Shown here: in pieces, positions 1 to 64,000 of the stretch
Position numbering within the stretch: the first letter of the stretch is position 1
How the letters are laid out: each line of letters begins with the position of its first letter
Made by a program: the position numbers and the translations under genes
Notes under the pieces: model-generated
The model's input: the letters and a program-made list of their open reading frames with translations, nothing else
Databases searched by the model: none
What the model was told of the DNA's origin: nothing
Source of the DNA: Roseibium algicola
Lineage (GTDB): Bacteria; Pseudomonadota; Alphaproteobacteria; Rhizobiales; Stappiaceae
DNA: 64,000 bases
Direction: 5' to 3'
Assembly: GCF_001999245.1 (NCBI RefSeq)
Contig: NZ_CP019630.1
Span: forward strand, 2,534,501 to 2,598,500

Positions 1-74
1 ATCATTGCGGAAAGGGGGAAAGGGCGGGGTTGAGGCAACCAAAAAACTACTGGCTCTGAACCTGGCTGAACTCC

Positions 75-665
75 CTAAACCTGCTTTTCCATACGTGTCG
101 CGGAGGAAAAACCGAACAGAAGTTCGAGAAACCCGGTCTTTTCTTCCCCAACCGCCTTGAACCCCGAGCGCTCGTAAAGAGCTTTTGCCCTTGGGTTCGT
201 GTCGATCACATCCAGCCGCACACGGGTGAGCGAGCGCTGGCGTGCTTCTTCGCCAATGGCTTTCAGCAAGGTGCCGCCGATGCCGCGGCCGCGGGCGCTT
301 TCGGCCACAAAGATGCCGTCCATCAGTAGGCAGTCCGGCTCGATCCTGCGTTCCAGAACTTCCAGAAGAAGTCCGCGCCAGAGGCCGCCGAACGTGCCGT
401 AAACCGCCGTCATGTCGGCGAGGCTTCCGCCGACAAGTGCCCCGTCCCGGGTCTTGTAACCGGCAAGGCCTAGCAGCCTTCCCTCCCGGTCGAGAGCGCT
501 GATGGCAAAATCCGGGTTGAGGATGCGCTCGACAAGTCGAAGCGCTTTTTCTTCCGGGGCCAGTACCTTGCCGAGCTTGCCGGAAAAGGCTTGCCAGAAC
601 AGGCGGGCGGCAACCGGCCGCTGGTCTTCCGGGAAGCCGGGAGAAATGAAAATGTCGGATGACAT
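75..665 (-). CDS. GNAT family N-acetyltransferase
   Basis: Predicted 196-residue acyl-CoA-dependent N-acetyltransferase; substrate unknown. The acetyl-CoA pyrophosphate loop is visible near residues 124-131 (ARGRGIGG), followed by the usual helix and the C-terminal pattern DTNPRAKALYERSGF that closes the GNAT fold. Length is a little above the family minimum because of about 60 extra N-terminal residues. The ATG lies 7 bp downstream of the YbjQ-like gene stop, so the two are probably co-transcribed. No signal peptide or membrane segment, so it should be cytoplasmic. Family assignment is firm; the acetylated substrate cannot be told from sequence. Confidence 0.9.
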   Translation of the reverse strand: MSSDIFISPGFPEDQRPVAARLFWQAFSGKLGKVLAPEEKALRLVERILNPDFAISALDREGRLLGLAGYKTRDGALVGGSLADMTAVYGTFGGLWRGLLLEVLERRIEPDCLLMDGIFVAESARGRGIGGTLLKAIGEEARQRSLTRVRLDVIDTNPRAKALYERSGFKAVGEEKTGFLELLFGFSSATRMEKQV

Positions 666-672
666 GGCAGGA

Positions 673-990
673 TCAGCGGATGAAGACCGCGGTCCCTGTG
701 GCGCTGACCATCAGCATGGAGCCGTTCTGGCCTACGGTTTCGTAATCGAGATCGACGCCGATCACCGCATTGGCGCCCATTGCCTGGGCCTGCTGGCACA
801 TTTCGTCGATGGCGATCTTGCGCGCCTTGCCAAGTTCTTCCTCGTACGCGCCGGAGCGGCCGCCGACAATGTCACGGATGCCGGCAAAGAAATCCTTGAA
901 AATATTCGCGCCGAGGATCGCCTCGCCCGTCACCAGACCCTTGTAGTCCAGATCCTTGCCTTGAATGGTGTTGGTGGTGGTGACCAGCAT
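673..990 (-). CDS. YbjQ/UPF0145 family putative heavy-metal-binding protein
   Basis: A 105-residue protein of the YbjQ (UPF0145) family, small cytoplasmic proteins described as oligomeric and annotated as heavy-metal binding, with no established biochemical role. It shows the family start ([12 protein letters not shown]), the conserved [25 protein letters not shown] stretch in outline, and the ending with [12 protein letters not shown] and [10 protein letters not shown]. Full length for the family. It probably forms a two-gene unit with the downstream acetyltransferase (7-bp gap). hisC lies 81 bp upstream on the same strand. Confidence 0.92.
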
Positions 991-1071
991 GCATTGTCTC
1001 CCTTTTGAACCGATGTTCGAGACATGGGTTCGTCCTCGTGGTTTTGCAAGAAACGGCGAGAATGGAAGAGG

Positions 1072-2133
1072 TTAGCCGGCGACAAGTCCCGCCATCGCCT
1101 TCAGCAAGGCCTCGCCCTCCTCTTCCGTTCCAATGGAAATACGCAGCCAGTTGTCGATGCGGTCCTTGTTGAAGTGGCGCACCAGAATGCCTTCATTCCT
1201 GAGGCCTGTCAGAAGATCCCGTGCTGCCCTTGTTTCATGCGAGACGAACAGGAAATTGGCTGCCGACGGCAGCACGTTGAACCCGAGAGAGCGCAGGCCT
1301 TCCGCCATCCGATGCCGTTCCGTGATCACAAGGCGCCGGGTCTCCTCGAACCAGGCGGTGTCCTGCCAGGAGGCTTCTGCTCCCGCGAGCGCCAGGCGGT
1401 CGAGAGGGTAGGAATTAAAACTGTCCTTGATCCGCTGCAGCCCCTCGATCAGGTGCGGCTGACCAAGAGCAAATCCGACACGCAGACCCGCCAGGCCGCG
1501 CGACTTGGAAAAGGTCTGTACCACCAGAAGATTGTCGAACTCGGGAACCAGACGAGCAGCGCTCTCCGCGCCGAAATCGACATAGGCTTCGTCAACCAGC
1601 ACCACCACATCCGGGTTCTGCTCAAGAACGCTTCGCACCGCTGCAAGATCAAGCGCAATGCCGGTCGGAGCGTTCGGATTGGCAAGCACGATGCCACCAC
1701 ACGGCCCACCAAGGCTGGCCGGATCAATCCGGAAATCATCATCGAGTGGCACAGAACGGTGCGAAATGCCGTAAAGCTCGCAATAGGTCTTGTAGAAGCT
1801 GTAGGTGATATCGGGGAACAGCAGCTTGTCCTTGCCACTGAAAAAGCCGTGAAAGGCATGGGCCAGGACTTCGTCCGAGCCGTTGCCTGCAAAAACGTGA
1901 TCCACACCCAGACCGAAGCTTGCCCCGATCGTTGCCCGCAACGCACCGGCTGACGGATCGGGGTAGAGCCTCAGGCTGTCTTCGGTAGCTGCGCGGATTG
2001 CCCCGAGCGCGATGGGCGACGGGCCATAGGGATGCTCGTTCGTATTCAGCTTGATGAAGCTGCGGTCCTTTGGCTGCTCACCCGGCGTATAGGGCACCAG
2101 CTTGCTGACTATGGGGCTCCAGAACCTGCTCAT
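1072..2133 (-). CDS. hisC: Histidinol-phosphate aminotransferase
   Basis: PLP-dependent fold-type I aminotransferase of 353 residues that converts imidazole-acetol phosphate plus glutamate to histidinol phosphate in histidine biosynthesis. The N-terminal [13 protein letters not shown] motif, the NPNAPTG loop, the DEAYVDFG aspartate region and the PLP lysine in [12 protein letters not shown] are all present. The frame stays open for another 151 codons upstream, but that part is translated intergenic repeat. The ATG at 2133 is preceded by AGGA eight bases away and gives the normal family length. Not linked to other his genes here, which is common for hisC paralogues; a role with other aromatic 2-oxo acids is possible. 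Confidence 0.92.
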
Positions 2134-2552
2134 GGACCGTATCCTGACGGAAATTACTGTGGTTTTTTCGCACAATAGGCGCCAAACCGGTGCGGTAAAA
2201 GTGATTTTGACGTTGTTCTTTTGCGGCGTTGCCAAAGCTCTGCTACCCGCAGAGACCGCTGCGTCTCGGGGCGGGAAAGGTTCAAGCCTTCGGTGGGGTA
2301 GGGAGACGCTGTTCCAGGGCCTCTCCGCACTCGTGAAATGGTAGGCCGCTTTCCAAGCAATTCTGTCACCAACCTCACGTCGTCTTCCCGGCCAAGCGAA
2401 GCGCGAGCCGGGATCGGGGAGGCACGAACGTTTCGATATGGACGCTAACCTGTTGCAGCCACGCGTTGGTGGTTCCCCGGTCCCGGATCTTCGCTGCGCT
2501 ACGTCCGGGATAACGATGGTGAGGGTGTGGGTGAGGGGGTGGTAAAGACGGA
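2134..2552. repeat. Intergenic region with a degenerate dispersed palindromic repeat
   Basis: A gap of about 480 bp between hisC and the monooxygenase gene with no credible gene. From about 2381 to 2516 it holds a repeat-like element. The left end reads CGTCTTCCCGGCC, followed by AGCCGGGATCG. The right end contains CCCGGATC followed by GTCCGGGATAACGA. The left end closely matches a copy at 41166-41211 (CGTCCTCCCGGCC, then TAGCCGGGATCG and CGGAGGCAC). This points to a dispersed repeat family rather than a coding region. Confidence 0.55.
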
Positions 2553-2582
2553 AAGAGCCGGGGGACATTTCCCCCGGCTCTT
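2553..2582 (-). terminator. Hairpin terminator after the monooxygenase gene
   Basis: Perfect 12-bp stem AAGAGCCGGGGG / CCCCCGGCTCTT (2553-2564 and 2571-2582) with a 6-nt loop, about 30 bp beyond the stop of the flavin monooxygenase. GC-rich and strong. The T-rich tract is weak, so this may be an imperfect rho-independent terminator. Confidence 0.6.
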
Positions 2583-2613
2583 CCATTTGGTCAGGTCCTG
2601 TCCGCGTTTCCGG

Positions 2614-4413
2614 TCAGGACAGGTGATGCACCTGCTGAAGGCCGTAGACCGGGGTCGGCAGGCCTTCCATCCGCGCTTTCAGCTGTAGCGCCAGATACTG
2701 GGAGTAATGGCGCGACTGGTGCAGGTTGCCACCATGGAACCAGAGCGCTTCCTGCTGGGTCGGTTTCCACATGTTCCGCTGTTCGCCTTCCCAGGGCCCC
2801 GGGTCCTTGGTGGTGTCGGAACCAAGACCCCAGACCTTGCCAACCCTGTCGGCCATGTCCTGGCCCATCAGGTCGGCAACCCAGCCGTTCATGGAACCGT
2901 AGCCGGTGGCATAGACAATCACGTCCGCTTCCAGCTTCGTGCCATCGTCCAGGATGACACCGTCTTCCACGATCTCGGTGACCTGGCCACGCTTCAGCTT
3001 GATCTCGCCGTCGATGATAAGCTGGCTGGCGCCGATATCAATGTAGTAGCCGGAGCCCCTGCGCAGGTATTTCAGGAAAAGGCCGCTTTCGTCGTCGCCC
3101 CAGTCCAGCCAGAACCCGGCTTTCTCCAGCCCTTCGTAGAAGTCCGCGTCCCGCTTCTTCATCTCCGCATAGGCTGGGATCTGGAACTCGTGCAGGATCC
3201 GGTAGGGCAGTGAGGCGAAGATCAGGTCCGCCTTTTCCGTCGTCACGCCGGACCGGACCGCCTCTTCCGAGTAAAGCGCGCCGAGGCCAACATCCATCAG
3301 GGTGTCGGAGCGCACGATATGGGTGGAAGACCGCTGCACCATGGTCACATCGACATCATTTTCCCAAAGCGCCGCGCAGATATCGTGCGCCGAATTGTTG
3401 GAGCCGACCACCACCGCCTTCTTGCCGCGATACTGATCCGGCCCCGGATGTCTGGACGAATGATGCTGGTCGCCCTTGAAGGTGTCCATGCCGGGAAATT
3501 TCGGAACGTTCGCCTTGCCCGACATGCCGGTTGCCATGACCAGCTGTTTCGGTTTCAGAACCACTTCCTCTCCGTCACGATCCACGACGACTGTCCATTC
3601 CTTCTTTGCTTCGTCGTAAGTTGCGGATTTGGCAACGGTCCGGGTCCAGTAGTTCAGTTCCATGACCTTGGTGTACATTTCCAGCCAGTCGCCAATCTTG
3701 TCCTTGGGGCTGAAGATGGGCCAGTTTTCCGGGAACTTGATGTAGGGCAGGTGGTCGTACCAGACGGGATCGTGCAGGCAGAGGGACTTGTAGCGGTTGC
3801 GCCAGCTGTCGCCGGGCCGGTCATTCTTTTCCACGATGATGGTGGGCACACCGAGCTGCCTCAGGCGCGCGCCGAGCGCGATGCCGCCCTGGCCGCCACC
3901 GATGATCAGGCAATAGGGCTGGGTCTTGTAACCGAGGTCCACCAGTTCACGCTCGCGCTCCTCCTTCCAGCTGGTGCGGTGCTTGCTGGCGCCATGCTTG
4001 GCCCCCAGCGGCCGGTTGAAGCCCTTCGGCTCCTCATGGCCCTTCAGCTCGGCCATGGTTGTCAGCAGGGTCCAGATCTTGCCGCCCTTCAGCCGGATCA
4101 GGCCGAAGCAGCGGGCCCGTTCGGTATCGAACTGAATCCAGGCCGTGACGACATCGCCCTCTTTCGTCGGTATTTCGCCTTCCGCGATGCGCCAGTTGCT
4201 CGGCCCGGTGGAGGCCAGTTGCTTTTCCAGCATGTCGCGGACCTGATCCTTGCCCTCGACGGTCTTGATGTTCCAGGTAAAGGCAATCAGGTCCCGCCAG
4301 TAGCAATCGTCCAGGAACATGTCCGTTGCAGCATCGATCTTGCCGTCTTCCAGCGCCTTGCCGAAAGTGTTGAGAAAAGTCTCGGTCTCGTGAACCAATG
4401 GTTTGTCGAGCAT
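2614..4413 (-). CDS. Flavin-containing monooxygenase with N-terminal NTF2-like domain
   Basis: About 599 residues in two parts. Residues 1-130 resemble an NTF2/SnoaL-like domain. From about residue 165 there is a class B flavin monooxygenase core with an FAD Rossmann motif (IIGGGQGGIALGARL), an FMO-type signature in which the final Tyr/Trp is His (FKGDQHHSSRH), an NADPH-site motif VVVGSNNSAHD and the late ATGYGS motif. Such enzymes use NADPH and O2 to oxygenate small substrates (N-, S- or Baeyer-Villiger type); the substrate here is unknown. The start is the ATG at 4413, preceded by AGGAGG seven bases away; upstream in-frame sequence is promoter. The AcoR-like regulator gene lies 135 bp upstream on the same strand and the intervening DNA holds a dyad operator, so this is its probable target. 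Confidence 0.88.
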   Translation of the reverse strand: MLDKPLVHETETFLNTFGKALEDGKIDAATDMFLDDCYWRDLIAFTWNIKTVEGKDQVRDMLEKQLASTGPSNWRIAEGEIPTKEGDVVTAWIQFDTERARCFGLIRLKGGKIWTLLTTMAELKGHEEPKGFNRPLGAKHGASKHRTSWKEERERELVDLGYKTQPYCLIIGGGQGGIALGARLRQLGVPTIIVEKNDRPGDSWRNRYKSLCLHDPVWYDHLPYIKFPENWPIFSPKDKIGDWLEMYTKVMELNYWTRTVAKSATYDEAKKEWTVVVDRDGEEVVLKPKQLVMATGMSGKANVPKFPGMDTFKGDQHHSSRHPGPDQYRGKKAVVVGSNNSAHDICAALWENDVDVTMVQRSSTHIVRSDTLMDVGLGALYSEEAVRSGVTTEKADLIFASLPYRILHEFQIPAYAEMKKRDADFYEGLEKAGFWLDWGDDESGLFLKYLRRGSGYYIDIGASQLIIDGEIKLKRGQVTEIVEDGVILDDGTKLEADVIVYATGYGSMNGWVADLMGQDMADRVGKVWGLGSDTTKDPGPWEGEQRNMWKPTQQEALWFHGGNLHQSRHYSQYLALQLKARMEGLPTPVYGLQQVHHLS

Positions 4414-4459
4414 TCCAGTTCCTCCCTGTTTATGGAGGAAACAATGCAGAGCGCCCCTG

Positions 4460-4484
4460 CATTTTTCCATGGAACGCCCGTCAA
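4460..4484 (-). promoter_or_regulatory. Possible sigma-70-type promoter of the monooxygenase gene
   Basis: On the minus strand a TTGACG -35-like hexamer occupies 4479-4484, with a weak AT-rich -10 region about 16-17 bases downstream. No sigma-54 -24/-12 element (TGGCAC-N5-TTGC) was seen in this gap. The -10 is poor, so the call is tentative. Confidence 0.3.
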
Positions 4485-4517
4485 TTGATGACATTAAGGG
4501 GCAGAAACTCCGTTTGC

Positions 4518-4543
4518 TGTTGCGCACGCAACAGGACGCAACA
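4518..4543. promoter_or_regulatory. Triple half-site operator TGTTGCG / CGCAACA
   Basis: TGTTGCG (4518-4524) and CGCAACA (4527-4533) form a perfect 7-bp inverted repeat with a 2-nt spacer. A third identical CGCAACA copy follows at 4537-4543. The site lies between the AcoR-like regulator and the monooxygenase gene, about 34 bp upstream of the candidate -35. Dyads of this type suit the Fis-type HTH of AcoR-like regulators, so binding by the neighbouring regulator is inferred. Confidence 0.6.
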
Positions 4544-4548
4544 GATAG

Positions 4549-6309
4549 TCATGCACGCGGCTTGGGGTGTGGCTCCAGGCCGAGAGAGCGCATCCGCCGG
4601 AGCACCGTCGACCGATTGACGCCAAGCCTTCGGGCGACCTGGGACATGTTCCAGCCACAGGCGTCCAGAAGCGCTTCCAGATCCTGTTTCGGGTCGGTTT
4701 CGACGCGTCTGGACAAAGACGCCTGCGGCAGATCGGTAAGGTCGATCACATCGGTTTCTGCAAGCGCTGTCGCGACATCCAGCAAGGTCGCGAGTTCACG
4801 GATGTTGCCCGGCCAATGCCGGCCGCTGAGTTCGGCGCGTGCCGAAGGTGACAGGCGCAGGTCCCGCGGAGAGCGTCGCAGCAGACGATCGACCAGCCAG
4901 TCGAAATCCTGGCGATGCCGGAGTGGCGGGATCCGGATGAGAGACCCGGCAAGCCTGAAATAGAGTTCCGGCCGCAATGCGCGGATGCTTGTGGAACCTG
5001 CCGGATCCTGCCGCGTGGTGGCGACCACGCGAAGATCACTTCGGTGTTCCAGCAAGGCAAGCAAGGCAGCCTGGCCCGCCATGTCAAGATCTTCGATCCC
5101 GCGCAGGAACAGCGTTCCGGCTGCAGCATCAGACAAGGCGGCGACCTTTTCCGGTTTCAGAGCGGAACAGCAGAGCGTATGGAACGACCGGTCTGCAGGA
5201 CCCAGAACATGGATGGCCCTTGCCAGATATTCCTTGCCCGTTCCGGTTTCGCCAGACAGCAGGATGGGAACCTGCGTTGGTGCAAGCCGGGCAACTTTCG
5301 ACACCACCTGCGACAGCGTCGCATCCTGCCCGCAGATGCCGCGCAGCGGCGTGGGCAAGGTCCCGGAAACGGGGCTGCGTGCCATGCGTGCGGCTTGCGG
5401 AGCGATGGCATGACCGTATAACCCACCACCGTCGCGCCGGCGCAGAACCCGATCTTCTGCCGGGCGGCCTCGCATCAGTGACGGCAGATCGTCGACATCC
5501 AGGTCCAGGTACATGTCGATCCGGCTTCCTATGAGGTCTGTGGAGCCGGTCGGGGCCAGACAGGCGAGCGCGCCGTGCGTCATTCCCGTTATCCGTCCGC
5601 TGTCGTCCAGGGCGATGGCGGCTTCCGGATCGACTTCCAGAAACTCCGGCGATGTCGAGAAGCGCAAGACCCATTCCTTGCGTGTGGTCGCCATCAGGTT
5701 GGCCATCTCGACCCGGCGGGTGGAAGCCTTCACCAGGTTCATCGCGAGGTTCTGGCTCGATTTCGGGCTTGGGGAGCGCAGGAGGGAAATATCCAGAACC
5801 GCCGCCAGCTTGCCGCAGGTGTCGTAGATGGGGGCCGCCGTGCAGGACAGCGGTGTATGCGACAGCCCGAAGTGATCGCTCTGGTGTATCGTGACAGCTT
5901 CCCCCGTCACGATGCAGGAGCCGACACCGCAGGTTCCCGCAAGATCCTCGGACCAGTCGGACCCGAGATAAAGGCCCGCCTGCCGGAGATCGTCCTCGAA
6001 CCGCGGATCACCGAAGAAGTCGACGCACACACCCTTGGCATCGGCCAGCAGCAGCACGTAGTTGTGCCCGGCCACCTGCTTGAACAGGGTGCGCAGGCCG
6101 GAACGAGCCGTCGCGATCAACCGCTCGGACTGCTCCTGATGTTCGCGCAGTTGCTGCTCGGTGACGATATGTGCCGGTTCCGGACGCGCCGGATCCATGC
6201 CGTACGTCTGGACACAGCGCCGCCAGCTTTCCGACACCAGCCCATCCCTGCCGGTCTCGTACCCCTTCAATACGCGGTCGATTTCACTCACATGTTCAAG
6301 GTCGCGCAT
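4549..6309 (-). CDS. AcoR-like transcriptional regulator lacking the GAFTGA motif
   Basis: About 586 residues with AcoR layout: a GAF-type sensory region (roughly residues 70-210, including the GTCGVGSCIVTGE cluster), a PAS-like linker, a partial AAA+ domain from about residue 340, and a C-terminal Fis-type HTH (NMSQVARRLGVNRSTVLRRM). Walker A (GETGTGKE) and an arginine-finger-like RPELYFRL are present. The GAFTGA loop that contacts sigma-54 is deleted, and the Walker B region reads GTLFLRGIEDLD instead of GTLFLDEIG. It may therefore act without sigma-54. The chosen ATG has GGAGG five bases upstream; a GTG six codons earlier is less likely. It sits between the cyclooxygenase-like gene (upstream) and the monooxygenase gene (downstream). 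Confidence 0.9.
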   Translation of the reverse strand: MRDLEHVSEIDRVLKGYETGRDGLVSESWRRCVQTYGMDPARPEPAHIVTEQQLREHQEQSERLIATARSGLRTLFKQVAGHNYVLLLADAKGVCVDFFGDPRFEDDLRQAGLYLGSDWSEDLAGTCGVGSCIVTGEAVTIHQSDHFGLSHTPLSCTAAPIYDTCGKLAAVLDISLLRSPSPKSSQNLAMNLVKASTRRVEMANLMATTRKEWVLRFSTSPEFLEVDPEAAIALDDSGRITGMTHGALACLAPTGSTDLIGSRIDMYLDLDVDDLPSLMRGRPAEDRVLRRRDGGGLYGHAIAPQAARMARSPVSGTLPTPLRGICGQDATLSQVVSKVARLAPTQVPILLSGETGTGKEYLARAIHVLGPADRSFHTLCCSALKPEKVAALSDAAAGTLFLRGIEDLDMAGQAALLALLEHRSDLRVVATTRQDPAGSTSIRALRPELYFRLAGSLIRIPPLRHRQDFDWLVDRLLRRSPRDLRLSPSARAELSGRHWPGNIRELATLLDVATALAETDVIDLTDLPQASLSRRVETDPKQDLEALLDACGWNMSQVARRLGVNRSTVLRRMRSLGLEPHPKPRA

Positions 6310-6425
6310 GTCATCCTCCCTTGACACAGCACTTCACGATAGCCTTTCAGGCAGGCTTTGCAAATTTTGCCGGCGCAATTCTGCGTTCGTAAAGCTTGTG
6401 CAGAGGGGAAGCCCGGCCAGGGATA

Positions 6426-8510
6426 TCAGCCTGGCCAGGTCAAAAGCGTGTCCTTGTTGATGGTGAAATTCGCGTTCGGCCTTCTGGCGTTGGCGGCAAC
6501 GTTGAGATCGACAATGTTCTGGAAGGTGGACGTCGCCTCGATTTCCGTCATGCCATACTCGGTGAAGACCTCCGGACCGAAGATATTCTTTGCCAGAAGC
6601 GGGTTGGTGAGTGCCTGGGAGAAGGCGTCGGACCCGACCATGGCCAGAAGCAGGGGCGGCAGCGGGCGCGCCCGCATCTGGTCTTCTGCCAGCAGTCCGA
6701 TGGGAAGATCGACCCGATCGATGCCGCGCACGCCGTTCCAGTCGGGATAGAGTGCTTCCAGCTCTCCCGCCAGACCGGCGTCGCCTCCGGTCAGTTCCAG
6801 GAAACTGTCGTACGGACGCAGCTTCCAGGAGGCGCGGTAGGCGTTGAAGGGGGCGAGCCGGAACCTGCGGGCAAATGCCAGCGTGCGCTCTTCCGCGCCT
6901 TGCAGGAAGAACGGGGTGTTGTGAAGGGTCAGCTTGCCTGCCCGCTGGCTCGCCGCCGCATCGATGACCGCCTCGACGCCGTGTTTTTCGATGATCGTGT
7001 TGTTGAAGCGGAAATTCTCGTTTTCCAGTACCTCGCCCTGGAACAGGAACCGATCCGGAACCATGGCATGCCAGCGGTAAAGCAGGTCGAATTCCAGCGA
7101 GATCCGGTTGGTGCGGTACCACAGGCGCTTGTCCGCGTCGCCAGGCTCCACGAAGATCTTGAACGGTGAATTGGCAAGGTGGTTGATATAGTCCTCGATA
7201 ATGACCTTGAGCAGCTTGACGATGTTGATGTTGCGGGCCGTTTCGAAGACGCGGTCCGAACCGAAGTGCGGGTTCCGTTTGCCGATCTCGCGCGCGAGAC
7301 GATTGTGCTCGCGCAGGAAGATCGTGTTGAGCGCGCTGTAGAGAATCGTGGAATTGGCCCGTTCCAGGCCGGCTGCATAGTGGCATTTCCAGCGCTCCGG
7401 CGTGACGGCCCAATCCCCGATACCGGCCAGTAGTTCCCGAAGCTTTTTCGCCGCGCCCCATTCCGGATCTGCCCCCAGGAAGGTCGTTGCCCACATGGGC
7501 ATGAAATGAATGCCGGCAAACTCGGCTTTGACTGCCAGATCCGGGCCCGCGAGCAGCGGCGGCAGCTCGCCGACGGACGTCTGCCGGGACTTCAGAAAAG
7601 CGCCTTCCCGTAAAAACGAGGTGGTTTCCTCGCCAAGACCGTAGATCTGGCAAAGATCGATTTCGTGGTTCGAGGTGTTCAGCCGTTTGTTCAGCGGATG
7701 AGTGCGCAGGAAACTGTCGGTGAACCACTGGGCAAAGAAGCAGAACAGCGTGCTGGTGTCGCTCTCGACCATCGCCTTGCGCCGGTAAAGTTCCGCCACC
7801 CTCGGCACTTCCGGCAGGGCATCGACAAAATCCTGATCCACGGGTGGCAGGTGCCGGCCGGTGTAGCGGCGGTCAACCAGACCCGGCCAGCTGGCGAAGG
7901 TGCTGGTGGTCTTTTCCGGATCCTTTGGGCCCGCAACCATTTCCAGATGCGTTTCCGGATCATGCGGTGTCCAGAGGGAGAGCGGGAGCGGACGACCGGG
8001 AGGCGCGTTCGAGATGCCGTTGATGACAAGACGGTTGATCACCCGGCTGAGCGGACCGCAACGCTTGACCAGCCGGACGAGGGCGGGAAAGGCCTCGGCC
8101 AGTTTCAGTGCCTGGCCGCCGATGAAACCGAGGATCCGCTTGTGCACCGGCGGATCCCGCAGAACGTCCCTCTCGGAACGGGCGCCGAGCTGATCCAGAA
8201 ACGGCACGAACACCAGGGCATAGAGGATATGTGGCCAGACGTGGTGGTGCCAGACATCCTGCAGCACGAATATGAACACAAAGGCGACGACCACATTGCC
8301 GCCGATGAAGATCCAGTAGCCGATGCGCAGCCGTCGGAACATGAGCCAGTTGGCATAGGCGCCGGCCCCCAGCGCCAGCCCGAGGACCATGTGTATCGGA
8401 TCGAAATCGTAGCGGAAGAATTCCTCGACACCGCGATAGGCCATGATCGTCCCAACGAGCAGGCAGATGATGTCGAGAAACGTTCCCTTGAAGGATGCGC
8501 TAAGCCTCAT
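6426..8510 (-). CDS. Membrane-anchored cyclooxygenase-like haem dioxygenase (animal haem peroxidase family)
   Basis: 694 residues. Four predicted N-terminal membrane helices (about 11-27, 38-58, 63-84, 90-105) precede an animal-haem-peroxidase domain that aligns by eye with prostaglandin G/H synthases. Matches include FFAQWFTDSFLRT, FLREHNRLA, the NRISLEFDLLYRWHAMVPDRF block and FNAYRASWKLRPYDSF. In COX numbering the radical Tyr385 and proximal His388 are kept (Y478, H481). Gln203 is kept (Q261) and a Ser aligns with Ser530 (S631). Distal His207 is replaced by Asp (D265). Known relatives oxygenate polyunsaturated fatty acids to hydroperoxides; the substrate here is not known. Its ATG overlaps the stop of the upstream catalase-like/cytochrome gene by 4 bp, so the two should be co-translated. 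A linoleate-diol-synthase-type or alpha-dioxygenase activity is an alternative. Confidence 0.88.
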   Translation of the reverse strand: MRLSASFKGTFLDIICLLVGTIMAYRGVEEFFRYDFDPIHMVLGLALGAGAYANWLMFRRLRIGYWIFIGGNVVVAFVFIFVLQDVWHHHVWPHILYALVFVPFLDQLGARSERDVLRDPPVHKRILGFIGGQALKLAEAFPALVRLVKRCGPLSRVINRLVINGISNAPPGRPLPLSLWTPHDPETHLEMVAGPKDPEKTTSTFASWPGLVDRRYTGRHLPPVDQDFVDALPEVPRVAELYRRKAMVESDTSTLFCFFAQWFTDSFLRTHPLNKRLNTSNHEIDLCQIYGLGEETTSFLREGAFLKSRQTSVGELPPLLAGPDLAVKAEFAGIHFMPMWATTFLGADPEWGAAKKLRELLAGIGDWAVTPERWKCHYAAGLERANSTILYSALNTIFLREHNRLAREIGKRNPHFGSDRVFETARNINIVKLLKVIIEDYINHLANSPFKIFVEPGDADKRLWYRTNRISLEFDLLYRWHAMVPDRFLFQGEVLENENFRFNNTIIEKHGVEAVIDAAASQRAGKLTLHNTPFFLQGAEERTLAFARRFRLAPFNAYRASWKLRPYDSFLELTGGDAGLAGELEALYPDWNGVRGIDRVDLPIGLLAEDQMRARPLPPLLLAMVGSDAFSQALTNPLLAKNIFGPEVFTEYGMTEIEATSTFQNIVDLNVAANARRPNANFTINKDTLLTWPG

Positions 8511-10966
8511 GACCGCCCCGCATATTGCTTGGATTTGAGATATTCGATCAGTGCGGATTTCTCGCCGTCCGGAAGACCGGTGCCGTAAAGATGTCCACCA
8601 TTGCCGTTGCCGGTCAGCTGCGTGTCGAACAGGAAGCCACTTTCGCAGGCAAAGCCGACGTCCACCGGATCGAAATCCGTGCAGCCGCGATAGAAGGTCG
8701 CCGGACGGTCTTCCGGCGGTGACAAAAGCGCCCGAAGCGTCGGCACGGAACCATTGTGGAGATAAGGCCCGCGTGCCCAGATGGCGTCCAGCGGCGTGTT
8801 TGCATAGCCGTCCGTTGCCCGGTAGTGCGAGAACCGCCAGGTGTACCCCTTGCCGACATCGCCGAAGCGGCTGACGAAGGCATCGTCGAAGAGGTCAGAT
8901 CGTGCCGGGTCTGTCTGAAGGTCCGAAAGCGGCGTGACCTGCCCGAAGCTCTCGCCTCCTGGGTCATGACACGTGCCGCAGCCTTCCCTTTCGTATATCG
9001 CAGCGCCGTCTGCTGCCATGTCAGCATTGACTGGCAAGGGGTAGGCGGGCGGCGGCAGGTCCCGCAGCCATTCCGCCTGGGCATCGATCAGCCCGCGTTG
9101 CAGCAGCCATTCCTTGGCGCCGCCGGCAAGGGCGGCGGAATAGTTGCGCTCGATCAGCGAATTGTTGTTGCCGTCCCAGTGGAACCAGCCCCCCTCACGG
9201 ATGCCCTGGTTCCAGACCGAGGGAAAGTCGACCGTTCCGACCGCCTCGTCCTTTTCCGGGCCATAGCCCCAGCGCGCGCGCCAGTTGTTACCCGCGTCCG
9301 TGCGCCCGGGGCCATGCCGCGGTTTCACCTTCATCCAGCTGAAAGCGGTCGCCAGTCCATCGGCCTGGTCCTTGATGCCGGGTACAAGAATGGTGCGCAC
9401 CAGCAGACGGTCGATTGGCCCCAGAGGTCTGCCGGCCTGCGCGGCGCTTTCGATCACCGCATCCGCCGTCAGCTTGTCACTTGCGGCAACGTAGCCAAGG
9501 AACAGGATGTAGGACTGGATATCGAGCGTTTCGGCAGGTGCACCCAGCAACAACATGGTGTTGCCGCCTGCGGTGACTTCCGCGCTGTGGCAGGTGGCGC
9601 AATTGAAGCCGACCCTCGGCACACCGACGCGCCGGATGCTGAAGCCGATCGGAAGTTCCTGTCCCGGTTCCTCGATGAAGCCGAATGTGCGCCAGCCTTC
9701 GGGCAGCTCGTCCTTGAAAATTGCCGGCAGTTCGCGCCAGACCATGTAGGGGAAACCGTCCCATTCGGCGCCGATGGAACCGTATTTGAATTCGGCGACC
9801 GGATTGTCAAAGGTTTGTGGCGGACCCGGCTTGATTGTGAGGCGCTTGCCTTCCAGGACCAGGCAGGCGATCAGCAGCAGCGCCGCGACAATCGCCAACC
9901 AAAGCGGCATGCCGTCGTTTCTGGGCGATACGGAGGGTTGTTGCATCTTGTAGCTTTCCGGAATGCCGGCAAAGACGGGTGGAACAACGCCATTGACTTC
10001 ATGCCGCTTGCAAGCGGCACTCTCGTAGGCTTGTCGCCGGGCAAGGTTGATGGCGCCGACGGGCTCGTGCGCCGGCAGGCTGTTCCAGGGTGAAAAGGCG
10101 ATGTTCTCCGCCAGTGGGGCGTGTTGATCGACGTCCTGCTGAAAGATTTCCAGCGTCGCCAGCTTTTCGTGACGCGCGCCCGGCACCGCCGACCAGGCAA
10201 TCGACGGATCATCAACCGGCTGCGCGGCCGGATCTATCTGCACTTCGACGCCGAATTCAAAAGTGACCGGGCAACGGATCAGGGTTTCCCTCAGCGCGAC
10301 GGCCAATTGATCGCGTCCGGACCGGACCTCAGGCGGATCCACCGGCACCGGCCTTGGCGTTGCGGTATATTTCACCAGAAGATCGCCAAGCCGATAAGGC
10401 GTGGTGCTGAAGTATCGGCTTGCAAGCGGAGACACGGGACGATGAGAGACAAAGGCCCGGATCCTGCCGAAGAGATAGAAGCCCGTGAACAGAAGCCGGG
10501 ACAGGGGCTTCAGGCGGGCAAGTCCGCGTTTCAGCAGCAGGGTGTTGATGTCGTCATAGTCGCCGAGGTCACCGGTGAAAAAGGTTTCATGGTCGACGAG
10601 AATGAAGTCCTGCACCCTGCCGTCCGGGTTTTCAGCCGACAGCCACTCCCTGTCGATGCCCAGCACCTTGATGGCCATGCCGTGGGCGTCCCGCTTCCGG
10701 TCATCCAGTTGGCGGCCGTTGGAAAACCGGACAAGGGCGTCATATGTGCCCGGCAAGGCGAAGAGACCGTGACGCAAGTCCTCCGGCACTTCGCCGATAA
10801 TGAAGCGGGCGCGGACACAGCCGTGATGTTTCGGGTGCTGTGGGCGTCGCGCCAGACCGGGAACCGTGCAAATGGCCTCGGCATTGGTACGGGCAATGCT
10901 GTCGATCAGCCCCGCGTCTCCACCGGTTTCCGATATGCCCGGCCGTGCCGGTTCTCTCGAGGCCAT
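8507..10966 (-). CDS. Catalase-fold (allene-oxide-synthase-like) domain fused to a membrane-anchored two-haem cytochrome c
   Basis: 819 residues in three parts. Residues about 25-330 resemble the small catalase-like family: HPKHHGCVRARF with distal His candidates at 47-48, RFSNG at 80-84, DAHGMAIKVLG, and a proximal-Tyr-like RRQAYES with Tyr at 314. A single membrane span follows at 353-372. The C-terminal part has two c-type haem sites, CATCH (456-460) and CGTCH (663-667), in a fold resembling di-haem peroxidase/RoxA-type proteins. Since c-type haem is attached outside the cytoplasm and there is no N-terminal signal, the catalase-like half should be cytoplasmic and the cytochrome periplasmic. 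Catalase-fold relatives rearrange or reduce fatty-acid hydroperoxides. It is the first gene of the operon with the cyclooxygenase-like enzyme. Whether both halves share one electron path is inference. Confidence 0.85.
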   Translation of the reverse strand: MASREPARPGISETGGDAGLIDSIARTNAEAICTVPGLARRPQHPKHHGCVRARFIIGEVPEDLRHGLFALPGTYDALVRFSNGRQLDDRKRDAHGMAIKVLGIDREWLSAENPDGRVQDFILVDHETFFTGDLGDYDDINTLLLKRGLARLKPLSRLLFTGFYLFGRIRAFVSHRPVSPLASRYFSTTPYRLGDLLVKYTATPRPVPVDPPEVRSGRDQLAVALRETLIRCPVTFEFGVEVQIDPAAQPVDDPSIAWSAVPGARHEKLATLEIFQQDVDQHAPLAENIAFSPWNSLPAHEPVGAINLARRQAYESAACKRHEVNGVVPPVFAGIPESYKMQQPSVSPRNDGMPLWLAIVAALLLIACLVLEGKRLTIKPGPPQTFDNPVAEFKYGSIGAEWDGFPYMVWRELPAIFKDELPEGWRTFGFIEEPGQELPIGFSIRRVGVPRVGFNCATCHSAEVTAGGNTMLLLGAPAETLDIQSYILFLGYVAASDKLTADAVIESAAQAGRPLGPIDRLLVRTILVPGIKDQADGLATAFSWMKVKPRHGPGRTDAGNNWRARWGYGPEKDEAVGTVDFPSVWNQGIREGGWFHWDGNNNSLIERNYSAALAGGAKEWLLQRGLIDAQAEWLRDLPPPAYPLPVNADMAADGAAIYEREGCGTCHDPGGESFGQVTPLSDLQTDPARSDLFDDAFVSRFGDVGKGYTWRFSHYRATDGYANTPLDAIWARGPYLHNGSVPTLRALLSPPEDRPATFYRGCTDFDPVDVGFACESGFLFDTQLTGNGNGGHLYGTGLPDGEKSALIEYLKSKQYAGRS

Positions 10967-10994
10967 TCAGCCCGCCCTCTCGCGTTGGTGGGTC

Positions 10995-11031
10995 AAACGC
11001 ATGGACCGGCTCTTCAACTGCCGATGCGTTT
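10995..11031 (-). promoter_or_regulatory. Inverted repeat in the leader of the catalase-like/COX-like operon
   Basis: AAACGCAT (10995-11002) and ATGCGTTT (11024-11031) form a perfect 8-bp inverted repeat with 21 nt between the arms, starting 28 bp upstream of the first ATG. It could form a leader stem-loop or act as a protein site; no specific regulator is identified. Confidence 0.4.
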
Positions 11032-11036
11032 AATTA

Positions 11037-11048
11037 CCTTACGTAAGG
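11037..11048. promoter_or_regulatory. Perfect 12-bp palindrome CCTTACGTAAGG, candidate operator
   Basis: CCTTACGTAAGG is a perfect palindrome 71 bp upstream of the catalase-like/cytochrome start, next to AT-rich sequence that could serve as a -10 region on the minus strand. Size and position suit a dimeric repressor operator. The cognate regulator is unknown, and no TetR or MarR gene is adjacent. Confidence 0.45.
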
Positions 11049-11119
11049 CTAGCTTTTATTTTCAGGGAAGGGAAGGTTTCCGGCCGTTGTCCGTCACGGT
11101 GGTGTGACGGCATCCTTTT

Positions 11120-11155
11120 GAAATACAACCTGATTTAGACGCCGGGTTGTATTTC
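11120..11155. terminator. AT-rich hairpin between the siderophore-binding gene and the haem operon
   Basis: GAAATACAACC (11120-11130) and GGTTGTATTTC (11145-11155) form a perfect 11-bp stem with a 14-nt loop. A second inverted repeat, CCGTCAC/GTGACGG at 11091-11110, lies just beside it. These could insulate the haem operon from the upstream minus-strand gene. The T tract is short. Confidence 0.35.
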
Positions 11156-11207
11156 TTCGCTCCGACAATCATATCTGCTCCGTGCCAGAAGCTCGGAACG
11201 GCGAGGT

Positions 11208-11236
11208 GGCCCGGGTCAAAACTCTTGATCCGGGCC
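11208..11236 (-). terminator. GC-rich hairpin after the iron-siderophore binding protein gene
   Basis: GGCCCGG (11208-11214) pairs with CCGGGCC (11230-11236), and inner TCAA pairs with TTGA across one mismatch. It begins 18 bp beyond the stop of the minus-strand gene at 11255. No clear T tract follows, so termination is likely but not certain. Confidence 0.5.
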
Positions 11237-11254
11237 CTGTTGCTTCAAAGGAGT

Positions 11255-12178
11255 TCAGTTGGAACTGAGGTCGACATCCGTCCCGTAGATCCGGGCGATG
11301 TCCCGAAGCATTGCGCGGGCTGCAAGAATGCCCTGCGACGTTGCCCAGACACCGTCATCGACCTTGTGGGCGTTTCCCGCCTTGACGACTTCCAGATTGG
11401 CCCAGAGAGGGTCTTTCAGCGTCTCGCCCTCCAGGGCCGTGCCCTCTCCATTGCCGGTGTCGTATGTCAGGTAGAACATCCGGTCGGCTTCCATGTTCGG
11501 GATGCTTTCCTTGCCGACGGCAAGAGCCAGACCGTCCTGCGCCTGTACCTCGGGCCGCTTGAAGCCGATGTCGTTCAGCACAACACCGGAGAAACTGTCA
11601 TGGCGATAAACGTAAAGCTGGCCGGGCACGAAACGGACGACGGAAACCGTGTCCCCGGCATTCTCGCCGAGGGCGGCGCGCAACCGGGCAACGTCCGCCT
11701 CATAGGCACTGACAAGCGCTTCGCCTTCCGCTTCCATGCCGACCGAGCTGGCATAGAGCTTCATGTTGTCCTTGAAATCCGTGGCATTGATCACAAACAC
11801 CGTGGGCGCAATGGCGGAGAGCTGAGGATAGATTTCCTCGTGCCGCTTCTTGCTGCCGAGGATCAGATCCGGCTCAAGCATGGCCAGCCGTTCCAGGTTG
11901 ACCGCAAGCTCCGTCCCGACAACTTCAACTCCGGCCATCCGGTCGCCCAGATGCGGGTACCAGGGATCGCCATACCAGGAAGACGCAGCCCCAACAGGCG
12001 TCTTGCCCAGCATGAGCATTGCCTCGGTGCCTTCGTTGGTGAGAACGACAATCTTCTGCGGAGTGTCTGGCACCTCGGTGGTGCCCATGGCGTGGGTGAT
12101 CTCGGCAGCGGACAGGGCGCCGGGCAACAAGGTTGGCACCAGGGCTGCGCAAAAACAAAGGCTGGACAGAAAACGCAA
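11255..12178 (-). CDS. ABC transporter periplasmic iron-siderophore/haem-binding protein
   Basis: 307-residue periplasmic binding protein of the FecB/BtuF (TroA-like) class. A signal peptide ends near ALSA|AE at residue 24. The body has the typical pattern EVPDTPQKIVVLTNEGTEAMLMLG and LEPDLILGSKK, followed by the long helix joining two lobes. It should deliver ferric siderophore or a related chelate to an inner-membrane ABC permease, but no permease or ATPase gene is in the window, so it is an orphan component here. The start is TTG at 12178, preceded by GGAGA eight bases away. Ligand identity cannot be read from the sequence. Confidence 0.85.
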   Translation of the reverse strand: MRFLSSLCFCAALVPTLLPGALSAAEITHAMGTTEVPDTPQKIVVLTNEGTEAMLMLGKTPVGAASSWYGDPWYPHLGDRMAGVEVVGTELAVNLERLAMLEPDLILGSKKRHEEIYPQLSAIAPTVFVINATDFKDNMKLYASSVGMEAEGEALVSAYEADVARLRAALGENAGDTVSVVRFVPGQLYVYRHDSFSGVVLNDIGFKRPEVQAQDGLALAVGKESIPNMEADRMFYLTYDTGNGEGTALEGETLKDPLWANLEVVKAGNAHKVDDGVWATSQGILAARAMLRDIARIYGTDVDLSSN

Positions 12179-12276
12179 GGGGTATCTCCGGCATTACAGG
12201 TTATCTGGCTTGCCGAACCCCGACTGGCTTGAGGAATTTTTTCCTGGAAATTGCCGTCATTGTCAAATGAAGAAGA

Positions 12277-13413
12277 TCAGGCCTGCAGGAACCGTCCGGG
12301 TGCAAGCTGGTCCAGTGTGATACCGCAGGCGGACAGATCACCCGGCAGGTTCCGGCCGGCAACGAGGGCCGCCAGTGCCCTGCCCATCGCCGGGGATGTC
12401 AGAACCCCGCATCCGCCCTGGCCTGCGCTGACAAAATAACCCGGATGATCGGGAAATCCGCCGCAGACAGGGTTTCGATCAGGCGCAAACGTGCGCAGTC
12501 CTGCCCAGCTTGCGGATGGACGCGGCACGGCCAGCTCGGTGCCGATGCCGATATGATGGATCGCCTCTGCAAGGCGAAGATCATCTGCATAAACCTCTCC
12601 CGGAGAAACTGGATCAGCCTCTGCCGGTGACGCCGTGAAGCCGTGCGGCTGCGGATGGACGTACCAGGTGTAATCGGCCGTCGTGACATGTGGCCAGACA
12701 CCGGCTTCCTGACGGTGAAGCGGAAACGTGAAGGCCGAACGGCGGAAGACGTTGAGGCCAAGCGCCGGGACACCGGCAAGATCCGCAACCCGGTCCGCCC
12801 AGGCCCCGGCCGCATTGACCAGAACGGGCGCCGAAAGGGTCAGGTCTCCGGCCGTTACCTGCCATGTGTCGGCAATCCGCCGGATGGAAGTGACTTCCGC
12901 CTTGCAGACGAAGCGAGCGCCATTGGCAGCAGCCGCCTTGCGATAGGATTGCAGCAGCAGATCGACATCGATATCCATTGCATCTGCTTCGAAAACGCCC
13001 GCATGTACCCGTTCCGGCCGGAGGGCCGGAAACAGGGCCAAAGCCTCTTGTCTGTCAACAAACCGGCAGTCCGACCCGGCCTCCTGCAGCCTTGCTATCA
13101 GCCTGTCCAGAACAGGCCGATGCTCCTCACCCCCAACCGTCAGGCAGCCGCGGGGCGCGACAAGCGTCTGCTCGCAAAATTCCGGCGGCGGCGCCTGAAA
13201 GAACGCACGGCTTGCCGCGGCCAGTGCGCGCATGGTGTTGGCGGAAATGCCGGCCGTGAATTGCCCTGCCGTGCGGGCTGAAGACTGCGTTGCCAGCGCC
13301 GGCTCGCGCTCCAGAAGCGTCACTTGCGCAAACCCGGACAGAAAACAGGCCGCGCTCAGCCCGGCAACACCGCCGCCGATGATGATGACGTCTGCTGTCA
13401 TTGCGTCAGACAT
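12277..13413 (-). CDS. FAD-dependent DAO-family amino-acid oxidase/dehydrogenase
   Basis: 378-residue flavoprotein with the N-terminal ADP-binding motif VIIIGGGVAGLSAACFLSG and the C-terminal GYFVSAGQGGCGVLTSPAMG typical of the DAO family (glycine oxidase, D-amino acid dehydrogenase, sarcosine oxidase-like). It oxidises a C-N bond of an amine or amino acid using FAD; the substrate is unknown. No signal peptide, so cytoplasmic or peripheral. It ends 98 bp before the start of the siderophore-binding gene and begins 27 bp after the end of comM, all on the minus strand, so loose co-transcription is possible. Confidence 0.87.
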   Translation of the reverse strand: MSDAMTADVIIIGGGVAGLSAACFLSGFAQVTLLEREPALATQSSARTAGQFTAGISANTMRALAAASRAFFQAPPPEFCEQTLVAPRGCLTVGGEEHRPVLDRLIARLQEAGSDCRFVDRQEALALFPALRPERVHAGVFEADAMDIDVDLLLQSYRKAAAANGARFVCKAEVTSIRRIADTWQVTAGDLTLSAPVLVNAAGAWADRVADLAGVPALGLNVFRRSAFTFPLHRQEAGVWPHVTTADYTWYVHPQPHGFTASPAEADPVSPGEVYADDLRLAEAIHHIGIGTELAVPRPSASWAGLRTFAPDRNPVCGGFPDHPGYFVSAGQGGCGVLTSPAMGRALAALVAGRNLPGDLSACGITLDQLAPGRFLQA

Positions 13414-13440
13414 ATCCTCGCGGTCTCACGATCAACGCTG

Positions 13441-14967
13441 TCACGCCGCCTTGCGGGACATGTCTTCGCCGCGGTAACTCAAGGCCTCCGCCAGGTGAAT
13501 GCGGCCAACCTGATCCGCACCGTCCAGATCGGCCAGCGTGCGGGCGAGTTTGAGGACGCGGTGATATCCGCGCGCGCTCAGGGCAAGACGCTCGGCGACA
13601 TCGCGCAGGAAAGCGAGCCCCTTGTCGTCCGGCCGTGTCATGGTTTCGACAATCGATGCAGGCGCCTGGGCATTTGTGCGGCAGGCAAGGCCAAGTTCCA
13701 GGAAACGCTCTGCCTGGATGCTGCGCGCTTCAGCAACCCGAGCAGCCACGACGGCGGACGGCTCGCTGGCCGCGGGGCCGATCAGGTCGGCCGCCGTTAC
13801 GGCCGGAACCTCGATCCTGACGTCGATCCGGTCAAGCAGCGGTCCGGACACCCGGGCCTGATAGTCGGTGACGCAGCGCTCGCCCCGGCGGCACTGGTGG
13901 CCCGGCTCGCCCGCATGGCCGCAGCGGCAGGGATTCATGGCCGCCACAAGCTGGATGCGGGCCGGATAGGTGACCCGGTGGTTTGCGCGGGCAATTACCG
14001 CTTCGCCCGATTCCAGCGGCTGGCGCAGACTGTCGAGAACCTGCGGATTGAACTCGGGAAGCTCGTCGAGGAATAACACTCCGTTATGGGCGAGCGAGAC
14101 CTCACCGGGCCGGGCGCGCATCCCGCCACCGACAAGGGCGGCCATGGAAGCGGAGTGATGCGGCGCGCGGAAGGGGCGTCGATCGGTCAATTTGCCTTCG
14201 GCCAGCTCGCCCGCAAGCGAGGCGATCATGGACACTTCCAGAAGCTCGCGCGGGGTCAGGGCCGGCAGGATGGATGGCAGGCGCTGCGCCAGCATGGATT
14301 TGCCGGAGCCGGGAGGACCGGTCATCAGCAGGTTGTGCCCGCCGGCAGCGGCGATCTCCAGCGCCCGTCTGGCGCTTTCCTGTCCTTTGACCTCCGCAAG
14401 GTCCGGCAGCACACCGGCATTGCCGCGCAGCCGGGCCACCGGCCGGGAGAGCACCTGTGTTCCCTTGAAGTGATTGGCGAGCTGGATTAGCGAACGAGGT
14501 GCGAGAATGTCCATGTCTGCGTCGGCCCAGGCAGCCTCGCCGCCGCTGGCTTCCGGGCAGATGAGGCCCTTGCCGATGCCGTTGGCGCCCATGGCGGCCG
14601 GCAGGACACCGGCAACAGGCGCAAGCGTGCCGTCGAGACCAAGCTCGCCCAGAACAACGTATCTTTCCAGAAATTCAGCCGGTATGGCGCCGATGGCGGC
14701 CATAACGCCCAGCGCGATCGGCAGATCGTAATGCGAGCCTTCCTTGGGCAGGTCGGCAGGGGCGAGATTGACTGTGACGCGTTTGGCCGGCAGGGCCAGG
14801 CCTGAAGCGGCAAGCGCCGCGCGAACTCGTTCCCGACTTTCTGCAACGGCCTTGTCCGGCAGGCCGACGATGGTGAAGGCAACCATGCCCGGCCCGACAT
14901 GCACCTGCACGTCTACCGGAACTGCCTCGATGCCCCGAAACGCGACCGTCGTGATCCGGCTGACCAT
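13441..14967 (-). CDS. comM: YifB/ComM family Mg-chelatase-like AAA+ ATPase
   Basis: 508-residue AAA+ protein. The N-terminal Lon-like domain (TVAFRGIEAVPVDVQVHV, GLPDKAVAESRERVRAAL) is followed by the Mg-chelatase-like ATPase with Walker A GPPGSGKSMLAQRLP, the FRAPHHSAS motif, Walker B GVLFLDELPEF, a Cys-rich zinc-type loop (CRCGHAGEPGHQCRRGERC) and the C-terminal LSARGYHRVLKLARTLADL helix region. In Vibrio, ComM is a hexameric helicase that helps branch migration during natural transformation; a similar role in recombination is likely here. The ATG at 14967 has AGAGG six bases upstream and is preferred over the GTG two codons earlier. Confidence 0.93.
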   Translation of the reverse strand: MVSRITTVAFRGIEAVPVDVQVHVGPGMVAFTIVGLPDKAVAESRERVRAALAASGLALPAKRVTVNLAPADLPKEGSHYDLPIALGVMAAIGAIPAEFLERYVVLGELGLDGTLAPVAGVLPAAMGANGIGKGLICPEASGGEAAWADADMDILAPRSLIQLANHFKGTQVLSRPVARLRGNAGVLPDLAEVKGQESARRALEIAAAGGHNLLMTGPPGSGKSMLAQRLPSILPALTPRELLEVSMIASLAGELAEGKLTDRRPFRAPHHSASMAALVGGGMRARPGEVSLAHNGVLFLDELPEFNPQVLDSLRQPLESGEAVIARANHRVTYPARIQLVAAMNPCRCGHAGEPGHQCRRGERCVTDYQARVSGPLLDRIDVRIEVPAVTAADLIGPAASEPSAVVAARVAEARSIQAERFLELGLACRTNAQAPASIVETMTRPDDKGLAFLRDVAERLALSARGYHRVLKLARTLADLDGADQVGRIHLAEALSYRGEDMSRKAA

Positions 14968-15055
14968 ATTCACCTCTACTTACAGATGCAGGTCAACGAA
15001 GCATATGTCGATAAAAGACGCAAGAACAAATATGGAACAGACGGGGTCAATCCAG

Positions 15056-15316
15056 TCAGGAGACCAGCACGCGCAGCTTGCTTCCGCTGGCAACAGTGAA
15101 GTTGGCACTAGTCAGAACAGCATCCAGATAAGCGGGCACCTTAAAGTCTTCACTCGGCTGCAAACCGTTGGTTTCCAGCCAGTCGGACACAAGTTCAAGG
15201 AGCCGGTCCGGGTCTTTTTCATAGAGGGCCCGACACAGCTCCATGTCGAGCTTGGCCCCGGCGGTGTTGGCGGCGGTGAGTATCATCGATCCAATCGCAT
15301 TCTGTTCATCAATCAT
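15056..15316 (-). CDS. Small uncharacterised protein
   Basis: A frame of about 86 residues beginning MIDEQNAIGSMILTAANTAG. It looks like a soluble helical protein: hydrophobic N-terminal third, acidic middle (EKDPDRLLELVSDWLE), no signal peptide and no motif I recognise. No good ribosome-binding site precedes either the ATG at 15316 or the TTG eight codons earlier. Composition is protein-like and no competing frame is convincing. It lies between the MFS gene and comM, all on the minus strand. Real but unassigned at best. Confidence 0.45.
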   Translation of the reverse strand: MIDEQNAIGSMILTAANTAGAKLDMELCRALYEKDPDRLLELVSDWLETNGLQPSEDFKVPAYLDAVLTSANFTVASGSKLRVLVS

Positions 15317-15398
15317 AGCGTGCTGCCAACATGCTTGCAATTTCCGGGAAAGGCCAGCACATAGCGGTTATGTGGGCGTTGGCCACCATAACCCGCTG

Positions 15399-16553
15399 TT
15401 ATGGTCTGACCCCTTCGGCCTGCTTTCCGGCGGCAAAGCCCGCCAGGCCGCAGCACAGAAGCCCGGCTGCGAAGAAAAGCGCCGAATGGCCGACAACCGG
15501 AATGAGAAAGCCGCTCAGCACGGGCCCGACCCCCTGCCCCAGGGAAATCAGGAAGAAGGTAAAGCCGAACCCGATGGACGGTGCCTCCCGGAACAACCTC
15601 ATGCTCCACATGCCGAAAAGGGCGGTCATCACGATGAAACCGACGCCGAAACAGGCCGCTGACACGTAGATCCCGAGTCTTGTTTCCACCAGCAGCGGCA
15701 GAGTGCCGATTGCGGTCCCGACCAGAACCGCCAGGACACGATAGGCAGCCCGCAAACCCCAGCGATCGACAAGACCACCGGCGAAGCAGCCGGTAACGCC
15801 CGAAATACCCAGCACGATCCAGAACAGGATTGCGTCTCGTGGATTGCCCGTCAGCATGGTCAGGAGTTCGACGGCATAGGTCCAGTAGACGGCTGTGACG
15901 ATGCCGAAAAGAAATGCCGCGACAAACAGTCCGCGCGCTGTCCGATCCATAAGGATCCAGACGGACACCCTGGGCCGGGCATGTTCCAGATGCACACTGC
16001 GCCTGGGCAAGGTGGCTGCGTTCCAGATCGTTACACTGAAGGCGATAACCGCGAAAACCAGCCAGGCGAGCCGCCAGTCACCACCTGCGAAGAGAGCCAG
16101 CGGCCCGGCAAAGGCAACGCCGAAACCGGTGCCGGAGTTGATCCAGGCATAGACGCTGTTCTGCCGGCTGAGTTCCGTATGACGCACGATGACATCGGAA
16201 AAGGGCGGATAGGAAAGGCCCGGGCTTGCTCCTGCAACGAAGACGCCAAGCGCCAGTACAAACGGGGTCTGGGCCAGGGCGATCATGGCCATGCCTGTTG
16301 TGGCGGCGAGGCCGCCGAGCAGGATCGGCAAGCGCGGTTCGAACACCGTCGACAGCCAGGAACCGACGAACGTCGCCGCCAGATAACCCAGATAGGACAG
16401 ACCGGCGATCAGGCCGACCGTTTCCGGCGACAGCGCGAATTCCTGACGGATTTCCGGCAGGAACAGGCCAAAACAATAGCGTGCCAGTCCGTAGGTGACA
16501 GCGACGATGGCCAGGCCCGCGGCAGTAAGACCGCGGGTCTGTGCCAAGGTCAT
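15399..16553 (-). CDS. MFS transporter, YbfB/CynX-like
   Basis: Major facilitator protein of about 384 residues with some twelve hydrophobic segments, beginning LAIVAVTYGLARYCFGLFLPEIRQEF and ending FFAAGLLCCGLAGFAAGK. The segment VDRWGLRAAYRVLAVLVG fits the inter-helix loop motif of the second half. Single-substrate secondary transport is expected; direction and cargo are unknown. The chosen ATG at 16553 is one base after the stop of the EgtD-like methyltransferase, which implies translational coupling; an ATG fourteen codons upstream inside that gene is possible. Pairing with the methyltransferase suggests it moves either substrate or product of that enzyme. Confidence 0.88.
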   Translation of the reverse strand: MTLAQTRGLTAAGLAIVAVTYGLARYCFGLFLPEIRQEFALSPETVGLIAGLSYLGYLAATFVGSWLSTVFEPRLPILLGGLAATTGMAMIALAQTPFVLALGVFVAGASPGLSYPPFSDVIVRHTELSRQNSVYAWINSGTGFGVAFAGPLALFAGGDWRLAWLVFAVIAFSVTIWNAATLPRRSVHLEHARPRVSVWILMDRTARGLFVAAFLFGIVTAVYWTYAVELLTMLTGNPRDAILFWIVLGISGVTGCFAGGLVDRWGLRAAYRVLAVLVGTAIGTLPLLVETRLGIYVSAACFGVGFIVMTALFGMWSMRLFREAPSIGFGFTFFLISLGQGVGPVLSGFLIPVVGHSALFFAAGLLCCGLAGFAAGKQAEGVRP

Positions 16554-16554
16554 C

Positions 16555-17595
16555 TCAAACCCGGCGGGAGAGCTGGAAGTGAAGTGTTTGGTCATCCGTG
16601 TAGCTCTCGCCGAATATTTCGAAATGGCCACCCTCCTGCCGGTACGAGCGATACTGATCGCGCGTGAGTTTCAGGCAGAAGTTGGAAACATGCAAGTTTC
16701 TTCCGCTGATTGAATGCGCGAATTCTTCGGCCAGAATGGCCACTTGCGCACTCTGGCCATCTTCGAACACGACGGGCAGCAAAAAGAAGCGATTCAGCGT
16801 CGGCAAACTGCGGTCCACCGCCCGTTCGAACGCGATGCGCGAAAACCGCTGCATGGCCGGGTGGGCGTAAAAACCGGAGATCTTGTCGGTCTGTTCGATG
16901 GTGTAGAGCTGGCTTTCGGACAGCAGCAGGTCTCCTGGCCGGGTGATGTCTCTCAGCCAACCGTTGACCACTGCCGGATCGTCGTTGCCTTCCTGAAAAC
17001 CGAGCATTGTCACGAGGGCGGGCGGCGCACCGTCTTCGATCATGTCTTCCAGGCGGCAGGCCTCGAAAGGCGCGGTGACAAACTCAAGTGGAGTGTCCGG
17101 CAGGATCGCCGCGAGGGCTGCCCGCATCGGCGCAGCCGACATCGGGTTGATGTCGACGGCGATATAACGATCTATGATGACGCCCAGGCCCTGCAGTGTC
17201 TTGAGAATGAACCCGGTCTTGACCGGCTCCGGCCCCAGTTCGACATACACCAGCCGCTCACCTGCAAGCTCGGTTGCAATCCGCCCGCAGCTTTCTTCCA
17301 GCGCCGCCCGAAAAGACCTGCCGTCTTCATGAATTCGGCCAAGCGTGTCCGATGCGATACCGGTCTCGTTCAGCTGGCGCATCAGCTGAAACACCTCGTC
17401 CAGAGGCCCGGTTGCGGTCTCCGAACTGCCTTCGTTTGTGTATTTCACCCGGTTGTCCTGGGTCAGGATCGTATCGAGACTGAATTCCGTGTGGCAGGCA
17501 ATTGCCCTGTGAACTCTTTGTTGCAGCGAAAGGGGGCCGGTCGTCTGGTGATCTGGCCCATGCTCCGGCTGGCCATAGGAAAGCGCTAAAGTCAT
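16555..17595 (-). CDS. EgtD-like (histidine-specific methyltransferase family) SAM methyltransferase
   Basis: About 346 residues resembling the EgtD/Methyltransf_33 family, whose best-known member trimethylates the histidine alpha-amine in ergothioneine synthesis. Matches include the SAM-binding strand VYVELGPEPVKTGFILKTL, the acidic DRYIAVDINP strand, LGFQEGNDDPAVVNGWLRDITRPGDLLL (compare LGSxIGN of EgtD) and the following FYAHPAMQRFSRIAFERAV helix. The N-terminal YFYDxxGSxLF motif of EgtD is not recognisable, and no egtB partner is nearby, so substrate and product may differ. The ATG at 17595 is preferred over a TTG seven codons upstream. It is coupled to the MFS gene, and a LysR regulator is divergently transcribed 162 bp away. 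Confidence 0.75.
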   Translation of the reverse strand: MTLALSYGQPEHGPDHQTTGPLSLQQRVHRAIACHTEFSLDTILTQDNRVKYTNEGSSETATGPLDEVFQLMRQLNETGIASDTLGRIHEDGRSFRAALEESCGRIATELAGERLVYVELGPEPVKTGFILKTLQGLGVIIDRYIAVDINPMSAAPMRAALAAILPDTPLEFVTAPFEACRLEDMIEDGAPPALVTMLGFQEGNDDPAVVNGWLRDITRPGDLLLSESQLYTIEQTDKISGFYAHPAMQRFSRIAFERAVDRSLPTLNRFFLLPVVFEDGQSAQVAILAEEFAHSISGRNLHVSNFCLKLTRDQYRSYRQEGGHFEIFGESYTDDQTLHFQLSRRV

Positions 17596-17675
17596 GGCGG
17601 ATACCTGTTTTGACAAAAGAGACTCTCGGATTACGGGATTTTTTACCGACCCTTAAATTTATAATTGAAGCGCCC

Positions 17676-17692
17676 CATAATGGAACGTTATG
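17676..17692. promoter_or_regulatory. LysR-type operator in the divergent methyltransferase/LysR promoter
   Basis: CATAA (17676-17680) and TTATG (17688-17692) flank seven bases, giving a T-N11-A dyad as expected for LysR-family regulators. It lies between the divergent EgtD-like and lysR genes, so autoregulation and control of the methyltransferase/MFS operon by that LysR is the natural inference. Confidence 0.55.
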
Positions 17693-17757
17693 CTTGTGTG
17701 GCGCTGGACCGGCGGAAAACCGCATCGGTCGTCTTGCGCTAAAACGGAGGCAGGGAC

Positions 17758-18666
17758 ATGACCATAGGCCGTTTTAATATCGAGTTGCTGGAAGCCTTTG
17801 TGGCTGTTGCCGAAGCAGGCAACGTTACACATGCGGGATCTCGGTTGAACCGCACACAACCCTGCGTCAGCACTCAGCTGCGGCGTCTGGAGGAACGGGT
17901 TGGCAAACCGCTGATCGAGCGCAGCGCGCGCACAATGAACCTCACGCCCGCCGGGCGTATCCTTTATCAACACGCCACGGAAATCCTGCGCTCACACGAG
18001 GAAGCCAGGTTGCGCCTGTCTGCGCCGGAACTGACCGGCACGGTGCATGTCGGCCTGCCAGAATGGTATGCGACCGGCCAGCTGCAATCGATCTTCTGCA
18101 ATTTCGTGCGCATTCACCCCAACGTGAAACTTGAGATGACGGTCGCCGACAGCGCCACACTGCACGAAATGCTGTCCAACAACGAAATCAACCTCGCAAT
18201 AGCCCTTGTCTCGTCAACCAAGCAGATGCCGGTCGAGATTTTCGAGGAACCGCTGCACTGGGCGGTTGGCGACAACTGCCCGCTAACCGATCCGCTGCCA
18301 TTGATCATGTTTCCCGAACCCTGCCCTTTCCGGGAAATCTCCTTCGGTTCGCTCGCCCGCGCCGGACGGCAGTGGTACGAGCGCATCACCACCACCAGCG
18401 TTGCCGCCGCCCAGGTAGCCGTTCTGTCGGGTGCAGGCCTTTGCTGCCTGCCGTCGGGAGCCATTCTGGAAGGCTTCAAGATCCTGAAGGAGCAGGATGG
18501 CTTTCCGAAGCTTCCGGCAACACAGCTCGCGATCTACACCCAGTCGACAACGCAATCGCCCATCGTCGATTACCTGGAAGAGCATCTCAACGACCTCCTG
18601 CAGAACGCCATTGCGCCGCGTTCGGCGCTGGCGGGCAAGATGCAGCCGGATTTGCGGGTGGTCTGA
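17758..18666 (+). CDS. LysR family transcriptional regulator
   Basis: 302 residues with an N-terminal winged HTH (LLEAFVAVAEAGNVTHAGSRLNRTQPCVSTQLRRLEERVG) and a periplasmic-binding-like effector domain from about residue 90. The ATG follows a strong GGAGG. It is transcribed away from the EgtD-like methyltransferase/MFS operon, the classic arrangement for a LysR activator and its target, with a T-N11-A dyad between them. The effector is unknown; a substrate or product of the methyltransferase is a reasonable guess. Its stop lies 12 bp from the stop of the next, convergent LysR gene. Confidence 0.93.
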   Translation: MTIGRFNIELLEAFVAVAEAGNVTHAGSRLNRTQPCVSTQLRRLEERVGKPLIERSARTMNLTPAGRILYQHATEILRSHEEARLRLSAPELTGTVHVGLPEWYATGQLQSIFCNFVRIHPNVKLEMTVADSATLHEMLSNNEINLAIALVSSTKQMPVEIFEEPLHWAVGDNCPLTDPLPLIMFPEPCPFREISFGSLARAGRQWYERITTTSVAAAQVAVLSGAGLCCLPSGAILEGFKILKEQDGFPKLPATQLAIYTQSTTQSPIVDYLEEHLNDLLQNAIAPRSALAGKMQPDLRVV

Positions 18667-18678
18667 CGGCCTGAAGCC

Positions 18679-19518
18679 TCAGGCCCGTTCTGCCAGGATT
18701 TCCAGCAGCTTCCTGTGCGCGTCGACCGGTTTGCGGTCGACGCGCCAGACAAGATAGGTGACGGTTTCGCCAAAAGGCGGCGGGAGCGGGGTCGTCGTCA
18801 ACTGGTCGGCATTGCGAAAGCCCAGGACAGCGCTTTCCGGAGCAACCGTGAAGCCGAGACCGGCCTCCACACAGCCCAGAATTCCTTCCAGCGTGCCCAT
18901 TTCCGTTACTTCCCTGTCGCTCTGGCCGATACTGCCGAGCCACGCCTGCGCCGCCGCCCTGTAGCTGCAACCATGGCGAAAGGCCAACAGCGGGCCCTGC
19001 TCCGAAGTGGCCGGACCAATGGCGCAGACAAGCTGTTCGCTGAAGGCATGAACCGCCTGAAACCTGGCCTTGTCGACAGGCCCGGCGACAAAGGCGGCAT
19101 CGATCTTCTGATCCCACACCTTTGACAGCAGGTCTGCGGTCGGGCCGGTCGTCAGGGAAAGCGGTGCTGCGCTTTTGTCCCTCAGACGTTTGAGAAGAGC
19201 AGGCAGGCGAACGGCCGCCGTTGTTTCCATGGAGCCGAGCCTGAGCGGCGCACCTGCCCCGGCAGCTTCCAGAAGATCGCGCTCGGCCGCCGCAAATTGT
19301 TGCAGAAGCACGATCGCGCGCGCATGAACCTGTTCACCGAATTCCGTCAGCCGGGCCCCGGCCTTGCTGCGCTGGAAGACTTTCTGACCGAATTGTTCCT
19401 CAAGACGCCGGATGCGGGAGGTGACGTTCGACTGCACGCAATTCAACGCCTGGGCAGCCCCCGAAAAGGAGCCTGTCTCGGCAACTGCCATCAGTGTTTT
19501 CAGAAGCACGATGTCCAT
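18679..19518 (-). CDS. LysR family transcriptional regulator beside nitronate monooxygenase
   Basis: About 279 residues: HTH at residues 4-62 (LLKTLMAVAETGSFSGAAQALNCVQSNVTSRIRRLEEQFGQKVF) and an effector-binding domain. The ATG at 19518 has GGA five bases upstream. An in-frame TTG twelve codons earlier exists but has no better ribosome-binding site. It is divergent from the nitronate monooxygenase gene (75-bp gap), so it probably regulates that gene. It is convergent with the previous LysR gene; the two proteins are not close copies of each other. Confidence 0.92.
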   Translation of the reverse strand: MDIVLLKTLMAVAETGSFSGAAQALNCVQSNVTSRIRRLEEQFGQKVFQRSKAGARLTEFGEQVHARAIVLLQQFAAAERDLLEAAGAGAPLRLGSMETTAAVRLPALLKRLRDKSAAPLSLTTGPTADLLSKVWDQKIDAAFVAGPVDKARFQAVHAFSEQLVCAIGPATSEQGPLLAFRHGCSYRAAAQAWLGSIGQSDREVTEMGTLEGILGCVEAGLGFTVAPESAVLGFRNADQLTTTPLPPPFGETVTYLVWRVDRKPVDAHRKLLEILAERA

Positions 19519-19554
19519 AATATCCAAATTAGAGATATCAAATTCCTTCTTCAA

Positions 19555-19572
19555 TCATTTTTCCTGAAATGA
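19555..19572. promoter_or_regulatory. LysR-type dyad in the divergent LysR/nitronate monooxygenase promoter
   Basis: TCATTT (19555-19560) and AAATGA (19567-19572) form a perfect 6-bp dyad around six bases and lie 22 bp upstream of the monooxygenase ATG. Nearby ATATC/GATAT half-sites (about 19521-19540) could be a second contact. Both suit a LysR activator with a recognition and an activation site. Confidence 0.45.
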
Positions 19573-19593
19573 TTTTCGTGGCAGCGTGTCTGC

Positions 19594-20565
19594 ATGAAAC
19601 AGCTGCTCGACACGCCCTTTACCCGCCGCTTTGCCGTTTCCCATCCGGTCGTGCTGGCGCCGATGGACAGGATTTCGGATGGTCGTCTGGCCGCTGAAGT
19701 CAGCCGCGCCGGTGGCTTCGGTATTATCGGCGCCGGTTACGGCGACCCGGACTGGATCGACGCTGCCTTCGATGCGGCCGGAAACCAGAGGGTCGGTCTT
19801 GGTGTCATCACCTGGAGTCTTCTGAAAAAACCGGCCCTCGTGGATCGGATCCTCGACCGCAATCCGGCGGCCCTGTTCGTTTCCTTCGGTGACGCGGAAC
19901 CGATCATAAAGGCCGCCAGGGAGCGCGGAATTCCAACCATCTGGCAGGTGCAACGACTGGACCAGGCCGAACAGGCCCTGAAGGCCGGAACGGACGTTCT
20001 CGTCGCCCAAGGCCAGGAAGGTGGCGGTCACGGCATGGACCGGGGCCTGTCCGCCCTTCTTCCCGCGGTTCGCGATGCCGCTGGCAAGGAGACAATCGTG
20101 TTGGCGGCCGGCGGGCTTGCGGACGGGCGCGGACTGGCAGCAGCTCTCATGCTGGGCGCGGACGGTGTCATGATGGGGACCCGTTTCTGGGCAAGCGTTG
20201 AGGCGAACGGATCGGAAAAGGCCAAGGTTGCCCTGACCAAGGCGCACGGGGACGACACGGCCCGGTCCAGTGTGTTCGACGTTGCTCGCGGTCTTGACTG
20301 GCCGTCGCAATTCACAGGACGGGTTGTCCAAAATGCGTTTTCCCGCCCCTGGTTGGAAGACCCGGCAGGCTTGTCCGGCGCGGCTCACAAGATCCAGAAA
20401 ACCTATGAGGCTGCCGATCCGGACGACTATTCCGTTCGCGCCCTGATTGCCGGAGAATCCCTCGATCTTGTGAACACCGTTCAACCGGCGGCAAGGATCG
20501 TGGAGAACACTGTTCGAGAGGCGGCAGCGCTTCTTGCTCGCGCCCCGGATTTCGTCATCGGGTGA
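19594..20565 (+). CDS. Nitronate monooxygenase (2-nitropropane dioxygenase family)
   Basis: 323-residue FMN-dependent TIM-barrel enzyme. The family pattern is clear: HPVVLAPMDRISDGRLAAEVSRAGGFGIIGAGYGD at the start, then AQGQEGGGHGMDRG with the catalytic His, and AAGGLADGRGLAAALMLGADGVMMGTRF for phosphate binding. These enzymes oxidise alkyl nitronates such as propionate-3-nitronate to carbonyls and nitrite, detoxifying nitro compounds. Full length, cytoplasmic, single gene. Probably controlled by the divergent LysR. Confidence 0.92.
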   Translation: MKQLLDTPFTRRFAVSHPVVLAPMDRISDGRLAAEVSRAGGFGIIGAGYGDPDWIDAAFDAAGNQRVGLGVITWSLLKKPALVDRILDRNPAALFVSFGDAEPIIKAARERGIPTIWQVQRLDQAEQALKAGTDVLVAQGQEGGGHGMDRGLSALLPAVRDAAGKETIVLAAGGLADGRGLAAALMLGADGVMMGTRFWASVEANGSEKAKVALTKAHGDDTARSSVFDVARGLDWPSQFTGRVVQNAFSRPWLEDPAGLSGAAHKIQKTYEAADPDDYSVRALIAGESLDLVNTVQPAARIVENTVREAAALLARAPDFVIG

Positions 20566-20907
20566 ATTCGCACCGCTTCCTCAAGATCTCCCTGTCACCC
20601 ACTTCCGTCACTATCGAAGCCTTTTCCGTCCAGCCTTTGGTGCGGCAAATTGTATGCGGCTTGGGACACTCCTGAGGGTTTTGGCACCGGGACCTGATGT
20701 GGACTCCCGGAAACCCTGGGCTTTTGAGCTGCTGACGGAAATCACCAAGTGCCCGGTTCTTCGCGGTAGCGACAACTGGTTACAAATTCTCGGCCAAATA
20801 CCCTGCTGTTGCCTTTGACGCAGCGAGATCTTCGGCTTAGGCCTGTTGAAGCCGGTGGAGGAGGACCCGGCAACCGTCAAATCCGGTCTGAAACGGGCAG
20901 CAGCACC
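20566..20907. other. Non-coding gap before the PepSY protein, nothing recognised
   Basis: About 340 bp between the nitronate monooxygenase and the PepSY membrane-protein gene. No convincing gene, hairpin or repeat was found. The sequence presumably holds the promoter of the PepSY gene. I looked for Fur- or Irr-like sites because PepSY proteins often relate to iron, and saw none that I would defend. Confidence 0.4.
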
Positions 20908-22047
20908 ATGTCTTTCAAACGTATCGTTTTCTGGGCGCATCTCGTCGTCGGGGTCGCCTTTGGTCTCGTTATCCTCCTGATGTCAGCCACCGGCGTGGTC
21001 CTGACCTACGAGCGCCAAATCATCTCCTACGTGGAAAGCCGCGCAGTCGTAAAACCGGCCGATGCGCAGCTCCTCTCTGTCGACGAACTGGCAACTGCCG
21101 TTCTGGCCAACGGCGGCCAACCCGGCAATTCGCTGGTCCTGCCAAGGCAGGACGGCGCCCCGGCCACACTTTCGGTCAGCCGCCGCGAGAACCATTTGCT
21201 CAACCCTTATACCGGGGAGCGGATCGACAATGCCGCGGAGGGCACAAAATCCTTCTTTGGCACGGTGACCGCGCTGCACCGCTGGTTTGCCCTTACAGGT
21301 GAAAACCGCAGCCTTGGGCGGGCCGTGACCGGTGCTGCCAATCTCGGCTTCCTGTTCATTCTGGTGTCCGGAATTTATCTCTGGTGGCCGAAGAAATGGA
21401 CGTGGCGGATCGTCAAGCTGAACCTTCTCTTCCGCAGAAACCTGCCGACCGCGAAGGCACGCGACTACAACTGGCACCATGTCTTCGGCATCTGGTCGCT
21501 CGTACCGCTGTTTGCGGTGGTGGTCTCCGGCGTCGTCATTTCCTATCCCTGGGCCAGCAACATGGTGGCCGCCGTCTTCGGGCCGGTTTCGCCCGCAGCA
21601 ACCGGCCAGGCTGCCAGTGAAGACCGCCAGGGTCAGAACCGCGCTCAGGGTGAAGCCGTCAGCCTGCAGGCCATTGCCGAAACGCTGAAACAAGCCGAAC
21701 CGGACTGGCAAACACTTTCGGTCAAATTGCCCAACGGACAGGCTGCACGTGTGGTGATGACCGTCGATACAGGCAACGGCACCCAGCTTTTCCGCCAGAC
21801 GACCTATACGGTCTCCAGGGTTTCAGGCGAGGTGCTGGGCGTCGGCGGCGCCGAGGACCAGCCGGCAGGCCGGCGCGCCAGGGTCTTCCTGAGATTTCTG
21901 CACACCGGCGAGGTCTATGGCTTCATCGGCCAAACGCTCGCGGGACTTGCCTCGCTGGCGTCGGTGTTTCTCTTCTACACAGGCTTTGCGCTTGCCTATC
22001 GCCGGCTGATCCAGCCGCTGTTCCGGCGCCGTGCCCAGCAGGCCTGA
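20908..22047 (+). CDS. PepSY-associated transmembrane protein
   Basis: About 379 residues with four main membrane helices: one near the N-terminus (IVFWAHLVVGVAFGLVILLMSATGVVL), two central segments around FLFILVSGIYLWWPKKW and WSLVPLFAVVVSGVVISYPW, and one near the C-terminus. A periplasmic PepSY-like region (KLPNGQAARVVMTVDTGNG) lies between. This is the PepSY_TM family often found with TonB-dependent siderophore receptors and proposed to reduce ferric siderophores in the periplasm. No receptor is adjacent. The ATG at 20908 starts directly before the first helix; an upstream in-frame extension of 33 codons looks non-coding. Confidence 0.87.
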   Translation: MSFKRIVFWAHLVVGVAFGLVILLMSATGVVLTYERQIISYVESRAVVKPADAQLLSVDELATAVLANGGQPGNSLVLPRQDGAPATLSVSRRENHLLNPYTGERIDNAAEGTKSFFGTVTALHRWFALTGENRSLGRAVTGAANLGFLFILVSGIYLWWPKKWTWRIVKLNLLFRRNLPTAKARDYNWHHVFGIWSLVPLFAVVVSGVVISYPWASNMVAAVFGPVSPAATGQAASEDRQGQNRAQGEAVSLQAIAETLKQAEPDWQTLSVKLPNGQAARVVMTVDTGNGTQLFRQTTYTVSRVSGEVLGVGGAEDQPAGRRARVFLRFLHTGEVYGFIGQTLAGLASLASVFLFYTGFALAYRRLIQPLFRRRAQQA

Positions 22048-22086
22048 GGCCTGCTCTCTTGTCGGGACTGAGGCACCCAGAGCAAA

Positions 22087-22173
22087 TCGCGTTTTGTCGG
22101 CATCGCTTCTCGCTGTCTGAAATCAGAGATTTCAACGCAAAAAGCGATGTAGGATTTTTCAGGTTAAACGCGA
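22087..22173. repeat. Nested palindromic element between PepSY gene and polA
   Basis: Three nested inverted repeats share one centre. Outer TCGCGTTT (22087-22094) pairs with AAACGCGA (22166-22173). Middle CATCGCTT (22101-22108) pairs with AAGCGATG (22142-22149). Inner GAAATC (22119-22124) pairs with GATTTC (22128-22133) around AGA. It lies between two convergent genes, so it could act as a bidirectional terminator. The symmetry also looks like a mobile palindromic repeat. Confidence 0.6.
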
Positions 22174-22179
22174 CGTGTT

Positions 22180-25170
22180 CTAATGCGCCTCGTCCCAATT
22201 GTCGGCGGCGCGGGCGTCGACCTGAAGCGGCACGGAGAGTTTCAGCGCCGGATCGCAGGCGTTTTCCATTACGTCCCTGATCACCGGAATGGTGGATTCC
22301 ACCTGCGCATCCGGCACTTCGAAGATCAGTTCGTCATGCACCTGCAGCAGCATCTGCGCATCCAACTTTGAGCCTTCCAGCCGGTTTTCCATGCGCACCA
22401 TCGCCCGACGCAGGATATCCGCGGCAGACCCCTGGATCGGGGCGTTGATAGCGGCACGTTCATAGAAGGCGCGCATGTTCGGGTTCTTGGTGTTCACTTC
22501 CGGATAATGCGCCTTGCGGCCGAAGATCGTGGTCACGTAGCCGTTCGCATGAACCTGCTTCTTGGTCGCTTCCATGTAGTCCTTGATGCCCGGGAAACGC
22601 TCGAAATAGGTCTTGATATAGTCGCCCGCTTCGCCGCGCGAGATGCCGAGCTGGTTTGCGAGGCCGAATGCGGAAATGCCGTAGATGATGCCGAAGTTGA
22701 TCGCCTTCGCCCGGCGACGGACCATCGGATCCATGCCTTCGATCGGCGTTCCGAACATTTCGCTTGCCGTCATGGCGTGAATGTCCAGCCCGTCGTCGAA
22801 CGCCTTCTTCAACTGAGGAATATCGGCCATATGCGCCAGGACGCGCAGCTCGATCTGGCTGTAGTCGGCCGAGATCAGCTTGTGACCCTTTTCGGCAATG
22901 AAGGCCTTGCGGATCTTGCGGCCTTCCTCGGTCCGGACCGGAATGTTCTGCAGGTTCGGTTCCGACGAGGACAGACGCCCGGTGGTGGTTGCCGCCAGCG
23001 CGTAGGATGTGTGCACACGCCCCGTTTCCGGATTGATGTAACCGGGCAGGGCGTCGGTGTAGGTGGATTTCAGCTTGGAAAGCTGGCGCCAGGAGACGAT
23101 CCGCGATGGCAGTTCGTGCCCTTCCGCGGCCAGATCTTCCAGAACCTGCGCCGAGGTCGACCAGGCGCCGGTCTTTGTCTTCTTGCCGCCGGGAAGACCC
23201 ATCTTGCCGAACAGGATATCACCAAGCTGCTTGGGCGAACCGATGTTGAAGCTTTCACCGGCCAGCTCGTAAATCTCGGCTTCCTTGCCGGCCATGCCTT
23301 GCGCGAATTCACCCGAAAGGCGCGACAGCATCTGCCGGTCGACGGAGATGCCCCGCTTTTCCATGCGCGCAAGCACCGGCACCATCGGCCGTTCCAGCGT
23401 CTCGTAGGCGGTCGCCATACGCTCGGAAGCGAGCCTCGGCTTCAGGATCAGCCAGAGACGAAGCGTCACATCGGCGTCTTCCGCCGCATAGGCGGTTGCC
23501 TTGTCGATGGCGACCTTGTCGAAGGTGATCATCGACTTGCCGGAGCCACAGATTTCCTTGAACGGGATCGGCTTGTGATCGAGCCAGCGCTCGGACAGTT
23601 CGTCCATGCCGTTGCCGCCCTTGCCGGCATCGACCGTGTAGGACAGCAGCATTGTGTCGTCGTAAGGCGTGATGTCGACACCGTATCGGGTCATCACCAG
23701 CCAGTCGTACTTGAGGTTCTGCGCGATCTTGAGAACCGAACGGTCCTCCAGCATCGGCTTCAGCACTTCCAGCGCGTCTTTCAGCGGGATCTGGCCTTCG
23801 ACAAGACCGCCACCGCCAAGAAGATCACCCTCGCCGTCGACGTGGCCAAGCGGCACATAACAGGCCTTGCCGGGCTCGGTGGACAGCGAAACACCGACAA
23901 GCTCTGCCTGCATGGCGTCCAGCGATGTCGTTTCGGTATCGAAGGCGACGTAGCCCTTTTCAAAGGCCGCGTCGCACCATTCCTTCAAGCGGTCGAGGCT
24001 GGTGACGGTTTCATAGGCGCTGCTGTCGACCGGGATCGCCCGGATCGTCTGGGCGCGTGCATCGGCAACCGTCTGCGGTACCAGAAGGCCGGAATTGTCC
24101 GGATCAGCGTCGCCCGGGGTTTTTGCAGCTTCCGAACCCGCGCTGTCACTGCCGGCTGCGCGCTCCATCATCCGGCCCTTGTGGTCCGGAACATCCCATC
24201 CCGGAACCTTGAGGTCCGATGCATCGACCGTATCCAGATCGGCACCGGTCACATCCGCAACGCGCCGGGTGAGGGTGGTGAACCCCATCGCCTTCAGGAA
24301 GCCGAGCGCCTTGGGTCCGTCAACATCGGTAACCGACAATTCGCCCACCGGCACCTTGACCGGCACATCCTGCTTGAGAGTGACGAGCTGCCTGGAAATT
24401 CGCGCCTGATCGGCAAATTCGATCAGGTTTTCCCGGCGCTTGTTCTGTTTGATCGTGTCTGCCTTGGCGAGCAGCGTTTCCAGATCGCCAAATTCGTTGA
24501 TCAAAAGGGCCGCGGTCTTCAGGCCGATACCCGGCACGCCGGGCACGTTATCGACGCTGTCGCCCGCCAGCGATTGCACCTCGATGACCTTGTCGGGACC
24601 GACGCCGAATTTCTCGAACACCTCGGCTTCGCCGAAGGTCTTGTTCTTCATGGTGTCGATCATGCCCACCTTCGGGCCGATCAGCTGCATCAGGTCCTTG
24701 TCGCCTGAAACGATGGTGACGCGCGCGCCCTGTTCGGCAGCCTCACGGGCATAGGTCGCGATCAGGTCGTCCGCCTCGAAGCCTTCCTGCTCGATGCAGT
24801 GAACCGAAAAGGCGCGTGTCGCTTCGCGGATAAGGCCGAACTGCGGCACCAGATCTTCCGGCGGGTCCGGCCGGTGGGCCTTGTATTCCGGATAAATCTC
24901 GTTCCGGAATGTCTGCGCGGAATGGTCGAAGATCACCGCGAAATGGGTGGGCTCGTCGCCTTCCTCCGGTGTCAGGCCTTCCTGCAGCAGCTTCCACAGC
25001 ATGTTGCAGAAGCCAGAAACCGCCCCGACAGGAAGCCCGTCCGGCTTGCGCGTCAGCGGCGGCAGCGCGTGATAGGCGCGAAAAATGAACGTGGACCCGT
25101 CGACCAGGATGAGATGGTCATCGGCGGTGAGGGCGGAGGAGGTGCTTTGCGTCGACATGGCGCGGATCAT
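22180..25170 (-). CDS. polA: DNA polymerase I
   Basis: 996 residues with all three PolA activities. The 5'-nuclease domain is at the N-terminus (ILVDGSTFIFRAYHALPPL, EADDLIATYAREA, SGDKDLMQLIG). The 3'-5' proofreading exonuclease keeps its acidic residues (YVAFDTETTSLD, AQNLKYDWLVM, YAAEDADVTLRLW). The polymerase A domain has motif A (ADYSQIELRVLAH), motif B (RRRAKAINFGIIYG) and motif C (LLQVHDELIFEVPD). It works in Okazaki fragment maturation and repair. An ATG four codons downstream of the chosen start is also possible. Full length, no anomalies. Confidence 0.97.
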   Translation of the reverse strand: MIRAMSTQSTSSALTADDHLILVDGSTFIFRAYHALPPLTRKPDGLPVGAVSGFCNMLWKLLQEGLTPEEGDEPTHFAVIFDHSAQTFRNEIYPEYKAHRPDPPEDLVPQFGLIREATRAFSVHCIEQEGFEADDLIATYAREAAEQGARVTIVSGDKDLMQLIGPKVGMIDTMKNKTFGEAEVFEKFGVGPDKVIEVQSLAGDSVDNVPGVPGIGLKTAALLINEFGDLETLLAKADTIKQNKRRENLIEFADQARISRQLVTLKQDVPVKVPVGELSVTDVDGPKALGFLKAMGFTTLTRRVADVTGADLDTVDASDLKVPGWDVPDHKGRMMERAAGSDSAGSEAAKTPGDADPDNSGLLVPQTVADARAQTIRAIPVDSSAYETVTSLDRLKEWCDAAFEKGYVAFDTETTSLDAMQAELVGVSLSTEPGKACYVPLGHVDGEGDLLGGGGLVEGQIPLKDALEVLKPMLEDRSVLKIAQNLKYDWLVMTRYGVDITPYDDTMLLSYTVDAGKGGNGMDELSERWLDHKPIPFKEICGSGKSMITFDKVAIDKATAYAAEDADVTLRLWLILKPRLASERMATAYETLERPMVPVLARMEKRGISVDRQMLSRLSGEFAQGMAGKEAEIYELAGESFNIGSPKQLGDILFGKMGLPGGKKTKTGAWSTSAQVLEDLAAEGHELPSRIVSWRQLSKLKSTYTDALPGYINPETGRVHTSYALAATTTGRLSSSEPNLQNIPVRTEEGRKIRKAFIAEKGHKLISADYSQIELRVLAHMADIPQLKKAFDDGLDIHAMTASEMFGTPIEGMDPMVRRRAKAINFGIIYGISAFGLANQLGISRGEAGDYIKTYFERFPGIKDYMEATKKQVHANGYVTTIFGRKAHYPEVNTKNPNMRAFYERAAINAPIQGSAADILRRAMVRMENRLEGSKLDAQMLLQVHDELIFEVPDAQVESTIPVIRDVMENACDPALKLSVPLQVDARAADNWDEAH

Positions 25171-25225
25171 GCCCGCAGCCTGTTCTGGAGAAAAGTCCTA
25201 AAGTTAAAAATTCCAAGCTTGCCGA

Positions 25226-26257
25226 TCACTCAGCTGCCTGTGCCTGACGTTTCCCGCCAAAGGTTCCGCTGAGATACGCCCAGGCGGGCCTGCGGAACAG
25301 GAACCAGCCGATGTTCGTGCGGCGGATCAGCCAGAACAGGATCATCGGACTGACCGACGCCACCAGCGTCACGATCAACGACGTTGTGCCGATATCAAGG
25401 ATGCCCAACTTCAGCAGAATCACCCGCGTCACGCCCATGGGGAAGAAGAAGGCGAGATAGATGACGATCGAGTTTTCGCCGAAATGCTGAAGGAAACCGA
25501 GCCGGCCCCATTTCACGATCAACGCGCTGGTGAGGATGATGGCACCTGCACCGGCCGCGCCAAGAACAAGGGCAATGACCGGCAGATGCGCCCAGCCGGC
25601 ATAGACCAGCGTGCCGTTCACCAGGCCCCAGACCAGCAGACACGCGAGACTGATCCCGATCCGCTCGCGCGCCCAGTCGGCCAGAGCGAAGATCTGCGGA
25701 GCAAAAACGAAGCCGGCATAGAAGAAAACGAAACGGGCCGCGAATTCATCGACCAACAGCCAACCGGTGTGGATCGGCGCGATCTGCAGAAGTGCGCCGA
25801 CGGCCAGAACCAGTTGCCACGGCACACCCTTGTCGTGGGCGACCTTTGACACGACGAAGAAGACCGGCAGCATGTAGATGAACCACAAGGTACCGAAGGG
25901 CTCGATGAAACTCAGAAAATAGAGTTCCACCGTTTCGCGAACGCTGGTCTCCTCGATGAAGACGGGCGCCTTCACCAGAAACTGGATCGTCATCCACAGC
26001 ACATAAAAGTAGGCAAAGTGGACGACCTTGCGATCAAGATAGAGTTTCCAGTCGCGGGTAATGACGTTCGACAGGAACAGGCCCGAGATCAGGAAGAAAT
26101 CCGGCATGCGGAAGGGGGCTGCAAAGGCAACGACCACATGCATCCAGCCTGTCTGGCCAGCGGCGGCTTCCACGCCGAGCACCGAATGCATCATCACGAC
26201 GAAGATGATGCAGATGCCCTTGGCGGTATCCACCCAATCTACACGCCTGGTGCTCAT
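25226..26257 (-). CDS. Acyltransferase 3 family membrane protein
   Basis: 343-residue integral membrane protein with about ten hydrophobic segments. The opening RVDWVDTAKGICIIFVVMMHSVLG carries the conserved His of acyltransferase-3 (OafA/NodX-like) proteins; PFRMPDFFLISGLF and FGTLWFIYMLPVF are also family-typical. Members transfer acyl groups onto glycans or lipids at the inner membrane. The acceptor is unknown and no polysaccharide cluster is adjacent. It begins 118 bp after the fxsA stop and ends 55 bp from the polA start on the same strand. Confidence 0.88.
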   Translation of the reverse strand: MSTRRVDWVDTAKGICIIFVVMMHSVLGVEAAAGQTGWMHVVVAFAAPFRMPDFFLISGLFLSNVITRDWKLYLDRKVVHFAYFYVLWMTIQFLVKAPVFIEETSVRETVELYFLSFIEPFGTLWFIYMLPVFFVVSKVAHDKGVPWQLVLAVGALLQIAPIHTGWLLVDEFAARFVFFYAGFVFAPQIFALADWARERIGISLACLLVWGLVNGTLVYAGWAHLPVIALVLGAAGAGAIILTSALIVKWGRLGFLQHFGENSIVIYLAFFFPMGVTRVILLKLGILDIGTTSLIVTLVASVSPMILFWLIRRTNIGWFLFRRPAWAYLSGTFGGKRQAQAAE

Positions 26258-26375
26258 TCTCCCGCTGCCTGCTCCGCTTCAGTCCGGTTTCGGGTCCAAT
26301 TCAGCGCAGACATAACCTTGACTGGTAAATTTTACGCATACACCAGCAGTCACGTTTTAGTGAGCGTTTGGGAAA

Positions 26376-26888
26376 TCAGGGCTTCGCGTTGTCCGAGCCA
26401 TCCTGCCAGGGGCTGAGCTTCGGCTGGCCGGAGCCACCACCCGTGCCGCTGTTTTTTTCGCTCCAGTCGCCTTCGTCCAGATCCACGACGCCGTCATCCG
26501 GCCGGCGCATACCACCGCCGCCATCGACGATAACGACGTTCGATCGGGCAATGATGAACCGCGCCAGCGCTTCGCGCACCGGCGGTATGAACAGGAGCAG
26601 GCCGATGGCATCCGTGACGAAACCCGGGATCAGCAGCAGAATGCTGGCAAGAACGATCATTGCACCCTGCATCACCTCGTTTCCGGGTGTGCGGCCGGCA
26701 TCCAGCTCCGTTTGCATGCGCATCAGCAGCGACAGGCCTTGCTGGCGCAGCATCACTGTCCCGGCCAACGCGGTGATCACCGTCAGCAGGATTGTCGGGA
26801 ACACACCGATCAAGCCTCCCACCCAGATGAACATCGCAATCTCGATCAGGGGCAGAAGAAGAATTGCGGCAATGATATAAAGTCCCAC
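26376..26888 (-). CDS. fxsA: FxsA family membrane protein
   Basis: About 170 residues. FxsA core with hydrophobic segments near residues 2-19 (YIIAAILLLPLIEIAMFIWVGG in outline), 26-44 and 72-100 (MIVLASILLLIPGFVTDAIGLLLFIPPVREAL), then an acidic/Gly tail. FxsA overproduction affects phage exclusion in E. coli; its normal role is unclear. I prefer the GTG at 26888, which has GGAG about five bases upstream and starts right at the conserved core; an ATG fifteen codons earlier (26933) is the alternative. Divergent from timA, a common alphaproteobacterial arrangement (normally with secB nearby, which here is at 55681). Confidence 0.85.
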   Translation of the reverse strand: MGLYIIAAILLLPLIEIAMFIWVGGLIGVFPTILLTVITALAGTVMLRQQGLSLLMRMQTELDAGRTPGNEVMQGAMIVLASILLLIPGFVTDAIGLLLFIPPVREALARFIIARSNVVIVDGGGGMRRPDDGVVDLDEGDWSEKNSGTGGGSGQPKLSPWQDGSDNAKP

Positions 26889-27126
26889 GGGAGCTCCATC
26901 GTCTGATAAGCTATTCGGACCTAAGGTAGACATTCACTCGCAAAAATGCGAGCAGGCAGTCACGAAATGGCTATGAATGCAAAGATTCAGTCTTGCTCTT
27001 GGGTCTGGATGCTGGTTCAAGGACCCCCTAAATAGGAAGCAGACAGGCTTTGCGTACGAGGCTGCGCTCACCTGGCAGTTAGAGCAGGCGGCTCTAGGGC
27101 CTCAAAAAGGGTAACCGGAAGTTACG

Positions 27127-27855
27127 ATGAACGAGATTTTTGACCCGTTGAACCTCCTCCTGATGGGACTTGCGGTTTTCATTCTGTTCAGACTGCGATC
27201 GGTGCTGGGCAAACGCACCGGCAATGAGCGCCCGCCATTCGACCCCTATTCCAAGCCCGATCAGCCGCGCGAACGCAAAAACGGCAACGATCAGGACAAT
27301 GTCATCCCGATGCCGAACCAGACCACGCCGGAGGCCGAGCCGGTCGAGGAGAGCGGTCGTGGTGGCGACGTCGTGATCGACAAGGTTGCCCCGGCGGGCT
27401 CCGCATTGAACAGCGCCCTGAAGCAAATCCTGTCCGTTGACCGCAGCTTCGAGCCGGAACCTTTCCTGGAAGGCGCACGCGCCGCCTACGAGATGATCGT
27501 GATGGCGTTTGCGGACGGCGACAAGAAAGCGCTGAAGAACCTTCTCTCCCGCGAAGTCTATGAAGGCTTCGTCACCGCAATCGACGATCGCGAAAAGCGT
27601 GGCGAGACAATCGAATCGACCTTTGTCGGCATCGACAAGGCCGAAATCGTCGAAGCTGCGCTGAAGAATTCGACCGCCCAGGTAACCGTGAAGATCCACA
27701 GCCAGCTGATTTCCGCCACGCGCGACAAGGCCGGTGAAGTGGTCGACGGCGATCCGGCCAAGGTAAGCGAAGTGATCGACATCTGGACCTTCGCCCGGGA
27801 CACCACGTCTCGCGATCCGAACTGGAAGCTGGTCGCGACCGAATCCGCAGAGTAA
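27127..27855 (+). CDS. Tim44/TimA family lipoprotein-like membrane protein
   Basis: 242-residue Tim44-domain protein. One N-terminal membrane segment (FDPLNLLLMGLAVFILFRLRSVLG) is followed by a charged linker and a C-terminal Tim44/NTF2-like domain from about residue 95 (FLEGARAAYEMIVMAFADGDKKALKNLLS through EVIDIWTFARDTTSRDPNWKLVAT). The bacterial relative TimA of Caulobacter is an inner-membrane protein homologous to mitochondrial Tim44; its role is not settled. First gene of a compact group with mltA, an Smr protein and an XRE regulator, with 5-bp, 3-bp and 4-bp gaps. Confidence 0.92.
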   Translation: MNEIFDPLNLLLMGLAVFILFRLRSVLGKRTGNERPPFDPYSKPDQPRERKNGNDQDNVIPMPNQTTPEAEPVEESGRGGDVVIDKVAPAGSALNSALKQILSVDRSFEPEPFLEGARAAYEMIVMAFADGDKKALKNLLSREVYEGFVTAIDDREKRGETIESTFVGIDKAEIVEAALKNSTAQVTVKIHSQLISATRDKAGEVVDGDPAKVSEVIDIWTFARDTTSRDPNWKLVATESAE

Positions 27856-27860
27856 TCACG

Positions 27861-29087
27861 ATGCAGGGCAAGCGGAACACGCGGCCCCGGCCGGGCTTCC
27901 GGCTTGTCCCACTGCTAAAGGGCGCGGTTCTGGCCGCGCCGCTTTTCTTTTCAGGAGCTGCCTCATCCATGGTACCAGGCCAACGGATCCCGGACCGGTT
28001 CGAGGCAATCTCCTTCTCCAGTCTGCCGGGCTGGCTGAACGACGATCATGCCGCCGCTCTTGCCGGATTTCTGCGCCTGTGCCGCAAACCGGAAATCCTG
28101 ACCCAGGACACCGTTTTTCCCTCCGTTGCCGCAGCAGATCTGCAAAAGCTCTGTAACGACGCCGAAAAGGCCGCAAAGTCCGGTGATGAAGCACCGCGAG
28201 ACTTTTTCGAAAGCCGGTTCACGCCGCACCGAATTGCCCAGAGCGGATTTGTGACGGGCTATTTCGAGCCGGAACTGGCCGCCTCGCGGGTCAGAACCGA
28301 GATATTCCGGTATCCCTTGCTCAAAAAGCCGGAAGGCCTGGAGGCGATCACGCCGGAAAACCGGCCACAGGACTGGCCCGAAACGCTCAGCCATGGACGG
28401 CGGGTTGAGGGACGCGTCACCGAAATGCCGGATCGGAGCGCCATCATGGATGGCAAGCTCGATCCGGAAAATCTCGAACTCGTCTGGCTTGCCGATCCGA
28501 TCGACGCCTATTTCGTACATGTTCAGGGCTCGGCAAGGCTGCGTCTTGCGGACGGAAGCGCGATGCGGGTCGGTTATGCGGGGAAGACAGGCCACCCCTA
28601 TACCGGCATTGCCCGGTTGCTGGTAACGCGCGGAGAAGGCACGCCGGAGGACTTCACGGCTGCCGGACTTCGTGCCTGGCTGGAAGCGCATCCGGAGGAG
28701 CGAGATCAGCTGTTCCGACAAAACCGGTCTTTCATCTTCTTTCGGGAAGTCGACGAAATCGGCGTGAACGACGGGCCCGTCGGGGCCGCGGGCCTTCCCC
28801 TTGTGGCAGGCCGCAGCCTTGCGGTCGATCCGAGTTTCATTCCCTATGGATCCCTGGTTTTCGTTGCCTCCGCGCTGAAGGATCACGATAGCGACGACGG
28901 CGCTTTCCAGCGGCTGATGGTGGCAGATGACACCGGATCGGCAATCAAGGGACCGGCGCGGGGCGATATCTTCGTCGGATCCGGGCAGACGGCAGGCGCC
29001 ATTGCCGGAGAAATCCGCCACAAGGCCGACTTCACGATCCTGGTGCCGAACATCCGTCTTGGTCCCGCTGGTGTGGCGGCGGACTGA
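27861..29087 (+). CDS. mltA: Membrane-bound lytic murein transglycosylase A
   Basis: 408-residue periplasmic enzyme that cleaves the MurNAc-GlcNAc bond with 1,6-anhydro formation. A signal-like N-terminus (VPLLKGAVLAAPLFFSGAASS) is followed by the MltA domain with GFVTGYFEPELAASR, WLADPIDAYFVHVQGSARLRLADG, and the 3D domain near the C-terminus carrying catalytic Asp residues (MVADDTGSAIKGPARGDIFVGSG). No lipobox Cys is evident, so it may be soluble or anchored by its N-terminus. It begins 5 bp after timA and 3 bp before the Smr gene. Confidence 0.95.
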   Translation: MQGKRNTRPRPGFRLVPLLKGAVLAAPLFFSGAASSMVPGQRIPDRFEAISFSSLPGWLNDDHAAALAGFLRLCRKPEILTQDTVFPSVAAADLQKLCNDAEKAAKSGDEAPRDFFESRFTPHRIAQSGFVTGYFEPELAASRVRTEIFRYPLLKKPEGLEAITPENRPQDWPETLSHGRRVEGRVTEMPDRSAIMDGKLDPENLELVWLADPIDAYFVHVQGSARLRLADGSAMRVGYAGKTGHPYTGIARLLVTRGEGTPEDFTAAGLRAWLEAHPEERDQLFRQNRSFIFFREVDEIGVNDGPVGAAGLPLVAGRSLAVDPSFIPYGSLVFVASALKDHDSDDGAFQRLMVADDTGSAIKGPARGDIFVGSGQTAGAIAGEIRHKADFTILVPNIRLGPAGVAAD

Positions 29088-29090
29088 GAC

Positions 29091-29660
29091 ATGGCAAGAC
29101 GGGGTAAAAAAGGGACACTGTCGCCGGAAGACAGGGAACTGTGGGGCAAGGTTGCCAAAACCCTGACACCGCTGCATCCGGACAGGGCTCAGGACCTCAA
29201 GGCCGAGCTTGAGAAAATCGCCGAAACCGAACCGGCGGCACCCGCAAAGGCGCTGAAAACCGCGACCGCGATCCAGGCTCCCGCTGCGGCCAAGGCGCCG
29301 CCAACACCGCTGCCGCTGCATCAGCTGGAACACCGCTACCGCCGCAAGCTGGTGCGCGGCGTGAAGGCCATCGATGCGCGGATAGACCTGCACGGCCTGA
29401 CCCAGCATCAGGCGCATGACCGGCTGCGCGGCTTTCTCTACCAGGCGCAGGCGAGAAGTCATAAGGTTGTGCTGGTAATCACGGGCAAGGGCAGCGGTGA
29501 CGCACGCGCCTATATGGACGAGCGCGGCGTTTTGCGCAGAATGGTGCCCCAGTGGCTGTCGATGCCCGACTTGCGATCCGTGGTACTTGGCTACGAGGAA
29601 GCCCACGCGAACCACGGCGGCGGCGGCGCACTGTACGTTCGCATTCGAAAAAGAAGGTAG
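29091..29660 (+). CDS. Smr/MutS2-domain protein
   Basis: 189 residues. Basic N-terminus (ARRGKKG), Ala/Pro-rich linker, then an Smr domain from about residue 95: DARIDLHGLTQHQAHDRLRGFLYQA, VLVITGKGSG and LGYEEAHANHGGGGALYVRIRK. Smr domains are small endonuclease folds seen alone or in MutS2; some cleave RNA or branched DNA. It fits the usual Smr length and follows mltA by 3 bp, a gene order common in Hyphomicrobiales. Substrate not predicted. Confidence 0.93.
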   Translation: MARRGKKGTLSPEDRELWGKVAKTLTPLHPDRAQDLKAELEKIAETEPAAPAKALKTATAIQAPAAAKAPPTPLPLHQLEHRYRRKLVRGVKAIDARIDLHGLTQHQAHDRLRGFLYQAQARSHKVVLVITGKGSGDARAYMDERGVLRRMVPQWLSMPDLRSVVLGYEEAHANHGGGGALYVRIRKRR

Positions 29661-29664
29661 GGCC

Positions 29665-30036
29665 GTGACCCCACTTGGCGCAAAAATCCGGGAACTCAGG
29701 ATAAAACGGGATGTGTCGCTGAAGGAAATGGCAGCGGCCTTGTCGGTTTCCAGTGCCTATCTGTCCGCGCTGGAACATGGCAAGCGCGGCAAGCCAACCT
29801 GGTTTCTGGTGCAGCGAATCATCACCTATTTCAACGTCATCTGGGATGAAGCGGAAGAAATCCAGCGCCTGGCCGAACTGTCCGACCCGCGCGTCACCAT
29901 CGACACGGCCGGCATGGACCCGAAGGCCACCGAACTTGCCAACCAGCTTGCGCTGAAGATCGGAGGCCTTTCCGAAGAGTCTCTTGCAGCCCTCCTGCAC
30001 CAACTCCGGGTTGCCGCCGTGAAGGACGGTGTGTGA
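29665..30036 (+). CDS. XRE family HTH regulator
   Basis: 123 residues beginning at GTG with AAGG upstream. The N-terminal HTH is clear: GAKIRELRIKRDVSLKEMAAALSVSSAYLSALEHGKRGKP. The C-terminal half is a short helical region without a recognised sensor. It follows the Smr gene by 4 bp, so it belongs to the timA-mltA-smr unit and may control it. The frame is open further upstream but overlaps smr and has no ribosome-binding site there. Confidence 0.88.
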   Translation: MTPLGAKIRELRIKRDVSLKEMAAALSVSSAYLSALEHGKRGKPTWFLVQRIITYFNVIWDEAEEIQRLAELSDPRVTIDTAGMDPKATELANQLALKIGGLSEESLAALLHQLRVAAVKDGV

Positions 30037-30207
30037 CGACGCATGCCCTCGCCAGGTTCAAACCATGGCATGGCGGTGCATTGCTGTTTCTGTACCGCTT
30101 GGAACGCAGCCTCTTGCAGGTCAGTTCAGGATTTACGTGTCCTTCAATCCCATCCTCTATATAACCTCCAGCAAACCTGCGCCTGCTGAACGGAACACTG
30201 GACCAGT

Positions 30208-33042
30208 ATGAAACTCTCCCAGGAAGACCTTGCCGGACTGATCGATGCCGATGACCTGAGAAATCGCCTGACCGCGCTGACCGCCGGCAATGACGGCGAC
30301 GGTTCGGACATGAAGACCCGCTCGGCTGTTCTTGCGATGCTGAAGCAGGTGGTGAAAGACGCTCGCGGCAAGGCCCAGGCGATGCTGGACGAGGACGGCG
30401 GCGGGCTGCTGTGCGCCGGGCGGCTGTCCTATATCCAGGACGAGCTGATCCGCGTGATCTACGATTTCGCCCTGCACCACGTCTACCGGATCAAGAACCC
30501 GTCCGCCGCGGAGCGCATGGCCATTGCCGCCGTTGGCGGTTACGGCCGCGGCACACTGGCGCCGGGGTCCGACATCGATCTTCTGTTCGTGCTGCCGTAC
30601 AAGCAGACCCCCTGGGGTGAGCAGGTGGTGGAATATATCCTCTACATGCTCTGGGACCTGGGCTTCAAGGTAGGCCACGCGACCCGGAATATCGACGAGT
30701 GCATCCGCCTGTCCAAGGCGGACATGACCATCCGCACCGCCATTCTGGAAGCCCGCTACATCTGGGGCGACGAGGCTCTTTTCGAGGAACTCGTCCAGCG
30801 CTTCGACAAGGAAGTGGTCGAAGGCACCAGCTCGGAATTCATCGCCGCCAAGCTGCTGGAACGCGATGACCGCCACAAGCGCCAGGGCGCCTCGCGCTAC
30901 CTGGTCGAGCCGAACATCAAGGAAGGCAAGGGCGGTCTGCGCGATCTCAATACCCTGTTCTGGATCGCCAAGTACCACTACCGGGTCAACAGACAGTCGG
31001 AACTGGTCAAGAAAGGCGTTCTGACCCGTTCGGAATATGCGCGGTTCAAGAAGTCTGACGACTTCCTGTGGGCGGTCCGCTGCCATCTGCATTTCCTGAC
31101 GGGACGGCCGGAAGAGCGCCTGTCCTTCGATGTCCAGCGCGAGATCGCGATCCGGCTCGGCTACACCCAGCACCCGGGCATGAAGGATGTCGAGCGTTTC
31201 ATGAAGCACTACTTCCTGGTGGCCAAGGATGTCGGCGATCTGACCCGCATCATCTGCGCCGCGCTGGAGGAAGAGCACGTCAAGGAGCCGCGCGGCAAGG
31301 GCCTGACCGGCATGATGCGCCGCCTGCGCGCAGGCCGCGTTTCGGCAACCGCCAAGCCCGTTGAAGGGGCGACCGGCTTCGTGGTGGAGAACAACCGCCT
31401 GAATGCGGTATCCGACACCGTGTTCGAAACCGATCCGACCAACCTCCTGCGGGTGTTCCAGATCGCGGACAAGCACGACTACAACATGCATCCGCAGCTG
31501 ACCCGCCTGATGCGGCATTCGCTGAAGCTGGTCGATGGAAGCCTGCGCGCCGACCCTGAAGCGAACCGGCTTTTCCTGTCGATCCTGACCTCCCGGCACG
31601 CGCCGGAAAAGACCTTGCGCAAGATGAACGAAACCGGCGTGCTCGGCCGCTTCGTGCCCGAGTTCGGCAAGGTCGTGGCGATGATGCAGTTCAACATGTA
31701 TCACCACTACACGGTCGACGAGCATCTGATCCGGTCCATCGGCGTGCTGGCCGATATCGAGCGCGGCAACTCCGGCGACGACCATCCACTGGCAACCGAC
31801 CTGATCCTGACGCTGCAGAACCGCAAGGTGCTGTTTGTCGCCATGTTCCTGCACGACATCGCCAAGGGCAGGCCGGAAGATCATTCGATCGCCGGCGCCC
31901 GGGTCGCGCGCAAGCTGTGCCCGCGTTTCGGACTGAACGACGCGGAAACCGAGACGGTTGCCTGGCTGATCGAGCATCACCTGGACATGAGCACCATTGC
32001 CCAGTCGCGCGACCTGTCGGACCGCAAGACGATCACGGATTTCGCCAACACGGTGCAGTCGCTCGAAAGGCTGAAACTGCTCCTGATCCTGACCGTGGCC
32101 GACATTCGCGCCGTCGGGCCCGGCGTCTTCAACGGCTGGAAAGGCCAGCTGCTGCGCACGCTCTACTATGCCACCGAACCCCATCTGTCCGGCGGCCACA
32201 CGAAGATGTCGCATCGCCAGACCATCGACAAGGCCAAGGAAGAGCTCGGCAGCAAGCTGGAGCACTGGTCCGCCAAGGACCGCAATGCCTATTTGAACAG
32301 ACATTATCCGGCCTACTGGCTGCGTACGGAGCCGGAGCGGCTGGTCTCCCATGCCGAACTTCTGCACAAGGCCGACAAGGACAAGAGGCAGCTCGCCTTC
32401 CAGGTCATCCCGCGCGCCTTCGAGGGTGTGACCGAGCTGACGATCATGGCGCCGGACCATCCGCGCCTGCTGTCGATCATTGCCGGGGCCTGCTACACGA
32501 CCGGTGCCAATATCGTTGACGCACAGATCGACACCACGACAGACGGCTACGCGCTGGACACGATCTTCATCGGCCGGGAACTGCCGGACGACGAAGACGA
32601 AAAGCGCCGCGGCGAGCGGATTGCCAAGCTGATCGAGACCACACTACGCGGTGAAGAGCGGCTTCCGGAGCCCGTTTCCAAGAAGACCGGCGTCAAGGGC
32701 CGCATGAAGGCCTTCAAGGTGGCCAGCGAAGTGCTGGTCAACAACGCCCTGTCTGACGATTACACGGTGCTGGAGATTTCTGGTCTCGACCGGCCAGGCC
32801 TGCTCTACGACCTGACGCGCTCCATCGCGACGCTCAATCTGAACATCGGTTCGGCCCATATCTCGACCTTCGGCGAGAAAGTGGTCGACGTTTTCTACGT
32901 CACCGATCTCACCGGACAGAAAATTGCCAACATCGGGCGTCAGGAAATCATCCGTGAGCGCCTTGCCAATGCGGTCGACGGCCATGTGGAACTCGATCCG
33001 GCAGCTCCGGCAACCCGCAAGGTTCAGCGGCAGGCTTCATAA
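30208..33042 (+). CDS. glnD: Bifunctional [protein-PII] uridylyltransferase / uridylyl-removing enzyme
   Basis: 944 residues. GlnD senses glutamine and modifies or demodifies PII (GlnB/GlnK). Domains in order: nucleotidyltransferase with GGYGRGTLAPGSDIDLLFV (G-S and D-D motif, about residues 110-128), a GlnD-specific helical region, the HD hydrolase domain with HYTVDEHLIRS and FLHDIAKGRPEDHS, and two C-terminal ACT domains (about 735-820 and 850-925) that bind glutamine. All catalytic motifs are intact. A 171-bp gap upstream holds its promoter; murJ follows by 32 bp. Confidence 0.97.
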   Translation: MKLSQEDLAGLIDADDLRNRLTALTAGNDGDGSDMKTRSAVLAMLKQVVKDARGKAQAMLDEDGGGLLCAGRLSYIQDELIRVIYDFALHHVYRIKNPSAAERMAIAAVGGYGRGTLAPGSDIDLLFVLPYKQTPWGEQVVEYILYMLWDLGFKVGHATRNIDECIRLSKADMTIRTAILEARYIWGDEALFEELVQRFDKEVVEGTSSEFIAAKLLERDDRHKRQGASRYLVEPNIKEGKGGLRDLNTLFWIAKYHYRVNRQSELVKKGVLTRSEYARFKKSDDFLWAVRCHLHFLTGRPEERLSFDVQREIAIRLGYTQHPGMKDVERFMKHYFLVAKDVGDLTRIICAALEEEHVKEPRGKGLTGMMRRLRAGRVSATAKPVEGATGFVVENNRLNAVSDTVFETDPTNLLRVFQIADKHDYNMHPQLTRLMRHSLKLVDGSLRADPEANRLFLSILTSRHAPEKTLRKMNETGVLGRFVPEFGKVVAMMQFNMYHHYTVDEHLIRSIGVLADIERGNSGDDHPLATDLILTLQNRKVLFVAMFLHDIAKGRPEDHSIAGARVARKLCPRFGLNDAETETVAWLIEHHLDMSTIAQSRDLSDRKTITDFANTVQSLERLKLLLILTVADIRAVGPGVFNGWKGQLLRTLYYATEPHLSGGHTKMSHRQTIDKAKEELGSKLEHWSAKDRNAYLNRHYPAYWLRTEPERLVSHAELLHKADKDKRQLAFQVIPRAFEGVTELTIMAPDHPRLLSIIAGACYTTGANIVDAQIDTTTDGYALDTIFIGRELPDDEDEKRRGERIAKLIETTLRGEERLPEPVSKKTGVKGRMKAFKVASEVLVNNALSDDYTVLEISGLDRPGLLYDLTRSIATLNLNIGSAHISTFGEKVVDVFYVTDLTGQKIANIGRQEIIRERLANAVDGHVELDPAAPATRKVQRQAS

Positions 33043-33074
33043 GTGCATACCTTCCTCTTCGGAGTCCTTCCGGC

Positions 33075-34637
33075 ATGAGTCTCGTCCGCAATTTCGCAAC
33101 CGTCGGCAGCGCGACCCTGCTGAGCCGCCTGCTCGGCTTTGTTCGCGACGTGCTTCTGGCCGCCGTCGTCGGGGCCGGTCCGGTTGCCGATGCCTTTGTG
33201 GTGGCCTTCCGTCTGCCCAACCTGTTCCGCCGGCTGTTCGCGGAAGGCGCCTTCAACTCCGCCTTCATCCCGCTGTTCGGGCGAACGGTCGAGGAAGAGG
33301 GCGATGCGGGCGCCAAGCGGTTCGCCGGGGAAATCGGCGCAGCGCTGCTGTTCTGCCTGCTGGTGCTGACTGCTTTTGCACAAATCTTCATGCCGCTGGT
33401 GGTGTGGGCACTGGCACCGGGTTTCGTGGAAGACCCCACCAAGTACGACCTGACAGTTCTGATGTCGCGGATCGCGTTTCCCTATCTGATCTTCATGTCG
33501 ATGCTTGCCTTCATCGGCGGTATTCTCAACACCTATCAGCGCTTTGCCGCCGCTGCCTTCGCGCCGGTGATGCTGAACGTGGTGATGAGCGCCGTTCTGG
33601 GTGCCGTGCTTTATCTCGGTATCAAGGACGACACGGCGCTCGGGGTCATTCTGGCCATCGGCGTCACTGTTGGCGGGATCGTGCAGTTGATCGTCGTCCT
33701 CATCGACCTGAAGCGCCTCGGCTTCAAGATCCCCGTCTTCCGCCCGCGCTATACCAAATCGGCCAAACGCCTGCTGATGCTTGGCATTCCGGGCGTCGTT
33801 GCCGGCGGCGTCACCCAGATCAACATTGCCGTCGGCCAGATCATCGCCTCCATGCAGGAAGGCGCCAATGCGCTGCTCTATTTCGCCGACCGGCTCTACC
33901 AGTTGCCGCTCGGGGTGATCGGCATCGCCATCGGCGTGGTGCTCTTACCCAGCCTGACGCGGCAACTGCGCGCCGGACAGATGGGCGCTTACCAGCACAG
34001 CCTCAACCGAGCACTGGAGTTCTCACTGGTGCTGACCCTGCCGGCCGCTGTTGCGCTGGCTGTCATACCGCAGGAAATCGTCTCGGTGCTGTTCCAGCGG
34101 GTGCGCTTCGATGCCGCCGCGGTGGAAGGCACGGCTGCAGCCCTGACGGCATTTGCCTTTGGCCTGCCCGCCTTTGTGCTCAACAAGGTGTTTTCGCCCG
34201 GTTATTTCGCGCGGGAAGACACCAAGACGCCGATGATCTTTGCCGTTGTCGGCATGGTCGTGAACGTCGGCCTCTCGATCGCGCTGTTTCCCATGCTCCA
34301 GCATGTGGGCATCGCGCTGGCCACAACGCTGGCTGGCTGGGTGAACACCGGCCTCCTGATCATCGTTCTGTGGCGACGGGGCCATTTCCAGCCCGATTTC
34401 AAGCTGCTCCGGCGGCTGTCGCTGGTGGTGCTCGCCAGCCTGCTGATGGGGGTCGCGGTGCATTTTGCTGCCATCTACATGGCCTCCTGGCTATCGGCGC
34501 CATGGCTGGCGGTGCGTGCGGGCAGTCTCGTTCTGCTTGTGCTCGTCGGCATGGTCACCTTTGCCGTCTTCACCCAGCTCAGCGGCGGTTCCGACCTTGT
34601 CGGCATGCTGAAAGCGTTGAGACGGCGCAACACCTGA
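33075..34637 (+). CDS. murJ: Lipid II flippase
   Basis: 520-residue MurJ/MviN protein of the MOP superfamily with about fourteen membrane helices. It opens SLVRNFATVGSATLLSRLLGFVRDVLLAAVVGAG, has the conserved RLPNLFRRLFAEGAFNSAFIPLF loop and ends with paired helices. It flips lipid II across the inner membrane for peptidoglycan synthesis. glnD-murJ-trpS is a familiar alphaproteobacterial order. Full length. Confidence 0.96.
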   Translation: MSLVRNFATVGSATLLSRLLGFVRDVLLAAVVGAGPVADAFVVAFRLPNLFRRLFAEGAFNSAFIPLFGRTVEEEGDAGAKRFAGEIGAALLFCLLVLTAFAQIFMPLVVWALAPGFVEDPTKYDLTVLMSRIAFPYLIFMSMLAFIGGILNTYQRFAAAAFAPVMLNVVMSAVLGAVLYLGIKDDTALGVILAIGVTVGGIVQLIVVLIDLKRLGFKIPVFRPRYTKSAKRLLMLGIPGVVAGGVTQINIAVGQIIASMQEGANALLYFADRLYQLPLGVIGIAIGVVLLPSLTRQLRAGQMGAYQHSLNRALEFSLVLTLPAAVALAVIPQEIVSVLFQRVRFDAAAVEGTAAALTAFAFGLPAFVLNKVFSPGYFAREDTKTPMIFAVVGMVVNVGLSIALFPMLQHVGIALATTLAGWVNTGLLIIVLWRRGHFQPDFKLLRRLSLVVLASLLMGVAVHFAAIYMASWLSAPWLAVRAGSLVLLVLVGMVTFAVFTQLSGGSDLVGMLKALRRRNT

Positions 34638-34757
34638 CCGCGAAACGCCGGCGCACGCCGTTTCCAGCTTGCATGCATAACGGACCGGGCTTAAACCCGG
34701 CCCGCCCAAACATTCATAGCGCCCTTCCAACCGGCCGCACCATCAAAGGGATTTGAA

Positions 34758-35837
34758 ATGGCGGAGTTCCAGCCCCGTGTCTTTTCCGGCGTCCAGCCGA
34801 CAGGCAACCTGCATCTTGGCAACTACCTGGGCGCCGTTTCGCGCTGGGTTCCGTTGCAGGATCAGATGCCGACGATCTTCTGCGTCGTCGACAGCCATGC
34901 CATCACGGCAGGGTTTCCGGATCCGCACGAGCTTGCCCAGGCAACCCGTGAAGTGACCGCTGCCTATATGGCGGCCGGCATCGATCCGAAGAAATCGATC
35001 ATCTTCAACCAGAGCCAGGTTCGCGAACACACCGAACTTGCCTGGATCTTCAACTGCGTGGCGCGCATGGGCTGGCTCAATCGCATGACCCAGTTCAAGG
35101 AAAAGGCCGGCAAGAACAAGGAAAACGCTTCCGTTGGCCTGTTCGCCTATCCGAACCTGATGGCTGCCGACATTCTGGCTTACCGTGCGACCCATGTTCC
35201 GGTCGGCGACGACCAGAAGCAGCACCTGGAACTGACCCGCGACATCGCCGCCAAGTTCAACAACGACTTTGCGGACCGGATCAAGGAACTGGATATCGGC
35301 ATCGAGAACCCGACGCCGTCTCCGGAACTGCCGGAATATCTCTATTTCCCGATGACCGAGCCGATGATCGCCGGCCCGGCTACCCGGATCATGTCGCTGC
35401 GCGACGGCACCAAGAAGATGTCGAAGTCCGATCCGTCGGACCTGTCGCGCATCAACCTGACGGACGACGCGGACTCGATCTCCAAGAAGATCAAGAAAGC
35501 CAAGACCGATCCGGACGCGCTGCCGAGCGAAACCGGCGGCCTGGAAGGCCGTCCGGAAGCAGACAACCTTGTCGGCATCTATGCCGCCCTGAGCGGCGCG
35601 ACCAAGGCCGACGTCCTGAAGGAATACGGCGGTCAGCAGTTCTCGGCCTTCAAGCCGGCCCTGTCCGACCTGGCGGTGGCGAAACTCTCGCCGATGACCG
35701 ACGAAATGCGCCGCCTGATGGACGACAAGGCACAGATTGACGCCATCCTGAAGGAAGGCGCCGAAAAGGCCTCCGCCATCGCCGAACCGGTGCTGAAGGA
35801 CGTTCGCAAGATCATCGGTTTCCTCGACGTCCGGTAA
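34758..35837 (+). CDS. trpS: Tryptophanyl-tRNA synthetase
   Basis: 359-residue class I aminoacyl-tRNA synthetase that charges tRNA-Trp. The HIGH-type motif appears as [14 protein letters not shown] (residues about 12-25) and the KMSKS motif as KKMSKSDPS near residue 218. Slightly longer than the Bacillus type because of an insertion around residues 105-160, usual in alphaproteobacteria. It follows murJ after 120 bp, and a strong rho-independent terminator lies 30 bp after the stop. Confidence 0.97.
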
Positions 35838-35867
35838 ACAGACGCGACAACAACCTGATCCTGAAAG

Positions 35868-35893
35868 CCCGGCAGGTTTCTGCCGGGTTTTTT
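35868..35893 (+). terminator. Rho-independent terminator of trpS
   Basis: CCCGGCAG (35868-35875) pairs with CTGCCGGG (35880-35887) around a 4-nt loop and is followed by six T residues. Textbook form, directly after trpS. Confidence 0.9.
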
Positions 35894-35983
35894 GCTTGGG
35901 TAACCGCAATCCGCAACGTTCCACCTTACACCGTTGCGCCTTGCCCGGAAAAAAGCGGAGGTTCGCCTCATACCCTTGCAGGT

Positions 35984-36410
35984 CGTCATCCCATGGCTCG
36001 ACCATGGGATCCGTGCCATTGCGCCGCAAAGAGAAAAGTCCTTGCCGTGAGCAAAGGTTACGGCAAGGCGACTTGTCATCCCCGCACAAGCAGGGATCCA
36101 GTATCCAGCTGATTTGCGATTATTCGCCTCGGACGACACGGCGTACTGGATCCCGGTCTTGCCGCGTTGCGCCAAACCGGGATGACAAATCATGGCAGCG
36201 CGTGGAAGCCGGTCCTGACGACAGCAAATGCTGAAGCCCGCGCTTCGCTACGCATTGCCCGGGATGAAAAGGCAGCCTTTTTCCCCTTCCTCAATTCCGT
36301 CATCCCATGGCTCGACCATGGGATCCATGCCATTACGCTCCAAATCGGCAAAGCTTTGCGGTGGGCGAAGGTCAGGGGATGGATTGCAGGGTCTAGCCCT
36401 GCAATGACGG
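35984..36410. repeat. Cluster of dispersed palindromic repeat elements between trpS and the cupin gene
   Basis: The 677-bp gap holds no credible gene but three repeat modules. Module 1: a 34-bp unit starting CGTCATCCCATGG occurs at 35984-36017 and again at 36298-36331 with one mismatch. Module 2: 36074-36187 has inverted ends TGTCATCCC / GGGATGACA with internal ATCCAGTA / TACTGGAT. Module 3: the second 34-bp unit pairs with an inverted right end at about 36379-36409 (ATGGAT, a stem-loop of ATTGCAGGG/CCCTGCAAT, then ATGACG), making an element of about 112 bp with hairpins at both ends. The structure resembles non-autonomous mobile or RIME-like palindromic repeats. Confidence 0.7.
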
Positions 36411-36514
36411 GGTGGGTTGAGAGGTTGGGACTTTCATCCGGCCGACGGGGCTCACCAGCCGGTTTGTACATTGCCACTGGATCCACTCCCTGGGCTGCCC
36501 CGTGATCTACACTG

Positions 36515-36829
36515 TCAAACGCTATCCTTGCGCTCGACAACGAGCACTCTTGCCTCTCCGACCGGGTGGGCCACATGGGCATCGCCGTCGTTGGCGAAGA
36601 AGATCTGTCCTTCGGTCAGGCGTTGAACCTTCTCGGTTCCGGCCTCGCGGTAGTGCATGTCGACAGTGCCCGACAGAACCACGAAGACTTCCGGACCGTC
36701 GTTGACGTGCCATTTGTAGGGCTTGTCCGTCCAGTGCAGGCGGACCGTGATGCCGTCCAGTTCACCGATCAGACGTGACCCCCAGGCTCTTTCCGCCGTA
36801 AAGCTGCTTGTATCGAGATGGAAATCCAT
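36515..36829 (-). CDS. Single-domain cupin protein
   Basis: 104-residue cupin. Metal-binding-type motifs are seen at KWHVNDGPEVFVVLSGTVDMHYRE (motif 1) and FANDGDAHVAHPVGEARVLVV (motif 2); the usual first HxH is reduced to WHVND. Such small cupins act as dioxygenase-like enzymes, isomerases or ligand binders; function not assigned. The ATG at 36829 has GGAGA seven bases upstream. It is divergent from an Lrp/AsnC gene 138 bp away, so a shared regulatory region is likely. Confidence 0.88.
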   Translation of the reverse strand: MDFHLDTSSFTAERAWGSRLIGELDGITVRLHWTDKPYKWHVNDGPEVFVVLSGTVDMHYREAGTEKVQRLTEGQIFFANDGDAHVAHPVGEARVLVVERKDSV

Positions 36830-36967
36830 GAAACTCTCCCGCTGCAAAATCACTCAAGGGTGCTATCGCGGACAGGCTCTCGTTTCTTCCGGCAATTTGA
36901 CCGGTTCGGCCGGTCAATTGCCGGTGAACGCAGGCAGTTCGACACACAGGACAATGACAGAAGACCC

Positions 36968-37384
36968 ATGGATTCAATCGACCGGACCTTGCTGCAACTG
37001 CTGGAAGCCGACAGCCGGACACCTGTGAAAACGCTGGCTGCCCATGTCGGCCTGGCCCGGTCGAGCGTTCAGGCCCGGGTCCGGAAGCTGGAAGAAACCG
37101 GCGTCATTCGCGCCTACACGATCCGGATCAGCGATCCGGAGCCGGCCGAAATCGAAGCCTATCTGTGGATCCGGACAGGTTCGGCGACCTGTGCGGCGAT
37201 TGCGCCGGTGGTTTCGAAATTCGAGGAGGTTCTCCAGTGCCGCTCGATTTCCGGCGACAGGGACATGGTTCTGCTGGTGCGCGCCCGGACGCTGGACGGC
37301 CTCGCCGAGCTTCGCAATCGTATTGCTGCCCTTGATGGAATTGCCAATGTCGAGACCCATCCGGTGCTGAAAGACTGGATATGA
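36968..37384 (+). CDS. Lrp/AsnC family transcriptional regulator
   Basis: 138 residues: N-terminal HTH (DSIDRTLLQLLEADSRTPVKTLAAHVGLARSSVQARVRKLEETGVI) and a C-terminal RAM/ACT-like ligand domain from about residue 68. Full length for the family. The frame is open upstream, but the ATG at 36968 fits the conserved Lrp start. Members respond to amino acids and often control a neighbouring gene; the divergent cupin is the obvious candidate. Confidence 0.92.
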   Translation: MDSIDRTLLQLLEADSRTPVKTLAAHVGLARSSVQARVRKLEETGVIRAYTIRISDPEPAEIEAYLWIRTGSATCAAIAPVVSKFEEVLQCRSISGDRDMVLLVRARTLDGLAELRNRIAALDGIANVETHPVLKDWI

Positions 37385-37491
37385 ACGCGGCGCGAAATTC
37401 CCGATTTACTTTTTTTGTCAGGCAATGAAACGGTTTCTCAAAGTTTACAACGCACTCTCAAGGCAACAGGATCTTGTAGAGAGTAGTTATC

Positions 37492-39909
37492 TTGGTCAGT
37501 CAAAACAGCGAACGCGCCGTCAATGCCGCGCCAGAAGCCGATGACACGCAGGACAAATTCTTTGCCGAAGAGCAAAAGCTTTCCTCTGCGGACACCGTAA
37601 CTACAGACGAATATTCTTCCAGCATCACGAAACCCCTCGACGAGGAGGACGTCGGTCCCGCAGTCGGCCCAGGCCGCCGGGCAACCGATGCGCCCGTCTC
37701 CGCGCCTGCCAAATCGCTGCAGCATCTTGCCCTGGCGGGCATGATCATCGGCCTTGCCGCCGGTTTCATCATGGTTTCCAGCGACAGCCTGAACCGGTTT
37801 CTCGGTCTTGGTCTGACCTTCTTTGCCGGCGGGCTGGCTGTCTGGCGGCTGTTTGCCGACGACATGCAGCGCTCGGTGCAGGCGTTACAGGTGAAGGATG
37901 ACAAGATCCGCCGCCTGATGGCACGCTGCGAGGAACTGGAAGACCGCGCCTGGGAACTTGGCGAATCCGACGAACGTCACGCCAGCATCCTGGCAACGCT
38001 TGGCGATGTCGTCGTCCGGCGCGACCAGGACGGCACCATCACCTATGTGAACTCTGCTGCCGACGATGTGTTCGGGCTCGGACATGCCTTGCAGCCGGGT
38101 GCAACCCTGCATCTGCCGCTGCTTGAGGAAGTGGGCTTTGAAAGCGCCGTCACGCAGGCCCTGGACAAGACGACCCCGGGCATGGGCTTTCAGGATCTCC
38201 ACATCGACACCGCACAGGGCCCGCGCTGGTTCTCACGTATCGACATTCCGGTGCGCGACACCACGACGGACCGCCAGCTGGTGCAGACCGTTCTGCGCGA
38301 CGTGACCGAGCGGCGCCTGATCGAAGAAGAACTGCTGGCTGCCCGTCATTCCGCCGAAAGCTCCAACGAGGCGAAATCCCGCTTTCTCGCGACCGTCAGC
38401 CACGAGATCCGTACGCCGCTCAACGGCGTGCTCGGCATGGCCGCGCTCCTGCGCGACACCCGCCTGACCAAGGAACAGAGCGCCTATATCGAGGCGCTGG
38501 AAACCTCCGGCGAAACATTGCTGCTCCTGATCGATGAAGTGCTCGACTTTTCCAAGGTGGAGGCCGGCAAGCTCGACATTCAGGCTGCCCCGGTTCGGGT
38601 TGGCGCCCTGGTGGAAAGCGTCGTTGAACTGCTTGCCCCGAAAGCCCACGCCAAGTCGCTTGAAATCGGCTCCATGCTTGACCCGAACCTGCCGGAAGAG
38701 GTGACGCTGGACGCCACTCGTGTCCGCCAGATCCTCTACAATCTCATCGGCAACGGCATCAAGTTCACCGATGAGGGTGGCGTTGCCGTCGAACTGACAG
38801 GTCGCCCCAATCCGGACGGTGGCGGTTTTCTGGATATCGACGTGCGCGACAGCGGCATCGGCTTTGACGAACAGGAGGCCGAGCGGCTGTTTCAGGAATT
38901 CGAGCAGGTCGACCATGGCCCGGCGCGCAAGTTCGGCGGCACCGGCCTCGGTCTGGCCATCGCCCAGCGGCTTGCCGGCCTGATGGGTGGCGAAATTGCC
39001 GCGCAGCCCTCCGAAGACGGCGGCGCGCAGTTCCGCGTGTCCTTGCCGATCCCCGAATCCCTTGTTGCCGACACGGATCCGCGCCTTGCCAAGCTTGAGG
39101 GCCGCAGGATCGTGTTCGTCAGCACCAGCCAGATCGAATGCCCGCTGCTGGCCAGACGGCTGCAGTATCACGCAGCCAATGTGTCCGTGCATGCGCCGGG
39201 CAGTACGGATCTCGATGCCGCGCTGGCCGAGGCCGATCTACTTGTTGTCGACAACGGCGCCCTGTCCGACAGCGGCGGCTGGCTGGCCTCTGCCCGCCTG
39301 ACCGGCTGCAAGGCTCCTGCCGTCGTTATGATCGCCCCGCCGGAGCGCGAGCGCCTGGAACATCTGCGCGAAGCCGGGTATGCCGCCTATCTGATCCGCC
39401 CGGTGCGGATCGAGACCCTGGTCCAGATCTTTTCCGGCCTGCTGGACGACGACGGCATGGAACACGCCTGGGACGCAAGCGCGGAGCCCGTCAGCAACGG
39501 CTTCCTGCCGAACCGCTACAAGGTTCCGGCCCGGCCGCTGCGCCTGCTCGTGGCGGAAGACAACGACATCAACCGCCTTTTGAGCGAAGCCATGCTGCGC
39601 AAGCTCGGCCATGTGCCGGTGATGGTGATCGACGGCGAAAAGGCCGTCGAGGAAGCCGCCAGCGGCGCTTATGACGCAATTCTTATGGACCTGCACATGC
39701 CAGGCCTCGACGGATTCCAGGCCATTCGCCAGATCCGGTCCGACGAACAGGCCGCCGGCCGGACCAATGTACCGGTGCTGATCGTGACCGCCGATGTCAT
39801 GAAGGATGCAAGGGACAAGGCGACAGAAGTGGGCGCTGCCGGCTATCTGACGAAACCGCTTTCCGTAGAAGCGATTTCCGACGCATTGGCCGAAATCAGC
39901 CGCGCCTGA
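37492..39909 (+). CDS. Hybrid sensor histidine kinase with a degenerate and a true receiver
   Basis: 805 residues. Two membrane helices (about 76-95, 102-119) follow an acidic N-terminal tail. Next come a coiled segment, a PAS domain (about 160-280), HisKA with the phospho-acceptor in FLATVSHEIRTPLNG, and HATPase_c with N, G1 and G2 boxes (NLIGNGIKFTDEGG, DSGIGF, GTGLGLAIA). There are then two receiver-like regions. The first (about 530-650) lacks the acidic pair (IVFVSTS) and has Arg where Lys is expected (YLIRPVR). The second (about 680-800) is intact (LLVAEDND, ILMDLHMPGLDG, YLTKP). The start is TTG; no ATG with a better site was seen. This resembles Caulobacter ShkA layout. No cognate regulator is adjacent. 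Confidence 0.9.
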   Translation: MVSQNSERAVNAAPEADDTQDKFFAEEQKLSSADTVTTDEYSSSITKPLDEEDVGPAVGPGRRATDAPVSAPAKSLQHLALAGMIIGLAAGFIMVSSDSLNRFLGLGLTFFAGGLAVWRLFADDMQRSVQALQVKDDKIRRLMARCEELEDRAWELGESDERHASILATLGDVVVRRDQDGTITYVNSAADDVFGLGHALQPGATLHLPLLEEVGFESAVTQALDKTTPGMGFQDLHIDTAQGPRWFSRIDIPVRDTTTDRQLVQTVLRDVTERRLIEEELLAARHSAESSNEAKSRFLATVSHEIRTPLNGVLGMAALLRDTRLTKEQSAYIEALETSGETLLLLIDEVLDFSKVEAGKLDIQAAPVRVGALVESVVELLAPKAHAKSLEIGSMLDPNLPEEVTLDATRVRQILYNLIGNGIKFTDEGGVAVELTGRPNPDGGGFLDIDVRDSGIGFDEQEAERLFQEFEQVDHGPARKFGGTGLGLAIAQRLAGLMGGEIAAQPSEDGGAQFRVSLPIPESLVADTDPRLAKLEGRRIVFVSTSQIECPLLARRLQYHAANVSVHAPGSTDLDAALAEADLLVVDNGALSDSGGWLASARLTGCKAPAVVMIAPPERERLEHLREAGYAAYLIRPVRIETLVQIFSGLLDDDGMEHAWDASAEPVSNGFLPNRYKVPARPLRLLVAEDNDINRLLSEAMLRKLGHVPVMVIDGEKAVEEAASGAYDAILMDLHMPGLDGFQAIRQIRSDEQAAGRTNVPVLIVTADVMKDARDKATEVGAAGYLTKPLSVEAISDALAEISRA

Positions 39910-40189
39910 CGCAGCGAACTTTCCCTGTCGCGACAGCCGGAAGTGGAAACGCTTCCACCGGCGCTCGTAGAAATTCACAAAGCCGCAAGAGTGGGCTAAG
40001 CTTGCACGTGGAAAACACGGCGCAAAAAACCGAGTGTCATCCAGCTGTCGGAATAGTATGTTCTACGGCAGGCTTGAAGCACACTGACCGGGTTCGGACG
40101 TAATGTTCCGGCGAAGGTAATTCGGCAAGTGAAACAGACGAGAACCTGTGAAACCTGTCAGTGCGCCATAAGGAATACACGAGGGTGGA

Positions 40190-41137
40190 ATGTCCATAAT
40201 GCGCCAAGGGCTTTTTTCTCCCAGGAAACTGGTCAGGAAATTCACACCGGCAATGCGTCCGGACGCCAACCTCCCCAACGCGCAGCGCATCGGGCCAGCA
40301 CTGCAGACCCCGGTCAAGACTGGCGAAACGCTCGGCCGGATCGGATCCCTGGAAGTGCGGATGGCCCGCAACTTCAAGGAAGTTAAAAAGGCACAGCGCC
40401 TGCGCTATGACGTTTTCTACGAGGAAATGTCGGCCATTGCCGATGCGCATACGCTGGCAACCCGCCGTGATGCCGACCCCTTCGATGCCTATTGCGATCA
40501 CCTTCTCGTGGTCGACCACGACTTGCAGAAGCGCAACAAGCTGGGCCGCCTGAAGCCTGAAATCGTCGGTACCTACCGGATCCTGCGCCAGGAAATCGCC
40601 GATCAGCATGCCGGTTTCTATACCGCCGCCGAATACGACATCCAGTCGCTGATCGACGCAAACCCGGGCAAGCGCTTCATGGAACTCGGCCGGTCCTGCG
40701 TTCTGAAGCCTTACCGCAACAAGAAGACCGTCGAGCTCCTGTGGCACGGCATCTGGTCCTATGTTCTGCGCCACAACATCGATGTCATGCTCGGCTGTGC
40801 CTCGATCGAAGGCACCAATCCGGATGCGATCGCCGGCCAGCTCGCCTTCCTGCATCACAATGCCCGCGCCCCGGAGGAATGGCGCGTGCGTGCGGTGGAA
40901 GACAGATACGTCGAAATGAACCGCATGCCAGCCGAGGAACTCAATTCCAAGGAAGCGCTGCGGGCTCTGCCACCGCTTGTGAAGGGCTATCTGCGCCTCG
41001 GCGCGTTCATCGGCGACGGAGCGGTGATCGATCACCAGTTCGGCACGACGGATGTGCTGATCATCATGCCGGTGTCCGAACTGAACACGCGCTACGTCAA
41101 TTATTACGGCGCCGACGCAAGCCGCTACTCCAGCTAG
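40190..41137 (+). CDS. OlsB-like ornithine N-alpha-acyltransferase (GNAT fold)
   Basis: 315 residues. The family pattern is GRIGSLEVRMARNFKEVKKAQRLRYDVFYEEM near the N-terminus, then FDAYCDHLLVVD, VGTYRIL, FMELGRSCVLKPYRNKKTVELLWHGI and a C-terminal PPLVKGYLRLGAFIGDGAVIDHQFGTTDVLIIMP block. In rhizobia, OlsB attaches a 3-hydroxyacyl chain from acyl-ACP to ornithine, giving lyso-ornithine lipid, which OlsA then acylates. No OlsA-type gene is adjacent, so the second step must come from elsewhere or the product differs. The ATG has a good GAGG site. A related hemolysin-like acyltransferase function is the main alternative. Confidence 0.8.
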   Translation: MSIMRQGLFSPRKLVRKFTPAMRPDANLPNAQRIGPALQTPVKTGETLGRIGSLEVRMARNFKEVKKAQRLRYDVFYEEMSAIADAHTLATRRDADPFDAYCDHLLVVDHDLQKRNKLGRLKPEIVGTYRILRQEIADQHAGFYTAAEYDIQSLIDANPGKRFMELGRSCVLKPYRNKKTVELLWHGIWSYVLRHNIDVMLGCASIEGTNPDAIAGQLAFLHHNARAPEEWRVRAVEDRYVEMNRMPAEELNSKEALRALPPLVKGYLRLGAFIGDGAVIDHQFGTTDVLIIMPVSELNTRYVNYYGADASRYSS

Positions 41138-41464
41138 CTCCGGCGATTGCTGCCAAGCTTTCCTTCGTCCTCCCGGCCAGGCTTGACCCTTAGCCGGGAT
41201 CGCGGAGGCACAAGCCTTTGCATTTTTCCTGCGTTTGAGCGGCACTCGCTTCCCGGTGCTGCGGGTTTGCTGCCTTTTGTGCGGGATGGTTATCGAGCTA
41301 GTGCGCGCCGCCTGTAGCTGAACATCCCGTCGTCTTGCCCGTGCAAAAGCCCGTAGCCTTAACGCCCCCTTAAATCGCCGCAATTTAAGCTCATCTCCGG
41401 GGAAACCGGCGTTTGCCGGATAACGCCAACCCTGGTTGGTACGGAGTTAGGGGACGAAGGATCA
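41138..41464. repeat. Intergenic gap with a half copy of a dispersed palindromic repeat
   Basis: The 327-bp gap before the PBP gene has no gene. At 41166-41211 it carries a copy of the repeat end also seen at 2381-2430: CGTCCTCCCGGCC, TAGCCGGGATCG, CGGAGGCAC. The rest, including a T-rich stretch near 41370, presumably contains the promoter of the downstream gene. Confidence 0.5.
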
Positions 41465-43714
41465 ATGGCGCCTCGGGCGAAACGCCAGCCGCGTGTTGAA
41501 CCGACATTCGGAAATTCAGGCAGCAGCCTGCTCGACCTGCGCTTGAGCCCGCAGGACCGTCCAGCTGCGCCTTCTTCCAAGTCGTCCGGCAAGGGCAAGA
41601 CCCGCAAGGCTCCGGTCAAGAAAAAAACCGGATCCTCTCCGCGCAAGACGGCCAAGAACGGCAACGGCAATGGCCGAGGCAACGGAAGGGGCGGCGGCCG
41701 GTCCGGCGCCAAGCGGCGCAAGGCCAAACGCAAGAACAGGTTCCAGGCCCCGACCGCCTTCGGCCGCCTTCTCAAGCGCGGCTTCTACTGGAGCATGGTG
41801 CTCGGCATCTGGGGCACCATCGCCGTTGTCTGCTTGGTCGGCTATTACGCCGCCTTTCTGCCGCCGACCTCCGAATGGCAGGTTCCGGCGCGACCGCCCA
41901 ACGTCAAGATTGTCGCCGCCAATGGCGAATTGCTGGCAAACCGCGGAGACACCGGCGGCGAGGCCGTGCGCCTGGAGCAATTGCCGCCCTATCTGCCCAA
42001 TGCCGTCATCGCCATCGAGGACCGGCGCTTCCGCTCCCATTTCGGTGTCGACCCGGTCGGTCTTGCCCGCGCCGTCTACACCAACTTCACCTCCGGACGC
42101 CTGCAACAGGGCGGCTCGACGCTGACCCAGCAGCTTGCCAAGAACCTGTTCCTGGAACAGGACCGGACGATCAAGCGCAAGATCCAGGAACTGGTGCTCG
42201 CCTTCTGGCTGGAGGCCGAATATTCCAAGGACGAGATCCTGGAAATGTACCTGAACCGGGTCTATCTCGGCTCCGGCGCCTATGGCGTGGATGCAGCTGC
42301 CCGCAGGTACTTCGGCAAATCGGCACGGCTTTTGACCATTCCGGAAGCTGCCACCATCGCAGGCCTGCTCAAGGCGCCGTCGCGCTATTCGCCTGCCCGC
42401 AATCCGGACCTTGCAGAAGACCGCGCCCAGCTTGTGCTCGCTGCCATGAACGAGGAAGGCTACATCACAGGCGATGAAGCCAAGAACGCCCTGGCCGCGC
42501 CCGCCAAGGTGGTGCGCCGCTACACCACCGCCAGCGAGAACTATGCCGCCGACTGGGTGATGGACGTGCTGCCGCATTTCATCGGCTCGATTGAAACCGA
42601 CATCGTGGTCGACACCACCATCGACCCGAAGATGCAGCGGGCTGCCGAACAGGCGCTGCGCAGCGCCCTGAAGGAAAACCGCGAGAAATACGGCGTTTCC
42701 CAGGGGGCTGTCGTGACGCTGGACACAGCGGGCGCCGTGAAGGCGCTGGTTGGCGGGGCCGATTATTCCAAGAGCCAGTTCAACCGGGCAGCCTATGCCA
42801 AGCGGCAGCCGGGCTCATCCTTCAAGCCGTTCGTCTATCTGGCCGCGCTTGAAAACGGCCTTTCACCCCAGACTATCCGGCAGGACCAGCCGGTCCGGTT
42901 CGGCAACTGGTCACCCCAGAACTATTCCAAGGACTACTACGGCCCGGTGACGCTGACACGGGCGCTCAGCCTGTCGCTGAACACAGTGGCCGCGCAGCTG
43001 ACCTATGAGGTTGGCGCGGGAACCGTTGCCGACACGGCCAAACGGCTGGGTGTCACCTCGGAAATGAAGAACAACCTGTCGATCGCGCTCGGCACCTCCG
43101 AAGTTACGCCGCTGGAAATCGCCGGTGCCTATGTGCCGTTCTCCAATGGCGGCTATGGCGTGCTGCCGCATGTGATCCGGCGGATCAAGACCGTGGACGG
43201 CAAGACGCTTTATTCCCGCTCTGGCGATGGACGCGGCCGCGTCATCGACCGCCGTCTGGTCGGCGAAATGAACATGATGATGTCGGAAACCCTGGTAACC
43301 GGCACAGGCCGCAAGGCACGGCTGGAAAGCGGGCGTCCCGCCGGGGGCAAGACCGGGACCAGCCAGGATTTCCGCGACGCCTGGTTCATCGGCTATACGG
43401 GCAATCTGACCACCGCCGTCTGGTTCGGCAATGACGACAACTCACCGACGCGCAAGGCGTCCGGCGGCGGGCTGCCCGCCACTGTCTGGAAAGAGGTGAT
43501 GGATGCCTCCCACGAGGGCCTGCCCGTGGCAGACCTGCCCGGCGTGCCGGATGTACCGGCTACCGTCTCCGCCCCGCGCAAGCCCGGCCCGGTGGAAACC
43601 GTCGGCTCCGGCAGCGAACCGATACCGCCAGCCCCCATTGGTGGCGGCGGCGAAGGCAACGGCGAACGCCGCGGCCCGCTGAACCTGCTGCGCAATCTGT
43701 TTGGTGGCGGCTGA
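41465..43714 (+). CDS. Class A penicillin-binding protein, PBP1A family
   Basis: 749-residue bifunctional peptidoglycan synthase. A very basic N-terminal cytoplasmic tail (about residues 38-95, rich in Lys, Arg, Gly, Asn) precedes one membrane helix (about 110-132). The glycosyltransferase GT51 domain follows with the catalytic Glu in AVIAIEDRRFRSHFGVDPVG and GGSTLTQQLAKNLFL. The transpeptidase domain has the SxxK Ser in KRQPGSSFKPFVYL, SLN at LSLSLNTVAAQ and KTGTS at GGKTGTSQDFRDAWF. A Pro/Gly-rich tail ends the protein. It polymerises and cross-links glycan in the periplasm. Shorter than the typical E. coli PBP1A because the OB-like insert is absent, as in many alphaproteobacterial paralogues. 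Confidence 0.94.
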   Translation: MAPRAKRQPRVEPTFGNSGSSLLDLRLSPQDRPAAPSSKSSGKGKTRKAPVKKKTGSSPRKTAKNGNGNGRGNGRGGGRSGAKRRKAKRKNRFQAPTAFGRLLKRGFYWSMVLGIWGTIAVVCLVGYYAAFLPPTSEWQVPARPPNVKIVAANGELLANRGDTGGEAVRLEQLPPYLPNAVIAIEDRRFRSHFGVDPVGLARAVYTNFTSGRLQQGGSTLTQQLAKNLFLEQDRTIKRKIQELVLAFWLEAEYSKDEILEMYLNRVYLGSGAYGVDAAARRYFGKSARLLTIPEAATIAGLLKAPSRYSPARNPDLAEDRAQLVLAAMNEEGYITGDEAKNALAAPAKVVRRYTTASENYAADWVMDVLPHFIGSIETDIVVDTTIDPKMQRAAEQALRSALKENREKYGVSQGAVVTLDTAGAVKALVGGADYSKSQFNRAAYAKRQPGSSFKPFVYLAALENGLSPQTIRQDQPVRFGNWSPQNYSKDYYGPVTLTRALSLSLNTVAAQLTYEVGAGTVADTAKRLGVTSEMKNNLSIALGTSEVTPLEIAGAYVPFSNGGYGVLPHVIRRIKTVDGKTLYSRSGDGRGRVIDRRLVGEMNMMMSETLVTGTGRKARLESGRPAGGKTGTSQDFRDAWFIGYTGNLTTAVWFGNDDNSPTRKASGGGLPATVWKEVMDASHEGLPVADLPGVPDVPATVSAPRKPGPVETVGSGSEPIPPAPIGGGGEGNGERRGPLNLLRNLFGGG

Positions 43715-43798
43715 TACCGAAAACTGTCGTTCACAGCTCATAAGGCCGTGTTTGAGGCTTCGGCCGGTGGAACTGCGCGTTCCGACCGTGTGTGTGCA

Positions 43799-43924
43799 GC
43801 CCATCCTTCGAGACAGGCTTTCAGCCTTCCTCAGGATAAGGTTCACTATTTTGATCTTCCCTGGCCTTCAACACACATCTCCCTCATCCTGAGGAAGACC
43901 AGAGGCCTGTCTCGAAGGATGGGC
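43799..43924. repeat. Palindromic repeat with 20-bp perfect inverted ends
   Basis: GCCCATCCTTCGAGACAGGC (43799-43818) is the exact reverse complement of 43905-43924. Inside, a 16-bp pair matches with one mismatch (43826-43841 and 43882-43897, CTTCCTCAGG...). The 126-bp element lies between the convergent PBP1A gene and a small secreted-protein gene. From memory this CCTTCGAGACAGGC type is a recurring intergenic repeat in Hyphomicrobiales. It could fold into a long hairpin and may stop transcription from both sides. Confidence 0.8.
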
Positions 43925-43976
43925 CACTTGCTCCATTTCTCAGAAATACCTGCGACACATATCCGTTAATTCCACC

Positions 43977-44414
43977 TCAGCACTGATGGCTGTAGGTGAA
44001 CACCAGCGTGTCGGTGGTGTAGCGGCCGGTGGGGCGGCACTGGTTGAAGACTTCACGGGTGCCGGTGACAGTGACCTGAAGCTGGTCGCCGCGCACCGGG
44101 CCTTCGACGAAATATTCCAGCGGTGAACCCGGACAGTATTTGGAGAACACCCGGGCGGTGCCGGAATACCAGTTGCCGTTCTTGGCACCGCTGAAGAGCA
44201 GCGTGCCGCGCTGGACGCCGGCGTTGCGCAGGACGGGTTTTGGCACTTCATAGGACAGCCATCGCTGATTGCCCTGCGCCTGCAGCCGCATGAGCGAGCC
44301 ATTGTGGTTCCAGCAGCTGTCGGCCATGGCCTGACCGGAGAATGTCAGTCCCGGCAGGGCAAGGCCCAGCAAGGCCAGCGCCACGACTTTGATCGGATAT
44401 CTCAAGCTTTTCAT
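43977..44414 (-). CDS. Small secreted protein of unknown function
   Basis: 145 residues with a clear signal peptide (VVALALLGLALPGLTFSGQAMA|DS) and a mature part of about 115 residues holding four Cys (SCWNHNG, SKYCPGSPL, FNQCRPTG, SHQC-end), which may form two disulfides. Beta-rich pattern (NGNWYSGTARVF, GDQLQVTVTGTREVF, DTLVFTYSHQC). I do not recognise a family. The ATG at 44414 has GGGAGA six bases upstream. It is the last gene after a LysR on the same strand, 76 bp away. Confidence 0.8.
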   Translation of the reverse strand: MKSLRYPIKVVALALLGLALPGLTFSGQAMADSCWNHNGSLMRLQAQGNQRWLSYEVPKPVLRNAGVQRGTLLFSGAKNGNWYSGTARVFSKYCPGSPLEYFVEGPVRGDQLQVTVTGTREVFNQCRPTGRYTTDTLVFTYSHQC

Positions 44415-44490
44415 GTTGCATCTCCCAGCTTCCCCTGGGGAATCGAGGCAGATTCTCCCGTGTTTGCAACTGGTTTTGCCCGGCCGCCGC

Positions 44491-45324
44491 TTACCCTTTT
44501 GCCTCCAGAAGCCCCTGCAGACCTTTGCGCACATAAGGCAGGTATGTTTCCCCCACCGGCGTTCCGGCGACGATGCGAAGTTCCAGGTGTGGCAGGGCAG
44601 GCAGCGAGGTGACTGTGGGCAGGTCGGCGGCATGGAACCCGGCGAGGGCCGGAGCCACGGCGATGCCGGCACGGACAGCCGCCTCGATGACGACAAGGCC
44701 GGACACGGTGGCCTTGGTCGTCCATTTCACGGCGCTCGTGTCCAGCGCGGCAATGGCGGCATCGCGCATGGCGCATCTGTCGGCATAGACCGCAAGCGGC
44801 AGGGCATTTTTTGATGTTGAAAGCGACGCGCTGCCGAGCCAGACAAGCGGCACGCTGGCAACAAGGTCACCGGTCCGGCCCCGCTGGGGCGACACCACGA
44901 TGACAAGATCGTACCGGGAGCCGAGACTTGCCAGAAGCATCTGCGAGGAGTGGGTTTCCAGATCGAGAGAGCAGGGCTCCGGGCCGTCTTCCAGCGCTCT
45001 CAAGACAGGCACGAGGCCATAGGCGGCGATGTCGTCCGTTGCGCCAATGCGCAGGTACGGCAGCACCGAAGCCCCGCGCGCGGCGGATATCGCCTCGCGG
45101 TGCCGGGCCAGCAGGCTGCAGGCATGGCTGTAGAAGGTCTGTCCCGCCGGCGTCATCTCGACCGAACGGGTGGAGCGGTTGAACAATTGAACACCGAGTT
45201 CGGCTTCCAGGCCCTTTATCTGCTGGCTGACGGCAGACTGGGTGCGTCCGACATCCTCGCCGGCGGCACGGAAACTCTGCCGGTCACAGACGGCGACGAA
45301 GGTACGCAGGACATGCTCATCCAT
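44491..45324 (-). CDS. LysR family transcriptional regulator
   Basis: 277 residues: HTH at the N-terminus (HVLRTFVAVCDRQSFRAAGEDVGRTQSAVSQQIKGLEAELGVQLF) and an effector domain. The ATG at 45324 starts exactly at the conserved LysR boundary; the longer upstream frame is antisense to the next gene. It is divergent from the small-protein/EamA pair with an 87-bp shared promoter region, so those genes are its likely targets. Confidence 0.92.
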   Translation of the reverse strand: MDEHVLRTFVAVCDRQSFRAAGEDVGRTQSAVSQQIKGLEAELGVQLFNRSTRSVEMTPAGQTFYSHACSLLARHREAISAARGASVLPYLRIGATDDIAAYGLVPVLRALEDGPEPCSLDLETHSSQMLLASLGSRYDLVIVVSPQRGRTGDLVASVPLVWLGSASLSTSKNALPLAVYADRCAMRDAAIAALDTSAVKWTTKATVSGLVVIEAAVRAGIAVAPALAGFHAADLPTVTSLPALPHLELRIVAGTPVGETYLPYVRKGLQGLLEAKG

Positions 45325-45411
45325 TGAGTAATTTTTCTTTTCAATAAGTCCAGAACAATTAATTTCACAATAGAACCAATGACTGGCTATGTCCATTTGA
45401 GGAGACAAGCC

Positions 45412-45675
45412 ATGACACACATCCAGACAAATGACGAAAAACGGGTCTGCTTCGATTTCGAGATCGATTTCTCGAACGGTGGCGGCATTCAGGGGCAGGG
45501 CTTCCGGCTCGACATTCCCGGAGAGACCATCTCGGACGACGAACTTGCAGACTACATTGTGCGCGACATGCGCCTCTTGATGGTCGGCGAGGTGCGTATC
45601 CTCAACAAGACGATCATTACCGAAGCGCACAAGCGCCAAGCGGCGGCGAAGGACCGGACGGAGACCCGGCCTTGA
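45412..45675 (+). CDS. Small uncharacterised protein linked to LysR and EamA genes
   Basis: 87 residues starting at ATG with GAGGAG eight bases upstream. Soluble, acidic first half (CFDFEIDFSNGGGIQGQGFRLDIPGETISDDELADYIVRDMRLLMVGEV) and a basic C-terminal tail. The pattern GGGIQGQGFRLDIPG seems conserved-looking, but I cannot name the family; an enzyme-accessory or cyclase-like role is only a guess. Its stop overlaps the TTG start of the EamA gene (TTGA), so both are translationally coupled and divergent from a LysR regulator. Confidence 0.75.
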   Translation: MTHIQTNDEKRVCFDFEIDFSNGGGIQGQGFRLDIPGETISDDELADYIVRDMRLLMVGEVRILNKTIITEAHKRQAAAKDRTETRP

Positions 45676-46556
45676 AGGGACAAGACATTTTGCTCGCGCT
45701 TGTTGTGGTGTCGGTCTGGGGGTTCAATTTCGTGGTGATCAAGATCGGTCTGCAGGAACTGCCGCCAATCCTGTTTGCCGCATTGCGCTTTGCCCTGGCA
45801 GCTTTTCCGGCCGTCCTTTTCCTGAAGCGGCCGCGCACGTCGATGAAGCTGGTCGTCCTGTTCGGCCTGTTCATGTTCGCGCTGCAGTTCGGACTTCTGT
45901 TTGCCGGCATGCACCTTGGAATACCGGCAGGACTGGCCTCGCTTGTGCTGCAGGTTCATGTGTTCATCACGATAGCACTGGCCGTTGCCTTTCTGGGTGA
46001 AACGGCCAGTCCGGCGCAGATTGCCGGAGCCACGCTGGCGACCGCGGGCCTTGGCCTGGTGGCATTCAACCTGACGGGCAGCACAACACTGACCGGGCTT
46101 GGTCTGGTCGTTCTGGCCGCCTGTTGCTGGGCCATCGCCAATCTCGTTACCAAGCACATCGGCACCGTTGATCTGCTGTCGCTGGTTGCCTGGGGCAGCC
46201 TTGTGGCTCCGCTGCCGCTGTTGCTGCTATCGGCCTTCGTCGAGGGTCTCGACGTCTACCGGCAGGTCTATGAAACCGTTTCGTGGCGGGGGTTATTTGC
46301 TCTGTTCTACATCGTCTACCCGACGACCTTGCTGGGCTTTTCGGTGTGGAGCGGACTTCTGGCAAGATATCCGGCGGCGACCGTGGCGCCCTTCACCCTG
46401 CTGGTACCGATCGTAGGCATGCTCTCAGCTGCCCTTGTTCTGGGCGAACCTCTGGAGCCGTGGAAACTCGGCGCGGCAGCGCTGGTGGTATCGGGTCTTT
46501 GCGTCAATCTGTTCGGTTGGCAGTCTGCAGCGCGCCTGCGCCGGACGGGCGGCTAG
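45672..46556 (+). CDS. EamA/DMT superfamily transporter
   Basis: 294-residue drug/metabolite transporter with about ten membrane helices in two EamA repeats (GFNFVVIKIGLQELPPILFAALRFALAAFPAV in the first and ACCWAIANLVTKHIGTVDLLSLVAWGSLVAP in the second). Resembles the YdcZ/RhaT-like amino-acid or metabolite exporters. The start is a TTG that overlaps the stop of the upstream small gene by 4 bp. Probably controlled by the divergent LysR. Cargo unknown. Confidence 0.9.
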   Translation: MKGQDILLALVVVSVWGFNFVVIKIGLQELPPILFAALRFALAAFPAVLFLKRPRTSMKLVVLFGLFMFALQFGLLFAGMHLGIPAGLASLVLQVHVFITIALAVAFLGETASPAQIAGATLATAGLGLVAFNLTGSTTLTGLGLVVLAACCWAIANLVTKHIGTVDLLSLVAWGSLVAPLPLLLLSAFVEGLDVYRQVYETVSWRGLFALFYIVYPTTLLGFSVWSGLLARYPAATVAPFTLLVPIVGMLSAALVLGEPLEPWKLGAAALVVSGLCVNLFGWQSAARLRRTGG

Positions 46557-46566
46557 GAAGGCAATT

Positions 46567-47304
46567 TCAGCCGTACCCGTGCAGGCGAACCCCGTTCTGC
46601 TTCAGCCAGACGCGAGCCTTCGGTGTTTGCGGGGCAAGCTGTTCGCACAGGCGCCAGAAGCGCGCCGAATGGTTCATTTCCTTCAGATGCGCCACCTCGT
46701 GGGCCGCGACATAATCGAGGATTTCCGTTGGTGCCAGAATGAGCCGCCAGGAAAAGGAAAGTCGTCCGTTGGAGGCGCAAGACCCCCAGCGGCTGGTGGT
46801 GTCGCGAATGCTGATGGCCGCGACCTTCTTGCCGATGGTTGCGGCGTGGAGTGTTGTGCGGGCCGAGAGGTCCGCCCGGGCCTGTTCCTTCAGCCAGGTG
46901 GTGACCTTGCGCGGGATGTGGTCTTCAGCCCCCGGCACGAACAGCGCCGGCAAACCGGCGTCGTTCCGGCCAAGGGTAATCAACCCGCGCAGCTTGCCGG
47001 TTGGCACGATGACGTGATCCTCACCGCGCAGGGGTACGATTTCCCCGGGCAGAAACGTGACGTGGTCCGCCCTGTCCTGCAGACGCTCTATCAGCCAGTC
47101 GATGTGCTGGCGCGCGAACCGCTCGGCACGGGCAAGATCGCCGCCCTTGGGGACGGTCAGCACCGGACCGGACCTGTCGGCCGGCAGACGCAGAAGATAC
47201 CGCTGCGCGCGCGGATTGGCCTTGAGGCGGATGCGCACGGCACTGGCACCGGTCTGGATCTCGATATGGTCGGGCAGCGTTTTCTTGCCGGCGCGGAGAA
47301 ACAT
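46567..47304 (-). CDS. YgjP-like metallopeptidase (DUF45/SprT-like)
   Basis: About 245 residues. The zinc metallopeptidase motif HEVAHLKEMNHSARFW (HExxH plus downstream His) is near residue 200, preceded by the family signature TTSRWGSCASNGRLSFSWRLILAP. Such YgjP/WLM proteins are predicted metal-dependent hydrolases; physiological substrates are unknown. It is cytoplasmic. Convergent with the EamA gene (10-bp gap). ATG at 47304 chosen over the adjacent TTG. Confidence 0.9.
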   Translation of the reverse strand: MFLRAGKKTLPDHIEIQTGASAVRIRLKANPRAQRYLLRLPADRSGPVLTVPKGGDLARAERFARQHIDWLIERLQDRADHVTFLPGEIVPLRGEDHVIVPTGKLRGLITLGRNDAGLPALFVPGAEDHIPRKVTTWLKEQARADLSARTTLHAATIGKKVAAISIRDTTSRWGSCASNGRLSFSWRLILAPTEILDYVAAHEVAHLKEMNHSARFWRLCEQLAPQTPKARVWLKQNGVRLHGYG

Positions 47305-47444
47305 CAAGGGCGAAGGTCCATCGAATCAGTTGTTCCGATTTTAGCGAATTTGCGAGCGATTTCGCGGCAATTCTAAAGGGGGCAAATTGAATGAGATTCC
47401 GGCTTTCTGAAGGCCGGCTGCAATTCTGGCTGTTCTGAAACGGA

Positions 47445-47476
47445 CAAGAGCGGCGCCTTTTCAGGCGCCGCTCTTG
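47445..47476 (-). terminator. Strong hairpin after the DUF2852 gene
   Basis: CAAGAGCGGCGCC (47445-47457) and GGCGCCGCTCTTG (47464-47476) make a perfect 13-bp stem with a 6-nt loop, 38 bp beyond the stop of the minus-strand DUF2852 gene. A T tract is weak, but the stem is very stable. Confidence 0.7.
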
Positions 47477-47514
47477 GTCTGGCCGTCGGGGAACGGGTCC
47501 GGGAGGAGGAGACT

Positions 47515-47958
47515 TTACAGCGGTGCGGCTTCGTCGCCAGTGCTGCGGCCCCGATTGGCCATGAAGCGGTCGAATTCTTCCTGATCGCGCGCGCGGCGCA
47601 ATTCACGGAGGAAATCATCGAACTCGGCGCGCATGGTGTCGAGCTTGGCACGCTCTTCTTCCAGTCGCTTCAGTTCGCGCTCGCGATAGTCGTCAAATGC
47701 GACGTTGCCCGTGCGGGCATAGGCAGTCGTATTCATCTGCTCGAAGGCTCCCTTCAGCGGGCTGCCCCGCCACTGATCTTTCGCATCGCGGAGCATGCCT
47801 TCAAAGCGGTCGCCCCACAAAATGTAGGCAAGCATGGCAAGGCCAAGCGGCCAGAATGCCACGAAACCCAGCACCATCAGGCCGATAGTTACCGGCGTCC
47901 AGGCAGGTTTGATCATGCAACTTTTGGCTGTTGTCATCGTCCTATCCATTTCAGACAT
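47515..47958 (-). CDS. DUF2852 family membrane protein
   Basis: 147 residues. One or two N-terminal membrane helices (WTPVTIGLMVLGFVAFWPLGLAMLAYILWG) followed by a long charged coiled-coil-like region with the conserved TGNVAFDDYRERELKRLEEER. This is the DUF2852 family found widely in Hyphomicrobiales with no known role. The C-terminal helical tail should lie in the cytoplasm. Single gene. Confidence 0.9.
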   Translation of the reverse strand: MSEMDRTMTTAKSCMIKPAWTPVTIGLMVLGFVAFWPLGLAMLAYILWGDRFEGMLRDAKDQWRGSPLKGAFEQMNTTAYARTGNVAFDDYRERELKRLEEERAKLDTMRAEFDDFLRELRRARDQEEFDRFMANRGRSTGDEAAPL

Positions 47959-48101
47959 CCACGACTTTCCAAGTGGGGACGATTGCAGGCTCCTTCAAGG
48001 ATTCGTGACAGGGATCACAGAATTCCCGCAACGAAAAACCCGGTCTGCAAAGTTGCGGACCGGGCCTACTTCATTGATTTATATGTAAAATGCGAAACGG
48101 A

Positions 48102-48794
48102 TCAGTCGAATGGTCCGTCGATCACATGTTGCGCCGAATAGTTCGCCAGGAGCTTCTCGCGGTGCCATTCAGCCGCCATCGGCGCGTTGGCGTATTCGTG
48201 GAAGCAGGGCGTGCCGAGCGTGAAGTGAAGAAGTTTCGCGTCGGGGTTGGGGCCGAATTCATCCGGCAGCCAGTTCCATTCCTTCGGCAGCTCGCCGATG
48301 AGCTCGTCGTCCAGCCAGGTGAACCGGTGCAGCTGCGCACCGGTGGCATTCATCACGAAGTCGGGCGTTACCACCTTGTTGGCCGGGTGACCGCAGTTCC
48401 ACAACACCACGCTGGACCAGTTCTTGCGCGGGTAGTTCTCGTTCTTCGAGCCGAGATACTTGGTGGTCTGCCGGGTCTGATAGTCATGGTGGACACACAT
48501 GACCGCCTTGCTCTCGTCGCGCATGGCGAACAGCTTGGCAATGTCGTCCCGCACGATCATGTCGCCGTCCATGAACAGCGCCCAGCCGTTGTAGTTCATC
48601 AGGCTCGGGATCAGGAAGCGGGTGTAGATGAAGTGATTGGACCCGTCGGTATGGGTCTCGTTGTAGGTCTTCAAATTGTGCAGCGACAGCGGCGTAATCG
48701 CCAGCACGTCGCTCGAAAGCCGGGTCAGGCTGTTGGCGCAAACATGATAGGCAATCGCTTCACGCGGATCGAAACCAATAAAAATATTGAGCAC
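48102..48794 (-). CDS. Glycosyltransferase (GT8-like, DXD type)
   Basis: About 230 residues. It starts VLNIFIGFDPREAIAYHVCANSL and carries the DXD-type metal/nucleotide-sugar site in GWALFMDGDMIVRDDIAKLF, then WSSVVLWNCGHPAN and a C-terminal LLHFTLGTPCFHEY. These features fit glycosyltransferase family 8-like enzymes acting on a sugar-nucleotide donor. I chose the GTG at 48794 because GGAGG lies eight bases upstream and homologues begin here; the frame continues 36 codons upstream and would add a false signal-like helix. Acceptor unknown. Confidence 0.78.
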   Translation of the reverse strand: MLNIFIGFDPREAIAYHVCANSLTRLSSDVLAITPLSLHNLKTYNETHTDGSNHFIYTRFLIPSLMNYNGWALFMDGDMIVRDDIAKLFAMRDESKAVMCVHHDYQTRQTTKYLGSKNENYPRKNWSSVVLWNCGHPANKVVTPDFVMNATGAQLHRFTWLDDELIGELPKEWNWLPDEFGPNPDAKLLHFTLGTPCFHEYANAPMAAEWHREKLLANYSAQHVIDGPFD

Positions 48795-48957
48795 TACTGA
48801 AACCTCCGGCCTCGCTGTCTGACCGGCACTTGTATTGGGCCGAAAGGCCAGAATCAATAGCAGCAGGCAGGCTGCCGCCAGAAACCGGACTTTTTGGGAC
48901 AAGTTAAAGGCACGCGGCCAAAGGCACCCATGGTGGGTGCCTTCACCGATGCTTGTT

Positions 48958-50640
48958 TCAGCTCACCGTTTCGGAAAGCTGGCGGGCCTGCTCGATCCAG
49001 TTGTCCCGGGCGATACGGCCACGGAAATCCAGCTTGGTGTCCAGGGCCTCGATCTGCTCTTCCGTCAGGCCGGCGATTTGCCAGAAGTGGAAGATACCGG
49101 CTTCGTTGAGAGCCGATTCCAGTTTCGGGCCGACACCGCTGATCGATTTCAGATCATCCGCGGCACCGTCCGGCTTGGTCAGCAGGATGCTCTCCAGCGA
49201 ATTGCCGCTGCTCTTTGCAGCCGGTTTTGCCTTGGCAGGCGCTGCCTTCACGGCCGGTTCGGCAGCTGCTTTCGCAGCCGGTGCGGCAGCAGGCGCAGGT
49301 GCCGGTGCAGCGGCCTTGGCGACCGGAGCCTTGGCGGCAGGCTTGCGCAGGTCCGTACGGTTGGAGCGGATGAAATCCATGACCCGCGGCGCGATCTCGG
49401 ACCGCCAGCGCGATCCGTTGAAAACGCCGTAGTGGCCGACATTCGGCTGCTCGTAATGCGCCTTCATGTCGTCGTCCAGACTGGTGCAGAGCTTATGCGC
49501 CGCCTTGGTCTGGCCCCGGCCGGTGATGTCGTCCTTCTCTCCTTCAACGGTCAGAAGGGCCGTGCGGGTAATCTTGCCGCAATCCACCAGACGGCCATTG
49601 TGCATCATGGTGCCGTTCGGCAGCGCGTGCTCGATGAACACCGTTTCGACGGTCTGCAGATAGAATTCGGCCGTCAGGTCCATGACGGCGAGATATTCGT
49701 CATAGAAGTCGCGGTGTTTTTCGGCGTTGTCGCCGTCGCCTTCCACCAGATGCTGGAAGAAGTCCCGATGCGCGGTCACGTGACGGTCGAGGTTCATGCT
49801 CATGAACCCGGAAAGCTGCAGGAAGCCCGGATAAACGTCCCGCATGAAACCCGGATGCGGGAAGGGAACCTTCATGACGACGTTGTTCTTGAACCAGTCG
49901 ATACCCTTGGAAACCGCCAGGTCGTTGACCGCCGTCGGCGCCACGCGGGTGTCGATCGGTCCGCCCATCAGCGTCATCGTGGAGGGTACATAGGGGTCTT
50001 CGCGGTCTTCCATGACAGCGACGGCTGCCAGCACCGGCACGGACGGCTGACACACGCCCAGAATGTGTGTGTCCGGCCCGAGGAAGTGCAGCATCGAGAT
50101 GATATAATCGATATAATCATCAAGATCGAACTTGCCTTCCTGCACGGGAACCATGCGGGCATCGATCCAGTCGGTGATGTAGACATCCGCATTCGGCATC
50201 AGTGCTTCCACCGTACCGCGGAGCAACGTGGCGTAGTGGCCGGACATCGGCGCGACGATCAGGATCTTCGGATCGTTGCGGTGCGTCGTGACCCCGCGTT
50301 CGAAGTGGATCAGGTCGCAGAACGGACGGCTCCAGACGCTGACTTCACGTACAGAAACGCGCACACCGCTTACGGTGGTTTCCTTGAGACCGAACTCCGG
50401 CTTGCCGTAGCGGCGCGTCGTGCGTTCAAGCACCTCGCAGCCGGCAGCGATCGAACGGCCATAGCTGGTATGAGTCAGCGGATTCAGCGGGTTCTGGAAG
50501 TAGAGCCGGGTCATGTCGGCCAAAGCTCTGAAGGGCGCCATCGCGGCGTGGTTCAGTTCGTAAAGGTGGTAAAACGGCAAAGACGTCTCTCCTTTGCTGA
50601 ACCAATTGGTGCCGGCCCCATTGGCATTGTTCGTAAACAT
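48958..50640 (-). CDS. phaZ: Intracellular polyhydroxyalkanoate depolymerase with C-terminal helix-hairpin-helix domain
   Basis: 560 residues; intracellular PhaZ enzymes are usually about 400-430. Residues 1-420 are a typical PhaZ: FYHLYELNHAAMAPFRALADMTR at the start, alpha/beta hydrolase core, nucleophile in HILGVCQPSVPVLAAV (Cys197) and PNVGHYGVFNGSRWR near the end with a catalytic His. It mobilises PHB granules. An Ala/Pro/Lys-rich linker (about 430-485) then leads to a helix-hairpin-helix-like domain, DDLKSISGVGPKLESALNEAGI, of the kind seen at the C-termini of alphaproteobacterial L21 and NuoE proteins. A TGC-rich dyad lies just upstream of the ATG. Confidence 0.9.
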   Translation of the reverse strand: MFTNNANGAGTNWFSKGETSLPFYHLYELNHAAMAPFRALADMTRLYFQNPLNPLTHTSYGRSIAAGCEVLERTTRRYGKPEFGLKETTVSGVRVSVREVSVWSRPFCDLIHFERGVTTHRNDPKILIVAPMSGHYATLLRGTVEALMPNADVYITDWIDARMVPVQEGKFDLDDYIDYIISMLHFLGPDTHILGVCQPSVPVLAAVAVMEDREDPYVPSTMTLMGGPIDTRVAPTAVNDLAVSKGIDWFKNNVVMKVPFPHPGFMRDVYPGFLQLSGFMSMNLDRHVTAHRDFFQHLVEGDGDNAEKHRDFYDEYLAVMDLTAEFYLQTVETVFIEHALPNGTMMHNGRLVDCGKITRTALLTVEGEKDDITGRGQTKAAHKLCTSLDDDMKAHYEQPNVGHYGVFNGSRWRSEIAPRVMDFIRSNRTDLRKPAAKAPVAKAAAPAPAPAAAPAAKAAAEPAVKAAPAKAKPAAKSSGNSLESILLTKPDGAADDLKSISGVGPKLESALNEAGIFHFWQIAGLTEEQIEALDTKLDFRGRIARDNWIEQARQLSETVS

Positions 50641-50672
50641 TTTTTTCGGCCCGTCTCTTCTTACACCATCTA

Positions 50673-50704
50673 TTGCATTGCAACAGGATAGCTATGCCTG
50701 TTGC
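50673..50704 (-). promoter_or_regulatory. TGC-rich inverted repeat upstream of phaZ
   Basis: GCAACAGG (50680-50687) and CCTGTTGC (50697-50704) form a perfect 8-bp dyad with a 9-nt spacer; TTGCATTGCAA overlaps its left arm (50673-50683). A second TGCAATGCA lies at 50790-50798. PhaR-type regulators of PHB metabolism are reported to bind TGC-rich dyads, so a PhaR-like operator is plausible. No phaR gene is in the window. Confidence 0.45.
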
Positions 50705-50861
50705 AGCCCGCAATACTTCTAATTGGTATGTGAATACGCGCCTAAGTGCTCAGGATCGCGACGAAAGACATTTTCGCACCAAATCACTGTGCAATGCAAA
50801 AGACCCAATAGAACATTTAAATCAATTTGGTAGCATTATATTAACGGCGTTCCAGAACGGC

Positions 50862-52025
50862 TCAGGCGGCCAGATCTGCGACCACCGCATCGAGCACGAA
50901 AAAACCTTCACGGGTTGCGCGAATGCGGTTTTCCCCGATTTCTTCCACCATGCCATGCTCTATCAGGGCTGCCAGACGAAGCGGATCGATGGAGCGGCTC
51001 GCATAACGCTCGTAGCGTTTCAGGTCGATCCCCTCGGTCAACCGTAGTCCCATGAGCAGGAATTCGTCGCCTTGCTCCTCTTCGGAAAGACCGGCGTTTT
51101 CGATCAATGCATGACCGTGGCTTTCGACATTTTCCAGCCAGGTCTCCGGATGGCGCTCGGTGGCGGTTGCAAGCTTGCTGACACCCACCGTGATGCGCCC
51201 ATGGGCACCGGGCCCGACGCCGACATAATCGCCGTAGCGCCAGTAAACCAGATTATGCCGGCATTCGGCGCCCGGACGGGCGTGGTTGGAGACTTCATAT
51301 GCGGGCAGACCGGCAGCAGCGGTCACATCCTGCGTCAGTTCATAGAATTCGGCGCCGAGATCCTGATCCGGCATCTTCAGCTTGCCGGCGTGAAACAGCG
51401 TATGGAAGGGCGTGCCTTCCTCGATCGTGAGCTGGTAGAGCGACAGGTGATCGGCCGCGAGCGCAATGGCCTCGTTCAGTTCCTGTTCCCAACCGGCCAG
51501 TGTCTGACCCGGCCGGGCATAGATAAGGTCGAACGACAGGCGCGGGAAGGTTGCCCGCGCGGTTTCGATAGCGGTGCGGGCCGTGCGCGCATCATGCAGG
51601 CGGCCAAGCAGCCTCAGATCCGTATCGATGAGCGACTGCACGCCCAGCGAGACCCGATTGACACCTGCTGCCCGGTAACCGCGAAAGCGCTCGGCCTCGA
51701 CCGACGAAGGATTGGCCTCCAGCGAGATTTCGACGTTCTCATCCATCGACCAGCGATCGGAAATCGCCTTCAGGATACGGTCGACCGTTGCCGGTTCCAT
51801 GAGCGAAGGCGTGCCGCCGCCCAGGAACACGGACTGAACCGTCCTGCCCTTCGTCAAATCGGCGAAATGAGAGAGTTCCCGTTCGAACGCGGCCGCGAAA
51901 CGGGCCTGGTCGACCGGCTGGTGACGGACATGGGAGTTGAAGTCGCAATAAGGGCATTTGGCCGCGCAGAACGGCCAATGAATATAAATGCCGAAGCCTC
52001 CTTCGGCTGCCCCCACACCTGTCAC
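50862..52025 (-). CDS. hemW: Radical SAM haem chaperone HemW
   Basis: 387 residues. Radical SAM cluster motif CAAKCPYC near residues 19-26 in IYIHWPFCAAKCPYCDF, then GGGTPSLM, LEANPSSVEAERF, the HemW-type haem-binding motif CRHNLVYWR and the C-terminal HemN-like domain. HemW delivers haem to membrane proteins and is not the coproporphyrinogen oxidase. The start is GTG with an A/G-rich site. It lies 6 bp downstream of rdgB; order rph-rdgB-hemW is standard in alphaproteobacteria. Confidence 0.94.
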   Translation of the reverse strand: MTGVGAAEGGFGIYIHWPFCAAKCPYCDFNSHVRHQPVDQARFAAAFERELSHFADLTKGRTVQSVFLGGGTPSLMEPATVDRILKAISDRWSMDENVEISLEANPSSVEAERFRGYRAAGVNRVSLGVQSLIDTDLRLLGRLHDARTARTAIETARATFPRLSFDLIYARPGQTLAGWEQELNEAIALAADHLSLYQLTIEEGTPFHTLFHAGKLKMPDQDLGAEFYELTQDVTAAAGLPAYEVSNHARPGAECRHNLVYWRYGDYVGVGPGAHGRITVGVSKLATATERHPETWLENVESHGHALIENAGLSEEEQGDEFLLMGLRLTEGIDLKRYERYASRSIDPLRLAALIEHGMVEEIGENRIRATREGFFVLDAVVADLAA

Positions 52026-52031
52026 GTCTTT

Positions 52032-52670
52032 TTATCCTTCCAGGCAGCCGGCAGAAAAGAGCTGGAATGCCCGCGCCCTGTGTGAAAGGGCGGATCCGTC
52101 CTTTGACCAGCCGTGTTTTTCTTCAGAGGTCATTTCGCCGAAGGTCCGCTCATGGCCATCCGGCTGGAAAACCGGGTCGTAGCCGAAGCCCTGCGTACCG
52201 CGCGGCGGCCAGACGATCTGTCCCTCGACCTCGCCGCGGAAGAACTCTTCGCTGCCGTCCGGCCAAGCCAGGCACAACACGGCAACAAAAGATCCCCGGC
52301 GCTTGTCGTCCGTCGTTGCACCCAGGGTCTGAAGCTTTTCCTCGATCGTGCGCATGGCCATCGCGAAGTCCTTGTCCGGACCAGCCCAGCGCGCGGAATA
52401 GATGCCCGGATCGCCGTTCAGTGCCGCAACGCAGAAGCCGCTGTCATCAGCCAGGGCCGGCAAGCGGGAAGCCTTGGCCGCCGCATGGGCCTTGATGGCT
52501 GCGTTTTCCTCGAACGTGACACCCGTCTCGTCCGGTTCCGGCAGGTCCAGCTCTCCGGCGGAGATCACTTCGAAACCATAAGGCTGAAGCAGTTCGTTGA
52601 TCTCGCGGATCTTGCCCTTGTTGTGGCTTGCGACAACCAGTTTGCCCGGTTCCAGCTTGCGATGGCTCAT
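52032..52670 (-). CDS. rdgB: Non-canonical purine NTP pyrophosphatase (ITPase)
   Basis: 212-residue HAM1/RdgB enzyme that hydrolyses ITP, dITP and XTP to monophosphates, cleaning the nucleotide pool. The N-terminal [19 protein letters not shown] (SHNxxK motif), [14 protein letters not shown], the [24 protein letters not shown] block and [15 protein letters not shown] are diagnostic. Full length. Starts 11 bp downstream of rph on the minus strand, and hemW follows. Confidence 0.96.
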
Positions 52671-52681
52671 GGTTTGCGCCC

Positions 52682-53395
52682 TTAGAGAATGGCCATTTTC
52701 TGAAGATCGACCAGCTTGCCGATGCCCAGCTTGGCCAGGCCCATGAGCTTGCCGAATTCTTCTTCGGAGAACGGTGCACCTTCGGCCGTTCCCTGGATTT
52801 CGACGATGCCGCCGGACCCGGTCAGAACGAAGTTGGCGTCGGTCTCGGCGGTGCTGTCCTCGGCGTAGTCGAGGTCGAGCACCGGAGCACCTTCGTAGAT
52901 GCCGCAGGAAATGGCGGCAATGTGATCCTTCAGGACCTCGCCGGAGACCATGTCACGGGCCTTCATCCACTCGATGCAGTCGCGCAAGGCAACCCAGGCA
53001 CCGGTGATGGACGCCGTGCGGGTGCCGCCATCGGCCTGGATGACGTCGCAGTCCACAGTGATCTGGTTTTCGCCGAGGGCTTCCAGATTGACGACGGCGC
53101 GCAGAGACCGGCCGATGAGACGCTGGATTTCCTGCGTCCGGCCAGATTGCTTGCCGGCACTGGCTTCGCGGCGCATGCGGTCGCCCGTGGCGCGCGGCAG
53201 CATGCCGTATTCAGCCGTCACCCAGCCGCGGTTCTGTCCGCGCAACCAGGGCGGAACCCGCTCTTCCAGGCTGGCGGTGCACAAAACGTGCGTGTCGCCG
53301 AACTTGACGAGGCAGGACCCCTCGGCATGTTTGGAGACCCCGCGCTCCAGTGTGACCGCACGGAGTTCATCGGCTGCGCGTTTGGACGGACGCAT
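52682..53395 (-). CDS. rph: Ribonuclease PH
   Basis: 237-residue phosphorolytic 3'-5' exoribonuclease that trims tRNA 3' ends. Typical residues: [45 protein letters not shown] at the start, [27 protein letters not shown] (here [17 protein letters not shown]), the [19 protein letters not shown] stretch, and [18 protein letters not shown]. Full length. Divergent from hrcA (195-bp gap), and it heads the rph-rdgB-hemW unit. Confidence 0.97.
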
Positions 53396-53505
53396 GCATA
53401 TCCCTTTCGACTTTCGTTCCGGAAAAACCGCCGTTTCTCCAGTGTATTCGTTGGGGCCTTGTAGACCCCAACTTCCTTCGCCGTAAAGGCCTTGCGTTGT
53501 GATAC

Positions 53506-53534
53506 TTCACGCAAGCCCCCTTTTGCGCCTATAT
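53506..53534 (+). promoter_or_regulatory. Possible hrcA promoter
   Basis: TTCACG (53506-53511) and CTATAT (53529-53534) are separated by 17 bp and lie 57 bp upstream of the TTG start of hrcA. Position and spacing suit a sigma-70-like promoter. A heat-shock sigma version is possible but does not fit cleanly. Confidence 0.35.
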
Positions 53535-53590
53535 CTTTTTGATGAAAGCCCGGTCGACCCCGGTGAGTGGTCACATTCGGAGAACAAGCC

Positions 53591-54640
53591 TTGAGCCTCA
53601 GCGACCTCGACAAGAGATCCCGTGAAATCTTCCGTTCGATCGTGGAAACCTATCTGGAGACCGGCGAACCCGTCGGGTCCCGGAACGTTTCGCGCAAGCT
53701 CGGCATTTCGCTGTCCCCTGCCTCGATCCGCAACGTGATGTCTGATCTGGAACATATGGGCCTGCTGCATTCGCCGCATACCAGCGCAGGCCGGCTGCCG
53801 ACCGAAATCGGGCTTCGGTTCTTCGTTGATGCCCTTCTGGAAGTGGGCGACCTGACCCAGGACGAGCGCCGGGCGATCGATGCCCAGGTGCGGGCCTCGC
53901 AAAAGGCGAATTCGGCCGAACAGGTACTGACGGAAGCCAGCCAGATGCTGTCCGGCCTGTCCATGGGCGCCGGTGTTGTCTTGACCCACAAGTCGGACAT
54001 GCGGCTGAAGCACATCGAGTTCGTGCGCATCGAACCGCTGAAGGCCTTGGCGATCCTCGTCAGTGAAGACGGGTCCGTCGAGAACCGCGTTGTCGATCTG
54101 CCGGGTGACCTGCCGTCCTCGGCTCTTGTGGAGGCCAGCAACTACCTGAATGCCCAGATCAAGGGCAGGACCCTGTCGGAAATCCGCTCCGAACTGGAAA
54201 AGGTCCGCGATGCGGACCAGGCCGAACTGGACCTCTTGAGCCAGAAGGTCATTGATGCGGGTCTTGCGGTCTGGGGCGGCGAAAGCGCCACCGATCCGGG
54301 CACGCTGATCGTGCGGGGCCGGTCCAATCTCCTGACCGATCTCGACGCCGTCGAGGATCTGGAGCGCATTCGCCTGCTGTTCGACGATCTTGAAAGCAAG
54401 AAGGATCTTATCCAGTTGCTGGGTCTTGCCGAACAGGGCGACGGGGTGCGCATTTTCATCGGCTCGGAGAACAACCTGTTCTCGCTGTCCGGATCCTCCC
54501 TGGTGGTGTCACCCTACAGGGACAGCAACCAGCGCATCGTCGGTGTTCTCGGTGTCATCGGACCGACCCGGCTGAATTATGCAAGGGTGATCCCGATGGT
54601 CGACTACACCGCCCGGCTGGTGAGCCGGATACTCGGATAA
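53591..54640 (+). CDS. hrcA: Heat-inducible transcription repressor HrcA
   Basis: 349 residues. N-terminal winged helix ([78 protein letters not shown]) and the HrcA dimerisation domain with the C-terminal [28 protein letters not shown]. HrcA represses groES/groEL and dnaK operons at CIRCE sites; no CIRCE was seen here. The start is TTG at 53591 with GGAG eight bases upstream; a GTG eight codons earlier lacks a site. In many relatives grpE follows directly, but here a MoeB-like gene does. Confidence 0.95.
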
Positions 54641-54736
54641 ACCTGCCGGAGACCGGATTTCCCGAGCGGGCACGGGCTTGACCTGCCGCCGCCACCACCC
54701 CCATGTGTACCCGAGACCAGCCAGACAGGACTTGAC

Positions 54737-55540
54737 ATGCTTTCGCCCGCCGAACTGGAACGCTACGCCCGCCACATCGTGCTGCAGGAGATCGGCGGTG
54801 CCGGCCAGCAGAAGCTGAAAAATGCACGCGTGCTGGTGATCGGTGCCGGCGGCCTCGGCGCGCCGGTGCTGCAATATCTGGCAGCTGCCGGTGTTGGCAC
54901 GCTGGGCGTTGCCGACGACGACACGGTGTCTCTTTCCAACCTGCAGCGGCAGGTGATCCACGATACCGACCAGCTGGGTGAGCCCAAGGTTGCCAGTGCG
55001 GCAGAAGCGATTGCGCGACTGAACCCCAATGTGAAGGTCGAGCCGCACCCCACCCGCCTTGCCGGCCACAATGCCATGCAGCTCGTTTCCCGATATGACC
55101 TCGTGGTGGATGGATCGGACAATTTCGACACCCGCTACCTGGTGTCCGATGCCTGTTTCTTTGCGCAAAAGCCGCTAGTGACGGCCGCCGTCGGCCAGTT
55201 CGACGGCTCGCTGACCACCTTGAAGCCCTATGAGACAGGCCCGGACGGCAGCGCCAACCCGACCTATCGGTGCCTGTTCCCGCAAAAGCCGCGCGACGGC
55301 CTGCTGCCGACCTGTGCCCAGGCCGGCATTCTGGGTGCGCTGACGGGCATCATTGGCGCCATGCAGGCCATGGAAGTTCTGAAGGAGCTGACCGGAACGG
55401 GCGAAGGACTGGTTGGCCGGATGATCCTCTTCGACGCCAGAACCGTGCGCATGGAAACCATTCGCTACAAGCGTTCCGCGAAGAACCCACTCAACGGCGA
55501 CACTCCGAAAACCTGGGCGGAGCTACTGGAGGGGGCGTGA
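54737..55540 (+). CDS. moeB: MoeB/ThiF/HesA-type E1-like adenylyltransferase
   Basis: 267-residue E1-like enzyme that adenylates the C-terminus of a ubiquitin-like sulfur carrier (MoaD or ThiS). Motifs: LERYARHIVLQEIGGAGQQKL, ATP-binding VLVIGAGGLGAPVLQYLAAAGVG, DDDTVSLSNLQRQVIH and GDNFDTRYLVSDAC (here VDGSDNFDTRYL). CxxC zinc sites are not complete: one Cys pair is suggested by YRCLFPQKP and LLPTCAQAGILG. No rhodanese tail, so MoeB-type. It follows hrcA by 96 bp. ThiF-like function remains possible. Confidence 0.88.
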   Translation: MLSPAELERYARHIVLQEIGGAGQQKLKNARVLVIGAGGLGAPVLQYLAAAGVGTLGVADDDTVSLSNLQRQVIHDTDQLGEPKVASAAEAIARLNPNVKVEPHPTRLAGHNAMQLVSRYDLVVDGSDNFDTRYLVSDACFFAQKPLVTAAVGQFDGSLTTLKPYETGPDGSANPTYRCLFPQKPRDGLLPTCAQAGILGALTGIIGAMQAMEVLKELTGTGEGLVGRMILFDARTVRMETIRYKRSAKNPLNGDTPKTWAELLEGA

Positions 55541-55622
55541 CACGAGATCGCCCTCCCGCAGGGAGTGAGAAACCTACTGTTGGCCGCTTCCCTAAAGTCT
55601 GACCGGACAGTCTTTCGGGCAA

Positions 55623-55655
55623 ACAAAAACCCGCCCCGGTTTCCCGGCACGGGTT
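55623..55655 (-). terminator. Rho-independent terminator of secB
   Basis: AACCCG (55628-55633) pairs with CGGGTT (55650-55655), with an inner CCGG pair. Read on the minus strand the stem is followed by a GGGTTTTTGTTT tract, giving a good terminator for secB. It sits between the convergent moeB and secB genes and may serve both. Confidence 0.8.
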
Positions 55656-55680
55656 CTGTAAAACTATGGTCTGACTGACC

Positions 55681-56184
55681 TTAGTTCGGCTTCTGCTCGG
55701 TCGCCTGCTGAGCAGCGGCCTGCTGGGCCATGTTCTGGCGGTAGAGCTGAGCGAAATCGATCGGGTCGAGCATCAGCGGCGGGAAACCGCCGTTGCGGGT
55801 CGCTTCGGAAAGGATGTTGCGGGCGAACGGGAAGATCATGCGCGGGCACTCGATCATCACGAACGGATGCATGTGCTCTTTCGGCACGCCGGTGATCTTG
55901 AACAGGCCTGCGTAGACCAGCTCGACGTTGAACATCACCATGTCCGGGCGTTCTGCCTTGGCGGTCAGGGTCAGGACGACTTCAAACTGGTCGTCACCGA
56001 TCTGCTGGGCACCGACGTTGACGTTGATGTCGAGCTTCGGCTGGTCGCCCTGTGCCAGGGAGCGCGGCGCATTCGGGTTTTCGAAAGACAGGTCCTTGAT
56101 GTACTGGCCAAGGATGTGCATGCCCGGCGCTGCTGCGCTTTCCGCCTGCGGCTGAGCGCCGCCGTCATTGGTGTCGGTCATCAT
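55681..56184 (-). CDS. secB: Protein-export chaperone SecB
   Basis: 167-residue cytosolic chaperone that keeps preproteins unfolded and hands them to SecA. Family hallmarks: GQYIKDLSFENPNAPRSL, the PKLDINVNVGAQ stretch, VMFNVELVYAGLFKITGVP, IECPRMIFPFARNILSEATRNGGFPPLMLDPIDFAQLY. Ends in an Ala/Gln-rich tail. Two adjacent ATG codons make the start; the first is used here. Usually near fxsA and timA in related genomes, but those lie 28 kb away in this window. Confidence 0.97.
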   Translation of the reverse strand: MMTDTNDGGAQPQAESAAAPGMHILGQYIKDLSFENPNAPRSLAQGDQPKLDINVNVGAQQIGDDQFEVVLTLTAKAERPDMVMFNVELVYAGLFKITGVPKEHMHPFVMIECPRMIFPFARNILSEATRNGGFPPLMLDPIDFAQLYRQNMAQQAAAQQATEQKPN

Positions 56185-56379
56185 CTCATTCCATTGCGCG
56201 GTGCTGATCTGAAATGAAGAGCTATTAAATCCCTCCGGCTGGCCGCCGGCCCGCGTGATCCGGACAGCCGTGTTAGCGGGTGGCTACCACTTACGCCTTG
56301 TCGGCACAAGAGCCCCGGCCTTGCCAGCCGCCGGAATCCGCTTCAAAAGAGGGAAGTTGCCGTTCTCCAAGAAGTCCAG

Positions 56380-57786
56380 ATGCACGAACAACCGACATCC
56401 AATATCACCCTGCCGCACCGGCGCCTGAAACTCGACACGCTGGTGCGCCTGCGCTGGCTTGCCGTGGGCGGCCAGTCCGCAGCGCTCCTGGTAGTGCATG
56501 TCGGTCTGGGCTATCCGACGCCGGCCGGACCTGCCTTTGCCATGGTGGCCCTGTCCGCCTGGCTCAACATTTTCCTGAAGATCCGCTGGCCCTCGGCCAT
56601 GCGCCTGTCGGAACGCGCCGCAGCCCTGCAGCTTGCCTATGACATCCTGCAGATGAGCGGCCTTCTGTTCCTGACCGGCGGTCTGGGCAATCCATTCGCG
56701 TTCCTGCTGATGGCGCCGGTGATGGTGTCCGCGACGGGCCTGTCGGCCCGTTACACGGTGATCCTCGGTATTCTGGCCACGGTTTGCGCCAGCCTGGTTG
56801 CGGTTTTCCACCTTCCTCTGCCATGGCCGGTGGGTGACGACTTCTCGCTTCCAATCGTCTATTCGGTCGGCATCTGGACCGCGCTCGTCTCAACGCTCGG
56901 GTTCATGGCAATCTATGCGTTCCGGGTGGCCGAAGAGGCCCGCCAGATGGCGGACGCGCTTGCGGCAACCGAACTCGTGCTTGCCCGTGAGCAGCATCTC
57001 AACGCGCTTGACGGGCTGGCAACCGCGGCCGCACATGAGCTCGGCACACCGCTTGCCACCATCTACCTGGTGGCCAAGGAACTGACGGACGAATTCGAGG
57101 CGAGCGACCCCAGGGCCGAGGACGTGGACCTGATCCGCTCACAGGCCGAGCGCTGCCGGTCGATCCTGCGTCAGCTCACGAGCCTGTCGAGCGAGGAGGA
57201 CCGGACCTACCAGCGCATGCCGGTGTCGCAACTGCTGGAAGATGTTGTCGACCCGCACCGGGGCACGGGCGTTGCGATCCATTCCACCGGGTCCGGTACC
57301 GGCGCCGAGCCGGTGGGTACACGAAACGCGGCAATCCGTTACGGACTTGGCAACCTGCTGGAAAATGCCGTCGACTTCGCCAAGACCCGCGTCGATGTGT
57401 CCGCCAGTTGGGACGAAACGACACTCTCGATTTCCATCAAGGACGACGGTCCCGGATTTTCGGTCGAAATTCTGGGCAAGATCGGCGACCCCTACGTTTC
57501 CGTGCGCGGCGGAAAGTCGCCGCAACGCGGCACCGGCGGAGGGCTTGGTCTTGGCATCTTCATTGCCAAAACCCTGCTGGAACGCACGGGTGCCAAGCTG
57601 CATCTGGAAAATTCGGCCCCACCCCAGACAGGGGCTCACATCCGTGTAAGCTGGCCGCGCAAGGTATTTGAACAGGACGGCAGAGTGGACGAAACGGCTT
57701 TTTCACCCCATAACGGCAATAAAGCGCAAACAATGCATGCTGTGCCCGTGAATCCATCCGGGGTGCAGGAGAAGACGCAAGAATAA
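56380..57786 (+). CDS. regB: Redox-responsive sensor histidine kinase RegB/PrrB/ActS
   Basis: 468 residues. Six predicted membrane helices (residues about 22-190) contain the quinone-site motif GGLGNPF near residue 99. The cytoplasmic part has the H-box in ALDGLATAAAHELGTPLATIYLVAKEL and, in AERCRSILRQL, a Cys that matches the redox-active Cys of RegB. HATPase boxes follow (NLLENAVDFAKT, DDGPGFS, GGGLGLGIFIAKTLLERTG). It senses ubiquinone redox state and phosphorylates RegA to control respiration, photosynthesis and fixation genes in relatives. The regA gene follows by 15 bp. No senC/prrC is nearby. Confidence 0.94.
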   Translation: MHEQPTSNITLPHRRLKLDTLVRLRWLAVGGQSAALLVVHVGLGYPTPAGPAFAMVALSAWLNIFLKIRWPSAMRLSERAAALQLAYDILQMSGLLFLTGGLGNPFAFLLMAPVMVSATGLSARYTVILGILATVCASLVAVFHLPLPWPVGDDFSLPIVYSVGIWTALVSTLGFMAIYAFRVAEEARQMADALAATELVLAREQHLNALDGLATAAAHELGTPLATIYLVAKELTDEFEASDPRAEDVDLIRSQAERCRSILRQLTSLSSEEDRTYQRMPVSQLLEDVVDPHRGTGVAIHSTGSGTGAEPVGTRNAAIRYGLGNLLENAVDFAKTRVDVSASWDETTLSISIKDDGPGFSVEILGKIGDPYVSVRGGKSPQRGTGGGLGLGIFIAKTLLERTGAKLHLENSAPPQTGAHIRVSWPRKVFEQDGRVDETAFSPHNGNKAQTMHAVPVNPSGVQEKTQE

Positions 57787-57801
57787 GACCGGTAGAGCCA
57801 A

Positions 57802-58359
57802 ATGACGGACCAGACACCTGCCCTGAACAGTTCGGAGGACATGACCCTCCTGATCGTTGACGACGACAAGCCGTTTCAGCAGCGCCTCGCACGCGCCATG
57901 GAAAAACGCGGCTTTACGACGGAAACAGCCGACAGTGTTCAGGACGCAGCCGGCAAGATTGCCCAGAATGCCCCGGCCTTCGCCATTGTCGACATGCGGC
58001 TTGAAGACGGCAACGGTCTTGATGTCATCGAACAGCTTCGCCAGCGCCGTCCGGATGCCCGCGCCATCGTGCTGACCGGATACGGCAATATTGCCACTGC
58101 TGTCACGGCGGTCAAACTGGGGGCCATCGACTATCTCGCAAAGCCCGCCGATCCGGACGATATCGTTGCCGCGCTTGCGCGCAAGCCCGAAGACAAGGCG
58201 CAGCCGCCGGAAAATCCGATGTCGGCCGACCGGGTCCGCTGGGAGCATATCCAGCGGGTGTACGAGCTTTGCGACCGCAACGTTTCGGAGACCGCACGCC
58301 GGCTGAACATGCACCGCCGAACCCTGCAAAGGATCCTGGCAAAGCGCGCGCCGCGCTGA
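57802..58359 (+). CDS. regA: Response regulator RegA/PrrA/ActR
   Basis: 185 residues. Receiver domain with LLIVDDDKPF, the phospho-acceptor Asp in AIVDMRLEDGNGLD and YLAKPADPDDI, joined by a Pro-rich linker to a Fis-like HTH (VYELCDRNVSETARRLNMHRRTLQRILAKRAPR). The DNA-binding tail is nearly invariant in RegA proteins. It partners RegB, whose gene lies 15 bp upstream, in redox-dependent global control. Confidence 0.96.
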   Translation: MTDQTPALNSSEDMTLLIVDDDKPFQQRLARAMEKRGFTTETADSVQDAAGKIAQNAPAFAIVDMRLEDGNGLDVIEQLRQRRPDARAIVLTGYGNIATAVTAVKLGAIDYLAKPADPDDIVAALARKPEDKAQPPENPMSADRVRWEHIQRVYELCDRNVSETARRLNMHRRTLQRILAKRAPR

Positions 58360-58459
58360 GAAAGCCGGGGCTTCCCGCCATTGCGGGCTTGCCCTTAGAC
58401 TGCCACTTTGCCTAAGTATTCCCAAACGGTGCTAACCTGCGCTCCCACGGAGATCGCTT

Positions 58460-60340
58460 ATGCGGCTTGATGCTGCCCATGTTCTTGTTACCCCCGCGCT
58501 GAAATCCGGCCTGCTGGCCGCGTGCAGTGTGGTTCTTATGATGTCGGCTTTGCCTGCACAGGCTCAATCGGTTCCCGAAACCGTGCGCATCAACGTGGAA
58601 CCGCCGCAACCCGGCATCCGGTCCATCACCGTGAACAAGAAATACCGGCCGATCATCAGCCGCGACGACAAGGGTGTCGTCATCGACACGATGGGCAGCG
58701 ACAACAAGTTGCCGCCCTGTGATGTCAAGCTTGAAGTCACTCTGGAAAACAGCCGCGTCCTGCATCGGGATGCCAGCTTCTGCTCCGGTGGCACGCTTGT
58801 GGTCGACGTCTCGAACGACGGCAAGCCGGGCGCGGTCGCCCGCATCGTCGGCACAACTTCGGGAACGGCCGCCGGCCCGGTTTCCAATGCTCCGGCGGCA
58901 ACACAGTCTTCCCAGCAGGATCGACCTGCCGAAGGACAACAGACCGCTTCCAACTCCAACGGATCATCGACCCCATCCGTTGAGGAAATCAAACCGCCTG
59001 CCGAAGAGGGCGGGCTGAAGCCGCTCGACCAGGTCGATACCCCGATTTCCGCACCCGGCACCGAAACGGCCTCCCTGCCTGATGACATCGACACGGTAAC
59101 CGGTGACGGTTATCCGGGTGCCGCCAATTCCGAACCGGTTCTGGTGAGCCCGAACGAGGCGCGCGAGTGGCTGGCCGAACCGGGTACGCAGCCCGGAACA
59201 CCATCGCTGCTTCAGCACGCCGTAGCGCAAACCGACGACCGGGATTTCCGGGCCGATTGCACCACCCAGTCCGGGTTTGCCAAGATCACGTTCCAGCAGG
59301 CTCCTGCCGGGCTTCTGGAAGGCATGCCGCAGGCCGTGCGCATTTCCGCAGGCGAATTCGACAGCGTCTACAATGCTTTCGGTTCTTCCAGCGCCAATGA
59401 AGCCGGCACGTCGCTGCCCGAAGTCAACATTGAAATGACCGACCCGCTGTGGGAGGCCATGATCAAGCAGTCTGCCCTGTCGATCGCGGTCGAAGGCCTG
59501 CCTGCACACGAAGTTTCCCTGAAAGGCAGCGCCAACCCGGTGCGCCTGTTCGTTGCCACCTGCGCCCAGCCTCAGCAGATCGTTTCAGACGATGCCTACG
59601 GCAGCGGTGCGGAAGAAGCGAACTCGGATCTTTCCTGCTCCGAGGCCGGCCGGGTGCGGTCGGTCGAAGCCGTCCGGCCTGGTCAGATCGTGTTCCGCAA
59701 CGCCAGCCGTCAGCCCATTGAAGTGAGCTGGGTGGATTACCGCGGTGGCGAGCGGCCCTACGCGCGCCTTGAACCGGGGCAGATCCTGGAACAGCAGACC
59801 TATGTTTCCCACGCCTGGACCGTGCGCGGTTCCAGTGGCGAATGCCGGGGCATCTATGTCACCAAGACCCCGTACCGGGAGGTCGTGATCAACGGACCGG
59901 CGAACTTCGGTGCCCCCGGTAACAACGGCTTTGGTAACAACGGGTTCGGCAACAACGGGTTCGACAACAATGGCGGCACCTGGGGTGCCCCCAACGGTGG
60001 CGGTTTCGACGGTCAGCCCGGCAACGATTTCCCGTCCGGCCCTGTCCCCCCGGGATCCATCGAAGGTTCAAACCAGCCGAATTTCCAGCAACAGCAGACG
60101 GCTCGCGCCAATGTGGCCGACTACCTGTGCACCGCCGGCATAGATCTGAATGTCGTGTTTTCGCCGGACATGCAGTCCGCGACCGTTGCCGAAATGGGCT
60201 ATGGCGCAGTCACCCTGCAGAGACAGGGCAGCGCCAACACGTTCTATTACGAATCCCAGGGGCATGTGCTGAAGGGCCAGGTTCAGAATGCCACCTGGTC
60301 CCGTCCCGGATTGCGGGACGTGTTCTGCGCCCGCAGATAA
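58460..60340 (+). CDS. Large secreted protein with VHL-like beta domain and MliC-like C-terminal domain
   Basis: 626 residues. A signal peptide ends near residue 35 (ALPAQA|QS). An N-terminal beta-type region with a Cys pair (LPPCDVKLEV, DASFCSGG) leads into a Ser/Pro/Ala-rich linker (about 130-235) and a second domain of about 150 residues. Residues about 408-470 match the von Hippel-Lindau beta domain: IVFRNASRQPIEVSWVDYRG, ERPYARLEPGQ and TYVSHAWTVRG. A GNNGF repeat region (about 489-510) follows. The last 75 residues (ANVADYLCTAGIDLNVVFSP ... DVFCARR) resemble MliC lysozyme-inhibitor domains. Likely periplasmic or surface. The second domain's function is unknown; the domain labels are by-eye matches. 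Confidence 0.75.
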   Translation: MRLDAAHVLVTPALKSGLLAACSVVLMMSALPAQAQSVPETVRINVEPPQPGIRSITVNKKYRPIISRDDKGVVIDTMGSDNKLPPCDVKLEVTLENSRVLHRDASFCSGGTLVVDVSNDGKPGAVARIVGTTSGTAAGPVSNAPAATQSSQQDRPAEGQQTASNSNGSSTPSVEEIKPPAEEGGLKPLDQVDTPISAPGTETASLPDDIDTVTGDGYPGAANSEPVLVSPNEAREWLAEPGTQPGTPSLLQHAVAQTDDRDFRADCTTQSGFAKITFQQAPAGLLEGMPQAVRISAGEFDSVYNAFGSSSANEAGTSLPEVNIEMTDPLWEAMIKQSALSIAVEGLPAHEVSLKGSANPVRLFVATCAQPQQIVSDDAYGSGAEEANSDLSCSEAGRVRSVEAVRPGQIVFRNASRQPIEVSWVDYRGGERPYARLEPGQILEQQTYVSHAWTVRGSSGECRGIYVTKTPYREVVINGPANFGAPGNNGFGNNGFGNNGFDNNGGTWGAPNGGGFDGQPGNDFPSGPVPPGSIEGSNQPNFQQQQTARANVADYLCTAGIDLNVVFSPDMQSATVAEMGYGAVTLQRQGSANTFYYESQGHVLKGQVQNATWSRPGLRDVFCARR

Positions 60341-60516
60341 ATTTCAGACACACCTGTAAAAAACGTCAGGTTTAATACTTGGTAGAAATCCGGACTGTCT
60401 GACAGTTTTCGGAGCCTTAATCGTTTTAACGGCATAAATCTTCTGTCTTCTTAAGCATTTGGTCAATTATTGAGAGGAAATCTTGTCGGACAGAGTTCGA
60501 TAGGAATCACTTAACC

Positions 60517-62205
60517 ATGTCCTTCGCCCGTTGGCCCATTACCTGGAAGATCAGCCTCCCGATCGCGACCATCCTGCTGTTCACAGCCGCGATCTGTGTG
60601 GTCAGTCTCAACAGTCTTTATTCGGCGATGTTCGCGGAACGCCTCAAAAAGATTGAAGAAATCACCGAAGGCGCGGTTTCGATCGCCGCCTATTACCATG
60701 GCCAGGAAGCAAGCGGGAAAATGACCCGCGAAGAGGCCCAGGCCTCAGCCCGGGAAGCCATTGGCGCCATCCGGTTCGAAGGCGACAACTATGTCTTCGC
60801 CTATGACTACCAGGGCATGAACCTGGTTCATCCGAACGCAAAGCTCGTCGGTACCAACATGATCGGCTTCTCCGACAAGACGGGTGTGAAGATCGTTGCC
60901 GAACTGATCAAGGATGCCAAGGCCGGCGGCGGTTCGCTGCTCTATTACTGGCCGCGCACAGCCGGCGAAGAACCGATTGAAAAATATAGCTGGGGTTCCG
61001 GTTTCGAACCCTGGGGCTGGATGATCGGCACCGGGGTTTACGTTGACGATCTCGAAGCTGCCTACTGGAGCGCTGCCACTTCGATCATCGCTCTGGCGCT
61101 TGTTGGTGCCCTGATTGCGACCGGCATTGCCTTTGTCGCCGTCCGAAACACGGTTCGCCCGCTGCGCGCGCTGACCGACAACATGAGCCTGCTGGCCGAT
61201 GGCAACACCAGCATCACCATTGACGGCACCGACCGCGGCGACGAAATCGGCCAGATGGCAAGCGCCATGGAGGTTTTCGTCCGGAACGAAGCTGCCCGGC
61301 GCGAACTTGAAGAGCAGCAGAATTCCAGCCAGGAAGACGCTGCCCGCAAGGGAGCCGAAATCCAGCAGCTCAGCGGCGACTTCGATCGTCAGATCATGGA
61401 AATGCTCAACATCATCGACAGCTCCGTGCAGAACCTGCAGGCTGCTTCCGCCGACATGACCGGCGTCGCGGCACAGACCACGGAACAGAGCGGTCGCGTT
61501 TCCAACGCCTCCTCCCAGGCAGCCCACAACGTTGAAACCGTTGCGGCGGCGGCGGAAGAACTGTCGGCCTCGGTCAACGAAATCCGCCGTCAGGTGCAGT
61601 CTTCCAGCGAGATTGCGGCCCGCGCTGCCGGTGAAGCCCAGGCAACCAACCAGCGCATGCATGGCCTTTCCGAAAGCGCCAGCCGCATCGGCGAGGTCGT
61701 GAACCTGATCCAGGCGATCGCCGAGCAGACCAACCTCCTGGCGCTTAACGCGACCATCGAGGCGGCACGCGCAGGCGAAGCCGGCAGGGGATTTGCGGTC
61801 GTTGCGGCGGAAGTCAAGGAGCTGGCCACCCAGACTTCCAAGGCGACCGAGGAAATCTCCAGCCAGATCACGGCGATCCAGGATGAGACCGGTCATGCGG
61901 CCAGTGCCATCTCCTCGGTTACCGAGATCATCAACAACATGAACGAAATCGCCTCGTCCATTGCCTCTTCCGTGGAAGAGCAGGGCGTCGCGACGCAGGA
62001 AATCGCCAGCAACGCGACCGAAGCCTCGCGTAGCACGGTTGAAGTGACCACGAACATCGAGACCGTTGCAGCGGCTGCCGAAAACACCCGCGACACCGCG
62101 GAAAAGGTCGACAGTTCAGCCCAGCAGCTGAAGGAAAACGCCTCGATGCTGCGCAATCAGGTCGGCACCTTCCTGCAGGAAGTGCGCAAGCGCTCCGTGG
62201 CCTAA
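60517..62205 (+). CDS. Methyl-accepting chemotaxis protein with single Cache domain
   Basis: 562 residues. A membrane helix (about 12-32) and a second one (about 188-210) bracket a periplasmic single-Cache region with the family pattern [30 protein letters not shown] and [28 protein letters not shown] then follows ([19 protein letters not shown]), and the signalling domain contains the hairpin tip [41 protein letters not shown]. Such sCache receptors often bind small carboxylates. It is a single gene ending in a strong terminator. The ligand is not predicted. Confidence 0.94.
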
Positions 62206-62224
62206 GGTCCGGGCACCAGACTCA

Positions 62225-62262
62225 AAAAAGCCCGCAGTCCGTCAATGGCTGCGGGCTTTTTC
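62225..62262 (+). terminator. Rho-independent terminator of the chemoreceptor gene
   Basis: AAAGCCCGCAG pairs with CTGCGGGCTTT around an 11-nt loop (stem arms about 62227-62237 and 62249-62259), followed by T residues. A-rich on the other side, so it can also serve the convergent TetR gene. Confidence 0.88.
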
Positions 62263-62284
62263 GTGTCTGCTTCCACGTGGTATG

Positions 62285-62887
62285 TCAGCCCGGCGGGGTC
62301 GTCAGAAGGCCTTCTCCAAGAACCTTGAAAGCGTCGATCACCTTCTTCAGGTCCGCTTGCGGGTCATCGCTTGCCGCAATCCAGAGCGCTGCATTGAAGG
62401 CAGCGCCGTTCAGAAGCCGCGCAGCGGCTTCCGCGTCAACGGGTTTTACCAGGCCTTCGGCGATCAGACGTTCAAGCGCATTGGTCGTTGTCTGCAGGCA
62501 AACATTCTGGCTCGGCCACTGTGACGGATCGCCAAGTACGGATGGTCCGTCCAGCAGCACGATACGCTGCACTTCCGGTTTCAGAGCCATCTCGATATAG
62601 GCGATGCCTTCTGCCATGAGCGACTCCCATTCGCTCCCGCCAAGCCGGCTGGCGGCTTCCTTGGCTTCGGCTGCAATTTCGCCATCGAGCTGATTGACCA
62701 CCGCCTGCAGCAGGCCCTTCTTGTCTCCGAAATTGTGATAAAGCGCGCCGCGCGTCAGGCCGACAGAAGCGGTCAGTTCATCCATGGACGCAGCCGCGTA
62801 GCCCTGTTCGGCAAAGGCTTTTCGCCCTGCCGCTATCAGCTTTGCCCGCGTTTCCTCCATCATTTCGGCTCGTTTTCCAGGCGCCAT
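62285..62887 (-). CDS. TetR family transcriptional repressor
   Basis: About 200 residues. N-terminal HTH (ETRAKLIAAGRKAFAEQGYAAASMDELTASVGLTRGALYHNFGDKKGLLQAVV) and a variable C-terminal ligand domain. The ATG at 62887 has GAGG five bases upstream. It is divergent from a ridA gene. The 145-bp gap holds three copies of one palindromic operator, so autorepression and repression of the ridA/hydrolase genes is strongly suggested. Ligand unknown. Confidence 0.93.
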   Translation of the reverse strand: MAPGKRAEMMEETRAKLIAAGRKAFAEQGYAAASMDELTASVGLTRGALYHNFGDKKGLLQAVVNQLDGEIAAEAKEAASRLGGSEWESLMAEGIAYIEMALKPEVQRIVLLDGPSVLGDPSQWPSQNVCLQTTTNALERLIAEGLVKPVDAEAAARLLNGAAFNAALWIAASDDPQADLKKVIDAFKVLGEGLLTTPPG

Positions 62888-62904
62888 CCTTACCTCGCAA
62901 ATTC

Positions 62905-62970
62905 GCATACGCTGCGTATGCCAATTGACATACGGCGCGTATGTGAGTTATTCACATACGCAGCGTATCT
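62905..62970. promoter_or_regulatory. Array of three TetR-type operators and an overlapping promoter
   Basis: Three 17-bp dyads share the core ATACG-N3-CGTAT. They are GCATACG/CGTATGC (62905-62921), ACATACG/CGTATGT (62928-62944) and ACATACG/CGTATCT (62954-62970), with centres 23 and 26 bp apart. A TTGACA -35 for the rightward gene (62925-62930) overlaps the second site, and TTATTC lies 17 bp downstream as a possible -10. Repressor binding would directly block this promoter. Confidence 0.85.
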
Positions 62971-63032
62971 CAATAAGCGCTCCCCGTTAAGCCCGGTTTC
63001 ACACCGAAGCTCCAACCCTGAAAGGACTGAAC

Positions 63033-63431
63033 ATGACCAAGAGCCAATCCGTTTTCCCGGAGGGCCGTCACGCCCTTTATGACACGCATAAATATTCGGC
63101 TGCTCTTCGCTCCGGCGACCTTCTTTTTGTATCCGGTCAGGTCGGCAGCCGCGCAGATGGCACGCCTGAACCAAACTACGAAGATCAGGTGCGCCTGGCC
63201 TTTGAAAACCTGCAAGCCGTACTCAAAGCGGCCGGCTGCGGACTGGACGATATCGTCGACGTCACGACCTTCCACACGGACCCGGAAAACCAGTTCGAGA
63301 GCCTGATGAAGGTGAAGGACGAGGTTTTCGAAGAAGCGCCTTATCCGAACTGGACGGCTGTCGGCGTCAACTGGCTGGCCGGTTTCGATTTTGAAATCAA
63401 GGTCATCGCACGAATTCCCGACGACGCCTGA
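63033..63431 (+). CDS. RidA family protein
   Basis: 132 residues of the YjgF/YER057c/UK114 (RidA) family: YSAALRSGDLLFVSGQVGSRADGTPEPNYEDQVRLAFENLQAVLKAAGCGLDDIVDVTTFHTDPENQFE. The conserved Arg near the C-terminus seems to be in IKVIARIPDD. Archetypal RidA hydrolyses reactive enamine/imine intermediates; other branches act in catabolic pathways. Control by a TetR with three operators and a hydrolase gene downstream suggest a catabolic or detoxification role rather than housekeeping. Confidence 0.93.
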   Translation: MTKSQSVFPEGRHALYDTHKYSAALRSGDLLFVSGQVGSRADGTPEPNYEDQVRLAFENLQAVLKAAGCGLDDIVDVTTFHTDPENQFESLMKVKDEVFEEAPYPNWTAVGVNWLAGFDFEIKVIARIPDDA

Positions 63432-63446
63432 CACCTTTTCGGCAGA

Positions 63447-63480
63447 CCTGCCTTCCGGTTTCATCGAGCCTGAAGGCAGG
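63447..63480 (+). terminator. Hairpin after ridA
   Basis: CCTGCCTTC (63447-63455) and GAAGGCAGG (63472-63480) form a perfect 9-bp stem with a 16-nt loop, 15 bp after the ridA stop. No T tract follows, so it may be an attenuator or an mRNA end stabiliser instead. Confidence 0.35.
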
Positions 63481-63610
63481 CCGGACCGAAACCAACCGTT
63501 CAACCGTTGCAAGCAGCGACGTGGCACACCACGTGCGGATGGCGCTGGGAGACGGGCACTGACCTTCTCCAGCGCATGTCTGCCGATGCATGTTCAATGG
63601 AGACCAGGTT

Positions 63611-64000
63611 ATGAACGACACCACGAATTGGCACCTTTCCGAAGAAATCCGGACATCTGCCGGTGTCGTGATGGCAGGCCGGGCAGGTGAAGGGCCGTCG
63701 CTGGTGCTCGCACACGGCTGGCCGTGGTCGTCCTGGTCCTGGCATCGGCTCATTCCGGAGCTCTCCAGGAAGTTCCGCGTCCACTGGTACGACATGCCGG
63801 GATACGGCCGGTCGGCAAAGTCACCTGAGCAACGCACATCCCTCGACATTCAGGGGAAGATCTTTGCCGAAATGCTCGATCATTGGCAACTCGAACGGCC
63901 CTCGGTCGTGGCCCATGACTTTGGCGGGGCAACAACGTTGCGGGCGCATCTTCTGCACGGCTGTGATTTCGGGAAATACGTCTTGATGAACGTCGTTGCC
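63611..64000 (+). CDS. Alpha/beta hydrolase, epoxide hydrolase/dehalogenase-like (truncated by window end)
   Basis: The first 130 codons are in the window; the frame is still open at 64000. Start is ATG at 63611 with AGG upstream. It shows the oxyanion motif LAHGWPWSSWSWHRLIPEL and the nucleophile elbow VVAHDFGGA with Asp at position 103. An Asp nucleophile is typical of epoxide hydrolases and haloalkane or fluoroacetate dehalogenases. It lies 179 bp after ridA and is probably in the same TetR regulon. The catalytic His and acid are outside the window, so the exact reaction is open. Confidence 0.85.
   Translation, partial: MNDTTNWHLSEEIRTSAGVVMAGRAGEGPSLVLAHGWPWSSWSWHRLIPELSRKFRVHWYDMPGYGRSAKSPEQRTSLDIQGKIFAEMLDHWQLERPSVVAHDFGGATTLRAHLLHGCDFGKYVLMNVVA

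Follow-up and report, generated by a model that had tools for sequence, protein, structure and literature searches.

Results

The window, by which we mean the whole 64,000-nucleotide stretch analysed here, comes from a 6.65-Mb Roseibium algicola genome in three contigs and carries on its minus strand a pair of overlapping genes. The first (8507–10966) encodes an 819-residue protein in which a catalase-related domain, a transmembrane helix and a RoxA-like dihaem domain are fused (model pLDDT 90.6), and the second (6426–8510) a 694-residue COX-fold dioxygenase with four N-terminal membrane helices and a catalytic domain. As originally predicted, the start codon of the COX-like gene overlaps the stop codon of the catalase-fold/two-haem cytochrome c gene, in the form of ATGA. 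Among named organisms, Roseibium aggregatum IAM 12614 and Stappia sp. BW2 carry the closest homologues of the COX-like protein (91–92% identity); both fall in the window's own genus in our genome sample and have an identical gene order. Compared with these two, Nei–Gojobori dN/dS is 0.07–0.09 for the COX gene, 0.16–0.17 for the catalase part and 0.07–0.08 for the dihaem part, so both genes look maintained as functional, under purifying selection.

The COX-like gene is rare, being found, query genome included, in 3 of 385 genomes of the class sample, 4 of 87 of the family and 4 of 398 of the phylum sample. It belongs to a four-gene accessory insertion (6426–13413) between yifB and a sigma-54 regulator, which also holds the fused haem gene and, on the same strand, genes for an iron-type ABC substrate-binding protein (11255–12178) and an FAD oxidoreductase (12277–13413). 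These last two are accessory neighbours and may or may not belong to the pathway; a binding-protein orthologue (88–90%) was found only in the two COX-positive genomes among the 20 genomes searched. COX-less congeners partly keep the order MFS, yifB, regulator, FMO, with yifB near the regulator in five of nine fetched loci and, in one COX-less congener (L111), the match ends of these two genes about 60 bp apart. The regulator (4549–6327) was rejected as part of the system, as 20 genomes of the genus were searched for it and half of the 18 without COX (9) also have it, and the FMO (2614–4527) was rejected along with it. A −24/−12 pattern, allowing up to two mismatches, matched the window 34 times against 36 expected by chance. 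Between the binding-protein gene and the fused gene, upstream of the latter, lies an inverted repeat, GAAATACAACC-N14-GGTTGTATTTC (11120–11155), whose inner arms AAATACAAC/GTTGTATTT are conserved in two relatives and which is a possible operator of some regulator.

The COX-like protein

The placement of this protein within the COX/dioxygenase branch, on which the original prediction depended, is borne out by its COX fold and by the 10S-DOX subfamily markers that it carries. The FTDSF motif (7710–7724, minus strand, residues 263–267) puts D265 at the position of the COX distal His207; YRWH (7068–7079, minus strand, residues 478–481) supplies by alignment the radical Tyr385 (Y478) and proximal His388 (H481); Y441 is equivalent to Tyr348; and GSDAFSQA (6612–6635, minus strand, residues 626–633) matches the GxDAFxQA terminal motif. 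YxWH is present in all 120 listed homologues and Asp at the distal position in 119, with Val in the remaining one; all 15 clade members taken from fetched loci likewise have Asp, some of them reading LTDGF. Mammalian COX-1 and COX-2 share with the window protein the fold, including the membrane-binding region, and Tyr385, Tyr348 and His388, whereas of the distal His207 and Gln203 pair of prostaglandin H synthase only Gln is kept in the alignment (Q261), and the Ser530 position is Ala by the correspondence printed for 10S-DOX. An arginine, R384 in the window, appears in 111 of the 120 listed homologues by a loose pattern, with Asn or His in Ruegeria and in one further genome (G507); a hand count against COX-2 letters would put it, tentatively, at the COX-1 Val291 position.

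The N-terminal region (8199–8498, minus strand, residues 5–104) is probably a membrane part, with helices at residues 5–32, 38–58, 62–82 and 87–104 and hydropathy peaks only at 5–23 and 65–83. It contains an HHV-PH motif conserved among close homologues, which might bind haem or quinone.

The fused protein

The catalase-related domain (9929–10933, minus strand, about residues 12–346) has the catalase fold with the haem Arg set, distal His and proximal Tyr at R41, H44, R80, Y314 and R321, the last two placed by hand. Its nearest folds are catalase-related proteins over true catalases, by a margin of only 1–2 Z. The analogy to coral allene oxide synthase drawn in the original prediction holds for the fold and for the equivalents of R64, H67, R102, Y353 and R360 of cAOS/cHPL, but not throughout: cAOS Thr66 corresponds to Q43 (Gln in 106 of 111 motif-bearing rows among 120), Asn137 is not plainly kept, its site aligning with V124–D125, and the coral partner is a lipoxygenase rather than a COX-like protein.

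A single transmembrane helix (9854–9910, minus strand, residues 353–371, hydropathy 2.79; model helix 355–378) connects this domain to the RoxA-like dihaem c domain (8531–9811, minus strand, about residues 386–812), the best solved-structure match of which is RoxA. All family marks are present, with CATCH at 456, CGTCH at 663, PYLHNGSVP at 734 and the C-terminal axial His at 792; among 50 of the 66 homologues found (P0241–P0290), two CxxCH motifs occur in 49, PY[LF]HNG in 46 and the axial His in 49. RoxA and the Pseudomonas aeruginosa FadCcps PA2077 and PA2078, the latter compared through their printed motif (PMC4496055), share the two CxxCH, PY[LF]HNGSVP, an axial GH and a W302 equivalent with the domain, which differs in being shorter (about 430 residues) and catalase-fused and in lacking Phe at the F317 position. 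F317 is essential in RoxA (PMC4496055), and two alignments give Ala or Leu there; the RoxA NCBIfam profile scores 58.7 against a cut-off of 1000. As c-type haems are attached in the periplasm, the dihaem domain should be periplasmic.

Linkage in other genomes

Across 18 COX-clade loci (the window, L001, L002, L011–L013, L020–L028 and L032–L034), a catalase-related gene lies within 5 kb of COX in nine: the window, R. aggregatum, Stappia sp. BW2, G446, G211, Paracoccus yeei, Methylobacterium currus and two Ruegeria. The neighbourhood recurs, where rare co-occurrence would have spoken against the original prediction. The catalase/dihaem fusion itself adjoins COX at the first three; in P. yeei and G446 a RoxA-like gene, a catalase gene and COX follow one another in that order, and in G211 the catalase and dihaem genes are divergent from COX. 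Twelve plasmid records matched COX, of which nine were fetched and the other three, all P. yeei, show by coordinates the arrangement given for that species. A P450 gene sits directly upstream of COX at three rhizobial loci, a class I peroxidase gene adjoins the G739 COX locus, and six of the 18 have neither a catalase-related gene nor a P450 nearby among the queries used.

Direct COX–catalase fusions, 8 of the 66 rows, cluster together with good support (SH-aLRT 99) within the window's wider clade, and catalase-adjacent COX genes are scattered over several places in this tree, which was built by a quick method and has long branches, so that gains are not counted exactly from it. The catalase family is also fused to RoxA in reverse order (P0282, P0287), to patatin (P0291), SnoaL (P0228) and a DyP domain (P0297), and in a eukaryote to lipoxygenase (P0300).

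Genome-wide co-occurrence is weak proof of a tie between COX and catalase, and adjacency is the better evidence of linkage. Among nine COX-positive genomes, six have a catalase-related gene and six a RoxA-like match, and three have zero catalase-related matches at 1e-10; in G507 the catalase-related and RoxA-like genes share a contig other than that of COX. The class sample (385 genomes) contains COX in 3, the catalase-related family in 20 and both in 2, one being the query genome; 18 of the 20 are thus without a COX-like match, which implies that the family has other roles too. A RoxA-like gene adjoins the catalase gene at 3 of 18 COX-less catalase loci (L068–L070), viewed with flanks of at most about 8 kb and in some cases on short contigs. 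For plasmids, 114 records matched the catalase domain, of which 40, taken as a spread, were listed and nine fetched; at the six general catalase-family loci viewed we found no COX, RoxA-like or patatin gene. As supporting evidence only, contig-size coincidences among listed matches number 7 for COX–catalase, 7 for COX–dihaem and 8 for catalase–dihaem, against shifted-control means of 0.77, 0.29 and 0.43 and maxima of 4, 2 and 3.

Patatin was rejected as a regular member as too infrequent, occurring in three of the 21 plasmid records that were fetched (two of these without annotation) and in one fusion. Genome matches over the cut-off were 3 for desaturase and 6 for patatin; since nine of the 14 control genomes passed it for patatin as well, counts of substrate-supply genes say little. 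A Qingshengfaniella peroxidase and rhizobial catalase–peroxidase fusions belong to another animal-peroxidase branch and were excluded from the COX counts. On a Rhizobium phaseoli plasmid (L121:5332–9829), a catalase domain fused to that different animal-haem-peroxidase branch has a RoxA-like cytochrome as its neighbour, making a trio of this kind from another peroxidase. Plasmid pNGR234a (L031:6016–13963) has a row of a RoxA-like frame whose match is split in two, catalase, a hypothetical gene, dihaem peroxidase and patatin-like phospholipase, and a Phyllobacterium plasmid (L129:1181–8670) a catalase–peroxidase fusion with a patatin-like phospholipase upstream, two annotated genes between.

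Discussion

Nostoc punctiforme is said, in work by Brash from 2014, to combine a linoleate 10S-dioxygenase (B2J5P4) with a catalase-related 10S-hydroperoxide lyase. According to PMC9579011 and PMC9410191, this pair takes linoleate through the 10S-hydroperoxide to 1-octen-3-ol. The oxygenase, for which the motifs F143tdsF and GxDAFxQA are printed, has been assayed as a dioxygenase. The Nostoc and window systems share a COX-fold oxygenase with FTDSF, Tyr348, Tyr385, His388 and GxDAFxQA, and a catalase-related protein. At 542 residues against 694, the Nostoc oxygenase is without the long four-helix N-terminal part, and the portions of PMC13049297, PMC9579011 and PMC9410191 available mention neither a RoxA-like domain nor a transmembrane tether, both of which the window has. 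A cyanobacterial fusion from 2012 likewise combines catalase with a haem dioxygenase and gives 10S cleavage products from linoleate, according to PMC11719350, so that catalase–COX fusion is not new in kind; it joins catalase to the dioxygenase, as in P0020–P0027, whereas the window joins catalase to the RoxA-like domain. Fungal DOX–CYP fusions (linoleate diol synthases) also couple a COX-type dioxygenase to a second haem enzyme, here a P450, and keep the distal His in CcDOX1/2 (PMC9579011, in part); P450-fused proteins make up 23 of the 120 listed COX-like homologues. In 2015 bacterial cyclooxygenases were still described as putative sequences (PMC4420034). No title or abstract within our coverage, outside which most subscription papers and preprints fall, describes a COX, catalase-related and RoxA-like trio. 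The two-enzyme core is precedented; what looks new is the addition of a third enzyme, its fusion across the membrane and the occurrence of the system in Proteobacteria.

We consider it probable that the gene pair is a membrane-anchored fatty-acid oxygenation pair, and infer its substrate, reactions and direction of transfer as follows. By analogy with the fold and motifs of an assayed 10S-dioxygenase, an unsaturated fatty acid would lose an allylic hydrogen to a haem-generated radical on Tyr478 and, on adding O2, become a hydroperoxide. The catalase-related domain, placed by topology on the same cytoplasmic side, would convert this hydroperoxide; fold and precedent suggest that lyase or rearrangement chemistry is the most likely route, ahead of dismutation of H2O2. 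One helix would tether it to the dihaem domain, whose role is the least certain and which may further oxidise the product or exchange electrons with the other haems. The oxylipin system put forward originally is partly supported. Counting against our reading are the nine of 18 COX loci with no catalase gene nearby, the three of nine COX-positive genomes with no catalase-family match, the frequency of the catalase family without COX in the class sample and at the six plasmid loci viewed, the class I peroxidase gene beside the G739 COX locus, and the cAOS Thr66 and Asn137 positions, not plainly kept. Alphaproteobacterial lipids are mostly 18:1 rather than linoleate, which also counts against it.

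A bolder version, which we hold only tentatively and think rather unlikely as a whole, is a membrane-spanning relay: a COX-type dioxygenase at the cytoplasmic face would pass its hydroperoxide to the catalase-related domain, which a covalent link across the inner membrane would join to a RoxA-like dihaem oxygenase in the periplasm, and a doubly oxidised lipid would be made and exported. The dihaem part would possibly supply or drain oxidising equivalents for the other haems, and start-up of the COX-type site would fall to a distal Asp and Arg, the pair found in DyP peroxidases, instead of His.

Peroxide defence, in which the haem domains clear H2O2 and stress-formed lipid hydroperoxides and no specific oxylipin is produced, would suit the catalase fold and the dihaem peroxidase-family domain, as well as a related catalase-family gene of Acinetobacter lwoffii that neighbours a DyP peroxidase, the DyP fusion P0297 and the class I peroxidase gene next to the G739 COX-like gene. 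We judge it unlikely, given that the COX-like clade lacks the peroxidase distal His while retaining the radical Tyr, that its assayed relative is a dioxygenase and that the catalase part is nearest, if narrowly, to catalase-related proteins. Very unlikely in our estimation is an isoprenoid (carotenoid, quinone or hopanoid) or other lipid substrate that the RoxA-like oxygenase would cleave, the COX-like and catalase domains serving as co-oxidants: RoxA cleaves polyisoprene and a catalase-fold chanoclavine synthase uses an alkaloid precursor, but the RoxA-essential F317 (PMC4496055) is replaced, COX and alpha-dioxygenase relatives use fatty acids, and the patatin-type phospholipase genes of the three plasmid records lie near related gene sets. 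That two independent enzymes merely share an accessory island, as the insertion with its two other genes and the nine catalase-free COX loci would allow, is highly improbable in view of the ATGA overlap, the catalase–COX fusions and a linkage that recurs separately in five genera.

If the membrane-anchored fatty-acid oxygenation pair is real, cyclooxygenase-type lipid oxidation would be an accessory trait of Proteobacteria, beyond a cyanobacterial or eukaryotic curiosity, in which the dioxygenase is paired with a second enzyme drawn from an interchangeable set (catalase-related, P450 or RoxA-like). Roseibium would then be a tractable genetic system for what bacterial oxylipins are for, and a way to ask how radical formation begins in a COX fold that has no distal histidine.
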